From assembly GCA_030446715.1 (NCBI GenBank), contig JAUJMU010000016.1, positions 57,501 through 100,895 on the forward strand: DNA of 43,395 bases, in the 5' to 3' direction. Positions 1 through 43,395 of the stretch are shown piece by piece; the first letter of the stretch is position 1, and the number at the start of each line of letters is the position of its first letter. The translations under genes and the position numbers were made by a program. The notes under the pieces are model-generated. The model was not told the origin of the DNA, did not search any database, and saw only the letters and a program-made list of their open reading frames with translations. Source of the stretch: Cytophagales bacterium. Its GTDB lineage: Bacteria; Bacteroidota; Bacteroidia; Cytophagales; 172606-1.

Positions 1-428
1 AGCTGGGCGAAAAGACCGCTGCTCCCTGGAGCTTCACCTGGCTCAATGCCGGTGCGGGCAATCACAGCCTGACGGCAAAGGCTACTGATGACAAGGGCGC
101 GGTAGCTACTTCGTCAGCAGTATCCATTGTGGTGAATGCTCCGGCACCGGCTCCGGTTCCTGCTCCTAACAAGGCACCGGTAGTGGGACTGACTTCACCG
201 GCCGGCAATGCCAGCTTCACTTCACCGGCCAGCGTGAGTATTGCAGCCAGTGCCACCGACGAAGACGGTCGGGTGGTGAAAGTGGAGTTCTTTGCCGGCA
301 GCACGAAGCTGGGCGAAAAGACCGCTGCTCCCTGGAGCTTCACCTGGCTCAATGCCGGTGCAGGCAATCACAGCCTGACGGCAAAGGCTACTGATGACAA
401 GGGTACAGTGGAGACTTCGTCAGCAGTA
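1..428 (+). repeat. Tandem Ig-domain coding repeat, period 306 bp
   Basis: Bases 1-122 match bases 307-428 with only about seven differences, most of them in one four-codon patch (101-112 against 407-418). This implies a recent in-frame duplication or gene conversion of a 102-residue Ig module. Confidence 0.85.
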
Positions 429-1772
429 AGAATTACCATAAATGCCCCGGCACCGCCGTCAGTTGTGGCTACGCCTGCTCCGGGACCAGTTGCCGGCAGT
501 TTCTACCGGGCTATCAACCTCAATGGCCAGGCACTTGAAATTGATGGCAATGCATGGCAGGGCAGTGATGCCTCCAACTATACCTACAGCGGCAACCCGT
601 CCAGTGAATCAAACGTTGGCCTGAGACCAGCTACCGATGGCAACCGTACGCGGATGATTCGCTCCTTTATCTCCTCCAGGAACCTGAGGCTGGCACTTAC
701 CGCCATACCCGAAGGCAGATACGAAGTGTACCTGTATGTATGGGAAACCAATTCTAATCAGACCTATTCAGTAACTGTGCAGGGAAGAGTAGTAAACAGC
801 AACTATAACAGCGGTGAAACCGGCAGATGGCAGAAGCTGGGCCCTTATCCGGCGGCAGTAAGCGACGGCAGCATTTCTGTAGCCCTTACGGGTGGAAATG
901 CCAAGCTATCAGGCATTGAGGTCCTGACGTCTGTTGATAGAACACCAATTACGGCAAGTGCTCCGGAGCCTGAGCCGACAGCGCAGGTCCCTGCGGCCCA
1001 ACCTGCTCCGGTAGCCTCCTGCGACAATACCGGAGGACTGCTGCGGGAGTATTGGACCAATGTGCGCGGCTGTGAAGTGAAAGATATTCCGGTAAACACC
1101 CGTCCTGCGGGAAACAGCATCATCACTACCTTTGAGGGGCCGGCTAATTTTGGTACTGATTATGCTTCCCGCATCCGGGGTTACATCTGCCCTCCTGCAA
1201 CGGGTGACTACACTTTCTGGCTTGCTTCGAACGATGCCGGTGAACTCTACCTGAGTACAGACGAAAATCCCGCCAACAAAAGAAAAATTTCTTCGGTCAG
1301 TAGCGGGACCAATCCGAGAGAGTGGGAGAAATACCCTACCCAGAAGTCAGTCAAAATCAGACTTGAAACCGGCAGACGCTATTACGTGGAAGTGCTTCAC
1401 AAGTCTTGCCTCAACGGCGACTACGTCGGGGTGGGCTGGCAGCTGCCAAACGGAAGCATGGAGCGGCCAATCGAGGGCAATCATCTGATCCCCTTTCATC
1501 CTGATGCAGAAGGGCAGATTTCCGACGCTCAGCGGGTCAGGGTGTTTCCTAATCCGGCCAGTCAGGTGGCAACGCTGAAGTTCTTTGCCGAAAAGAACCA
1601 GCCCTATGACATCGTAATTACCAACTCACTGTCATTGCCTGTTATGACACTCAACGGAACAGCAAAAGCCGGGAGCAACAACCTTCAGATGCAAATAAGC
1701 ACCCTGCCGGCCGGCCTTTATCACGTAATCATAAATAATAAATACACAGAAAAGCTGATGATTACCCGTTAG
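1..1772 (+). CDS. T9SS-sorted surface protein with Ig-like, malectin-like and PA14 domains (5' end outside window)
   Basis: The reading frame is open from base 3, so the gene begins before the window; the visible part is 589 residues. In order there are: the end of one Ig-like repeat (1-41), a complete Ig-like repeat of the type found in Bacteroidota secreted enzymes (about 55-145), a malectin-like carbohydrate-binding domain (about 165-310), a PA14 domain (about 344-495, from GGLLREYW), and a type A T9SS sorting domain (about 514-589, starting VFPNPAS and ending KLMITR). Proline/alanine-rich linkers separate them. PA14 and malectin folds usually bind glycans, so this is probably the binding half of a larger secreted or cell-surface carbohydrate-active protein. 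The catalytic part, if any, lies upstream. The two Ig repeats are almost identical in DNA at an offset of 306 bp. Confidence 0.85.
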   Translation, partial: LGEKTAAPWSFTWLNAGAGNHSLTAKATDDKGAVATSSAVSIVVNAPAPAPVPAPNKAPVVGLTSPAGNASFTSPASVSIAASATDEDGRVVKVEFFAGSTKLGEKTAAPWSFTWLNAGAGNHSLTAKATDDKGTVETSSAVRITINAPAPPSVVATPAPGPVAGSFYRAINLNGQALEIDGNAWQGSDASNYTYSGNPSSESNVGLRPATDGNRTRMIRSFISSRNLRLALTAIPEGRYEVYLYVWETNSNQTYSVTVQGRVVNSNYNSGETGRWQKLGPYPAAVSDGSISVALTGGNAKLSGIEVLTSVDRTPITASAPEPEPTAQVPAAQPAPVASCDNTGGLLREYWTNVRGCEVKDIPVNTRPAGNSIITTFEGPANFGTDYASRIRGYICPPATGDYTFWLASNDAGELYLSTDENPANKRKISSVSSGTNPREWEKYPTQKSVKIRLETGRRYYVEVLHKSCLNGDYVGVGWQLPNGSMERPIEGNHLIPFHPDAEGQISDAQRVRVFPNPASQVATLKFFAEKNQPYDIVITNSLSLPVMTLNGTAKAGSNNLQMQISTLPAGLYHVIINNKYTEKLMITR

Positions 1773-1802
1773 CAATTATCAGCCCCTGAAACTGGTTTTC
1801 CT

Positions 1803-1836
1803 AAGTACCCGGTCATATGATCGGGTACTTTTTTTC
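1803..1836 (+). terminator. Rho-independent terminator of the PA14/malectin gene
   Basis: A nine-base stem (AAGTACCCG with CGGGTACTT) is extended by a short inner stem around ATAT and followed by a T-run. It starts about 30 bases after the stop codon. Confidence 0.85.
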
Positions 1837-2238
1837 TGATCCAGTGTGCTGTTGGTTTGCTTCTTAAGTTTTATTATGCCTTCACGGTTTCAAAGAATAT
1901 CGAAACCAAAGAGTAATAATCATGCAGAAAAATATGCAGTAATTAAATGAAGGCAACTTGCTGATGTGCAGACATTTGCCTACAGTCATTGGTTTGTATT
2001 CCACGTAATTACCGTCCTCAGCTGGAGCATCCTTGAAAAGACGGAAAAAGCAGCGAAGCGATGCCGAAGCGCAGGGTAAATCTACTGTGTTTTGGTACCT
2101 GCCGAAATATAATGCTTACATCGATCCAAAGCTTGTACGGATATTCTGACCCGCAAACCCGGCCTGTCGCGCAGGCTCGCAACGAAGCTTGTTTGCCAGA
2201 TCAAACAGGCATTGTCAGGTCTCAAAAATGGTTAACTG
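1837..2238. other. Gene-free stretch before the IS3 element
   Basis: I see no supported gene here. There are small hairpins (GGTTTC/GAAACC near 1886-1907, and GCCTG/CAGGC near 2163-2177) and no recognisable promoter. A short open frame at 2061-2243 has no family resemblance or ribosome-binding site. Confidence 0.5.
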
Positions 2239-2303
2239 TGTAAGGCCCCCCAAAATTCGGACAGGTTATAAATCGAAAAAGTGAATAGATTTAAACCGTC
2301 CTT

Positions 2304-2608
2304 ATGAAACGCAACAAATTTTCAGAAGCCTGGATCATCAAAGTCCTCAAAGAGGCAGAAGCCGGCCGGTCCGTAAGTGATCTGTGCCGGGAGCACTCCA
2401 TTCATGAGTCCACCTTTTATAACTGGAAGAAGAAGTATGGCGGCATGCAGGTGCAGGAGATGCAGCGGCTCAGACAACTGGAGGAAGAGAACCGCAAGCT
2501 CAAAGTGGACCTGAGCTTACAGCTCATCGGTCCGTGATGTACGCCGAGCTGAGTCTGGATCACAAAATTCTCAAAGATGTGATCGATGGAAGCTTTGAGG
2601 CCCGCTGA
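2304..2608 (+). pseudogene. IS3-family OrfA (helix-turn-helix transposase subunit), frameshifted
   Basis: The first 68 or so codons encode a typical IS3 OrfA: an HTH region (KFSEAWIIKVLKEAEAGRSV, then CREHSIHESTFYNWKKKYGG) followed by a leucine-zipper-like stretch (LRQLEEENRKLK). The frame then reads a foreign stretch and stops at 2537. The expected tail (MYAELSLDHKILKDVI) continues in another frame from 2537 to 2608. An insertion of about 29 bp around 2508-2536 explains the break. In intact elements OrfA binds the IS ends and forms OrfAB by programmed frameshifting. Here that product could not form normally. Confidence 0.75.
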
Positions 2609-2623
2609 ACTGAAAGAAGCTGT

Positions 2624-2643
2624 TGAGTATGTTTGAGTATGTT
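2624..2643 (+). repeat. 10-bp perfect tandem duplication inside the transposase
   Basis: TGAGTATGTT occurs twice in succession and disrupts the start of orfB with a frame shift of +1. Confidence 0.9.
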
Positions 2644-3306
2644 ATGGAGGAGCACAAGACCAGTATCAGCCGGGCCTGCAGAGTGATGAGCTACAGCCGT
2701 TCTGGTATGTACTGCCAGAGCCGCAGACAAGATGAGCCGGTGCAAGTCAAGTTACGGGAATGGGCCGTCAGGAAACCGACAGAAGGATTCTGGAAGCTGT
2801 TCGGCAAAATCCGCAAAGAAGGCCTGCAGTGGAATCATAAGCGGGTACACCGGGTGTATAAGTCTTTGGGTATGAATCTGAAGCGCCGGCATAAGCGAAG
2901 GCTGCCTGAGCGGGTGAAATCGCCTCTGGAGCAACCTGAGAGCATAAACCGGAGCTGGTCAATGGACTTTATGAGTGATGTGCTGACCAGTGGCAGGCGG
3001 TTCCGGACCTTAAATATCATTGATGACCACAACCGGGAGGCACTGGTCATTGAAGTGGATACTTCCCTTCCGGCTGCAAGGGTGAAAAGGGTGCTGGAAG
3101 AAGTAATCGCCTGGCGGGGCAGGCCGGCACAGATGCGGACTGATAACGGGCCGGAGTTTATTGCCGCAGAACTCTCTGACTGGTGTGAAGGTCAGCAGAT
3201 TCATCTGCAGTATATTCAGCCCGGTAAACCAACACAGAATGCCTTTATTGAACGCTTCAACGGCAGTTTCAGGAAAGATGTACTGGATGCTTACCTGTTC
3301 AGCAGT

Positions 3307-3348
3307 TTATCTCAGGTGAGTTCTGGTTATCTCAGGTGAGAGTTCTGG
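3307..3348 (+). repeat. 20/22-bp tandem duplication inside the transposase
   Basis: TTATCTCAGGTGAG plus TTCTGG is repeated as TTATCTCAGGTGAG plus AGTTCTGG. The extra copy shifts the orfB frame, which then stops at 3339. Confidence 0.9.
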
Positions 3349-3600
3349 CTCAGGAGTGGATGGAGGATTACAACCATCACCGGCCTCACGAAGCTTTGGG
3401 AATTTATCACCCGTGGCTTACCGGCAGCGGGCCGTGTACAGTGGAAAATTGCCGGCCCAAAAGTCAGCCCTGGAATTTCCCACAATTCACAGCCTTAGTA
3501 GTAACTGACAGGATTGTTTGATTATAATTGAAAAATTCTATCCCAAACCTGTTCGAAAACAGGGAGCCGACAAATGCACCCCGTACTTGGCCGTTACCTC

Positions 3601-4466
3601 GTAACTGTCTGGGTAGTGCACTAAGCAGCTAAAATAAAGGAAAGTCGTAGAGGTACCCAAAAAGAGAAGCCCTTGGAACTACCTCAGGACATATCCTCGC
3701 TAACGAGTTTGGTTTATCCGCTAGTGGCTCGCATCGAAAAGCTGGAAGCCGAGAAAGCCCACTTGAAGGCCGAGAACCTACCCTTGCGCAAGGAGAATGC
3801 CGAGTTACGGCAGGAAAATGGGGAGTTAAAGGCTCGATTAGCTCAAACCAGCAGTAACAGCCATAAACCCTCTTCTCAGGAAGGCTATCAAAAGAAGCCG
3901 GCTTTACCAAAAGAGAGCGGCAAAAAGCAAGGTGGTCAGAAGGGGCATAAAGGCAACACTTTGCAGATGGTATCACAAGCAGACCAGGTGGTGGAGTGTA
4001 AGCCGGAGGTATGCAGTTGTGGTGCCGGCTTATCGGGAGCGGCCCTCAGGGTGGTAGAATGCCGGCAAGTGTTTGATTTGCCCGAGCCCAAGCCAGAGGT
4101 ACTTGAATACCGGCGCATGAGTTGCAGTTGCCCTGCGTGTGGCAAGCAAAACAGCGGCAGTTTTCCGGCTTGTGTAACGGCACCAGTACAGTATGGCAAA
4201 GGCGTACTGGTAAACAACGCCTGCCATGTGTCGTTTCAGAAAGTGAGTGTGCTGTTTTCCGACCTGTTTGGCTACCGAGTCAACACGGGTACCTTGTTAA
4301 AGGCCAACCAGCAGATTTATGAAGGGCTATCTGAAAGTGAAGCGCAAATCAAAAGAGAACTTACCCAAAGTCCTTTAGCTCATTTCGATGAAACCGGAAC
4401 CAGAGTGGCAGGCAAGTTGCACTGGTTGCACACCTGCTCAAATGAACACTACAGCTACCTGTTTGA
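3601..4466 (+). mobile_element. IS66-family element, 5' end plus truncated transposase
   Basis: The sequence beginning GTAACTGTCTGGGTAGTGC at 3601 fits the GTAA tip known for IS66 inverted repeats. It precedes an IS66 TnpC frame that stops matching the family near 4466. No right end is visible and the accessory tnpA and tnpB genes are absent, so this is a fragment. Only 28 bases separate it from the right end of the IS3 element. Confidence 0.6.
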
Positions 4467-4557
4467 TTTGAGGGGTGAAACTCCGGGTATGTACCTGCTG
4501 CACGTACAGTCCGGTGCCAGGCGCGAGATTATCAAAGTGGTGAAGATGAACCGCTGA
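3673..4557 (+). pseudogene. IS66 transposase (TnpC) N-terminal part fused in frame to a T9SS sorting-domain tail
   Basis: Residues 1-75 form a leucine-zipper coiled coil with many KAE/ENAELRQEN heptads. Residues 80-110 are the basic linker (SSNSHKPSSQEG, KKQGGQKGHKG). Residues 115-165 form the IS66 zinc-binding domain (CSCGAGL and CSCPACGK). The start of the DDE domain follows (HFDETGTRV, then LHWLHTCSN). Family resemblance ends at about residue 263. The last 30 residues read LRGETPGMYLLHVQSG, then ARREIIKVVK, which is the end of a T9SS sorting domain. An intact IS66 transposase is around 500 residues, so most of the catalytic domain is missing. The likely start is TTG at 3673, because no ATG or GTG is in frame after the upstream stop at 3634. 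The open chimera is probably a by-product of an IS-adjacent deletion. Confidence 0.75.
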
Positions 4558-4582
4558 TCCCGGCAAGTGAAGTACAATGGGA

Positions 4583-4611
4583 AAGCCCGGCTGTTGAGGC
4601 CGGACTTTTTT
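4583..4611 (+). terminator. Terminator left from the destroyed T9SS gene
   Basis: AAGCCCGGC pairs with GCCGGACTT with one C/A mismatch around a seven-base loop, followed by a T-run. It lies 25 bases after the chimeric frame and probably served the original surface-protein gene. Confidence 0.75.
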
Positions 4612-4770
4612 GTTTTACCGGGAGCCGGGCCGGTTTGGGTGTCTTTGCAGCAGCCAGTGCCCGCAATTTGAAGCATGGGCGGGAAATAGAGAACCCTTAT
4701 CAGGTATTGCTCTTCAGAACGGAGGCGACGGACCTTGTATCCGCCAAGCCGCCTGACCTGAGCAGCAACT

Positions 4771-4804
4771 AAAAAGGCCCGACTCAGAGAGCCAGGCTTT
4801 TTTA
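4771..4804 (-). terminator. Imperfect bidirectional terminator after the minus-strand T9SS gene
   Basis: AAAAAGGCCCGACTC faces GAGAGCCAGGCTTTTT as an imperfect hairpin with an A-run on one side and a T-run on the other. It lies about 80 bases beyond the stop of the 4884-7163 gene. Confidence 0.55.
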
Positions 4805-4883
4805 GTTGTAACACAAGTATGAAGGGAAACTTTTCTTGCCTGGCCGGTGCGGATGTGTCAGGCCGCGCCGGGGGTGTATGCGC

Positions 4884-7163
4884 TTACTGCTTGACCAGGC
4901 GGATCACTTCGCGTTTTGCACCGCTCCCAATCTGCAGCAGGTAGATTCCCGTCCCTTTGCCGGATAAGTCGATCTGCAGCGTCTGGCTGCCGTTGGCTTT
5001 CAGCACGGTGCTGAACAGCGGCTGGCCCTGCATGTCAAGCACCTTTACCTGAGCGTCCTGAGCCAACGGTTCGGCAGCCGTCAGGCTAAACACGCCGGAG
5101 GAAGGATTCGGGTAGGCAGTCACGCCGAAGGAGAAAGCTTCTTCCGTTTCGCTGCGGTCTTCGGCACTCAGGCGGGCCGCCGACTTAGGTTTGTGGATCA
5201 CAATCGATCCGCCGCCGATGATCTGAGCCGCGGGGGCATTGCCGGCTGCTCCGGTCTGGCTGTTGTATACCAGTTCGTCGTTTTCTTTGTTCCAGATCTG
5301 CATCCGGAAAGCGTCAGCGTTCAGGCGTCCGTTGAGGTCGCTGTCCATTGCCGACAGCAGGAAGGTATACTGGCCAGCGCCGTTGATGGTACCCGAACCT
5401 TTTATCCATGCATTGTGCTCAGAAATCACCAGCCACTCGATTCCGGTGCTCTTGAAGGTCTGGCTGCCAGCAGCAAATCCGAAGGTTACATTACCGGAGG
5501 GAAGGCCGGTTTCTTTCTGGTATTTTGCATTGAACCCAAAGTTGTCTTTTGCCGGTGCACTGATCCAGCCGCCACCGGTCACGAAGCCGGCTGCCGGGTC
5601 ATACACTGCGATATATTCGTATATTCTGGTTGAGGAAAGCCCGCAAACGTCTGTTACTGTTACATTTACAGCATAGAGGCCGGCCGAAGTATAAGTGTGG
5701 CTGGCTGAGAGGTTGCCGCCGGTTACTGTAATTTCCTGTGGGACAGATCCGTCGCCCCAGGTGATGGATGCAGACTTAGCATTGATGTCGTCGTACTTGC
5801 CGAGGATGGTGGCTTCATTGCCGAGGACCACAGTCCCTGCAGTAGCTGGCATCAGCGAAAGAATCTGCGGAGCTGCATTTGATACGCTGACGATAATTTC
5901 CTTCTCCGTGATATTACCATGGATGTCTGTAGCAATCACCTTTACCCGATTGTCAAGACCTGCGTGGGCACATGAAAATTCCGACTGGCTTAATTCTTCG
6001 CTTTTGATACCGCAATTATCCTCGCCAGGCTGGAGGAGTACATCGTTCAGACTCATGTGAGCTTTACCATCAGCGTCCAGAGAAAGAGCAATGGATTCTT
6101 TTGCTGTTACTACCGGGGCTACTTTATCTTCAACTTTTACTGTAAACTGCTTTTCTTCGGTGCCACAATCATTGGTTGCTTTTACAGTAACCGTTGTTGT
6201 TCCTGCCGGAAATTCATGGGGGGAAGTGATTTCCGTTTCTACTCCCTCTTCAATGATGCTGTATGAAACTGTCGGGGCACCTGAACTGGTAACCTGAGCG
6301 GTAAAGTAGACGATTTTGCCACATTTGTCAGCGTCACTGTACTGCACAGGTATAACCGGAGCAAGTATTTGGGGTTTGGTGCGAACTTTAAGAGTAGCCG
6401 CCCCGGTGGCAACCGGGTTGCCGCAGGCGTTGGAGAATACGGCACGGTACTGATAACCCTCCATCGAAGGGGTAACTACCGGAACTGTGAGCGTAGACAT
6501 CGTTGCGCTGGGGTTATGGGCCATATCAGACCAGGTACCGGAAGCGGATGTTTTTACTTGCCACATTACCGCCGGCGCCGGTGTACCGTTGGCTCTTGCT
6601 GAGAACTTTGCTGCGGCCCCGTCGCATACCTCCTGATCGGAGGGGTGTGCCACAATGGATGTAGCGGCACCCGTAACCGTGAAGGGTATTTCAAGCACTG
6701 AAGATGCATAAGCGTTGGTAGCATCCTTAAATTCAACATACAGCATCTGGGCGCCGAAAGGAACAACTATACTGGACGAGGCAACCCCTTTGGTGTTACC
6801 GTCTGATACCGTAGTTGCTTCTTTTGCCTCTCCGATCAGTCCGTTCTGGTTTTTGAATGAAAATAAGATTTTGTATCCACCCAGTTCTTTCCAGCTGCCT
6901 GCGTTACTGCTGTTGCTTTTGGCATTTTTGGCGCCAGCAGTTTGTGGATCTTGTTTCAAGTATTCCAGTTTTACACTGGCAGTTATATTGCAAGAGCCCG
7001 TGGGAGGAGTAGAGACGTTCGTTATTCGGGTAGACGTCTGCCCGAATGAGTCGGCAACGGCCATCAGCCATACCAGAAGTCCGATGAAGAAGACCCATCC
7101 GCGGATGTACGCAGTCGGAGAAGTTGTCTCCTTTCCGTTTTCTTTGAGGTACACTTGTTTCAT
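4884..7163 (-). CDS. T9SS-sorted multidomain surface protein (Ig, HYR-like, PKD)
   Basis: A 759-residue secreted protein. A long n-region is followed by a hydrophobic signal segment (about 21-41, GWVFFIGLLVWLMAVADSFG). Next come an Ig-like domain (about 175-262), an HYR/cadherin-like stretch with disulphide-prone cysteines (about 270-425), a PKD-like domain (about 432-520, ITWGDGSVP), and a domain opening FVTGGGWISAP that is common in Bacteroidota surface proteins. A type A T9SS sorting domain closes it (about 680-759, from AYPNPSSG to EVIRLVKQ). No catalytic motif is visible, so an adhesin or structural role is an inference. Its tail is related, but not identical, to the orphan tail fused to the IS66 fragment at 4467-4557, so the lost gene was a different member of the same surface class. 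Confidence 0.85.
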   Translation of the reverse strand: MKQVYLKENGKETTSPTAYIRGWVFFIGLLVWLMAVADSFGQTSTRITNVSTPPTGSCNITASVKLEYLKQDPQTAGAKNAKSNSSNAGSWKELGGYKILFSFKNQNGLIGEAKEATTVSDGNTKGVASSSIVVPFGAQMLYVEFKDATNAYASSVLEIPFTVTGAATSIVAHPSDQEVCDGAAAKFSARANGTPAPAVMWQVKTSASGTWSDMAHNPSATMSTLTVPVVTPSMEGYQYRAVFSNACGNPVATGAATLKVRTKPQILAPVIPVQYSDADKCGKIVYFTAQVTSSGAPTVSYSIIEEGVETEITSPHEFPAGTTTVTVKATNDCGTEEKQFTVKVEDKVAPVVTAKESIALSLDADGKAHMSLNDVLLQPGEDNCGIKSEELSQSEFSCAHAGLDNRVKVIATDIHGNITEKEIIVSVSNAAPQILSLMPATAGTVVLGNEATILGKYDDINAKSASITWGDGSVPQEITVTGGNLSASHTYTSAGLYAVNVTVTDVCGLSSTRIYEYIAVYDPAAGFVTGGGWISAPAKDNFGFNAKYQKETGLPSGNVTFGFAAGSQTFKSTGIEWLVISEHNAWIKGSGTINGAGQYTFLLSAMDSDLNGRLNADAFRMQIWNKENDELVYNSQTGAAGNAPAAQIIGGGSIVIHKPKSAARLSAEDRSETEEAFSFGVTAYPNPSSGVFSLTAAEPLAQDAQVKVLDMQGQPLFSTVLKANGSQTLQIDLSGKGTGIYLLQIGSGAKREVIRLVKQ

Positions 7164-7903
7164 AAATTTGATTGTTTAGTTACTCGTTTAGTTTGGATGG
7201 TACTTGTGTCTGTATTTAAAATTGCATTGTCAAGGATTGTGATTCTGGAAATAATCCCGCGGAACCGGGCAAAGCTGTCGCAGGCAGGGCGGTGGCTCTG
7301 TACTTTGGAATTTGTCTGAATGTGCTGTTCCTGAAGGAAGAGAGACGGAAAGCTCCTTATGGCGGAGCCGGTAAGACTGACCGGCGGCTGACGGGGGAGG
7401 ACTCCCGCAACGGTATCTCAGGCAAAAGGTGCCAGTTGGCAGAAAAGGTACCTGGGACGGTGATTTTCCTGACGGACAGGATAGGCTGAAACCGGAGTTT
7501 TCATTTCGTGAATGTTTATCTGAGTTATTGTTACTGTTGCTTAGGTTAAGGACAAGAGGGCGAAGGTTTGCTGTCAGTTCCTGAGCGGCCATTGTCCATG
7601 GAGCCTTCCAGTACCCATTGGCTTACCCTCTGCTGTTTAAGTTCTTTGTCCGTAACCATACATAGATTCACTAATGGTGAAAATGGTAACTATCCGGACC
7701 GGAAAGATTTAACTGAGTGAGCTTTATTACACGCCGGAAATGCAATGGGAACACATATTGCGGTTACCAATGTAAGAGCGGGGAGAGGTGCCTTATCAGG
7801 TTGTAAAAAGTTAATTATCAGCAGGAAAAAAGATCCGCCGTAGCGGGAGCAGGGGTTGTTGGCGCATATGCTGTCAGGTGGCCAGGGTCGCTGATTGGCT
7901 TTT
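7164..7903. other. 740-base gene-free region
   Basis: The only structured element I recognise is the glycine-riboswitch-like motif at about 7337-7432. Downstream of it on the plus strand (7500-7903) every frame is interrupted and nothing resembles a protein. A weak GCCA/TGGC hairpin with a T-run sits at about 7881-7906. The region could be the remains of a deleted gene and its leader. Confidence 0.5.
7337..7432 (+). ncRNA. Candidate glycine-riboswitch-like aptamer, orphan
   Basis: The sequence contains GAGAGAC (7340-7346), a GCTCC/GGAGC stem, a CCGGT/ACCGG stem, a GCTGACGGGG box with a GGGAG/CTCCC stem, and ATCTCAGGCAAAAGG at 7415-7429. The order GAGAG, GCCGA(A/C)GG box, then CTCAGGCAAAAGG is the conserved core of the gcvT-type glycine aptamer. 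The expected CTCTCAGG is shortened here to ATCTCAGG, and I cannot place a second aptamer. No gene follows on the plus strand. Part of the core (CCGGT...CCGGC, then CCCGCAACGGTA) also resembles a cobalamin aptamer, but the GCCACTG box is missing. Confidence 0.4.
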
Positions 7904-9304
7904 TTATATATCCTGCACGAAGTGGAAAAAAAATCCCCGCTGGCCCTGCCGGTTGATGGAATAATTGATCCGGAATACGAGGTTGTAGAACGTAACAATG
8001 TCAACGCCCAGGCCGCCACCGTAGAGCAGGGTATTGTCCAGCAGGTTGGTTTCGGAGTAGCGGATGGGGGAGTACACGTAGCCCGCGTCCCCGTAAGCAG
8101 TCAGATACATGGCAATCGGCAGCGTCTGAAACTGCGTCAGCCCGAAGGGAATGGGCACGTGCTGCTCGAAGGAAAACAGCTCCCGCTTGAGGGTAAATTT
8201 GGCCAGCGCAAAGTGCTGCCCGTCCACCACATTATACTCATAACCGCGCAGGTAATCAAACCCGTAGCCGATGGCCCGGTAGTTGGGGTAGGGTTGACGC
8301 CCCGGCGTAATCATCCGGCCGCGCAGGCCCATTGATCCGTAAAACTTCTTTCCCAGTGGCTGGTAAAGGGAGTAGTAGGCCCCCGCCGTGGTCTGGTGCA
8401 CATCTTCGTTTCGCGTTAATCCTGACTGGCTGATTTCCCCGAGAAAAAAGTGTCCCTTCAGCGGGTAAGCGGCAATGTCGCGCCGGTCCCAGATGTACTG
8501 GTACGAAAGAGCCGCGTATCGCTGGGTAGTCCGGCCGTTCAGAAAGTAATCCGGATTCAGCCGGGCAATGCTATCGGCAATGGTATTGTAGTGAAAGCGT
8601 GCATCAATGCGGTGGGTGCCGTAAAAATGGGGCCGGTACGAGTAAGAAACGCCCGTATAGAAGCGGTCCCGCGCTAACCCGTCAAAATCAGAATAAACCA
8701 GCTTGTTGTACTCCGTTTTGTAAGCTACCGAACGGTTATCGGAGTAAGAAACCACGAAGCCAAGTCCGCTTTTCTGCGCCCGGTCAAGGTAGCGGATGTT
8801 GTAGCCCAGCTCAAACCGCTTGGTAAAACCAAACTGGGCGGTTGCTCTGAGCACTTCACCACGACCCCGGAAGTTTTTATGCGCCACCCGCACACCGTAT
8901 TGCGTGCGCCGCAGGTCGCGGTTGCGGTCCACCCACCATTCGTTGAAGTTGCGGTCGGCAAGTTCGAAGATCAGCATCGGAAACACGTACCAACGTTCCG
9001 TTACCCGGATCAACAAGTCAATCTGTCCGCCGCTGCCCGGCTCCAGGGAGAGGTCTACGGTCACAAAGAGATTGGTGTTGAAGATTTTATTGCGGTTCCG
9101 CAGCAAAATTTCCTTTGCTTCCGCACCGGGCAGGGTATCGCCCTGCGCGAAGTCCAGTTCCCGCAGGATCAGGCGGGGCTGGGTCTTCTGCGCCCCTTCA
9201 ATGCGGATGTTGCTGATGACAACGAAAGGATCGGCCGGCGTACCGGGCGGAGCCGGAAAAAAAGAGAGCAGAAGGGAGAATATGCTGATAAAAAACGCGG
9301 GCAT
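7904..9304 (-). CDS. Omp85/BamA-TamA-like outer-membrane protein with one POTRA-like domain
   Basis: A 466-residue protein. I chose the ATG at 9304 because it begins with a clean signal peptide (MPAFFISIFSLLLSFFPAPP); the open frame extends upstream to 9340 without a better start. Residues about 28-100 form a POTRA-like unit (ISNIRIEGAQKTQPRLILRE, ending in IDLLIRVTERW). The rest is a beta-barrel with many alternating aromatic strands and the bacterial surface antigen pattern (YPLKGHFFLGEISQSG; FDYLRGYEYNVVDGQHF). Full BamA proteins have five POTRA domains and about 800 residues. This is a short Omp85 relative of the kind common in Bacteroidota, and its substrate is unknown. It sits downstream of, and on the same strand as, the kinase gene. 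Confidence 0.75.
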   Translation of the reverse strand: MPAFFISIFSLLLSFFPAPPGTPADPFVVISNIRIEGAQKTQPRLILRELDFAQGDTLPGAEAKEILLRNRNKIFNTNLFVTVDLSLEPGSGGQIDLLIRVTERWYVFPMLIFELADRNFNEWWVDRNRDLRRTQYGVRVAHKNFRGRGEVLRATAQFGFTKRFELGYNIRYLDRAQKSGLGFVVSYSDNRSVAYKTEYNKLVYSDFDGLARDRFYTGVSYSYRPHFYGTHRIDARFHYNTIADSIARLNPDYFLNGRTTQRYAALSYQYIWDRRDIAAYPLKGHFFLGEISQSGLTRNEDVHQTTAGAYYSLYQPLGKKFYGSMGLRGRMITPGRQPYPNYRAIGYGFDYLRGYEYNVVDGQHFALAKFTLKRELFSFEQHVPIPFGLTQFQTLPIAMYLTAYGDAGYVYSPIRYSETNLLDNTLLYGGGLGVDIVTFYNLVFRINYSINRQGQRGFFFHFVQDI

Positions 9305-9393
9305 TGACTGGGTGACTCCGAAATTTTGACCTCGGGGCAATTAATTTACAAAATTTTCATCAATAAATACCGGTACCCCGAAACAGGGCGTAG

Positions 9394-10941
9394 TCAAGGC
9401 ATGACAGGTTGGGCAGAAAAAACTTCGCAGGAAGCATTGGCTGCCTGCACCCGTCGTTCTACGTTGAAACGTTCCACCGCACCCGGTTCCAGGCGTCCGT
9501 GTTCGTAGAGGTAAGTGCCCAGCACCTGTCCGCTTTCGCTCAGAAACCTGATTCTGAGCGTCACGTTGTCAAACGCCGTTTCGGCGGAGGTGTTGGAAAG
9601 TACGATCTTCAGCGCAAAGCGACTCCTGCTGTCCCCGGCGTCAGATGGCGGCACCGCCTCATACTCCAGCCCTATCTGAGAAAATTGACTGCCTGTAGAA
9701 GCACTATCGGCGGCCGGCTCCTGCACAGCCGTGGTTTCGGGCAAGGCCGGGGCGGGGGCGGTTTCCGCTTCCGTGGGCACTTTCTCCGGCGGAATGGCTG
9801 GCTGGGTTTCGGCCGTCTTTGGGGCTTCTTCTGCATGGTCCCTCACTTTGGCATCAGTGTCCGGGTGTGCAGCCCTCCGGGTCTGGTTTTCGTTGCCGTC
9901 TGGCAGCAAGGCGAGAATGATCAGTACAATGCTCAGCAGAATGGCCGCCGTCAGCAGGACACTGGTCCAGCGCGTCCGGCGTGGTTTGGCAGGCACCGGG
10001 GGCGGGTTCTCCGGAGCGGCCATAATGGTCTCGTGCCAGGCAGCAGACGATTGGGCAGGCGTACGGGGAGGTACAACCAACGGCGGCTCGCCGGGTAGGG
10101 AAGGAGCGGGTTGCACCGACCTGTCCAACAGTGCGTCCCGGAAGCGATGGCAGTCAGGAAAACGGCTGGCCGGGTCTTTGGCGGTGGCGCGGTCTACCAG
10201 CTTCTGCATGCGTTCCGTAACCAGCGGGTACAGCTCCCGCATCTCCGGCAGCGGTTCCTGCAGAATGCGCTGGTAAACGGCGTATTCCGTCATGCTGGCT
10301 TCGTCGTACGGTGGCCTTCCCGTCAGAATCTGAAACAGCGTAACGCCGAGGGAATATATGTCGCTGCGCTTGTCCAGCACCTCGCCCCGCACCTGTTCCG
10401 GACTCATGTACAACACGGTGCCCATGCGGGTGCCTTCTTTGGTTAAGGCACCAATGCCCTGCCCGGTCGTCAGTTTGGCGATGCCAAAATCCAGAATCTT
10501 GGCGTTGCCGTCTTCCGTCACCATGAGGTTAGACGGCTTGATGTCGCGGTGGATCACGCCGCGGTCGTGGGCGTAGGCGACGGCATCCAGCAGTTTTGCA
10601 AACAGCGGCACTGCCCTGGCCTCGGGCACCGGACCGGTCACTGAGCCGATGTATTCGTCCAGCGTTTTGCCTTCCACGTATTCCATGAACAGGTACAGGG
10701 CGTCTTCTTCCTCTGAGTAGTCGTACAGGTTTACGATGTTGGGGTGTTGCAGGTGAGAGAGGGCCGCTGCCTCATTGCGGAACCGTTCGCGCACCACCGG
10801 ATTCCGGGCAAGGGCCGGATGAATGACCTTGATGGCAATCCGGCGGCCCAGCTGGGTATGGATGGCGAGGTATACGCTTCCCATGCCCCCCGTTCCGAGC
10901 AGCGATTGGATTCGGTAATTGCGTATCTGCTGGCCAAGCAT
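9394..10941 (-). CDS. Hanks-type serine/threonine protein kinase, membrane anchored
   Basis: A 515-residue protein. The kinase domain spans about 9-265 and has every key motif: the glycine loop GTGGMGSV, the lysine in RIAIKVIHP, the catalytic HRDIKPSN, DFGIAK, and SPEQVRGE before the substrate-binding lobe. A proline-rich linker leads to one membrane helix (about 322-345). After a second Ala/Pro/Thr-rich linker comes a C-terminal beta-rich domain (about 425-510) on the far side of the membrane. That domain carries no PASTA repeat, so its ligand cannot be guessed. The gene is followed upstream, on the same strand, by a PP2C phosphatase and an FHA protein, which form a reversible Ser/Thr phosphorylation module. 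Heptad repeats abut its start codon. Confidence 0.92.
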   Translation of the reverse strand: MLGQQIRNYRIQSLLGTGGMGSVYLAIHTQLGRRIAIKVIHPALARNPVVRERFRNEAAALSHLQHPNIVNLYDYSEEEDALYLFMEYVEGKTLDEYIGSVTGPVPEARAVPLFAKLLDAVAYAHDRGVIHRDIKPSNLMVTEDGNAKILDFGIAKLTTGQGIGALTKEGTRMGTVLYMSPEQVRGEVLDKRSDIYSLGVTLFQILTGRPPYDEASMTEYAVYQRILQEPLPEMRELYPLVTERMQKLVDRATAKDPASRFPDCHRFRDALLDRSVQPAPSLPGEPPLVVPPRTPAQSSAAWHETIMAAPENPPPVPAKPRRTRWTSVLLTAAILLSIVLIILALLPDGNENQTRRAAHPDTDAKVRDHAEEAPKTAETQPAIPPEKVPTEAETAPAPALPETTAVQEPAADSASTGSQFSQIGLEYEAVPPSDAGDSRSRFALKIVLSNTSAETAFDNVTLRIRFLSESGQVLGTYLYEHGRLEPGAVERFNVERRVQAANASCEVFSAQPVMP

Positions 10942-10947
10942 GGAAAT

Positions 10948-10982
10948 AATTACGGATGACTAATTACGAATTACAAATGGGG
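10948..10982. repeat. Heptad tract A, upstream of the kinase start
   Basis: Consecutive seven-base units AATTACG, GATGACT, AATTACG, AATTACA, AATGGGG, starting seven bases before the kinase ATG. Confidence 0.75.
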
Positions 10983-11015
10983 ATGGGCACTATCAGCTGC
11001 GTTCCTGACGGATTT

Positions 11016-11057
11016 GTCTCCGGTCTCCCGTCTCCTGTCTCAAATCTCCTTTCTACT
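11016..11057. repeat. Heptad tract B, running into the phosphatase stop codon
   Basis: Six consecutive units GTCTCCG, GTCTCCC, GTCTCCT, GTCTCAA, ATCTCCT, TTCTACT. The last one contains the stop codon of the minus-strand PP2C gene (11053-11055). Confidence 0.85.
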
Positions 11058-12660
11058 GCCGTTCCGCAAAGGGAATGATCAGGTTTTCGCCGCGGCTGGC
11101 GCGGTCGGTGGTTTTGGCATTGGCAGTCATGATCATTTCCTTGGGCACGTTGTACTTACGGGAAACCACGTCCAGAATGTCACCCGGACCCACGGTGTGA
11201 ATGGCTTTTACCCGTACATTCAGTTTGGTGACATCCGCCTTTATATCCGTTCCTTCATTTTTGATGGCTGGATTCAGCTTTTTTAAGGTTTCGCGGTTCA
11301 GGTTGTAGCGACGGGCTACCGAACTGAATGTTTCGCCGGCCCTTACGGTATGGCTGATCACCTGACCGCTGCCCGTGGCGGGATTGGAAACCGGCCGGCT
11401 GGCCGGAGGGGTGGCAGTGGCTGGTGCCGTGCGTGCAGCTGGTGCCGGCCGCGCAGCCGCTGGCTGGTCCCGGGGAGCAGGGGCAGGTTTAGCAGGAGTG
11501 GAAGATGATGCCGGGGCCGGCTCTTCCCCGGCCGGAACCGGGGTCGTATCCGGCGTGGAAGAGACCAGCTCGGAGTTTTCTACTGGTTCGTCGGAAAGGT
11601 AACGCAGACCGCTCAGGAACATCACGAAAACAACTAGTGCAAGCACGCAAAGAATAATCAGCGCAACGTCAGGGCCCTTCTTTTTCCGGGCAGTTGCCGT
11701 CGTACTTTTAACCGTTCTTTTTGCCATTTCGGGGTCAATAACTGGTTCAGGTTCTCGTCTTATGACCGGTTCCGGCCGGGGGCGGGGTGGTTCTGGTCTG
11801 GGGTTAGTGGGCCGGTTTACCGGTGGCAGTGGTGCCGGGGCCGGCGTATCTGCGGCTGGTAGGGGAGGCAGCACGACCGGCGTCCCGGTCGCCGCAGCGG
11901 TTACTGCTTTTGGCTGGAAGCCAATCAGCTGGACGGTAATGTTATCGTAGCCACCTGCCTCGTTGGCCCGTTCTACCAGCCGCATTGCCCGGTGCTGCAC
12001 CGGGCCGGCAGCCATCAGTTCCTGCCGGATGGCTTCGTCGGAGAGCAGACCCGTAAGGCCGTCGGTGCAGAGCAGCAGCACATCGCCATAACCGGGCATC
12101 AGTGGCTGGCCTGATACATCCACCAATACCTCCCGCGAGGTGCCTAAGGCACGGGTCAGTTCGTTGCGGCGCGGGTGGTTCTCGGCTTCTGCTTCCGTGA
12201 GCAGACCCTGATCCATCAGTTGCTGCACGTAAGAATGGTCCCTGGTGAGCCGCTCCAGCCGTCCGCCGGAGAGGCGGTAAATGCGGCTGTCGCCGACGTG
12301 GGCAAACCAGACTTCGCCCTTGCGGTACAGCACCAGCACGCAGGTGGTACCCATGCCCCGCAACTGCGGGTTCTGCTGCGCGGCGGCGTGGATCTGTCCG
12401 TTGGCGAAGAGCAAGGCCTGCCGGAGGGCTTCGTGGGGAAATTCGTAATAGCGGTGCTCAAAAAAGGTCCGGATACTGTCTGTGGCGGTCTGGGCGGCGG
12501 TGGCACCGCCCAGATGCCCGCCCATGCCGTCACACACCACAAATACGTGTCCGTTCAGGGTGTTGAAATAACCAAGATAATCTTCATTTGCCTGTCGTAC
12601 GCGGCCTATGTCGGTATGATTGCCGAATTCGAAGTGCAGAGGATTGGTCTGATCCGCCAT
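11053..12660 (-). CDS. PP2C-family protein phosphatase with a membrane helix and two LysM domains
   Basis: A 535-residue protein. Residues about 10-245 form a PP2C/Stp catalytic domain with the metal-binding and core motifs RQANED, VCDGMGGHLGG, AHVGDSRIYRL, LCTDGLTGLL and GGYDNITV. A long Pro/Arg-rich linker follows, then one membrane helix (about 330-352). An Ala/Pro-rich stretch leads to two LysM domains (about 437-483, HTVRAGETFSSVARRYNL; about 485-533, HTVGPGDILDVVSRKYNV). The phosphatase would thus be cytoplasmic and the LysM pair periplasmic, where LysM normally binds peptidoglycan. In most bacteria the wall-sensing domains sit on the kinase, so the arrangement here is reversed. It most likely counteracts the neighbouring kinase. 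Confidence 0.92.
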   Translation of the reverse strand: MADQTNPLHFEFGNHTDIGRVRQANEDYLGYFNTLNGHVFVVCDGMGGHLGGATAAQTATDSIRTFFEHRYYEFPHEALRQALLFANGQIHAAAQQNPQLRGMGTTCVLVLYRKGEVWFAHVGDSRIYRLSGGRLERLTRDHSYVQQLMDQGLLTEAEAENHPRRNELTRALGTSREVLVDVSGQPLMPGYGDVLLLCTDGLTGLLSDEAIRQELMAAGPVQHRAMRLVERANEAGGYDNITVQLIGFQPKAVTAAATGTPVVLPPLPAADTPAPAPLPPVNRPTNPRPEPPRPRPEPVIRREPEPVIDPEMAKRTVKSTTATARKKKGPDVALIILCVLALVVFVMFLSGLRYLSDEPVENSELVSSTPDTTPVPAGEEPAPASSSTPAKPAPAPRDQPAAARPAPAARTAPATATPPASRPVSNPATGSGQVISHTVRAGETFSSVARRYNLNRETLKKLNPAIKNEGTDIKADVTKLNVRVKAIHTVGPGDILDVVSRKYNVPKEMIMTANAKTTDRASRGENLIIPFAERQ

Positions 12661-12676
12661 ACGGGAATTTTTGGCC

Positions 12677-12684
12677 CAAAATTA
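12677..12684 (-). promoter_or_regulatory. Candidate -7 box of the PP2C gene
   Basis: On the minus strand TAATTTTG fits the Bacteroidota TAnnTTTG box and lies 17 bases before the start codon. No clear -33 TTG is seen. Confidence 0.4.
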
Positions 12685-12716
12685 GGCGATAAAAATAAGA
12701 CAGGGACCTTTACTTA

Positions 12717-12765
12717 AATTGATAATTGAAAATTGACACCAACAACCAATACCCCTTTAACTGGC
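12717..12765. repeat. Heptad tract C, running into the FHA-gene stop codon
   Basis: Seven consecutive units AATTGAT, AATTGAA, AATTGAC, ACCAACA, ACCAATA, CCCCTTT, AACTGGC. The last base is the first base of the complement of the FHA stop codon (12765-12767). The units drift away from the consensus towards the gene. Confidence 0.75.
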
Positions 12766-13370
12766 TATAGGGCCGAACGGAACCGGAAAACGGTACTGCC
12801 CAGCCGGATGGTATCGCCGTCCTGCAAAATACCTTCGTCGCGGATTTCGTCGTTGATAAAAGTGCCGTTGGTCGAAAGCTCATCCTTGAACCGGAAACCA
12901 TCCATCCGGTAAAGAATGGTCAGGTGGTGACCCGATACGGCAGGGTCGCCGGGCACGACAATGTCACAGCCCGGATCGGCCCCGATCAGGTTGCGGCCTT
13001 CGTACAACCGGAAATCTACACCGGCCGGACTGATGGTGTACGACACCAGCCAGCCCGCCAGTTTGCGTCCGGCCGTGCCGGCAGCCGGTTGGTCAGGATT
13101 AAAAATCTGCGTCCGGGCCAGAGAGGGCGGTGGTACAGCAGCAGTTTTCAAGGGAGCCTTTTCCGCGGGAACCGGTACAACCGGCGGGGCTTCGGTACCC
13201 GGATCTTCTATTTTGGTGTGGTCCCAGTCCGACTGACTGAGGTCACCCATAACTGTGTTTTTCAGCTGGTTGGGCCCCGCCTGGTAAACCCCCGGCCGCG
13301 GACAGTATGGGCATTCCTCCTGACTTTCAGGGTAATAATGGCCGTTCTTGCAAAGTTTAAATTCGCTCAT
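12765..13370 (-). CDS. FHA-domain protein with an N-terminal zinc-ribbon-like motif
   Basis: A 201-residue protein with no signal peptide. The N-terminus has a cysteine/histidine cluster (LCKNGHYYPE, then ECPYCPRPG) like a small zinc ribbon. A linker of about 80 residues, rich in proline and containing several threonines, follows. The C-terminal domain (about 117-198) is an FHA fold with the expected motifs: GRNLIGADPGCD, VSGHHLTI and STNGTFIND. FHA domains bind phosphothreonine peptides. Its position beside a Hanks kinase and a PP2C phosphatase suggests it is a substrate or reader in that pathway. The threonine-bearing linker is the obvious place for phosphorylation, which is an inference. 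Confidence 0.88.
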   Translation of the reverse strand: MSEFKLCKNGHYYPESQEECPYCPRPGVYQAGPNQLKNTVMGDLSQSDWDHTKIEDPGTEAPPVVPVPAEKAPLKTAAVPPPSLARTQIFNPDQPAAGTAGRKLAGWLVSYTISPAGVDFRLYEGRNLIGADPGCDIVVPGDPAVSGHHLTILYRMDGFRFKDELSTNGTFINDEIRDEGILQDGDTIRLGSTVFRFRSAL

Positions 13371-13601
13371 CGGACTGGCAGAGCCAAGGATTTTACTCTG
13401 AATTATTTTTTGTTTAGCTGGTTGTCAGTTGTTCGGCAGACCTGATCCGGCTGTCAGTCAGTACCTTACTTCCTGACAGCACCGGAACGCCTTTGCTCAG
13501 GCTTAATAACGGTAAAGTCACCGGAAGGCGTATGACACCCCCGGGATTTGTCCACCACCGCCTTCCCTAACCCTCAAACCCTTCAACGCCGGAACTCCAA
13601 C

Positions 13602-14627
13602 CTATTTACGGGTGGCGTAGGTCTGGCTATGGCCCTTTGCGGGGATGCTCACGGTGTAGTTCTTCCCGTCGGGAGCTACTGACATTTTGATGTAGTTGCC
13701 ATCACAATCAGCCTCAAGGTTGGCAATGTAGGCATCGGCGGTGTTGTACTGACTGTCTTCCCGCAGGTTTTTGTGCGCCTGATAAACCGCCTGAATGGAT
13801 GGCGTGTTTTTAAGCGTAGTCGTGGTCTGCGGGCCGCAGCCCTTGGTGGTGCCGTTGCCCATTACGGCTACGGTCGGCCGAAGGGCCTGCACCAGCAGCG
13901 GATGGTTGCTCTGGTCGAGGCCGTGGTGGTTCACCTGAAACACATCTACCTCGCCCAGCCGGTTGACCGGACAAACGAGGGTTTTCTCCACATTCCAGGT
14001 AAGGTCGGCACCGTTGAAGAAGCGGAACGGACCATATTGCAGCAGCATGACGGTGCTATTGGCGTTGTCGGACCGGTCAAGCGGCTTGTCGGGCACCTGG
14101 TCGCAGCCGGCGGTGGAGGGGTCTTTGCCGCTGGCGTCAATAAACTGCTGGTCGGCACCCACAAACTGAAACTTCAGCGGCTGGGCTCCCCTGGCTTTCT
14201 TCAGTTTGATTTCGGCACCCCGGCCGATCATCAGCCGTTTTGCCTCAATACCCCTGTACTCCTGAATGCGTTCGGCAAATTTCGGATCTTCCTGAAGCAC
14301 CTGCGGAATTCCTTTGTCGTAGATAGTCCCGATGGGAATTTTCCGGGAGAGTTCAGCGGCCCCGCCGTAGTGGTCAATGTGGAAGTGCGTGGTCACCAGA
14401 TAGTCAATTCTTTTCAGCCCGGCAGCCTGGGCAGCTTTGTAAATACGATCCGCGTCGCGGCCGCCGGGATTACCGGAATCAATCAGGATCGATTCACCGG
14501 CCGGTGTTACGATCAGCGTAGCCGCGCCACCTTCCACATCCACCCAGTAAATGTCCAGGGTTCTGGTCTGGGCGTGTGCGAAGAGGGGAAAAAGCAGGAG
14601 GAGCAGGGTAAAAAGTGGTTTGTGCAT
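13602..14627 (-). CDS. Secreted metallo-beta-lactamase-fold hydrolase (ComEC/Rec2-like subgroup)
   Basis: A 341-residue protein. The start at 14627 is preferred over the longer frame because it gives a typical signal peptide (MHKPLFTLLLLLFPLFAHAQ). The MBL fold shows the metal motif THFHIDHYGG at about 80-90, an early aspartate in ILIDSGNPGG, a later aspartate in FFNGADLTW, and histidines in FQVNHHGLDQSNHP. This is the pattern of the competence-ComEC-like MBL group, here soluble, without ComEC membrane helices, and exported. The natural substrate cannot be told. A signal-borne enzyme of this type is periplasmic or extracellular. Confidence 0.85.
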   Translation of the reverse strand: MHKPLFTLLLLLFPLFAHAQTRTLDIYWVDVEGGAATLIVTPAGESILIDSGNPGGRDADRIYKAAQAAGLKRIDYLVTTHFHIDHYGGAAELSRKIPIGTIYDKGIPQVLQEDPKFAERIQEYRGIEAKRLMIGRGAEIKLKKARGAQPLKFQFVGADQQFIDASGKDPSTAGCDQVPDKPLDRSDNANSTVMLLQYGPFRFFNGADLTWNVEKTLVCPVNRLGEVDVFQVNHHGLDQSNHPLLVQALRPTVAVMGNGTTKGCGPQTTTTLKNTPSIQAVYQAHKNLREDSQYNTADAYIANLEADCDGNYIKMSVAPDGKNYTVSIPAKGHSQTYATRK

Positions 14628-14666
14628 GGGAAAGTGATTTGCCGGCAGGCGTTTGCCGGAAAGGTA

Positions 14667-14674
14667 CAAACTTA
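14667..14674 (-). promoter_or_regulatory. Candidate -7 box of the MBL hydrolase gene
   Basis: TAAGTTTG on the minus strand matches TAnnTTTG about 40 bases before the chosen start, which supports that start. Confidence 0.45.
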
Positions 14675-14945
14675 AATATAATGTTATATTTCCCTGCCTC
14701 CGCGAATCTTCACTGAACCAACCGGCGGTCCGGTCTCCGCAGGGTATCGCTGCTGATCACCCACAGGTCCGGAAATCCGGAGTGGCAGCAGCAAAAATAA
14801 AAAGGCTGACAGTCTACTCATACCGGCACTGATCATTTATGACCTTGTCTGCCTCCTGGTTTCCTGATCTTTTTCTGTCACCCCATCCGCCCGGTAATTC
14901 CGGGGTTTTGGTCGTGGAAAGGGAAATCTTTTCCAGATCAATGGG

Positions 14946-15542
14946 TCAGATCAGAATAAAACGAAAACTATATATTTCCGGAAGAAGTCCCGGGTTACTC
15001 ACAAAGAACCGGTTATACTCCATTCTTCTCGCTTCAACCAATCCGGATTCATTCAAATGGAGAATTTCAATCGTTACTTCGGCTCGTTCCTGATCGGCAA
15101 TGACTGCCAAAGGGTTAGGATGAATGGTGTGGTCTGTGTAGTTATACACAAAGTACCGGAAAAAATCATAGTCACTGGCATCCGGCCTCAGCAATCCTGA
15201 GTGGTATTCTTCCATCTTCGCCTTTTGGCAATGACCACAGGAAACATATAAATTTTCCCACTTGCAAACCTCTCCGTAAAATTCCGGATTGGATTTAGGC
15301 CGAAAATGGTCAATTGTTTTATCTGCCAGACGGAGTGGGTAACCATCGCAGTAAGAGCAATGGTGCTGTGTCATTGCCAGCAGATCGGGAAGCAACCACT
15401 GGTTCAGAGGTTTCCCATTTACTTCCGGCCACTGAAAAGAAAAGCCGGGATTGCGTACCCGGTTGCTGCTGTACCTGTTTCCCCATTCCTCCCATTTTTC
15501 TGACAGAATCGCCGGACAGACTGTGCGTGTAAAACGATTCAT
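14946..15542 (-). CDS. ptuB: HNH endonuclease, PtuB-like component of a Septu-type defence system
   Basis: A 198-residue protein of the HNH family found next to OLD-like ATPases. The zinc and nuclease motifs are CSYCDGYPL, DHFRPKSNPEFYGEVC (the central DH of the HNH fold) and SCGHCQKAK, so two CxxC pairs bracket the active-site histidine. The start ATG (15542) lies one base after the TGA of the upstream ATPase gene, so the two are translationally coupled. In Septu systems PtuB is the nuclease and PtuA the ATPase that assembles with it, and together they protect against phages. No reverse transcriptase is nearby, so it is not a retron-linked version. The DNA is visibly more AT-rich than its neighbours. 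Confidence 0.8.
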   Translation of the reverse strand: MNRFTRTVCPAILSEKWEEWGNRYSSNRVRNPGFSFQWPEVNGKPLNQWLLPDLLAMTQHHCSYCDGYPLRLADKTIDHFRPKSNPEFYGEVCKWENLYVSCGHCQKAKMEEYHSGLLRPDASDYDFFRYFVYNYTDHTIHPNPLAVIADQERAEVTIEILHLNESGLVEARRMEYNRFFVSNPGLLPEIYSFRFILI

Positions 15543-15543
15543 G

Positions 15544-16806
15544 TCAGATGGTAAATTCTTCCTGAGTAATGCGTGATAGTTGTCTTAATTCAGATCCGAT
15601 AATAGTAGTAAGTTCAATGCTTTGCTCCGCGAGATACCGGGCAAGTTGGAGAAAAGCTGCTTTATCAATGGGTTGCTTTTGCAAAATTCTGGTCTTCATC
15701 TGATTAAACTTGTCCAGATCGGCTTCTGTTTCCACACCAAATCGTTTTTCAATATCAAACACCTCCCTTAGAATCAACTGGTAGCTTTCTCCGTCTTCAG
15801 ACAGTTTTGACGGCTGCGCATGGCTGTTGCCGTTCTCATCCAGCACCAGTTTATGCACCCAGGCTCCATCTACGGAGCCGACCACGAAAGGTGAATGGGT
15901 GGAAACAAAAATCTGGGCGTTTTTAAAAAGCTTTTGAACAGCGGGCAGAATTTTACGTTGCCACGCCGGGTGGAGGTGTACGTCAATTTCGTCGAGGAAT
16001 AAAATAAAGTTCCGGTCCAGTACCTCTACATCCGTAGCCCACTTGATCCGGTCCATTCGCATGAGCAAATCGGCTATCCAGCTGATGATGGATTTCAAAC
16101 CGTCCGGCAATACATCGAAGGACAGGATTTTGTCCTCTACTTTTATTACAACGTTAAGCGGATCGGTTTCTAAAACGAACTCAATTTTCTGATTGATAAT
16201 CTCTGCAATGGCATTTTCAATCCTTGTAACTGATTTCCGGTACCGTTCCGCCTTTCCCTGCCCGTTTTTAATCAACTCAAGGGCCTCCTTGGTTTTGTTA
16301 TTGGCCACCCATTGCATGAATAGGCCCGGATTGACGGATTGTTTAAAATCAAGGGAGTTTTCAAACGGGTTAACAGTCAACTCCTGAATCGGACCGATCT
16401 GGGTACTGGCAATATTCCGGTAGCCTGAGTAGGCAAAGAAGGCGAATTCAAAAGTGGTTATCTGATAGTTATTAATTTTATGGATGTAGGATGGGTAGAG
16501 CGGGGACTTCCGGTCAGTAGTTAAGGATAAATAACCCGTATTGCTGTAGCTGTATTTTAATTCAGCTTCATTATCCAGCGACAAACGAACCAGACTTCTT
16601 TCATCTGAAAAACGAAATCTGTTTTTCAAATCGGCGTGTACTTCCCGGATACTCGCTAATGCGTACAACACCGTGCTCTTGCCTGTTCCATTTTCTCCGG
16701 TAAAAATGTGAATCTCAGCTTTGTCCGGAAGTTTCTTCTCCGGAAACCCAATGGTTTCATCTTCAAAGACGCCGATGTTCTGGAAGTGGATTTTAGTAAT
16801 TCTCAT
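15544..16806 (-). CDS. ptuA: AAA/OLD-like ATPase, PtuA-like component of a Septu-type defence system
   Basis: A 420-residue ABC/SMC-type ATPase. The Walker A motif is TGENGTGKSTV at about 37-47. The signature-like segment is LPDGLKSIISW. The Walker B is FILFLDEIDVHLHP and a switch histidine follows in VSTHSPFVVGS. A helical middle region (about 165-225) separates the lobes. There is no C-terminal TOPRIM domain, so it is not a classical OLD nuclease. The nuclease function is supplied by the downstream HNH gene, which starts one base after this stop codon. That two-gene order and domain pairing is the Septu layout. Direct family assignment needs a profile search; related ATPase-HNH pairs also occur in other defence systems. 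Confidence 0.8.
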   Translation of the reverse strand: MRITKIHFQNIGVFEDETIGFPEKKLPDKAEIHIFTGENGTGKSTVLYALASIREVHADLKNRFRFSDERSLVRLSLDNEAELKYSYSNTGYLSLTTDRKSPLYPSYIHKINNYQITTFEFAFFAYSGYRNIASTQIGPIQELTVNPFENSLDFKQSVNPGLFMQWVANNKTKEALELIKNGQGKAERYRKSVTRIENAIAEIINQKIEFVLETDPLNVVIKVEDKILSFDVLPDGLKSIISWIADLLMRMDRIKWATDVEVLDRNFILFLDEIDVHLHPAWQRKILPAVQKLFKNAQIFVSTHSPFVVGSVDGAWVHKLVLDENGNSHAQPSKLSEDGESYQLILREVFDIEKRFGVETEADLDKFNQMKTRILQKQPIDKAAFLQLARYLAEQSIELTTIIGSELRQLSRITQEEFTI

Positions 16807-16922
16807 AGGCGCTCATTATTACAATTGGCCCGAAAGGCAATTAACCAATGCCAAAGAGCAGTCTTATTACTGCGCCAAAGATCAGGAAAATACTGATTCT
16901 TATTCTGCGCTTTTTGTTTTAT

Positions 16923-16997
16923 GTCACTCCCGCAGGGAGTCTTGTTCAGACAGGAGAAGATTTTGCTTACATCAACAAGATTCCCTGCGGGAGTGAC
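16923..16997. repeat. REP-like element: 24-bp inverted repeat whose arms are themselves palindromic
   Basis: GTCACTCCCGCAGGGA plus GTCTTGTT (16923-16946) pairs with AACAAGAT plus TCCCTGCGGGAGTGAC (16974-16997) at 23 of 24 positions, with the remaining pair a G-T. Each arm carries an inner palindrome (ACTCCC-GCA-GGGAGT). It sits between ptuA and rbsA. Confidence 0.75.
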
Positions 16998-17043
16998 AGC
17001 TTACAGTGGTAAAACCGGAATAGTCACGGACTTTTTTGCACCT

Positions 17044-17118
17044 ATCACTTATCACTTGCCGGGCAGGCACTCAGGCCTGCCCCTACTTACTACTAATCAC
17101 TTACCACTCCCCGTTCAC
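17044..17118. repeat. Heptad tract D with an embedded hairpin, running into the rbsA-like stop codon
   Basis: Two units ATCACTT (17044-17057) are followed by a perfect hairpin GGGCAGGC/GCCTGCCC (17061-17082). Then come TACTTAC, TACTAAT, CACTTAC, CACTCCC and CGTTCAC (17084-17118), the last one containing the stop codon at 17115-17117. The hairpin appears to have been inserted into an older heptad tract. Confidence 0.75.
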
Positions 17119-18614
17119 TCCACTACCCCGGACGTGGCAAACCGCATGATGCTGTGGTCGGTCCATTCCCGGATCGGTTTCACCGGCGACAGTTCGCCCC
17201 GGTACATGACCGCCAGCGAGTCGCAGATGCCCAGCAGTTCGGGCAGGTAAGAGCTGATCACCACCACCGCTTTGCCCTGCGCGGCGAGTTGGCCGATCAG
17301 GCGGTAGATTTCGGCCTTGCTGCCTACGTCAATGCCGCGGGTGGGTTCGTCGAGGAAAAATACATCGCCGTTCTGGTGTAGCAGCCGGGCAATGGCAATC
17401 TTCTGCTGGTTGCCGCCCGAAAGGGCGGAGGCCGGCTGGCGTACGTCCCGGCACCTGATGCTCAGTTCCTGCCGCCACCGGTCGGCCTGCGCCTGTTCCT
17501 TTCCCAGATCAACCCAGCCACCCCGGCTGAGCCGGCCCAGAGCCGAGAGGGTAATGTTGGCGTAAATGGGCAGGTTCACGGCCAGCCCTTCTTCCTTGCG
17601 GTTTTCGCTGAGCAGATCCAGACCGTAATCAAGGGCGGTGCGGGGCGTCAGGTATCCGGCCCGGAGCTGCGGCTGGCCGGCAATGGTCACGCGGCCGTTT
17701 CTGACTTTGTCCAGCCCGAACAGGCAACGGATCGTTTCGGTGCGTCCTGCCCCCACCAGACCTGATATTCCCAGTATCTCCCCCCGGTGCAGGGTAAAAG
17801 AGGTACGGCGCGGCAGGACGTCCCCTTGTAAATCATGCACTTCCATTACCGGGATGCCGATGGTGTGAGGCGTGTAGGGATACATATCGTCAAGGGAGCG
17901 GCCCACCATCTGCGCAATCAGATGGGCAACAGTGGCTTCGGCCATGTTGCCCTTGCCTACGGTTTCGCCGTCCCGCAGTACCGTGTACCGGTCGCATATT
18001 TCCTGCACTTCTTCCAGAAAATGACTGATGTAGATCACGGCAATCCCTTTGGCCTTGAGCCGGCTGATTACTCCAAACAGGGCCCGGCTGTCGGCGGCAG
18101 TGAGAGAGGAGGTAGGCTCATCCATGATTACCACCTCGGCATCCAGCACGAGGGCGCGGGCAATTTCTACCAGTTGCTGGCGGGCAATGCTCAGGTCACT
18201 TACCCGGGTGGCGGGGTCCAGGGTTTCCTGCCCCAGCAGCGCAAGGGCTTCTTTTACTTTGCCTTTCTGGCTCAGGTTAAATCCGAATCGTGACTTTTCG
18301 AGGCCAAGGGTAATGTTTTCCTCTACGGAAAGGTGCGGCACCAGCGTCAGTTCCTGATAAATCATGGCAATGCCCGACAGCCGGCCTGCGGCGGGGGACT
18401 GCGGCGCGTACGGTTTGCCCCGGAAGGTAATCGTACCGGAGTCGGGCTTTTCGGCGCCGCTCAGGATTTTCATCAGCGTACTCTTGCCGGCTCCGTTTTC
18501 ACCGATCAGGGCGTGTACCTCGCCGGGGGCCACTTCCAGATTTACGCCTTTCAGCGCCTTTACCGGCCCGAATGACTTAGTGATGTGCTCCAGTTGCAGA
18601 AGGGTAGCGGTCAT
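17115..18614 (-). CDS. Sugar ABC transporter ATP-binding protein (RbsA/MglA type, two ATPase cassettes)
   Basis: A 499-residue protein of the tandem-cassette CUT2 type, close to the family's usual length. The first cassette has Walker A GENGAGKST, signature LSIARQQLVEIARAL and Walker B VVIMDEPTSSL. The second has the degenerate P-loop GLVGAGRTE usual for this family, then LSGGNQQKIAIARLL and FFLDEPTRGIDVGSK. These ATPases drive ribose, galactose or similar monosaccharide uptake with an RbsC permease and a periplasmic binding protein. Neither partner lies within the window on either side, so the cassette is either an orphan or works with a distant permease. The neighbours (ptuA-B and a peroxiredoxin) have no transport link. 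Confidence 0.9.
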   Translation of the reverse strand: MTATLLQLEHITKSFGPVKALKGVNLEVAPGEVHALIGENGAGKSTLMKILSGAEKPDSGTITFRGKPYAPQSPAAGRLSGIAMIYQELTLVPHLSVEENITLGLEKSRFGFNLSQKGKVKEALALLGQETLDPATRVSDLSIARQQLVEIARALVLDAEVVIMDEPTSSLTAADSRALFGVISRLKAKGIAVIYISHFLEEVQEICDRYTVLRDGETVGKGNMAEATVAHLIAQMVGRSLDDMYPYTPHTIGIPVMEVHDLQGDVLPRRTSFTLHRGEILGISGLVGAGRTETIRCLFGLDKVRNGRVTIAGQPQLRAGYLTPRTALDYGLDLLSENRKEEGLAVNLPIYANITLSALGRLSRGGWVDLGKEQAQADRWRQELSIRCRDVRQPASALSGGNQQKIAIARLLHQNGDVFFLDEPTRGIDVGSKAEIYRLIGQLAAQGKAVVVISSYLPELLGICDSLAVMYRGELSPVKPIREWTDHSIMRFATSGVVE

Positions 18615-18649
18615 AGGAAGTTGGGTTTGCTTCCTGCAAGATAAGGTTC

Positions 18650-18684
18650 AATCCAAAATTGACAATCCAAAATTGACAATGTCT
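18650..18684. repeat. Heptad tract E, upstream of the rbsA-like gene
   Basis: Consecutive units AATCCAA, AATTGAC, AATCCAA, AATTGAC, AATGTCT. The AATTGAC unit also occurs in tract C. Confidence 0.75.
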
Positions 18685-18744
18685 GTCCGGTGAGGTACCC
18701 CGTAAGCAAGGCTTCGGGTGGGGCAGGTGAAGGGGAAGCAAGCA

Positions 18745-19293
18745 TCAGGCCTCCGCAAAGGCCCTGATTTTTTCGGTATTCATCCGGTCTCTGAGGTTAT
18801 CCGAATAATGCACTTCTTTTACAATCAGTCCTTTATCAATCAGAAATTCAGCCGGCATGGTCGAAATAGATTCTCCGTCAGCCATCAGGTGCATGGGTGC
18901 GCCCAGTGACCTTGCCTTGAATGCGGTCTGAACAAAGCTTGAAATATGACTGACCGCGGATTTGAAACCCGAATTTTCGAGACCGTAGGCATCGTACCAC
19001 TTTTTTTCGGGATCGGCAATCAGCGGTATGGGTGACACCTCGCGGTGAAAGATGCTGTTTAACAGCACTTTTTCCTTTGACTCAAAAAAGAAGACCATCT
19101 CCATGCCTTTGGCGGATAACTCTTCGTGCATTTTTGAAAGGGTGTGTACGCGGATATTGCAGAAGGGGCAGCCGGCGTGGCGGAAAAATCCGAGAAATAC
19201 TTTTTTGTCTCTGTATTCGGCCAGATCAATCATTCTGCCGAAAATATCTTTCTGCTTAAAAACAGGAGCGGACAGGTTGCTTTCTAATTTCAT
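18745..19293 (-). CDS. Peroxiredoxin-like (AhpC/TSA-type) thioredoxin-fold protein
   Basis: A 182-residue cytoplasmic protein with a thioredoxin fold. The active-site region is FFRHAGCPFCNIRVH at about residues 37-51, giving a CPFC redox pair in the usual peroxiredoxin position, after the strand KVFLGFF. A second conserved block (IPLIADPEKKWYDAYGLEN) is typical of the AhpC/TSA-2 or peroxiredoxin-like group. Such proteins reduce peroxides or other thiol substrates. There is no signal peptide and no linked reductase gene, so the physiological reductant is not indicated. Confidence 0.8.
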   Translation of the reverse strand: MKLESNLSAPVFKQKDIFGRMIDLAEYRDKKVFLGFFRHAGCPFCNIRVHTLSKMHEELSAKGMEMVFFFESKEKVLLNSIFHREVSPIPLIADPEKKWYDAYGLENSGFKSAVSHISSFVQTAFKARSLGAPMHLMADGESISTMPAEFLIDKGLIVKEVHYSDNLRDRMNTEKIRAFAEA

Positions 19294-19461
19294 CTGAGTT
19301 GCGGGAATTTTTCAATTTATTAAAAATCCGGCTCTTGCAGGCAAATTTCAATTTACCCGGGCAGGCTGGCAGGTAAGAAAACGTCAGTTCATGCCGGCAA
19401 TTATTTTTGATGAAGGCCGTTAAGATAGGGAGCTAATGCGCCAGGGATCAGAATGCTCTTG

Positions 19462-19470
19462 TATATTTGC
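19462..19470 (+). promoter_or_regulatory. Candidate -7 box of thiL
   Basis: TATATTTGC is a perfect TAnnTTTGC box, 68 bases before the thiL ATG. A longer open frame starting at 19467 overlaps it, which argues for the later start at 19539. Confidence 0.5.
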
Positions 19471-19538
19471 CGATTCCTGCCATAAGATTTTGTCTCTTCC
19501 GTATACGGCAGAAACATTCAGGCAAATTCACACCGACC

Positions 19539-20570
19539 ATGAACCAACCTACCCGTACTGAACTTGCTGCTCTCGGTGAATTCGGCCTGATAGACCGGCT
19601 CAGCAAGGGCGTTCAACTGTTTCATGAGCAGACCCTGAAAGGAATCGGGGATGATGCCGCCGTGCTGGACCTTGGCGGTCAGCTCACGGTGGTGACCACC
19701 GATATGCTGCTCGAAGGCGTTCACTTCGACCTCAGCTACGCACCCCTGCCTCACCTGGGCTATAAAGCAGTTGCCGTAAATATCTCCGACATAGCCGCCA
19801 TGAACGCCGTGCCCAGGCAGATTACAGTCAGTATTGCCGCCAGCAACCGGTTTTCGGTGGAGGCAATTGAAGCAATTTATTCCGGCATCAAAACTGCCTG
19901 TGAGGAATACAAAGTGGATCTGGTGGGCGGCGACACTACCTCGTCACGGTCGGGCCTTGTGATCTCAGTCACTGCCATCGGGCAGGCCGGGAAGGAAAAA
20001 CTGACGTACCGCAGCGGTGCCCGGCCGGGCGACATTATCTGCGTCAGCGGCGACCTCGGAGCTGCCTACGTCGGCTTGCAGATCCTGGAACGCGAAAAGC
20101 AGGTGTACATGGCCAATCCGGATATGCAGCCGCAGCTGGAAGGCAAGGATTACCTGATTCAGCGGCAACTGAAGCCCCAGGCCCGCATGGACATCGTGTA
20201 CGAACTCCGTGAACTGGGCGTCCAGCCTACGGCCATGATGGATATTTCGGATGGCCTTGCCTCGGAGATCCTGCATATCTGCAAGAGTTCGTCGGTCGGG
20301 GCTACTGTCTATGAGGACAAATTGCCCATTGACGGAGTTACCTATACCACTGCCGTTGAAATACAGCTTGACCCCACTACCTGTGCCCTCAACGGGGGCG
20401 AAGATTACGAACTGCTTTTTACCATCGGGCAAAATGATTACGAAAAGCTGAAGAATCATCCGGATGTATTCTTTATCGGCTACATCAATGAAGCCAGCAA
20501 GGGAATCAACCTGATTACCAAAAACGAAAACCGTGTACCGGTACGGGCTCAGGGCTGGGTACATTTCTGA
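19539..20570 (+). CDS. thiL: Thiamine-monophosphate kinase
   Basis: A 343-residue enzyme that phosphorylates thiamine monophosphate to thiamine diphosphate, the last step of cofactor synthesis. It has the ThiL/PurM fold pattern: KGIGDDAAVLDLG, TTDMLLEGVHFD (metal-binding acidic residues), VNISDIAAMNAVP, VGGDTTSSRSG, MMDISDGLASE and LNGGEDYELLFT. The ATG at 19539 is chosen because the extra upstream codons show no similarity and overlap a promoter-like box. No other thiamine gene is in the window. Confidence 0.95.
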   Translation: MNQPTRTELAALGEFGLIDRLSKGVQLFHEQTLKGIGDDAAVLDLGGQLTVVTTDMLLEGVHFDLSYAPLPHLGYKAVAVNISDIAAMNAVPRQITVSIAASNRFSVEAIEAIYSGIKTACEEYKVDLVGGDTTSSRSGLVISVTAIGQAGKEKLTYRSGARPGDIICVSGDLGAAYVGLQILEREKQVYMANPDMQPQLEGKDYLIQRQLKPQARMDIVYELRELGVQPTAMMDISDGLASEILHICKSSSVGATVYEDKLPIDGVTYTTAVEIQLDPTTCALNGGEDYELLFTIGQNDYEKLKNHPDVFFIGYINEASKGINLITKNENRVPVRAQGWVHF

Positions 20571-20790
20571 AAAGTTGTCCCGTTTGCCGGGTCTCTTTTT
20601 CTGTAGTCCCGGTGACCTGAAGGCGCCTGTATAAGCTATGGCCTTACGGCCCGCATCCGGTCTGAGTATTATCAGGAGGTGCGTTCACGAAAAAAGTGCC
20701 TGTAATGTATGAGGTCTTTTTTTATTCCGTAAATTCAAAAGTTGGAAAGTTTTTTGATGTCGAAAAAGTATACAATTATTTTCAACGCCA

Positions 20791-21642
20791 ATGCAGCTTG
20801 GAATTAGTACCTATACATATCCTTGGGCAGTGGGCGTATCCGGGTTTATGCCTGCCACCCCACTCACAGTTCCGGACCTGATCAGGCGGGCACAGCAGAA
20901 GGGCATTTCCGTATTGCAGATCGGGGACAACCTGCCTCTCCATACGTTGTCTTCCCGCCAGCTGGCCGATTGTGTTGCGCTGGCTAACCGGCTGAATATC
21001 AGTCTGGAGGTTGGTGCCCGGGGACTTACCCCCACAACCCTGCATACTTACCTGCGGATTGCCCGCCAATGTAATTCTCCCTTTCTGCGGCTGGTGATTG
21101 ACTCCGACAATTACGAACCTTCAGCGGAAGAGGCAACCGGGATTATCCGGGAGTCGCTGGACGAAATCCGGCAGTCGGGCGTACGGCTGGCCATTGAGAA
21201 CCACGACCGGTTTCCGGCCCGGATGCTCAAAAGGATAGTGCAATCCACGGATACCGACTGGGTAGGCATCTGCCTCGACACAGCCAACTCCCTTGGAGCC
21301 GGTGAAGACACCGATACGGTATCAGACGTACTGGCCCCGTTTACCTTCAACCTGCACATCAAAGACTTTACGGTACGCCGGGTAAGTCACAAGATGGGCT
21401 TTGTGGTGGAAGGCCAGCCAGCCGGTCAGGGCCTGCTTTCCGTGACCCGCCTCCTGCAGAAGATGATTCCCTACAACCGGTGCTATTCTTCTACCCTCGA
21501 ACTCTGGACGCCGCCGGAAGCCAATCTGGAAGAATCCATCCGCAAGGAGGACCGGTGGGCGGATCAGAGCATTGAGTATTTGAAGCCTTTTTTCGTCAAG
21601 CACTTTCCAGTGGACGTACCCAAAACCACGCGGAGGGCGTAA
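20791..21642 (+). CDS. Sugar phosphate isomerase/epimerase (xylose-isomerase-like TIM barrel)
   Basis: A 283-residue cytoplasmic protein of the AP-endonuclease-2 / xylose-isomerase-like TIM-barrel family. The metal-binding blocks are visible: VRLAIENHDRFP, WVGICLDTANSLGAGED, NLHIKDFTVRRV, and a C-terminal glutamate in SSTLELWTPPE. Members interconvert sugars, inositols or hydroxyacids with a divalent metal. A Gfo/Idh/MocA dehydrogenase and a 6-phosphogluconate-dehydrogenase-like gene follow on the same strand. The three probably serve one sugar or sugar-acid pathway, but the 341-base gap after this gene means they need not be one transcript. Confidence 0.85.
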   Translation: MQLGISTYTYPWAVGVSGFMPATPLTVPDLIRRAQQKGISVLQIGDNLPLHTLSSRQLADCVALANRLNISLEVGARGLTPTTLHTYLRIARQCNSPFLRLVIDSDNYEPSAEEATGIIRESLDEIRQSGVRLAIENHDRFPARMLKRIVQSTDTDWVGICLDTANSLGAGEDTDTVSDVLAPFTFNLHIKDFTVRRVSHKMGFVVEGQPAGQGLLSVTRLLQKMIPYNRCYSSTLELWTPPEANLEESIRKEDRWADQSIEYLKPFFVKHFPVDVPKTTRRA

Positions 21643-21658
21643 GACAAGTTCAGTTTCC

Positions 21659-21690
21659 CGCAGACCTGCCTGCCGGCAGGCGGGTCTGCG
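21659..21690. repeat. REP-like 32-base near-perfect palindrome
   Basis: Sixteen-base arms meet at CCGG, with all positions paired if one G-T pair is allowed. The core is CCTGCCTGCCGGCAGGCGGG. It lies 17 bases after the isomerase stop. It could act as a REP site, and it has no following T-run that would make it a terminator. Confidence 0.75.
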
Positions 21691-21754
21691 CGGATCAAGC
21701 AGAGTTTCTGTGAAGTAGCTGCGAAAACTATCTCAGCGAAGCTATTCCTTTTCG

Positions 21755-21870
21755 GGCGATAATCTGATAATCTTTACTAATATTACACCATCTGATAATC
21801 AAATATTTATATTCAAACCATTTTATAACTTTCTGATTATCATAGGTATCATTTTTACCATTCTATCGCC
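21755..21870. promoter_or_regulatory. AT-rich region with three TCTGATWATC repeats inside a GGCGATA/TATCGCC inverted repeat
   Basis: TCTGATAATC occurs at 21763 and 21791, and TCTGATTATC at 21832. GGCGATA (21755-21761) and TATCGCC (21864-21870) bracket them. It lies just upstream of the Gfo/Idh/MocA gene and could be an operator array or a small mobile remnant. Confidence 0.4.
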
Positions 21871-21983
21871 AGGAAGGGAATAAATAACTTCTCTCTTTGA
21901 GAACTTGTCCTCCACCCTCATCGGCGGAAAATAAGCAATTTTTTGCCTGGAAATGGTATATTGCCCGGAAGCAAATCCGACTT

Positions 21984-23015
21984 ATGTCCCAACTGAAAAT
22001 CGCCGTTGTTGGTTGCGGATTCTGGTCCGCCTTCCAGATTGCGGCCTGGAAAGAGTTCAGCGACCACGTACGCCTGGTTGCCGTCTGCGACAAGGATACA
22101 GACCGGGCAGAAGCCACTGCCGTACAGTTTGAGGTACCGGCTTTCTATTCCGACGCGGAGGAAATGCTGCGGCAGGAAAAGCCCGACGTAGTCGACATCA
22201 TCACAGATGTAAATACGCATGCCCGGCTGGTGGACCTCGCTGCCCGCTACGGCGTATCATCAGTCTGCCAGAAGCCCATTGCACCTGACCTCGTTACGGC
22301 CCGGCGCATGGTGGAAACCTGCCGGGAAAAGGGAGTCCGTTTTTACATCCACGAAAATTTCCGCTGGCAGGCGCCGGTCCGCCGGCTGAAGCAGGTCATG
22401 GATTCCGGCGATATCGGCGAGGTATTCAAGGCCCGCGTCTGGTTCTGCTCGGCCTTTCCGGTTTACAACAACCAGCCTTTTCTGGCGGAGCTGGAACAGT
22501 TTATTCTCACCGATATCGGCTCCCACGTGCTGGATGTGGTGCGTTTCCTGTTCGGTGAGGCCAGAAGTCTGCACTGCCTCGCGCGGCAGGTAAATCCAGC
22601 CATAAAAGGGGAGGATGTTGCCAATGTGTTCATGGAAATGGACAATGGCGTCCATTGCTATACCGAAATGTCCTACGCCTCCATTCTGGAAAAGGAGGTT
22701 TTTCCGCAAACCCTCGTGCTGGCCGAAGGCACCAGGGGATCGGTGCACCTGGATGCGGATTTTGTGCTGAAAACCACTACCCGCGGGGGCACCATGTCCG
22801 AAACCGTAAGGCCAAAGCTTTACCCCTGGGTTGATCCGGCGTACGCCGTGGTGCACTCCAGCTTGGTTGATTGCATCGGCAACATTCTGGATGATCTGCT
22901 CGGCCGGGGCCGGGCCGAAACCACCGGAGAAGACAATCTGAAGACGGCCCAACTTTATTTCTCCTGCTACGACTCTGCCCGCGAACGGAAGATTGTGGAA
23001 ATCGGGGAGGAGTAG
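21984..23015 (+). CDS. Gfo/Idh/MocA-family oxidoreductase
   Basis: A 343-residue NAD(P)-dependent dehydrogenase. The Rossmann domain begins KIAVVGCGFWSAFQIAAW. The usual EKP motif is present as QKP (SSVCQKPIAPDLVTARRM), which keeps the catalytic lysine. The C-terminal alpha/beta domain contains YIHENFRWQAPVRRLKQV and LTDIGSHVLDVVRFLFGE, with the conserved GSHVLD histidine and aspartate. The start at 21984 begins right at the Rossmann strand; an upstream in-frame extension to 21897 lacks family sequence. Substrates of this family are sugars, inositols or cyclic polyols. The 6PGDH-like gene downstream is of the D-apionate oxidoisomerase type, so an apiose-like or related branched-sugar pathway is possible but unproven. 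Confidence 0.88.
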   Translation: MSQLKIAVVGCGFWSAFQIAAWKEFSDHVRLVAVCDKDTDRAEATAVQFEVPAFYSDAEEMLRQEKPDVVDIITDVNTHARLVDLAARYGVSSVCQKPIAPDLVTARRMVETCREKGVRFYIHENFRWQAPVRRLKQVMDSGDIGEVFKARVWFCSAFPVYNNQPFLAELEQFILTDIGSHVLDVVRFLFGEARSLHCLARQVNPAIKGEDVANVFMEMDNGVHCYTEMSYASILEKEVFPQTLVLAEGTRGSVHLDADFVLKTTTRGGTMSETVRPKLYPWVDPAYAVVHSSLVDCIGNILDDLLGRGRAETTGEDNLKTAQLYFSCYDSARERKIVEIGEE

Positions 23016-23020
23016 GCCGT

Positions 23021-23083
23021 GGCAGTAAGCAGTAGCAGTAGACAGTAACAGCAGGCAGTAGCAGCAGTTGACAGAAGGCAGTG
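23021..23083. repeat. Heptad tract F, after the Gfo/Idh/MocA stop codon
   Basis: A run of GGCAGTA, AGCAGTA, GCAGTAG, ACAGTAA and related units. CAG recurs mostly every 7 bases, with some 6-base slips. It starts six bases after the stop codon. Confidence 0.6.
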
Positions 23084-23108
23084 AACCGGCACGGGTGAAT
23101 GTTTTCCA

Positions 23109-23171
23109 TTCTCACTCCTCGCTTCTCACTTCTCATATCTTTATTCTCATGTCTTACATCTAATATCTCAA
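23109..23171. repeat. Heptad tract G, upstream of the 6PGDH-like gene
   Basis: Nine consecutive units TTCTCAC, TCCTCGC, TTCTCAC, TTCTCAT, ATCTTTA, TTCTCAT, GTCTTAC, ATCTAAT, ATCTCAA, ending three bases before the ATG. It leaves no purine-rich ribosome-binding site. Confidence 0.85.
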
Positions 23172-23174
23172 CGA

Positions 23175-24003
23175 ATGACTAAAATTACCGTAGTGGGTGC
23201 CGGGGGCAAAATGGGCTGCCGGCTGATGGATAATTTCGTAAAAAGTTCCTACCAGGTGGCTTGCCTTGAGGTGAGTCCGCAGGGGATCGAAAACCTGAGA
23301 ACGCGCAGCCTGACCGTGGCGAGGCAGGAAGATGTGATTCCCCAGTCCGACGTAGTGATACTGGGCGTGCCTGACGTAGCCATCGGGAAGGTATCGGCCG
23401 AAATCATCCCGATGATGAAACCCGGTGCCCTGGTGCTGACCTTGGACCCGGCCGCTCCGCTGGACAATAAAGTGTACCTGCGCGACGACCTTGGCTACGT
23501 GATTGCTCACCCGTGCCACCCGTCGGTGTTCAACTGGGAGCCCACCGAACAGGCTACCCGTGATTTTTACGGGGGCATTTCCGCAAAGCAATCCATTGTG
23601 GTAGCCCTCATGAAAGGCTCCGAAGCAGACTACAAGCTCGGCGCGCAGATTGCAAGCGAAATGTACGCCCCCATTGACCGCGTACACCGCATCACCCTTG
23701 AGCAGATGGCCATTCTGGAGCCGGCCATGGTGGAAACCCTTGCCCAGACCTGCATGGAAATCGTGAAGGAAGGCTACGACCGGGTGGTAGAACTGGGCGT
23801 CCCGGCCGACGCCGCCCGTGATTTTCAGTGGGCATCTCCGCATTCAGATTGCGGTGCTGTTCAAGGAAGTAAACGGCACCTTCTCCGATGCGGCGTATAA
23901 AATCAGCAAGCGGGCCAGGCCGGTGCTGTTCAAGGAAGACTGGAAGAAAATATTCGACATGGATGATATTAAGGAGCAGGTAAAGGATATTACGATGCGG
24001 TGA
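23175..24003 (+). pseudogene. 6-phosphogluconate-dehydrogenase-like oxidoreductase (D-apionate oxidoisomerase-like), single frameshift
   Basis: The frame from 23175 encodes the Rossmann domain (ITVVGAGGKMGCRLM), VVILGVPDVAIGKV, and family blocks IAHPCHPSVFNWEPTE and YGGISAKQSIVVALMKGS. After AARDF (about 23823) the frame is lost and reads out to a stop at 23900. The rest (GHLRIQIAVLFKEVNGTFSD, then PVLFKEDWKKIFDMDDIKEQ) continues in another frame to 24003. One added base or two missing bases near 23823-23830 explain it. Re-joined, the protein is about 275 residues, the normal size. The blocks resemble D-apionate oxidoisomerase and related phosphogluconate-dehydrogenase C-terminal-domain proteins; this is memory of the family, not a search. 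Everything else is intact, so sequencing error is possible. Confidence 0.75.
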
Positions 24004-24162
24004 CAATTGGTACCCGGACACATCAGATTGATCAGGGCCAGGGTCTGAAAGTCTGGTTTGCCCGCAATTGTTGTTTATCCCTGAAGAGGTATTTATCCGG
24101 AAAGGGTTAAATTTTAGGAGTAAAACCCTTCCGTACAACCGCCGGAATCACCTGATCATTCA

Positions 24163-24354
24163 ATGGAAAAGCTGTTTATTCTGCCCATGCACACTTCAGA
24201 AGAACCTCATTTGCATGTTTCGTTTACGGGGCAACTGATATTTATCCGGCAGCAGTACCAGATGGACATTGCCAGCGTGGAGATAATGGGCGGGCTGATC
24301 TTCAGCCCCGAAACGCAGGATCAGCGGGATATGTGCAACTTTTTCCTCAACTGA
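24163..24354 (+). CDS. Small conserved-looking protein of unknown function
   Basis: A 63-residue open frame with an ATG start, an acidic/hydrophobic mix (MEKLFILPMHTSEEPHLHV) and a stop just before a terminator hairpin. There is no signal peptide, membrane helix or recognised motif. It stands alone between the 6PGDH-like gene and a convergent gene, in Bacteroidota-like codon use. I cannot assign a function; coding status is probable but not certain. Confidence 0.5.
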   Translation: MEKLFILPMHTSEEPHLHVSFTGQLIFIRQQYQMDIASVEIMGGLIFSPETQDQRDMCNFFLN

Positions 24355-24393
24355 GCCGGCAGCCGGCGCTGATCCGGGCTACCGGCCGGCGAT

Positions 24394-24423
24394 AAAAAAA
24401 CGCCTGACCATTGGGGTCAGGCG
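24394..24423 (-). terminator. Rho-independent terminator of the Lys/Ala-rich protein gene
   Basis: The nine-base stem CGCCTGACC/GGTCAGGCG with a short loop is preceded on the plus strand by seven A, giving a U-run on the minus-strand transcript. It begins about 30 bases beyond the stop at 24453. Confidence 0.85.
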
Positions 24424-24452
24424 TCCTGATCGGGTCCGGAATTTTTTCCGGA

Positions 24453-25010
24453 TCAGCGGTTCAGCAGTTCATTTTCGGCACGGAACCAGTTGTCTTCAAC
24501 GGTAGTCGGATTGTCATGGGAAAGTTCAAAAGCGCGGTGGCCGATCTCATTGTGGCTCACCAGATTTTTAACCATGAACGTGGGAAATTTGTCAGTTTTC
24601 TTCTGCTTGCCGTACTCACCCAGTACTGTAACAAATTGCCCGGCGTAGCCTGGCAGGCGGCTGGCAAGGTCTTTTTTGCCCTTGTCGAGTACCAGTTGCA
24701 TCTGGCCTTCAGGAATGCTTCCGTTCTGAATAAAAAAGTCTGTACCGGAGGATTCGATTTCACCAAATAATTTTGTGGTGGTGCCGACACCTGCTGAAGC
24801 AGTAGTTTTGGCAGCAGTAGCGGTTTTCTGGGCAGCCGGCTTTTCTGCTTTTTCGGCGGCTGGTTTTTTAGCAGGGGCCTTTTTGGCTGAAGCGCCGTTC
24901 TCAGACGCAACAGGAGTTGCTTCCTTTTCGGCAGCCGGTTTTTTAGCAGCCACCTGTTTTGCGGGGGCGGCGGTGCTGTCAGTTACTGAAGTCTGTTTTT
25001 TTGTTGGCAT
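24453..25010 (-). CDS. Lys/Ala/Pro-rich N-terminal tail plus unknown C-terminal domain
   Basis: A 185-residue protein. Residues 1-70 are low complexity, with AKKPAAEK-type repeats like histone H1 or DNA-binding tails. Residues about 78-185 form a folded-looking domain (KLFGEIESSGTDFFIQNG through NNWFRAENEL-like end, here VEDNWFRAENELLNR) that I do not recognise. There is no signal peptide or membrane helix. The basic tail suggests nucleic-acid or nucleoid binding, which is an inference from composition only. The gene has its own terminator and stands alone. Confidence 0.65.
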   Translation of the reverse strand: MPTKKQTSVTDSTAAPAKQVAAKKPAAEKEATPVASENGASAKKAPAKKPAAEKAEKPAAQKTATAAKTTASAGVGTTTKLFGEIESSGTDFFIQNGSIPEGQMQLVLDKGKKDLASRLPGYAGQFVTVLGEYGKQKKTDKFPTFMVKNLVSHNEIGHRAFELSHDNPTTVEDNWFRAENELLNR

Positions 25011-25273
25011 TGTCAGGGTGTTTAGGGGTACCGGGTAAAATTCTATTGTTTTTCAATGATTTAACCAAACAAGGGAATTTCTGCTCAAAAAAAACAGAAT
25101 TATTGGAAAAATCAAATAGAGGAGCCACGCAATGCTTAATAAGGGGTAAGGGGATAATAAGGATGGGTTTTGTCCAGCCCAACCCGAAAGGATGACTTTT
25201 TTTGCCCGCCCCTCCGTGAGGAGAGGCTTTTTGGTCAGATTCCTATTTTCAGGTATCCGGACACAAATCTTTT

Positions 25274-25301
25274 GTCTCAAATCTCCTGTCTGGCGTCTTA
25301 C
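25274..25301. repeat. Heptad tract H, running into the AsmA-like stop codon
   Basis: Units GTCTCAA, ATCTCCT, GTCTGGC, GTCTTAC, the last one containing the stop codon complement (25298-25300). GTCTCAA followed by ATCTCCT also occurs in tract B. Confidence 0.8.
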
Positions 25302-28300
25302 TTTTGTGCAGTGTCCGCTGGCTGGGGGGCCGGGGCAGGCTTGGGCTTCAGGAACCGGTCGCGGAGTTTATTTTTCTCGGCTTCCAGTTTCTTGCGGGCT
25401 TCTTCCCTGGCCCGGTCGTCGGCTTCTCTGGCTTTCTGCTGAAGTTCCTGCTGACTTTTCTCAGCTTCAGCTCTCAGGCGTTCCTGCTCGGCCCGGGCTT
25501 TTTCTTCGGCTTCCGCTTTCAGCTTTTCTCCCTCGGCTCTGGCTTTGGCCTCAGCTTCTTCTTTCACTTTGTCCACCCCGGCAGTTACTCTTTCCGTTAC
25601 GGCTGCTTTTACCGTTTCCTGCACCGTGCCACTGGCACTGCTGCCGGCAAGGCCCACTTTTGGCTGTTTGTGGGTGCCGCCCACGTTGAGGTTAAGCGTA
25701 ATGGTTTCGGCGTTGGCTGTCTGCCTGCCCGTCAGTTGAGCAAGGGCATTGTTTACCTGGGCACCAACTGCTCCGGCGGGTATATCCAGTTTTACCTTGT
25801 AATCCAGTGAACCGTCGATGCCGTTGCTTCCGCCGATATTCATGACGTAGTTGGCGATTTTCACGTCAAAGGGCTGAAAAGCAATCCGTCCGTCCTTCAC
25901 TTCGGCTTTCATGATAATGTCGCGCAGCTGGGCCGGAGAGAGATCGTTGAGCCGCGTTACGCGTTCCACGGCGGCCAGCACCGGAGCATCTTTAAGCACT
26001 GCCTGCAGGATTTGGATTACGCCGCCCCCGGTAAGTGAAGAGTAAACCGGCATCATGTCCTGGGCCAGCAAACCGCCAATTTTAAAGTCAGTAGAAACCT
26101 TGCCCTGTATGTACTGCGCCATTGGCATCAGCGCCTTTACCGTGTTAAAAGTATTGAAAGCTTCCTGCACCGACACATTGGTCATATTCAGGTCGAAGGC
26201 AAAGGCCGGCCTGGTCTTTTCTTTCGGGTCGTACACCCCATTGGTGATAAAGCTGCCCCCGAGGCTGTTGAACGCCACCTGATCCATCCGGACAGTTCCG
26301 TCCCGTACGATTACGGTTCCCTTCATGTCCTTCATGGTCATATTGTCGTACAGCACCTGGTCAATGGTAGAAATCAGCGTGAAATCAATATTCTGCGGCA
26401 CTTCCACCACCGTCAGCGGCTCTTCGGCCGTAGCCGGGGCATTGGGATCTTCGGTCATCCATTCGTTGACGTTGAACTTCTGCGAAGCAAAAGCCATGTT
26501 GCCGCGGATGGTCTGGTTTTCCCGGAACAGGTAGGCCATGTAGTTAGACAGGGTACCAGTCAGGGAAACGTCGCTTTTACCCAAATAACCGTTGAACTTC
26601 GTCAGGTTGATCTGCTGCGGAGTAAAGGTCATATTTGCCTGGTTAATTTTCATTCCCTGAGGCAGATCCGGACTGGCATAGGTCAGCTCCTCTACCTGCA
26701 TGGTGCCGCTGGTAGCCAGCTGATCATACCGCTCAGCTTCTACATCCGACATCTTTCCTTTGGTTGCAATGTCCATCACCAGGTGACCCGTTACGGTCAT
26801 GTCTTCCAGCGGATAGATTTTCGTCAGCTTGGTCAGGTTAAGACCGCCTTTCGCCTCAATATCCCAGGTGTAGTTGTCGAGGTTCTCTACGTAGCCCTTA
26901 GCCACCAGCGGCTCGCCTTCCAGCACCATCCGGAAATCCGGAATTGTAATTTTGGTGTCGCCCATCCGGCCGGTGGCATTATTTACTTTCGCGTTGAAAT
27001 TCAGCTGCTCAACCGGAGCCGGAAAATCTTTGGACTTTACGTAGCCGTTGGCAAGGCTCATGGCCGCGTTTATCGCCGGCATTTTCTTCAGCGTGTCGCT
27101 GTAAACACCTTTGGCCACCAGATCAAGGTTGTACAGACCACGCAGGGTGAGGCCTTCCATCGGGAACATTCTGGTGAGTTCGCCGAGGTTCAGCTTAGCC
27201 TTCACGTTGGCGTCAATGTCGTGGCTGAGGTCAAAGCCTTTTACCAGCACGCGGCCATCTACCGGATTGTTACCGAAGTCGGCGTGGAACTGCTTGATAT
27301 TCGCTACTGCCTTCTTCAAATCGCCGTCCGGGTTATCAACACTCAGGTCTACGTTGATATTGTTGACGGCCGTAGGCAGACCGGCGTATTTCATCGTGCC
27401 GTTCTTTACCTGCACATTCAGTCCGAAACCGGGCATTACCGTGGCGGTGTAATCACCCTTCACGTATCCGTCAAACGCCACGTTACCGTCGGCCTTCAGC
27501 TCATCAAAGTGATTGGTGTATACCCCCGGCACCAGAGAAAGCAGACTCTTGAAGGTATTTTCCTTTGCCTTGAAGATCACGTCCATGCGGGTTGTGTTGG
27601 TATCGGGCAGGGCCACCCAGCCATCTACGCCGAAGACAAAGTCATTGACCTTGAAGTTATTGTTGCGGAACGTATACTTCGACTCCGGCAGGTTCATGTT
27701 CAGCGTCACATCGGCGGCTACTGCCTTCTTGTTCAGGTATTCCATGCCGTCAAACCGGAAGGTCAGCGCATCGGTAGTGGTTTGGGTGGTGAGATCGAAA
27801 ATGTCCTGGGTAAAATCGCCGCTGCCAGAGTGGTTCAGGTTCACCAGCCGGGCGTACATGGGCATGCTGCGGTCGTCGTAGACCACGTAGCCGTTGCGGA
27901 TCGACCACTCTTCCACCTGAAGGGCAAACTGGGACCGGGCCGTATCGGCTTCAGCCGTAGTGGTAGTGTCGGGAATATAAATGTCATAATTGGCGCGGCC
28001 ATCCTTCAGCACCTTCACCAGAATGCGCGGGCTTTCCAGGTCAAGCGCCTTTACCTTTATTTTTTCGCCCCGGATCACGCTCATCAGGTTTACACTGATC
28101 TGGAAGGATCGGGCCGATGCCAGGGTGTCGCCCCGGAAAACACCTTTGCCGACTACACCGAAGTTATCCAGCGAAGCCGTAAGGTTGGGGAAGTGCCGGA
28201 ACAGGCTCACGCCGAAGTCGTTGAAGTACACCTGAGCATCAACCTTTTTAGAGATTTCCTGCTCTACCTTCGCCCGGATTTCATTCTTGTAGATGATGGG

Positions 28301-28366
28301 CAGGATAAACGCAGCACCCAGCAGGACCAGCAAAATACCCAGAATGATTAAAGCAGCCTTTTTCAT
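25298..28366 (-). CDS. AsmA-family protein (large envelope protein)
   Basis: A 1022-residue protein. The ATG at 28366 is chosen because it starts a perfect membrane anchor (MKKAALIILGILLVLLGAAF), while the open frame extends 54 codons upstream without family sequence. The body is long, repetitive and beta-rich, as in AsmA/TamB/YhdP proteins that bridge the periplasm and are thought to carry phospholipids to the outer membrane. AsmA hallmarks are the N-terminal helix followed by IRAKVEQEISKKVDAQVYFN and the SLFRHFPNLTASLDNFGVVG block. The last 100 residues form a charged coiled coil (KARAEGEKLKAEAEEKARAE, then more of the same). The gene is divergent from maf. Confidence 0.85.
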   Translation of the reverse strand: MKKAALIILGILLVLLGAAFILPIIYKNEIRAKVEQEISKKVDAQVYFNDFGVSLFRHFPNLTASLDNFGVVGKGVFRGDTLASARSFQISVNLMSVIRGEKIKVKALDLESPRILVKVLKDGRANYDIYIPDTTTTAEADTARSQFALQVEEWSIRNGYVVYDDRSMPMYARLVNLNHSGSGDFTQDIFDLTTQTTTDALTFRFDGMEYLNKKAVAADVTLNMNLPESKYTFRNNNFKVNDFVFGVDGWVALPDTNTTRMDVIFKAKENTFKSLLSLVPGVYTNHFDELKADGNVAFDGYVKGDYTATVMPGFGLNVQVKNGTMKYAGLPTAVNNINVDLSVDNPDGDLKKAVANIKQFHADFGNNPVDGRVLVKGFDLSHDIDANVKAKLNLGELTRMFPMEGLTLRGLYNLDLVAKGVYSDTLKKMPAINAAMSLANGYVKSKDFPAPVEQLNFNAKVNNATGRMGDTKITIPDFRMVLEGEPLVAKGYVENLDNYTWDIEAKGGLNLTKLTKIYPLEDMTVTGHLVMDIATKGKMSDVEAERYDQLATSGTMQVEELTYASPDLPQGMKINQANMTFTPQQINLTKFNGYLGKSDVSLTGTLSNYMAYLFRENQTIRGNMAFASQKFNVNEWMTEDPNAPATAEEPLTVVEVPQNIDFTLISTIDQVLYDNMTMKDMKGTVIVRDGTVRMDQVAFNSLGGSFITNGVYDPKEKTRPAFAFDLNMTNVSVQEAFNTFNTVKALMPMAQYIQGKVSTDFKIGGLLAQDMMPVYSSLTGGGVIQILQAVLKDAPVLAAVERVTRLNDLSPAQLRDIIMKAEVKDGRIAFQPFDVKIANYVMNIGGSNGIDGSLDYKVKLDIPAGAVGAQVNNALAQLTGRQTANAETITLNLNVGGTHKQPKVGLAGSSASGTVQETVKAAVTERVTAGVDKVKEEAEAKARAEGEKLKAEAEEKARAEQERLRAEAEKSQQELQQKAREADDRAREEARKKLEAEKNKLRDRFLKPKPAPAPQPADTAQK

Positions 28367-28706
28367 ATATGTGAACTGAATGTTAAGGTCAAAAAAATGT
28401 GAATTGTTATTTATCCGTGCAACTGATACAGTCCCGCAAGTGAATAGTCCGGACAAACGGACCAGAATTGTGACTGAAGACAAAAGTTGCCCTAAAATTC
28501 CGGTTCTGAAAGCTAAGAAGTAACACAAACCATACCGTTTTCTTACACCGGCAAAATAAAGCTGATCCTCAAGAGGCTAAGGCAGCTGCTGCTTTTCAAA
28601 CACCAAACGCAGGCGTTAAGTTTGCGGTGGCAGAGGCGGCACCCATTCCGGCCGGCAACTTCACCGGCACCGTCCGGCGAAAAGTTTACCCTTTACGGTG
28701 AAAGGC

Positions 28707-28715
28707 TATCTTTGC
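28707..28715 (+). promoter_or_regulatory. Candidate -7 box overlapping the maf start
   Basis: TATCTTTGC is a perfect TAnnTTTGC box ending three bases before ATG 28719. Transcription from it would begin at or just after the start codon, giving a leaderless mRNA, unless the start is a GTG at 28698. Confidence 0.5.
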
Positions 28716-28718
28716 GGC

Positions 28719-29285
28719 ATGCAATTCAAATATCCGCTGATTCTGGCCTCCGGCTCTCCGCGGCGCCAGCAACTGCTGAGAGAAGCCGGGTTTTTATACT
28801 CCCTGCGCATGAAATCAGTCCCGGAAGATTTTCCGGAAGATATGCCAGTGGCCGAAGTGCCCGTGATGCTGGCCCGCCGCAAGGCCGAAGCCCTGCGCCC
28901 TGAACTCTCCGGCGAAATCGTGCTGACGGCCGATACCGTAGTCATCATTGAAGGGATCATTCTCAACAAACCCGCCGATGAAGCTGAAGCATTCACCATG
29001 CTGAGCCGGCTTTCCGGCAAAATGCACCAGGTTATTACAGGTGTATGCCTGCTGTCCTCCGAAAAGACGGTTACCTTCTCCGATCTGACGGAGGTGTATT
29101 TCAAGCCGCTTTCAGCGGATGAAATTACCCGGTACATCCGCCAGTGCCAGCCTTACGACAAGGCCGGAGCCTACGGGGCGCAGGAGTGGATGGGCATGGT
29201 GGGTGTGGAAAAGATCGTTGGCTCTTATTTCAACGTCATGGGCCTGCCTGTGCACCGGGTGTATGAGGAGTTGGTGAGGTGGTAG
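28719..29285 (+). CDS. maf: Maf-family nucleotide pyrophosphatase
   Basis: A 188-residue protein. The N-terminus has the Maf signature LILASGSPRRQQLLREAG, followed by the catalytic region TADTVVIIEGIILNKPADEAEA. A conserved C-terminal block reads DKAGAYGAQEWMGMVGVEKI, then GSYFNVMGLPVHRVYEEL. Maf proteins hydrolyse dTTP/UTP or modified nucleoside triphosphates to monophosphates and thereby keep them out of nucleic acids. The ATG at 28719 matches the usual family start. An in-frame GTG at 28698 would add seven residues but would overlap the promoter-like box. The gene converges on an outer-membrane barrel gene across a heptad-built hairpin. Confidence 0.93.
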   Translation: MQFKYPLILASGSPRRQQLLREAGFLYSLRMKSVPEDFPEDMPVAEVPVMLARRKAEALRPELSGEIVLTADTVVIIEGIILNKPADEAEAFTMLSRLSGKMHQVITGVCLLSSEKTVTFSDLTEVYFKPLSADEITRYIRQCQPYDKAGAYGAQEWMGMVGVEKIVGSYFNVMGLPVHRVYEELVRW

Positions 29286-29290
29286 GGAGG

Positions 29291-29325
29291 AGTGGTAAGT
29301 GTTTAGTGGCCGGTAGTAAGTAAAA
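29291..29325. repeat. Heptad tract I, after the maf stop codon
   Basis: Units AGTGGTA, AGTGTTT, AGTGGCC, GGTAGTA, AGTAAAA. With tract J it forms a long stem. Confidence 0.8.
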
Positions 29326-29375
29326 TATGGTTACTTACAGCCTGCTACTGACCACTAGCCACTAAACACTTACCA
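29293..29375. repeat. Inverted repeat made by two facing heptad tracts
   Basis: An 18-base perfect match (TGGTAAGTGTTTAGTGGC with its complement at 29358-29375) and an inner GTAAGTAA/TTACTTAC stem (29316-29323 and 29331-29338) lie between the convergent maf and barrel genes. The pair may act as a bidirectional terminator or mRNA end stabiliser. Confidence 0.85.
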
Positions 29376-29380
29376 TTGTT
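29346..29380. repeat. Heptad tract J, running into the barrel-gene stop codon
   Basis: Units TACTGAC, CACTAGC, CACTAAA, CACTTAC, CATTGTT. The last base is the first base of the stop complement at 29380-29382. Confidence 0.8.
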
Positions 29381-30069
29381 TAAAACTTCAATCCCACTTC
29401 CAGTGAAAACAGCTGGTTGCGCAGGGAAAGGTCATTGTTGATTCCTGAACCGGCATAATCCAGGTTGGTAAGTGCATTGATCAGGCCGCGGTTGTAGTTA
29501 AGTCCCGCAAACAAGGCCGTATTGGTGCCCAGCACGTACTCCGCCCCTGCGCCCAGGTACAGGCCAGCGTCAAATGGTTTGAACACCCGTTTGTTGTTTT
29601 GTGCTTCTGACTGTTCGTAAAGAAAATTATTGCCTTTATCCTGTGGTTTCTCGGCAAGTTTAAAGTCCATGGTGCCTCCCAGCTGGAAGTACACACGGAT
29701 ATCGGGGGCAACTTCGTTGGTGAACAGCTTAACGGTCAGGGGCACCTGGATGAACTGCAGGTTATAGAGACTCCGAAGGTCTTCAGTAGTACCGCTGTTG
29801 CCCATCCGGACAAGCCCGCCCAGCGAAGTTCTCTTGACCGTATACCACAGACCTGTGCTGAAAGCATAATTATCAGCAAAGAAAAAGTCTGCGGTTGGGC
29901 CGGCACTGAACCGTAAACCGGTACCGCCATTGGTAGCGTCATTGTATATACCGTCGCTGACTACCCCGTTGAAGGCGATGCTGGGAGCAAACCTGAGGCC
30001 GATTTTTACCTGAGCGAAACTGTTGAGAGACAGGGCCAGAGCCAGAATCAGTAGTGCGGTTTTTTTCAT
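29380..30069 (-). CDS. Outer-membrane beta-barrel protein (PorT/OmpW-like fold)
   Basis: A 229-residue protein with a signal peptide (MKKTALLILALALSLNSFAQ) and an eight-strand-like barrel pattern typical of the outer-membrane beta-barrel domain family of Bacteroidota. The N-terminal VKIGLRFAPSIAFNG is the usual first strand and the chain ends in an aromatic residue (SLEVGLKF), as outer-membrane proteins do. The specific cargo or role is unknown. It is divergent from gldB with only 44 bases between the starts, so their promoters must share this short region. Confidence 0.85.
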   Translation of the reverse strand: MKKTALLILALALSLNSFAQVKIGLRFAPSIAFNGVVSDGIYNDATNGGTGLRFSAGPTADFFFADNYAFSTGLWYTVKRTSLGGLVRMGNSGTTEDLRSLYNLQFIQVPLTVKLFTNEVAPDIRVYFQLGGTMDFKLAEKPQDKGNNFLYEQSEAQNNKRVFKPFDAGLYLGAGAEYVLGTNTALFAGLNYNRGLINALTNLDYAGSGINNDLSLRNQLFSLEVGLKF

Positions 30070-30113
30070 AACTTTGTTAAGGTTTGACTGCTAAATTAGT
30101 TTGTACGGCGAAA

Positions 30114-31118
30114 ATGCAACGATTGATTTATATTTTTTTAATTTTTTGCGTGTTTATTTTTCCCGCCTGTGACCGCAGAGAAGGACCAGACGTGTCCGGA
30201 ATTTCGGTCAGTGCTCCTGTGGAGCGGCTGGAACCGGAAATGATGGCCCTCCGGTCGGCATCCGACGCCGAAGCATTTCTGGCCCGCCATCCGGGATTTG
30301 CACGCGGATTTCTGGGAATGGACACGACGCAGCCCGCGGCTGTGCTTGCGGGTCAGCTCTACCAGATGGTCAGCAACGAAGGGTTCCGGAAGTTGTCTAT
30401 GGAAGCCAGTCAGGCCTTCGGCGACTTTGCCCAGGTGCAGAAACAGTTTGAAGACGCTTTCCGGCACATCAAATACTATTATCCCGATTTCAAGGCCCCG
30501 AAGATACAGACGGCCGTTTCAGGCCTGGGCACCCTTTCGAAAGGCCAGGACCTGTTCGTGTCTGACAGTCTGGTAGTGGTCAGCCTGGATTTCTACATCG
30601 GCGAAGACAAGGCGTCGTACGTGCCCGATGTGCCCTTCTACGTACTCCGGCGCTACCGCAAAGAATTCATTGTGCCCTCCGTGGTGCTGCTGATGTCGCA
30701 GAAGTACAACCGCACCAACCCGGCCGACCAGTCGCTGCTGACGGAGATGGTTTATTACGGCAAAGCCTTTGAATTTGCCAGAGCCGTGCAGCCCGGCCTG
30801 CCCGACAGCCTGGCAACGGTGATTTTTACCGGCAGGCAACTGAAGGATACGCAGGAAAACCGGGATATGGTATGGGCGCATTTCATCGAAAATAAACTGC
30901 TGTACGAAACCAGCCATTTCAAAAAAGTAAAATACATCGGGGAGCGGCCCTACACGGCTGAGATCGGTGAAAAGTGCCCCGGGGCCGTCGGCCGCTGGCT
31001 GGGCTGGGAGATCGTAAAGAAATACCGCCGCGAAAATCCGGAAGTATCCCTGCCCCAGCTCATGAAGGATACCCGCACCCAACATATCTTTGAGGAGTCG
31101 CACTACAAGGGACAGTGA
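30114..31118 (+). CDS. gldB: GldB-like gliding-motility lipoprotein
   Basis: A 334-residue lipoprotein. The signal segment ends in a lipobox-like FIFPACDRRE, so Cys16 is probably lipid-modified. The body matches the GldB family: YPDFKAPKIQTAVSGLG, VVVSLDFYIGEDK, HFIENKLLYETSHFKKVKY, GRWLGWEIVKKYRRENPEVS and LPQLMKDTRTQHIFEESHYK. GldB is required for gliding motility in Flavobacterium. It also occurs in non-gliding Bacteroidota, so motility here is not proven. The ATG at 30114 is preferred over an earlier frame start at 30084 because it begins the signal peptide. Confidence 0.85.
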   Translation: MQRLIYIFLIFCVFIFPACDRREGPDVSGISVSAPVERLEPEMMALRSASDAEAFLARHPGFARGFLGMDTTQPAAVLAGQLYQMVSNEGFRKLSMEASQAFGDFAQVQKQFEDAFRHIKYYYPDFKAPKIQTAVSGLGTLSKGQDLFVSDSLVVVSLDFYIGEDKASYVPDVPFYVLRRYRKEFIVPSVVLLMSQKYNRTNPADQSLLTEMVYYGKAFEFARAVQPGLPDSLATVIFTGRQLKDTQENRDMVWAHFIENKLLYETSHFKKVKYIGERPYTAEIGEKCPGAVGRWLGWEIVKKYRRENPEVSLPQLMKDTRTQHIFEESHYKGQ

Positions 31119-31135
31119 TACCGGTTGCCTCCTCT

Positions 31136-31177
31136 CCAGCCAGTGCTGAAACCCGTCCGGAAAGCTGGCACTGCTGG
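31136..31177 (+). repeat. Hairpin after gldB
   Basis: CCAGCCAGTGC pairs with GCACTGCTGG with one bulged base, 17 bases after the gldB stop. No T-run follows, so termination is uncertain. Confidence 0.4.
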
Positions 31178-31225
31178 TCCCATCATTCAGATTAACAATG
31201 CAGTCACTGCACTGCACCCTTGCGT

Positions 31226-32566
31226 ATGGCGGAGAAAAACATCAGCAGTCAGCCGGCCTGTATTCTGCCGGGGCTGAACATCTGGTCGGGTACTGCCTTT
31301 TTTTTGCTGGTGGTGTACTCGGCGGCGAAAGCATGGAATGGAGGCGACTTTGATGTTTATCTCCACGCGGCTGCCAAACTGAGCCGCCTTGAAAATATTT
31401 ATCAGCCGCCCTTTCTGTATAAGCTGCCCTACATTTACAGCCATTTTTTCGCCCTTGTCCTGATTCCCTTTACCTGGCTGCCCCGGGTAGTGACCGAGTT
31501 TGGCTGGTTGCTGGCCAATCTTTTTTTTCTGTACCGGATCTGGAAGCTGACGTCGTATTACCTGCACCTGAAGCTTCTGTTGCCCTGGCAGTACCGGATG
31601 GTGCTGGTCGTCACCTTTGCCCTCACCCTCCGGTTTATGCTGTACAATTTCGACATGATCCAGCTGACCATATTTCTCCTGTACGTCAGTATGGAGTCGT
31701 TGTACCTGATCGGAAAGAACCGGAAAACAGCGGGTGCAGTGCTGCTGGGGGTGGCCATGAACATTAAAATACTGCCATTGGTGCTGCTGCCTTACCTTTT
31801 TTACCGCCGCGAGTGGAGGGCCGGCCTGGTGAGCATTGCCGTGTTTGCGGTGCTCCTGTTTGTGCCTGCCCTTTTCGTGGGATACGACTTCAACCTGACC
31901 CTGCTGGCCGACTGGTGGACCGCCATCAATCCGGCCAGTGCCGCCCGTACGGCCGGTGAAGTAGAAGCCGGTCCTCACGGTCTGCCGGCCCTGATTCCTG
32001 TCTTGTTCATGGAAACCACCGGCAATCTGCCTTACCGGCGGCATCTGCTCGATTTGCCGTATGAGCAGGTGTTTATTGTTCTCAATGTCACCCGGCTGCT
32101 GCTGATTCTGCTGGTGCTGTACTTTCTACGGACCCTCCCGTTCAAACCTTCCCCTTCCCGAACCCAAACCTTTTATGAACTGAGTTACTTATTTCTGGTG
32201 ACGCCGCTGCTGGCTCCGCAACAGCAGAAATACGCCTTTTTCTACGTATTCCCGGCAGTGGCGTACCTGGTCTGTTTTTTAATTTCCTGCCGGACGGGCC
32301 GGCTGATAAATTTTGGCATCGGGCGTTGCCGGGTGGTTATCGTACTGCTTGGCGTCTTTTTTATCCTCACTACCGGTACGTGGGACATTCTCATCGGCCG
32401 CCCGTTGAGCGACATTACCCAGCACTACCGCCTTATTACGTACGGTACGCTGCTGCTGATCGTGCCGCTTGCCTTATGCAAACCGCAGTACCTGATTCAG
32501 CCCGCCGGTTCTCCATGGCAGGAGCCTCAACCGGAATTGCTGCCGCAGGAAGGCCGCAGTAAGTGA
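31226..32566 (+). CDS. GT87/DUF2029-family membrane glycosyltransferase
   Basis: A 446-residue polytopic membrane protein with about ten hydrophobic segments. An early aspartate pair sits in GGDFDVYLHAAAKL and the chain later has AMNIKILPLVLLPYLFYRR, both typical of GT87 (PimE-like, DUF2029) polyprenol-phosphate-sugar-dependent glycosyltransferases. Donor and acceptor are not predictable. The ATG at 31226 is preferred to the TTG two codons upstream. It lies between gldB and a GT2 glycosyltransferase on the same strand and probably takes part in envelope-glycan synthesis. Confidence 0.8.
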   Translation: MAEKNISSQPACILPGLNIWSGTAFFLLVVYSAAKAWNGGDFDVYLHAAAKLSRLENIYQPPFLYKLPYIYSHFFALVLIPFTWLPRVVTEFGWLLANLFFLYRIWKLTSYYLHLKLLLPWQYRMVLVVTFALTLRFMLYNFDMIQLTIFLLYVSMESLYLIGKNRKTAGAVLLGVAMNIKILPLVLLPYLFYRREWRAGLVSIAVFAVLLFVPALFVGYDFNLTLLADWWTAINPASAARTAGEVEAGPHGLPALIPVLFMETTGNLPYRRHLLDLPYEQVFIVLNVTRLLLILLVLYFLRTLPFKPSPSRTQTFYELSYLFLVTPLLAPQQQKYAFFYVFPAVAYLVCFLISCRTGRLINFGIGRCRVVIVLLGVFFILTTGTWDILIGRPLSDITQHYRLITYGTLLLIVPLALCKPQYLIQPAGSPWQEPQPELLPQEGRSK

Positions 32567-32714
32567 GCTATCGGGTTATTGACTGATAAGTTACTGCCGT
32601 ACCTGCCGGAAAGAGAGAGGTACCGGACTGCCCCGGCCCGGCCTCAACCGGATATATCTCCGCCGAAGAGGCGGTTATGCCCGGAAACTGTTAAATTCGC
32701 AAAAATAATTACGG

Positions 32715-33449
32715 GTGTATTTCAACAATGATTGGGCTCTGGTTGTACCAATGGCCAATGAAGAGGCTGATTTTGAGCCTTTTGTCAGTTTGCTGCAGGA
32801 AGTTTTGGAGAAGCTGGAAAGTGGCCGCGTCTATCTGGTTGTTGATCAGGTTTCCAGAGACAACACTCTGACGCTGTGTCGGGAGCTGTCGGAGCGCAAT
32901 CCGAAATTTGTAACCGTCTGGGCCCCTGAGAACCGCAATGTGGTGGATGCGTATCTGGCCGGCTACCGGGCTGCCTACCACGGGGGGCACACCTTTATAA
33001 TTGAAATGGATGCCGGACTGTCGCACGACCCGCGGGCCTTGCCAATGTTCCTGCGGGTACTGAATGAGGGGAATGAATGTGCTTTCGGCAGCCGGTTTAT
33101 CAATGGCGGCAGCACGGCCGATTCAGCATGGGGCAGGTGGTTTCTGTCCCGGTTTGGTACGCTTCTTTCCAACTGGATGCTGGGTACCCGCCTGAAAGAC
33201 ATGACCTCGGGCTACCAGGGATTTCACCGGCACGTAGTGGGGCAGTTTCTGAACCATCCGCTCCGGTCAACGGCGCACTTTTATCAGACTGAGCTGAGGT
33301 ACTTGCTTCGGAAAAAAAGATACATGGAGGTGCCGGTTCACTACCGGGCTCCTTCGGCCAGTGTTTCGCCCAGGGCCATCCGCAATGCCCGCCAGACGCT
33401 GTTGTACTACTTCGGACAGCGGCTGTTGGGGAAAAATGTCTGTTTATAA
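32715..33449 (+). CDS. GT2-family glycosyltransferase (polyprenol-phosphate sugar synthase-like)
   Basis: A 244-residue cytoplasmic protein with a GT-A fold: LVVPMANEEADF at the start, VVDQVSRDNTL for nucleotide binding, and EMDAGLSHDPRALP carrying the DxD-like metal site. TSGYQGFHR is the acceptor-side block usual in dolichyl-phosphate mannosyltransferase relatives. The start is a GTG at 32715; no ATG is available before the first conserved strand. The next gene begins 12 bases after the stop, so the two are cotranscribed. Such enzymes make the lipid-linked sugar donors that membrane GTs such as the upstream GT87 protein use. Confidence 0.85.
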   Translation: MYFNNDWALVVPMANEEADFEPFVSLLQEVLEKLESGRVYLVVDQVSRDNTLTLCRELSERNPKFVTVWAPENRNVVDAYLAGYRAAYHGGHTFIIEMDAGLSHDPRALPMFLRVLNEGNECAFGSRFINGGSTADSAWGRWFLSRFGTLLSNWMLGTRLKDMTSGYQGFHRHVVGQFLNHPLRSTAHFYQTELRYLLRKKRYMEVPVHYRAPSASVSPRAIRNARQTLLYYFGQRLLGKNVCL

Positions 33450-33461
33450 CAACCAGCCTTA

Positions 33462-34781
33462 ATGAAAAAAAAGATCACCATTATTGGGGCGGGTATCTCC
33501 GGATTGTCAGCTGCCCGTTTTCTGACCACTGCCAGGGCGGAAGTGGAACTGCTGGAAAAAGCGGAAACGCCAGGCGGACTGGTAAAATGCGAATATGTGG
33601 CGGATAATCTGTTTCACAAAGTAGGTGGCCACGTGTTCAATGCCCGGAACCGGGAAATCTTCGATTGGTTCTGGTCTCAATTTGATCAGGAAGCTGAGTT
33701 TTTCAGGGCTAAGCGAAATGCTAAGATTCTTCTCGGCGGGAAGCTGATCGGGTATCCGCTGGAAAATTATCTCTTCCAGCTCGGCCGGGAAACAGTGAAG
33801 GATGTTCTCGAGGATTTGCTTCGTCTGGAAAACAGAAGCTGTGGGAGCCAACCCGAATACCGGAACTTTGAAGATTTTCTGATGGGCAACTTTGGCGGAA
33901 CCTTGTATAAGCTATATTTCCAGCCTTACAACCGGAAAATCTGGAACACCGACTTATGGCAGATACCCCTTGAGTGGCTGGAGGGGAAGCTGCCCATGCC
34001 CGACATCCGGCAGATTTTACTGAGCAACATGGTGAGGGAAGAAGAATCGGAGATGGTACACTCCACTTTCTTTTACCCCAAATCAGGCGGCTCCCAGTTT
34101 ATCGCTAACCGGCTGGCCGAAGGGCTGTCCATACGTACTGGTTACGAGGTCAGTACAATTGAGCGCCGGGCCGGCCGGCTTCTCGTCAACGGGACGTTGG
34201 ATACAGCCATGGTCATTTATACCGGTGATGTCCGGAGGCTGGCTGATCTGCTCAGCATATCCGACGGCAACCTGCAGGAAGCCCTGAGAAGGGTCCGGGA
34301 TCTGAAATCAACGGGTACTTCCAATATTTTCTGTGAATGCGATGCCAATGACATTTCGTGGCTGTACATCCCGGAGGCCTTCACCAAAGCCCACCGCATC
34401 ATTTACACGGGTAACTTCAGCGCGGCCAATAACGGGGGCACTGACCGCCGGACCCGCGGCCTGCGTGGTGGAATTTTCCGGAAAAGTCGCCCCTGAAGTG
34501 ATGAAGGAAGAAATCAAAAGGCTGCCGGGTAACCTGTCGCCCCTTGCTTTCCACTACCAGCCAGACTCCTACGTTATTCAGGAGAAAGATACCTGGCAAA
34601 AGATAGATGATCTAAAAAAAAAGAACTTGAAAAACATGATATTTACCTGGCTGGCCGGTTTGCTGAATGGGAGTATTACAATATGGATAAGGCCATCGAA
34701 GTGGCGCGGGACCTCGTGTGCAGGATCACGGGGCTGATGGAAGCAAGAGAGTACGAGGCAAGCCAGGCCCGGGGTGGGTAA
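33462..34781 (+). pseudogene. FAD-dependent oxidoreductase (amine-oxidase/UDP-galactopyranose-mutase-like), two frameshifts
   Basis: It begins MKKKITIIGAGISGLSAARF, an FAD-binding Rossmann motif, and continues with ETPGGLVKCEY, KVGGHVFNARN and YFQPYNRKIWNTDLWQIPLE, the pattern of protoporphyrinogen-oxidase-like and UDP-GalP-mutase-like proteins. The frame is lost at a run of five G (34434-34438) and resumes with ACVVEFSGKVAPEVMKEE. It is lost again at a run of nine A (34614-34622) and resumes with ELEKHDIYLAGRFAEWEYY, then NMDKAIEVARDLV, ending at 34781. Re-joined it is about 438 residues, a normal size. Both breaks lie in homopolymers, which points to sequencing error or slippage-type variation as much as to decay. 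It follows the GT2 gene by 12 bases. Confidence 0.8.
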
Positions 34782-34987
34782 AAAGGTAGAAAGCAGCGGG
34801 CTTTCCGGGCAGGCGGTCGTCCGGAAAAGATTTTTCCCTGACCCGGCTTGCGGCAGGGGCCGGTGTGCGGGCAGGCCAGGTAGCGAACCTTACGCTGGAT
34901 AATGATTTAATTCAACGGCCACCAACTTATCCTGCCCTTTAATGGTTATAAAATAGTTACATTTTCTCCAAAAAGTATAAAAACCGA

Positions 34988-36781
34988 ATGGCAAGAGGAC
35001 GCAAGGATGATATCCCCGAAGAAGACAAAAAACGCAAGGTATCCGGCCGGGATTTCCGGGAAGCGTTGAAAATTTTCCGCTTTGTTCTCCCTTATAAGGT
35101 ATACTTTATCCTGGGCCTGATTTTCCTCGGGTTCTCGGCACTGACCTCCCTTGCTTTCCCTTTGCTGGCAGGAGAGTTAATCAACGCTGCCGTCGGGAAG
35201 TCTGACTTCACCATCAATCAGGTGGGGGCAGGTTTGCTGATCAGTCTGGTATTGCAGGCTGTTTTTTCGTTTTTCCGGGTGGAGTTATTTGCCCGGGTAA
35301 GCGAGAATACCCTTCGCGACATACGCAGCACCTTGTACAGCAAGATGATTACACTCCCGATCAGGTATCTGGAGAATAAACGGGTAGGAGAGCTGATCAG
35401 CCGCCTTACCGCGGATGTGAACCAGTTGCAGGATGTGATTTCCTTTTCGCTGGCTGAATTTCTCCGCCAGATCATTACCCTCATTGTCGGCATCACAATT
35501 GTAGTGATCCGTTCCCCGCAGCTGACGCTGTTCATGCTGGGGATTTTTCCGCTGATTATCGGCGCTGCTCTGTTCTTCGGCCGGTATATCCGTAAGCTTT
35601 CCAAAGCAACGCAGGATCAGCTGGCCAGGACAAATATCATTGTGGAAGAGACCCTGCAGGCCGTAAACGTGGTGAAAGCCTTTACCAATGAGGCGTACGA
35701 AGTCAGAAGATACGATACGGCTTTGCAGCAGGTAATGGGAACGGCCCTGAAAACTGCCCGTTTGCGGGGTAGCTTTACTTCTTTCATCATTGTGGCGTTG
35801 TTTGGCGGCATTTTCAGCATTCTCTGGTATGGTACGACCTTGCTGGCCTCCGGCGCCATCAAAGAAGGGGAGTTGTTCGAGTTTATTCTCTACACGGTGT
35901 TTATTGGTGGAGCCATGGGCGGCATGGGCGACCTGTACGCGCAGTTGCAGAAAACCATCGGTGCCTCAGAGCGGGTACGGGATATTCTGGGCGAACAATC
36001 AGAAGTAGTGCTGGCTGAGGATGTAAAGACACTGCGCATTTACGGGGAGATTGCTTTTGAGGACGTCAATTTTTCCTACCCAAGCCGTCCGGATATGCCG
36101 GTACTCAGGGGCATTGACTTCCGCATGGAAGCCGGGCAAAAAATTGCGCTGGTCGGCTATAGCGGCGCGGGTAAATCAACCATCGTGCAGTTGCTGATGC
36201 GCTACCACACGGCTACGTCGGGCCGGATTCTGGTGGACGGACAGGACGTAACTTCGTTCGACATCCGGCAGTTGCGGCGCAACATCGGCGTGGTGCCGCA
36301 GGAAGTAGCCCTGTTTGGAGGTACGATCCGCGAGAACATTGCGTACGGCAAACCCGGCGCCTCGGATACGGAAATCCGGGAGGCGGCCCGCAAAGCCAAT
36401 GCACTGGATTTTATCCTCACTTTTCCTGAAGGCCTCGACACCGTAGTAGGGGAGCGGGGCGTAAAATTATCCGGCGGCCAGCGGCAGCGCATCGCCATTG
36501 CCCGGGCCATCCTGAAAGATCCTGCCATCCTGATTCTCGACGAGGCTACCAGTTCACTGGATGCCGAATCGGAAAAGCTGGTGCAGGACGCCCTGGATGA
36601 ACTCATGAAAGGACGCACCACGATCATTATTGCCCACCGGCTGGCCACGATCCGCAAGGTGGATTACATCTACGTGATCAGCGAAGGGCGCATCACCGAA
36701 TCGGGTACCCACGAGCAACTGGCCGATCTGGACAACGGCATCTACCAGCACCTGCTCAGGCTGCAGTTTGAACTGGAGTAG
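34988..36781 (+). CDS. MsbA-type ABC exporter (permease and ATPase fused)
   Basis: A 597-residue half-transporter that works as a homodimer. Residues about 25-320 contain six membrane helices, with the coupling segment RYLENKRVGELISRLTADVN. The ATPase domain (about 345-595) has Walker A GYSGAGKST, Q-loop VPQEVALFGGTIRENIAYG, signature LSGGQRQRIAIARAI, Walker B AILILDEATSSLD and switch IIAHRLAT. This is the lipid A or multidrug exporter class; MsbA itself flips lipid A. The preceding glycosyltransferase genes make a role in lipid-linked glycan export possible, but a general drug exporter cannot be excluded. Confidence 0.92.
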   Translation: MARGRKDDIPEEDKKRKVSGRDFREALKIFRFVLPYKVYFILGLIFLGFSALTSLAFPLLAGELINAAVGKSDFTINQVGAGLLISLVLQAVFSFFRVELFARVSENTLRDIRSTLYSKMITLPIRYLENKRVGELISRLTADVNQLQDVISFSLAEFLRQIITLIVGITIVVIRSPQLTLFMLGIFPLIIGAALFFGRYIRKLSKATQDQLARTNIIVEETLQAVNVVKAFTNEAYEVRRYDTALQQVMGTALKTARLRGSFTSFIIVALFGGIFSILWYGTTLLASGAIKEGELFEFILYTVFIGGAMGGMGDLYAQLQKTIGASERVRDILGEQSEVVLAEDVKTLRIYGEIAFEDVNFSYPSRPDMPVLRGIDFRMEAGQKIALVGYSGAGKSTIVQLLMRYHTATSGRILVDGQDVTSFDIRQLRRNIGVVPQEVALFGGTIRENIAYGKPGASDTEIREAARKANALDFILTFPEGLDTVVGERGVKLSGGQRQRIAIARAILKDPAILILDEATSSLDAESEKLVQDALDELMKGRTTIIIAHRLATIRKVDYIYVISEGRITESGTHEQLADLDNGIYQHLLRLQFELE

Positions 36782-36785
36782 GGGA

Positions 36786-36827
36786 GTTGATAGTTATTCG
36801 TTGGTGGTTATTTGTTTTTAGTTAAGC
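36786..36827. repeat. Heptad tract K, after the MsbA-type stop codon
   Basis: Six consecutive units GTTGATA, GTTATTC, GTTGGTG, GTTATTT, GTTTTTA, GTTAAGC, all opening GTT. It begins five bases after the stop codon. Confidence 0.9.
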
Positions 36828-36836
36828 ATCCGCACT

Positions 36837-36860
36837 GGTTCCGGCGCCCATGCCGGAACC
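36837..36860 (+). repeat. Perfect hairpin after the ABC exporter gene
   Basis: GGTTCCGGC pairs with GCCGGAACC around a six-base loop. No T-run follows, so it is a weak terminator candidate or an mRNA-end structure. Confidence 0.5.
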
Positions 36861-36883
36861 TTGTACTGCCCTTCCATTCATAC

Positions 36884-36909
36884 AAAAAAACTCCGGGGGA
36901 CCGGAGTTT
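36884..36909 (-). terminator. Rho-independent terminator of rpmE2
   Basis: AAACTCCGG/CCGGAGTTT around a GGGA loop, with an A-run on the plus strand that gives U on the rpmE2 transcript. It starts 25 bases after the stop. Confidence 0.85.
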
Positions 36910-36933
36910 CAAACGTTCATAGCTGGCAAGAAA

Positions 36934-37176
36934 TTACTTCTTTCCGTAACGGCGGTTAAACTTCTCAACGCGGCCGGCAGTATCTACCAGAACGTTTTTG
37001 CCGGTGTAGAAGGGGTGAGAAGCTGAACTGACTTCTACCTTGATTACCGGATAAGTCTTGCCATCGAGGTCAATCGTATCGGCGGTGTTGGCCGTTGAAC
37101 GGGTAATGAACTTCTCATCACTGGAAAGATCCCAGAATACCACTTCGCGGTACTGAGGATGGATATCTTTTTTCAT
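36934..37176 (-). CDS. rpmE2: 50S ribosomal protein L31, type B
   Basis: An 80-residue protein beginning [20 protein letters not shown], with [21 protein letters not shown] near the end, the L31 type B pattern. The four zinc-binding cysteines of type A L31 are absent, so it is the zinc-independent form. The ATG at 37176 gives the standard family length; the frame stays open 18 codons further without similarity. A promoter-like box lies upstream and a strong terminator follows, so it is a single-gene transcript. Confidence 0.95.
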
Positions 37177-37216
37177 TATATGTAAAATTATAAATTGCTT
37201 TCGGGAGAAACAGGGC

Positions 37217-37225
37217 GCAAATATA
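37217..37225 (-). promoter_or_regulatory. Candidate -7 box of rpmE2
   Basis: TATATTTGC on the minus strand is a perfect TAnnTTTGC box about 40 bases before the start codon. A -33 TTG is not obvious. Confidence 0.55.
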
Positions 37226-37361
37226 AGCATTTATGTTTGGAGCCGGATAGTTATTGGCCGTTTTTTTTCTCCGGCCCCGCCGCCCCGGCAGTCTACCCTC
37301 ATGAAAACGAGCTGATTGGCCCCTTTGACAGTCCGGGAAGTGCAATCTTTTGCCATTCCCT

Positions 37362-38831
37362 TTAAAGTGACGTTTCCGGCTTTATGCGGCACACATAATA
37401 ATCGTCCGGGAAAGCTGCTATGCATTCAAACTGTTCTCCTCCCGCCCGGACTTCTTCCACTGATAGGTTCAGGTCCTGTATGCTGGATATGTGCAAGATC
37501 ACATATTGCCTGCCCGTATTCTGACAATATTCCCAGAAGGAGATTTGAATGGAGCCCTTTTCCCTTAGGTAGCGGTAGACTTCGATAGCCTGTATATTGA
37601 AGCGGTCTATCTGGTTAAAAACAAAGCTGATGGGAGCCACAATGGAACTGCCTTCGGGAATGGTGGCAGCAACCCGGGCATGCGTGGCCACGGTGTCTGT
37701 CCGACGCCCGATCAACTGCAGATCCAGCACGGTATGAATAATCAGGTACACAGCCAATGCGCCGCCAAAAACATATTTCCACCTGAAATCAGCCTGTGCA
37801 AACCGGTGAGCCACTCCCTGCGCAATGATTGTTATAAAAAAAGGTATGTACAGAATATAATACTTGGTATTGATATCCCGGGTGATCACTGCCACTGCCA
37901 GTACAAGCAGAAGCGTGTACATTAACAAAAAACCATGATTGCGCCGCAGGTAAGAGAAACAAACAAGGAGTATAAGGAGCAACAGCCCGGTCAGGGAAGC
38001 TTGCGTCGAGGCACGGAACAAACGCATATGCTCATAGGTAATCTTGACGAAGTAGTTCCAAAAGGAAAAGTTGTTCTCTTTCAGCGCGGGATCATGGCGG
38101 AACTGAAATAGAAAAAGTTGAAAATCCTGCTCCGTCCCTATGTCAAAAAAGTACAAGGCGGTTACGGCCAGCGATGCGAAGGCAAATACGGCAGTTTTCC
38201 TGAATTCTTCACGGAGAAATAACAATCCTCCTCCCGCTGCGATAAAAGTAAGGCCATTCAGGTGAATAAACGCGGCCAGTCCGGCCAGTAAACCCGCAGC
38301 CGCGACTGGAAGCAGCGCATTTTGTTGTACACCTTTATGCAATAACAGAAAAGAGAAAAAGCCAAGGCAGGCGTGTGATAACTCGGGGCGGTAGGAGTAG
38401 GAGTATTCAAAAATGGATGCGTTGATAATCAGTAGTATAACTGTCAGTAACTGGACGCCAGTGCTATGGTACCCGGTAAAGTTACGCTGGTAGTACAGTA
38501 ACAGCACGATCAGCAGCAGCAGGTAAGGCAGGGGAATGGCTTTCAGCACCCAGGGCGAAAAACCGAATAATTGTATGAACCACGCGCCCTGAATCACATG
38601 GAACTTATGGGCGTTAAGCACCTTATCTTCATATTGTAAAAATCCGGTAAAAACCTCGGAGCGAATCTGGCCGGTACGCGCCATCATCAGCGCTTCATCG
38701 GCAAACCAGGCGTCATCCATGTGTATCCAGCGGTGGTAAAAGCTGAATACAAACAACGCAACAACGGCAATCAGCAAAGTCAAGAGTAACGGGTGCCTTT
38801 TCTGCCTGAGCAGTTGAGATACTTGATACAT
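37362..38831 (-). CDS. PMT/ArnT-like (GT39/GT83) membrane glycosyltransferase
   Basis: A 489-residue polytopic protein with about eleven hydrophobic segments. The first loop carries the acidic catalytic stretch HRWIHMDDAWFADEALMMAR, the D/E motif of the dolichyl-phosphate-mannose-protein mannosyltransferase / ArnT superfamily. The C-terminal part is soluble and periplasmic. The ATG at 38831 is chosen because an earlier frame start would prepend 27 residues unlike the family. The donor would be a polyprenol-linked sugar, such as one made by GT2 enzymes like that at 32715. The acceptor is unknown. Confidence 0.8.
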   Translation of the reverse strand: MYQVSQLLRQKRHPLLLTLLIAVVALFVFSFYHRWIHMDDAWFADEALMMARTGQIRSEVFTGFLQYEDKVLNAHKFHVIQGAWFIQLFGFSPWVLKAIPLPYLLLLIVLLLYYQRNFTGYHSTGVQLLTVILLIINASIFEYSYSYRPELSHACLGFFSFLLLHKGVQQNALLPVAAAGLLAGLAAFIHLNGLTFIAAGGGLLFLREEFRKTAVFAFASLAVTALYFFDIGTEQDFQLFLFQFRHDPALKENNFSFWNYFVKITYEHMRLFRASTQASLTGLLLLILLVCFSYLRRNHGFLLMYTLLLVLAVAVITRDINTKYYILYIPFFITIIAQGVAHRFAQADFRWKYVFGGALAVYLIIHTVLDLQLIGRRTDTVATHARVAATIPEGSSIVAPISFVFNQIDRFNIQAIEVYRYLREKGSIQISFWEYCQNTGRQYVILHISSIQDLNLSVEEVRAGGEQFECIAAFPDDYYVCRIKPETSL

Positions 38832-38909
38832 GAGAGTTGGGTAATCCTGAAAAGTAATGGCAGGGCATCGGAATTGCCACAGCAGGGATGATTTTGAGGG
38901 GACCAGATC

Positions 38910-38917
38910 CAAATTTA
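38910..38917 (-). promoter_or_regulatory. Candidate -7 box of the PMT/ArnT-like gene
   Basis: TAAATTTG on the minus strand fits TAnnTTTG and lies about 80 bases upstream of the chosen start. Confidence 0.4.
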
Positions 38918-38944
38918 TAACAGAAAACTGGTTTTCCTGAAAAA

Positions 38945-40636
38945 TTATTTATTTGGAATGACCCCTCCGGCCTGCTCCTCCAGACGGATGTAAAACAACT
39001 CCGTAGCCACTTTAAAATCCGCCGCGCGGCCCTTCAGGGTAGTTGTTTGCCACTTTTCCGTCGGCGTAAGGGTGGTGTACTCCTTCCCGGAAGCCTTTAC
39101 CTTTACCGGCATGGCAAAGCCGGCAGCTTTTGCCTCCCAGCGGTAGCTGATCTGCACTTCGTCCCTGCGCGGGGTCAGTTTGTACTGTAGCACCGGCGGC
39201 TTCGGGTAGTTCAGGTACTGATCAAAAAAAGGAGCGAAGTTTTTGGCGGTCCGGGTGTTGATGTAACGGACAATATCCTGGGTACGGATGGTTTTGTAAC
39301 GGAAGGTTTGGCTGAGCCCGTAGAGAATCTCAAACCACAGCTTATCGTCGCTGATGGCATTTCGGAGCGTATGCAGCATAAGGGAACCTTTGAAATAATG
39401 ATCCGAAGTCATCCAGTTGTTGAATGCCACTTCCGGCGGCCCCTGCACCGGCTCGATGTTCCGGATCAGTTTGGCTTCCCCCTGCAGGTAGCGCAGCGCC
39501 GTTTCGTAGCCCAGGGTACACTCCACGTACAGCGCCTCGGCGTAGGTAGTGAATGATTCCTGAATCCACATGTCGGCGTGGTCGGCCGCCGTTACGCTGT
39601 TGCCCCAGTATTCGTGGGCACTTTCGTGAATGATGATGTAGTCAAAACCAAGTCCGGCGCCGGATAGGTCGCGGCCCAGGTAACCCTTCTGGTAATTGTT
39701 GCCGTAAGCAATGGCACTTTGGTGCTCCATGCCCAGGTAAGGCGTTTCGACCAGCGCATAACCATCCCGCCAGAACGGATATTTGCCAAAGTATTTTTCA
39801 AAACAGGCCAGCATCGGTTTTACCTGCGTAAATTGTTTCCGCGCCTTCACTTCGTTGTAAGGCATCACATAATAATCCAGCGACAGTGTATCGCCGTCGG
39901 CAGCGGTGTAGATATCCGAAAAGTGAGTGTACCGGCCGATGTTCAGCGTTACGTTGTAGGCGTTGATCGGGTAGGTAACCTTCCAGTTGTACCGGGTGAA
40001 GCCGCCGTCGGCCTCACCCGTGCCGGCGAGGTTACCGTTGGATACGCACATCAGGTCGCGGGGTGCCTCGCAACTGATGGCCATGCTGTCGGGTTCATCG
40101 GAGGGGTGATCTTTGAGGGGCCACCACACGCTGGCACCGGTTCCTTCCACGGCCATGGCTACCCACGGCTTACCCGTTTTGTCCCGTGCCCACACGAAAC
40201 CACCGTCCCAGGGGGCGTTTTTGGCCACTATGGGCTTGCCGCCGTAGTACACGGTTACCGAATCAACCGTTCCGGTTTTCTGCAGTTCCGGAAGGGTCAC
40301 GAATACCGCTGTGCCTTCCCGCTTGTAAGTCAGCGGTTTGTCCCGGTGAGTGATCCGCGAAATCTCCATATCCGGGAACAGGTCCAACTGAAACTGCCGG
40401 AAATCAGCCGTGGCCCTGTAGACAATCGTGTTGTATCCCCTTACCGTGCTGTCAGCCGGATTTACCCGCACGTTCAGGTTATAGTACCCGACATCGTAAC
40501 AGGTGCGGAGCGGAGTAAGGGCACCGCGCAGACTGTCCTGACGCGAAAAGCGGGTAGCCTGACGGGTACCGGGCAGGTTTTGCGCTCCGGCCGGTAAAAC
40601 GGATAGCAGGAGCAGAAACAGGAGGATAAGGCGCAT
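38945..40636 (-). CDS. M1-family zinc metallopeptidase, exported
   Basis: A 563-residue protein. The ATG at 40636 gives a clear signal peptide (MRLILLFLLLLSVLPAGAQ); an extension to 40747 would run into the repeat region. The M1 aminopeptidase core has a GMEHQSAIAYGN substrate loop (the GxMEN region in its Bacteroidota form) and the zinc motif HESAHEYWGN, followed 18 residues later by the glutamate in MWIQESFTTYAEAL. A beta-saddle domain precedes it. It should trim N-terminal residues from peptides in the periplasm or outside. Neighbouring genes are not functionally linked. Confidence 0.92.
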   Translation of the reverse strand: MRLILLFLLLLSVLPAGAQNLPGTRQATRFSRQDSLRGALTPLRTCYDVGYYNLNVRVNPADSTVRGYNTIVYRATADFRQFQLDLFPDMEISRITHRDKPLTYKREGTAVFVTLPELQKTGTVDSVTVYYGGKPIVAKNAPWDGGFVWARDKTGKPWVAMAVEGTGASVWWPLKDHPSDEPDSMAISCEAPRDLMCVSNGNLAGTGEADGGFTRYNWKVTYPINAYNVTLNIGRYTHFSDIYTAADGDTLSLDYYVMPYNEVKARKQFTQVKPMLACFEKYFGKYPFWRDGYALVETPYLGMEHQSAIAYGNNYQKGYLGRDLSGAGLGFDYIIIHESAHEYWGNSVTAADHADMWIQESFTTYAEALYVECTLGYETALRYLQGEAKLIRNIEPVQGPPEVAFNNWMTSDHYFKGSLMLHTLRNAISDDKLWFEILYGLSQTFRYKTIRTQDIVRYINTRTAKNFAPFFDQYLNYPKPPVLQYKLTPRRDEVQISYRWEAKAAGFAMPVKVKASGKEYTTLTPTEKWQTTTLKGRAADFKVATELFYIRLEEQAGGVIPNK

Positions 40637-40698
40637 GAATTTTCTTATTATGGCTTTCGGCAGATGGTTTTTAAATGAATTTCCCGAAAAGATTTCTT

Positions 40699-40790
40699 GC
40701 AGATTTTCGCAGATAAGGGCGCAGACAGGCGCTGATTTTGTTTTCATCTGCGAAAATCTGCGGTTTCATCTGCGCATATCTGCGAGAAAC
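40699..40790. repeat. Inverted repeat with degenerate ATCTGCG units
   Basis: GCAGATTTTCGCAGAT (40699-40714) is the exact complement of ATCTGCGAAAATCTGC (40746-40761). Further CTGCG units follow at 40770 and 40780, spaced 10-12 bases apart. It lies between the M1 peptidase and heparinase-like genes and is separate from the seven-base repeats. Confidence 0.75.
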
Positions 40791-40830
40791 TTCCGCGAGA
40801 AATATAACCCGACTTACTCCTTATCATTTT

Positions 40831-42765
40831 TCACGCCAAATCCTCCCGGTAAATCACCGTACGGAAATAGTTGCCCGGTTGCTGGAAGCAAAGCTGAATG
40901 GCAGGCTCCTTCACGCCGTACGCCGGTGAATACCAGACCTCCCGGCTTTGAATGGGCAGCGGATCGCCTCCTTCGCCGGATGATGCAATGCGGAAACCGA
41001 GGTCGCGGAACTGCGGGTGCGGGTGCCAGAGTTGCCTGCGCGGCAGTAAGTCAAGCGTGGGCAGGGCCGGGAGATCCAGCGTATCTTCAATCTGCCATTC
41101 CGGCCGGTTTTTGTGCTGCTTTACACGGCGCGTGTGAAAGATAGCCGGGTGCAGGTGGCGGTACACGTGCGTTTTTCCTTCAAAAACAATCCACTCGTGG
41201 TCTTCGGAGAGGGTGGCCGACACCGCCTGACTCCAGTGGTACCACACAAAGCGGCCTCCCTTCTGCATCTGGTCGTGGTCGCCCAGCTGAACGGTGTTGT
41301 GGGAGTTGGTTCCGGTGAAAAACTGCAGCAATCCGGGCGAGGTATTGTACTTGTAGGAGCCCGCGTCGCGCATGAGGTTGATGCCGTTGAGCCACAGGTC
41401 GAGGTGCAGGTTATCAGCCTGCGAAGGACGGTCGGGGTGGTTGCCGCAGCGGATAAAGGCAAATCTGGCCGGGTCGCGGAGTACATGGAAGCCACCGTAT
41501 TCGTAGCTCCGCGAGGTTTGGTGAACGGGGGAAAATCCGGTGCCGGCTGTGGTTTCCTTGCCGTACCAGAAGAGATCTTCCTGCCAGGGGCCGGGGCCGT
41601 AAAGGGGTTTTCCGGTGAAGTAGTAATGCAGGGCATTCAGCTGGGGACGGAAGTCCCGGTACCCGCAGCCGTTCAGCCGAAAAAACAAAGCCCCGTCGTT
41701 GGCCCCGTAGTTGGGCAGGTGCCCGGTCGGAAGGTCCTGCATCTGGCAGAGCAGATTCAGTGACTTGCGCAGCCGGTCACGCAGCGGCTCCGAAAAAGAG
41801 TCGCCGTTGGCTTCCGCCAGCATAAATGCCCACGTAAAGAGTTGAATGGTTACCCGGTGATAGTTATTGGAAAACTGCAGGTACGTGCCATCCGGGTAAA
41901 TCTGGTAAAGCCCTTCTTCCTCCAGCCACCGCTTGCCGTTTTCGCGCCAGTCGCGGCTTTCGGGGAACTGGGGGTACAGGAGCCCGGTCAGGTACAGGCA
42001 CAGGCATTCGGTGATGGCGTGGTTGTTTCGGACCGCAATGCGCGAAAAATCAATATTGGCGGCTACGTGCCGGGCCTGCCAGTAAATGGACCGGATCACG
42101 GAGCCAAATATTTCTTCCGTCAGGGTGGGGGAGTGTTTATAGTAATGCAGCGCAAAGGTCCAGTTGAGCAGCCGCAGGGAAATTTCCTGACTGCACACGT
42201 AATTGGGGCCGCAGTTGAGACTGTTTTTTTCGATCCAGTCGGTAATCTGCCCAAACACGCAGGGGGCCTGGTCTTCGCCCGAGTAGTAATCGTAGCGGAT
42301 CAGCGGGTACAGGAAAGTAAACCGCGACTTCTCCCAGACAAACTTGATGTCGCCGCTGGCCGGATCAAGCTCCCGGATCTCGGTCCAGTGTTTTTTGGGG
42401 TCGTAGCGGAAGCCGGTACCGGGGTTGGTCTGCCAGTCGTAGTCTGCCCCGAGGGGCAGGTAAAAGGAATTGAAAAAAAGAAACTGCCCCTCCGTGATCC
42501 GCCTGACTTCAGTCTGCAACTGGTTTGAGGCTTCAGTGGATAATTCGAAGGGCGCCGGTAGCTCCCTTTTCGAATTGAAGAAAAACCTGCCACTCCCGCT
42601 TTTCCAGCGGTCAAGGGAGAAATCAAACGCCACCCGGGTCTCCGTGGGGAAGTCTCCCTTCAGCAGGCCGGTCCGTTTGCGCAGTTCGTAACCGGCCCGG
42701 AAGCGGAAAGCCCGCCAGCCCATGTTGCGCAGGAGCAGTGGCAGCGTCTGGAGTTTCTGGAGCAT
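40831..42765 (-). CDS. Heparinase II/III-family protein
   Basis: A 644-residue protein without a clear signal peptide. The N-terminal half is an alpha/alpha-toroid lyase domain with the conserved NNHAITECLCLYLTGLLYP block (catalytic asparagine/histidine region) and SNNYHRVTIQLFTWAFMLAE. The C-terminal half is a beta-sandwich with the family motif HLDLWLNGINLMRDAGSYKY. Relatives cleave uronic-acid polysaccharides, or sit in exopolysaccharide clusters and act on the polymer being made. Given the nearby glycosyltransferases, the second role is more likely. The ATG at 42765 is preferred over a TTG seven codons upstream. Confidence 0.82.
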   Translation of the reverse strand: MLQKLQTLPLLLRNMGWRAFRFRAGYELRKRTGLLKGDFPTETRVAFDFSLDRWKSGSGRFFFNSKRELPAPFELSTEASNQLQTEVRRITEGQFLFFNSFYLPLGADYDWQTNPGTGFRYDPKKHWTEIRELDPASGDIKFVWEKSRFTFLYPLIRYDYYSGEDQAPCVFGQITDWIEKNSLNCGPNYVCSQEISLRLLNWTFALHYYKHSPTLTEEIFGSVIRSIYWQARHVAANIDFSRIAVRNNHAITECLCLYLTGLLYPQFPESRDWRENGKRWLEEEGLYQIYPDGTYLQFSNNYHRVTIQLFTWAFMLAEANGDSFSEPLRDRLRKSLNLLCQMQDLPTGHLPNYGANDGALFFRLNGCGYRDFRPQLNALHYYFTGKPLYGPGPWQEDLFWYGKETTAGTGFSPVHQTSRSYEYGGFHVLRDPARFAFIRCGNHPDRPSQADNLHLDLWLNGINLMRDAGSYKYNTSPGLLQFFTGTNSHNTVQLGDHDQMQKGGRFVWYHWSQAVSATLSEDHEWIVFEGKTHVYRHLHPAIFHTRRVKQHKNRPEWQIEDTLDLPALPTLDLLPRRQLWHPHPQFRDLGFRIASSGEGGDPLPIQSREVWYSPAYGVKEPAIQLCFQQPGNYFRTVIYREDLA

Positions 42766-42772
42766 AGAGCCG

Positions 42773-42803
42773 GCAAAGTTGGGCACTTTTGGGGGGTTGG
42801 CAA
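42773..42803 (-). promoter_or_regulatory. Candidate promoter of the heparinase-like gene
   Basis: On the minus strand a TTG (42801-42803) and CAACTTTGC (42773-42781) are separated by 19 bases, the usual Bacteroidota -33/-7 spacing. The first base of the -7 box is C instead of T. The box is only about seven bases from the start codon. Confidence 0.4.
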
Positions 42804-42987
42804 AAGGAGCCCGGGCAGGTATACCAATATTTTGTCACGCAACATTCAAAGACATGCTCATATGGTAAAAGCGCCTTTTTTGGCAGTCTTACAACTGTTT
42901 TATAGTTCTTTGGAAAAATAAAAATTGGAATTTATGCATCGGGCACGAATCTTGTCCGTTATCTATAGTACTAAAACAGTAAAAAAT

Positions 42988-43218
42988 ATGATCCGGCAAA
43001 ATGATAAAGTGATTACACCCGACGGGTTGGCAGTGGTGCAGGCGCTGGAGAAGACGAATAATGGTGCCGTAATGGCTACCTGCCTGTTGGAAAAGCCTTT
43101 TACGGTGGTAGACGTCACCCGGGGCATCCGTGATTATGGTTATCCGCCTTTTTCCATCGCCTATACTTATCCGCTTGACCGTCTGATTCTGGTGATGACC
43201 CCCCGCTACGATAATTAG
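42988..43218 (+). CDS. Small protein of unknown function
   Basis: A 76-residue open frame beginning MIRQNDKVITPDGLAVVQAL, with no signal peptide, membrane helix or known motif. The composition looks protein-like (VVDVTRGIRDYGYPPFSIAY). An upstream ATG at 42934 would add 18 less convincing residues. It is followed by a very strong terminator. I do not recognise the family. The KVITPDG start hints at a small beta-rich protein, which is a guess. Confidence 0.6.
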   Translation: MIRQNDKVITPDGLAVVQALEKTNNGAVMATCLLEKPFTVVDVTRGIRDYGYPPFSIAYTYPLDRLILVMTPRYDN

Positions 43219-43287
43219 TAGTTGGATTGAACGGTGCAGGTTACCACCGGATTTTCCGGAGAGACACCTGAATAATGAAACAGTCAG

Positions 43288-43337
43288 AAACGAAAAGCCC
43301 CGGTGGTATACAGACCACCGGGGCTTTTCGTTTTTCA
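43288..43337. terminator. Strong bidirectional terminator
   Basis: A 20-base perfect stem (AAACGAAAAGCCCCGGTGGT with its complement at 43314-43333) around a six-base loop, with A-rich and T-rich flanks. It can serve both the small gene upstream and a minus-strand gene entering from the right. Confidence 0.9.
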
Positions 43338-43354
43338 GAAGTGATAGCCGCCAA

Positions 43355-43395
43355 CTACCAAACCGCCACAATCATTTTACGTGTATCAGTTGGCA
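43355..43395 (-). CDS. Possible 3' end of a minus-strand gene running out of the window
   Basis: On the minus strand the last bases read PTDTRKMIVAVW and then a stop at 43355-43357, just before the bidirectional terminator. Only 12 codons are visible, so this rests mainly on the terminator's position. No family can be named. Confidence 0.3.
   Translation of the reverse strand, partial: PTDTRKMIVAVW

What the first reader, a model, noticed from the sequence alone, without database searches (positions are those of the whole stretch)
14946..16806. Septu-like two-gene defence system (PtuA ATPase and PtuB HNH nuclease)
A TOPRIM-less OLD-type ATPase and a double-CxxC HNH nuclease are coupled by a one-base gap (TGA C ATG). 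The pair is visibly AT-richer than its neighbours, and a REP-like repeat flanks the ATPase side, both consistent with acquisition by transfer. The genes sit alone, between a housekeeping-like hydrolase and an ABC ATPase, not in an obvious defence island.
Basis: partly seen in the sequence, partly recalled or inferred. Interest (0 to 1): 0.62.

Follow-up and report, generated by a model that had tools for sequence, protein, structure and literature searches.

The report
Septu phage-defence pair with mosaic ATPase
Two coupled bacterial genes form an ordinary Septu-type antiviral system, but comparison with relatives suggests that its ATPase is built from swappable parts, one hypervariable and one that travels with the nuclease, which would show where the system may sense viruses.

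Summary
In detail: at 14946-16806 (minus strand) lie ptuA (420 aa) and ptuB (198 aa), one base apart. PADLOC's Septu models match both almost end to end (531 and 230 bits). The catalytic residues are intact, and the leading fold matches are Septu or retron PtuA and PtuB. No reverse transcriptase is on the contig and no Rfam family matches. It is a Septu type I pair and, as such, ordinary. The AT-richness is real, but 21 of 22 related loci show it too. The REP-like repeat is not part of the system: a congener has the same ABC ATPase-ptuA-ptuB order without it. A second Septu of another clade lies elsewhere in the genome. The unexpected result comes from relatives. PtuA residues from about 50 to 120 (to 228 in some pairs), just after Walker A, are hypervariable between otherwise near-identical alleles, with sharp DNA edges in 11 of 15 pairs compared. 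The last ~105 residues of PtuA track PtuB; the rest of PtuA does not once they are controlled for. This held in the first clade, in 10 further loci and in a second clade of 18. I infer a mosaic PtuA: candidate sensor segment, fixed core, and a C-terminal part exchanged with PtuB. Function is untested.

The parts
15544..16806 (-). ptuA, ABC/SMC-like ATPase of a Septu type I system (420 aa)
   Evidence: PADLOC PDLC00281 PtuA, 531.5 bits, residues 1-418 on profile 4-446/448; Pfam AAA_21 and AAA_15; fold matches to PtuA
16672..16698 (-). Walker A of PtuA (residues 37-45, GENGTGKST; K43)
   Evidence: Sequence; G37, N39, G40, G42, K43, T45 invariant in 21 of 21 aligned PtuA
16357..16644 (-). Hypervariable segment of PtuA (residues 55-150), candidate recognition segment; DNA similarity to the congener's locus is lost over 16456-16660
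   Evidence: 29% identity to the same-genus homologue against 83% (1-54) and 85% (231-315); blastn gap
15988..16008 (-). Walker B region of PtuA (residues 267-273)
   Evidence: D272, E273 invariant in 21 of 21
15547..15861 (-). C-terminal part of PtuA (residues 316-420), tracks PtuB in evolution; probable PtuB dock
   Evidence: Mantel r 0.755, 0.816 in 10 new loci, 0.929 in a second clade; the structural alignment reaches residue 415-417 in 16 of 17 PtuB-containing PDB entries listed and in 0 of 4 PtuB-free ones, which stop at 335-367
15543..15543 (-). One-base gap between the ptuA stop and the ptuB start (TGA C ATG)
   Evidence: Sequence
14946..15542 (-). ptuB, HNH nuclease of the Septu system (198 aa)
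   Evidence: PADLOC PDLC00351 PtuB, 230.2 bits, residues 1-197 on profile 1-193/195; TIGR02646 49.1 bits, just under its cut-off of 52.15
15216..15362 (-). HNH motif with two CxxC pairs (residues 61-109)
   Evidence: H61, C62, C65, H79, N97, C102, C105 invariant in 22 of 22, K109 in at least 90%
14860..14872 (.). Left arm of a 13-base perfect inverted repeat in the gap downstream of ptuB; possible cassette boundary or paired regulatory site
   Evidence: pair I3; 0 of 500 first-order Markov copies of the two gaps have one as long
16877..16889 (.). Right arm of the same 13-base inverted repeat, in the gap upstream of ptuA
16922..16998 (.). Dispersed inverted repeat between the ABC ATPase gene and ptuA; not part of the system
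   Evidence: other or partial copies in the genome; absent from the congener's syntenic gap

Best explanation
This is a two-gene Septu type I anti-phage system. PtuA, an ABC/SMC-like ATPase, assembles into an oligomer that holds the HNH nuclease PtuB in check. A change caused by phage infection releases or activates PtuB, which then cuts nucleic acid (phage DNA or a host tRNA) and stops phage growth. Family membership and intact catalytic residues are shown here; oligomerisation, restraint, trigger and target are inferred from characterised relatives. From the comparison of relatives I further infer that PtuA is modular: a fixed ATPase core, a hypervariable segment just after Walker A that may contact whatever signals infection, and a C-terminal helical part that docks PtuB and is exchanged together with it.
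For: Near-full-length PADLOC PtuA and PtuB matches. Profile searches of the PDB: the 12 sequences at E<=1e-10 for PtuA are named PtuA or retron ATPase, or 'AAA family ATPase' in entries that also hold a PtuB-type chain; PtuB-type chains head the PtuB list. Fold search: the 50 rows listed are all retron or Septu entries; VIA Z 28.0 to 8eea_D (391 residues, rmsd 7.2) and 8ee4_C (344, rmsd 4.0). Catalytic residues invariant. Residues of the same kind in E. coli Septu EcB88 (PtuA K43, D316; PtuB H75, N91) are essential for defence (PMC13096335, passages read). No RVT_1 match on the window's contig. Modularity; the AlphaFold model places the hypervariable segment in a strand-rich lobe and residues 339-414 in four helices.
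Against: No defence assay is known to me for this clade. NCBIfam's PtuA and PtuB equivalog cut-offs, which are set for retron Ec78, are not reached (136 of 500, 51 of 150 bits). The PtuB model is weak around the HNH motif (pLDDT under 50 at 66-78) and its TM-scores to PtuB are only about 0.33-0.42. The signature-motif region reads LPDGLKS; E. coli Septu PtuA has LSDGLR and Ec83 has LSQGEK there, so ATP handling may differ. Physical linkage alone could make the PtuA C-terminus track PtuB.
Confidence: 0.85

Rival explanations
1. The pair is the effector half of a retron (Septu type II / retron I-A) whose reverse transcriptase and ncRNA lie elsewhere or were lost.
For: By sequence PtuB is nearer to retron I-A PtuB than to E. 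coli Septu PtuB in the PDB (2.3e-15 against 2.2e-6). The genome does hold one RVT_1 match.
Against: That match is on another contig, C25, and Rfam finds nothing in the window. RVT_1 was also sought in 20 homologue genomes plus G002: 15 of 21 have a match. In 16 of the 21 the PtuA contig is known and no RVT_1 match lies on it; G486 and G489 have none at all; G480, G485 and G488 could not be placed.
Confidence: 0.04
2. A non-defence two-gene unit (DNA repair or housekeeping SMC-like ATPase plus nuclease).
For: ABC/SMC-like ATPases are common in repair; VIA also aligns SMC and Rad50 heads (Z 17.3-19.0). The pair sits beside ordinary genes.
Against: PtuA/PtuB profiles; PtuA entries score Z 21.6-29.0, above the SMC heads; patchy distribution, this genome included: 3 of 98 relatives at E<=1e-30, 5 of 395 genomes of the phylum at E<=1e-90; relatives in four phyla; hypervariability within PtuA.
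Confidence: 0.05
3. The mosaic pattern is mechanical: recombination starts in the two conserved DNA stretches, and whatever lies beyond them moves by linkage; the segment after Walker A is merely a tolerant surface, not a sensor.
For: The breakpoints fall at the edges of the most conserved stretches. Linkage predicts that the C-terminus and ptuB move together. The lobe of ABC/SMC ATPases may be generally variable; no non-defence ATPase was run as a control. No donor lobe from a distant relative was found.
Against: When alleles are not exchanged the segment is kept (84% in L016/L083, 85% in L108/L112), while of 12 pairs with a near-identical core 10 have it at 33% or less, and 10 of 12 at 23% or less in the second clade. 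This suggests replacement and not steady drift. The length varies from 80 to 124 residues.
Confidence: 0.4

Closest known systems
Septu type I (PtuA-PtuB), E. coli ATCC 25922 (PDB 8ee4, 8eea, 8sux; strain recalled for these entries) and EcB88
   Same: Gene order, ATPase plus HNH nuclease, lengths, catalytic residues, no reverse transcriptase; PtuA profile spans chain 1-448 of 465
   Different: About 20% identity over the fold; PtuB only weakly matched (2.2e-6); another clade (PDLC00281/PDLC00351); host unnamed, probably Bacteroidota by my guess
Retron I-A / Septu type II (Ec78 = Eco7, Ec83) PtuAB
   Same: Same two effector families; best sequence match in the PDB is Ec83 PtuA (2.1e-22)
   Different: No reverse transcriptase or retron RNA found; PtuA shorter (420 against 542-550 aa), aligning from their residue about 61-64
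PARIS AriA (8v45, 8ux9)
   Same: ABC/SMC-like ATPase of a defence system (VIA Z 17.7-19.3)
   Different: Partner AriB is a TOPRIM nuclease (abstract start of PMC12409363 in the listing), not HNH; lower scores
OLD nucleases / Gabija GajA
   Same: ABC-type ATPase domain (recalled)
   Different: No TOPRIM domain in PtuA

Membership tests
Septu type I | PtuA-family ATPase | tested here: met
   PDLC00281, 531.5 bits, near full length; PDB profile and fold matches
Septu type I | PtuB-family HNH nuclease next to PtuA in one operon | tested here: met
   PDLC00351, 230.2 bits; one-base gap; adjacent in 24 of 24 loci
Septu type I | Intact ATPase and HNH catalytic residues | tested here: met
   K43, D272, E273, H304 and H79, N97, four Cys invariant
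Septu type I | PtuB has the HNH fold | tested here: inconclusive
   Foldseek's best 12 rows are all PtuB chains, but TM about 0.33-0.42 and the motif region is modelled with low confidence
Septu type I | No reverse transcriptase (separates type I from type II) | tested here: met
   No RVT_1 match on the window's contig; no Rfam match in the window
Septu type I | Protects against phage | not testable with these tools
   No assay
Retron I-A (Septu type II) | Reverse transcriptase preceding ptuA (PMC8565338, passages) | tested here: not met
   Upstream gene is an ABC transporter ATPase; the only RVT_1 match is on contig C25
Retron Ec78 PtuA/PtuB equivalogs (NCBIfam NF041760, NF041761) | Curated score cut-off | tested here: not met
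   136 of 500 bits and 51 of 150 bits
OLD family | C-terminal TOPRIM domain (recalled) | tested here: not met
   No TOPRIM match in Pfam at E<=0.01

The most novel reading that the evidence does not exclude
PtuA is a combinatorial immune receptor. A hypervariable cassette inserted between Walker A and the next conserved block recognises the phage trigger and is replaced by recombination at a recurrent breakpoint (residues 49-62, most often 49-56), while a second cassette, the PtuA C-terminus plus PtuB, is swapped to change the effector. Septu loci thus diversify sensor and effector independently around a constant ATPase.
Probability: 0.4. Interest if true: 0.75.

Novelty: new member of a known kind. 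Interest (0 to 1): 0.5.

Why it matters
The pair itself adds a well-formed Septu type I member from an unnamed, probably Bacteroidota, genome. In the passages of four papers that I read I saw no account of how a Septu without a retron senses phage. The mosaic pattern names a segment of about 70-180 residues to test as the sensor and a C-terminal part to test as the nuclease dock, and natural near-identical alleles that differ mainly there (L107/L111, L089/L017, L033/L021) are ready-made reagents.

Tried and rejected
Recent acquisition by a mobile element: no plasmid match at 1e-30; three weak phage-record matches at 1e-10, none covering 80%. An empty site could not be shown: congener G001 has the downstream genes but no PtuA at E<=1e-30, and its contig begins in or just before the hydrolase gene (match from base 18). 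REP-like repeat as part of the system: rejected. A boundary cannot be ruled out: a 13-base perfect inverted repeat lies in the two gaps around the pair. It was picked after the fact from six pairs, is absent from G002's gaps, and occurs in no other stretch among 121 loci except those that hold this place. A conserved third gene: none. Of 257 ORFs from 25 loci only PtuA and PtuB recur in all 25; the next cluster is in 7. Downstream genes differ by clade: thymidylate synthase, class II aminoacyl-tRNA synthetase, AAA_30/UvrD_C_2 helicase; the last matches PADLOC candidate PDC-M16A. Defence island: of 20 window proteins scanned (of 28 other ORFs of 150 aa or more), only the kinase at 9394-10941 (PD-T4-6, mad6 and other kinase models) and a partial match of the ABC ATPase to mad3 scored at 1e-15.

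Against the mosaic reading: Mantel permutations ignore relatedness, so the counts are not probabilities. The N-terminal part also correlates with PtuB (r 0.365, 0.468 over 30 rows, 0.448) until the C-terminus is controlled for. Of 8 pairs passing another filter (residues 1-54 at 75% or more and 231-315 at 85% or more), 5 had the segment at 35% or less. At DNA level 4 of 15 pairs run through the segment without a break (L032/L024, L016/L083, L107/L110, L108/L112); the pairs were chosen by me as similar, and a blastn gap can also mean fast change. No clear donor lobes were found (that script stopped with an error after the lobe table and the second-clade list, and its remaining part was run). 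No non-defence ATPase family was run as a control. VIA lists one PtuB-containing entry (9l7p) whose best chain stops at residue 334, against the pattern. Literature: full-text searches for a hypervariable, mosaic or swapped PtuA listed nothing on it; only open-licence papers are held and lists are capped, so this is not proof of absence.

Full report
What is there. The window (contig C9 of a 6.4 Mb genome in 25 contigs) carries two minus-strand genes: 15544-16806 (420 aa) and 14946-15542 (198 aa), with a one-base gap TGA C ATG. The order on the minus strand is ABC transporter ATPase (17115-18614), ptuA, ptuB, metallo-beta-lactamase-fold protein (13602-14669).

What it is. PADLOC gives PtuA PDLC00281 at 531.5 bits (4.9e-160) and PtuB PDLC00351 at 230.2 bits (5.4e-69), both near full length; the next PtuA and PtuB models score 155 and 75 bits, so this is a distinct clade within Septu. 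NCBIfam's retron Ec78 equivalogs match below cut-off. PDB sequence searches give retron Ec83/Ec78 and Septu PtuA and PtuB first. AlphaFold models: PtuA mean pLDDT 84.9, PtuB 76.9 with low confidence at residues 66-78. Foldseek's 50 listed rows for PtuA are all Septu or retron entries; VIA-align gives Z 28.0 to 8eea_D (rmsd 7.2, 391 aligned) and 8ee4_C (rmsd 4.0, 344 aligned), while AriA and SMC/Rad50 heads reach 17-19. For PtuB the best 12 rows are PtuB chains, though with TM about 0.33-0.42. Walker A and B, H-loop, HNH and zinc cysteines are invariant across 21 PtuA and 22 PtuB sequences.

Relatives and spread. A genome scan gave 21 loci; with L012, L013 and the second locus of this genome (L057) all 24 have ptuB next to ptuA, gaps -17 to +65. 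One (L030) is frameshifted; one PtuB (L013) was extended through a stop by my script, while its plain ORF of 198 aa is open. Hosts of the named loci are mostly Bacteroidota, plus a Desulfobacterales, a Thiovulum and a Pyrinomonadaceae MAG. Distribution is patchy, this genome counted: 3 of 98 relatives at E<=1e-30, one of them distant; 5 of 395 genomes of the phylum at E<=1e-90. In the family of an Emticicia genome (G499) 21 of 222 have it at E<=1e-80. No reverse transcriptase match is on contig C9, and no Rfam family matches the window.

Was it acquired? GC of both genes is in the lowest 2% of 139 other ORFs of this genome. But 21 of 22 related loci are also AT-richer than their own flanks, mean difference -0.054, so composition is a trait of the pair. 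Congener G002 has the same ABC ATPase-ptuA-ptuB order (82%, 65%, 59% identity) with different genes outside, so the block predates that split or moved as one. In two genomes of genus g3 of the same family the ABC ATPase orthologue stands without PtuA in the stretch read, next to a 338-340-aa gene; the orthologue of that gene in this genome is on another contig (75%). The inverted repeat 16922-16998 is missing from G002's gap (119 bases against 308); a similar element and half copies occur elsewhere in this genome. A 13-base perfect inverted repeat flanks the pair (14860-14872, 16877-16889). None of 500 first-order Markov copies of the two gaps has one as long, and G002's gaps have no match of 8 or more; I have no explanation that I trust.

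Mosaic PtuA. In the trees of 20 pairs PtuA and PtuB disagree in places. Sliding identity shows chimeras: L033 PtuA is 91-100% identical to L021 over residues 151-315 but 27% from 316 on, where it resembles L031, as does its PtuB (69% to L031, 31% to L021). Distances of PtuA 316-420 correlate with PtuB at r 0.755, those of 1-315 at 0.365; the partial correlations are 0.709 and -0.011 (20 rows). Of 14 blocks of 105 residues from the N-terminal part none exceeded 0.327. Ten loci not used before gave 0.816 and 0.351, partial 0.786 and 0.011; all 30 rows together 0.757 and 0.468, partial 0.678 and 0.105. A second Septu clade, found with the other PtuA of this genome (18 of 19 loci used), gave 0.929 and 0.448, partial 0.910 and 0.019.

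The segment after Walker A. In both clades mean pairwise identity falls to 0.10-0.22 per ten residues from about residue 51 to 120 (61 to 140 in the second clade), between conserved stretches. Of the 12 first-clade pairs whose core (231-315) is printed at 0.95 or more, 10 have this segment at 0.33 or less; of the 12 second-clade pairs with the most similar core, 10 have 0.23 or less. The exceptions are whole-allele relatives (0.84, 0.85) and partial ones (0.43, 0.56). Of 15 pairs compared at DNA level, 11 lose similarity at residue 49-62 and regain it later; 4 run through. Examples: L107/L111 86% up to residue 56, nothing detectable to 220, then 90% through ptuB; L089/L017 83%, edge at residue 49, resuming at 229 at 90%; L033/L021 edges at residues 53, 151 and 345, with homologous flanks of 81% and 88% on either side; window against G002 80% to residue 49, nothing to about 117, then 69%. 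So the window's own pair shows the pattern too (29% in residues 55-150, against 83% before and 85% in the core). L107 also shows the two parts parting ways: its segment and middle part are nearest to L110 (0.56, 0.81) while its C-terminus and PtuB are nearest to L111 (0.96, 0.96), whose segment is 0.09 alike (12 pairs printed).

Reading. PtuB-containing PDB entries align to my model as far as residue 415-417 in 16 of 17 cases listed, and PtuB-free ones (8ee4, 8sux, 9e91, 9n6c) stop at 335-367 (contents judged from titles and). This fits a C-terminal dock for PtuB that becomes ordered on binding. I infer that the C-terminus and PtuB form one exchangeable unit and that the segment after Walker A is the likeliest sensor surface. 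Linkage and tolerance are live alternatives.

Mechanism in known relatives. E. coli EcB88 Septu cleaves tRNA-Tyr and needs PtuA K43/D316 and PtuB H75/N91 (PMC13096335, passages); [quoted passage not shown] a review gives a 6:2 PtuA-PtuB complex for Septu and release of PtuAB in Ec83 (PMC12948488, passages); PADLOC's paper defines type II by the reverse transcriptase (PMC8565338, passages). Which target this clade uses is unknown.

Verdict. The finding is confirmed and, as a system, ordinary. The added value is the modular pattern, which is testable.

Noticed in passing
L057 4416-6779 (G000:C13:52000-64000): A second Septu pair in the same genome, of another clade (PDLC00304 469 bits, PDLC00339 277 bits), beside a 126-aa ORF matching the ends of type I restriction specificity subunits.
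   Followed up: partly
window 14860-14872 and 16877-16889: A 13-base perfect inverted repeat in the two gaps around the ptuAB pair; 0 of 500 Markov copies of the gaps match it, and it is not in the congener's gaps.
   Followed up: partly
window 9394-13370: A kinase (matches PD-T4-6), a 535-aa protein (PP2C-like and LysM-like by eye) and an FHA-like protein (by eye) in a row; similar genes in congener G001. Probably a signalling module.
   Followed up: no
window 17115-18614: ABC importer-type ATPase without an obvious permease next to it; in genus g3 it lies beside a 338-340-aa gene (permease by guess, not scanned) whose orthologue here is on contig C18. The ATPase-ptuA-ptuB order recurs in G002 while outer genes differ.
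   Followed up: partly
window 16922-16998; G000:C21:180199-180273; G000:C18:308704-308781: A dispersed element of about 75 bases with inverted arms TCAYTCCCGCAGGGA (the C18 arms match only in part).
   Followed up: partly
L021, L031, L033 and L016-L018: Septu alleles with the same downstream gene in related species: a class II aminoacyl-tRNA synthetase (L021, L031, L033) or a thymidylate synthase (L016-L018) (one member of each cluster was scanned).
   Followed up: partly
PtuA residues 233-239: The signature-motif region of this clade has D235, G236 and S239 invariant in 21 of 21 (mostly LPDGLKS), where E. coli Septu PtuA has LSDGLR and retron Ec83 PtuA LSQGEK.
   Followed up: no
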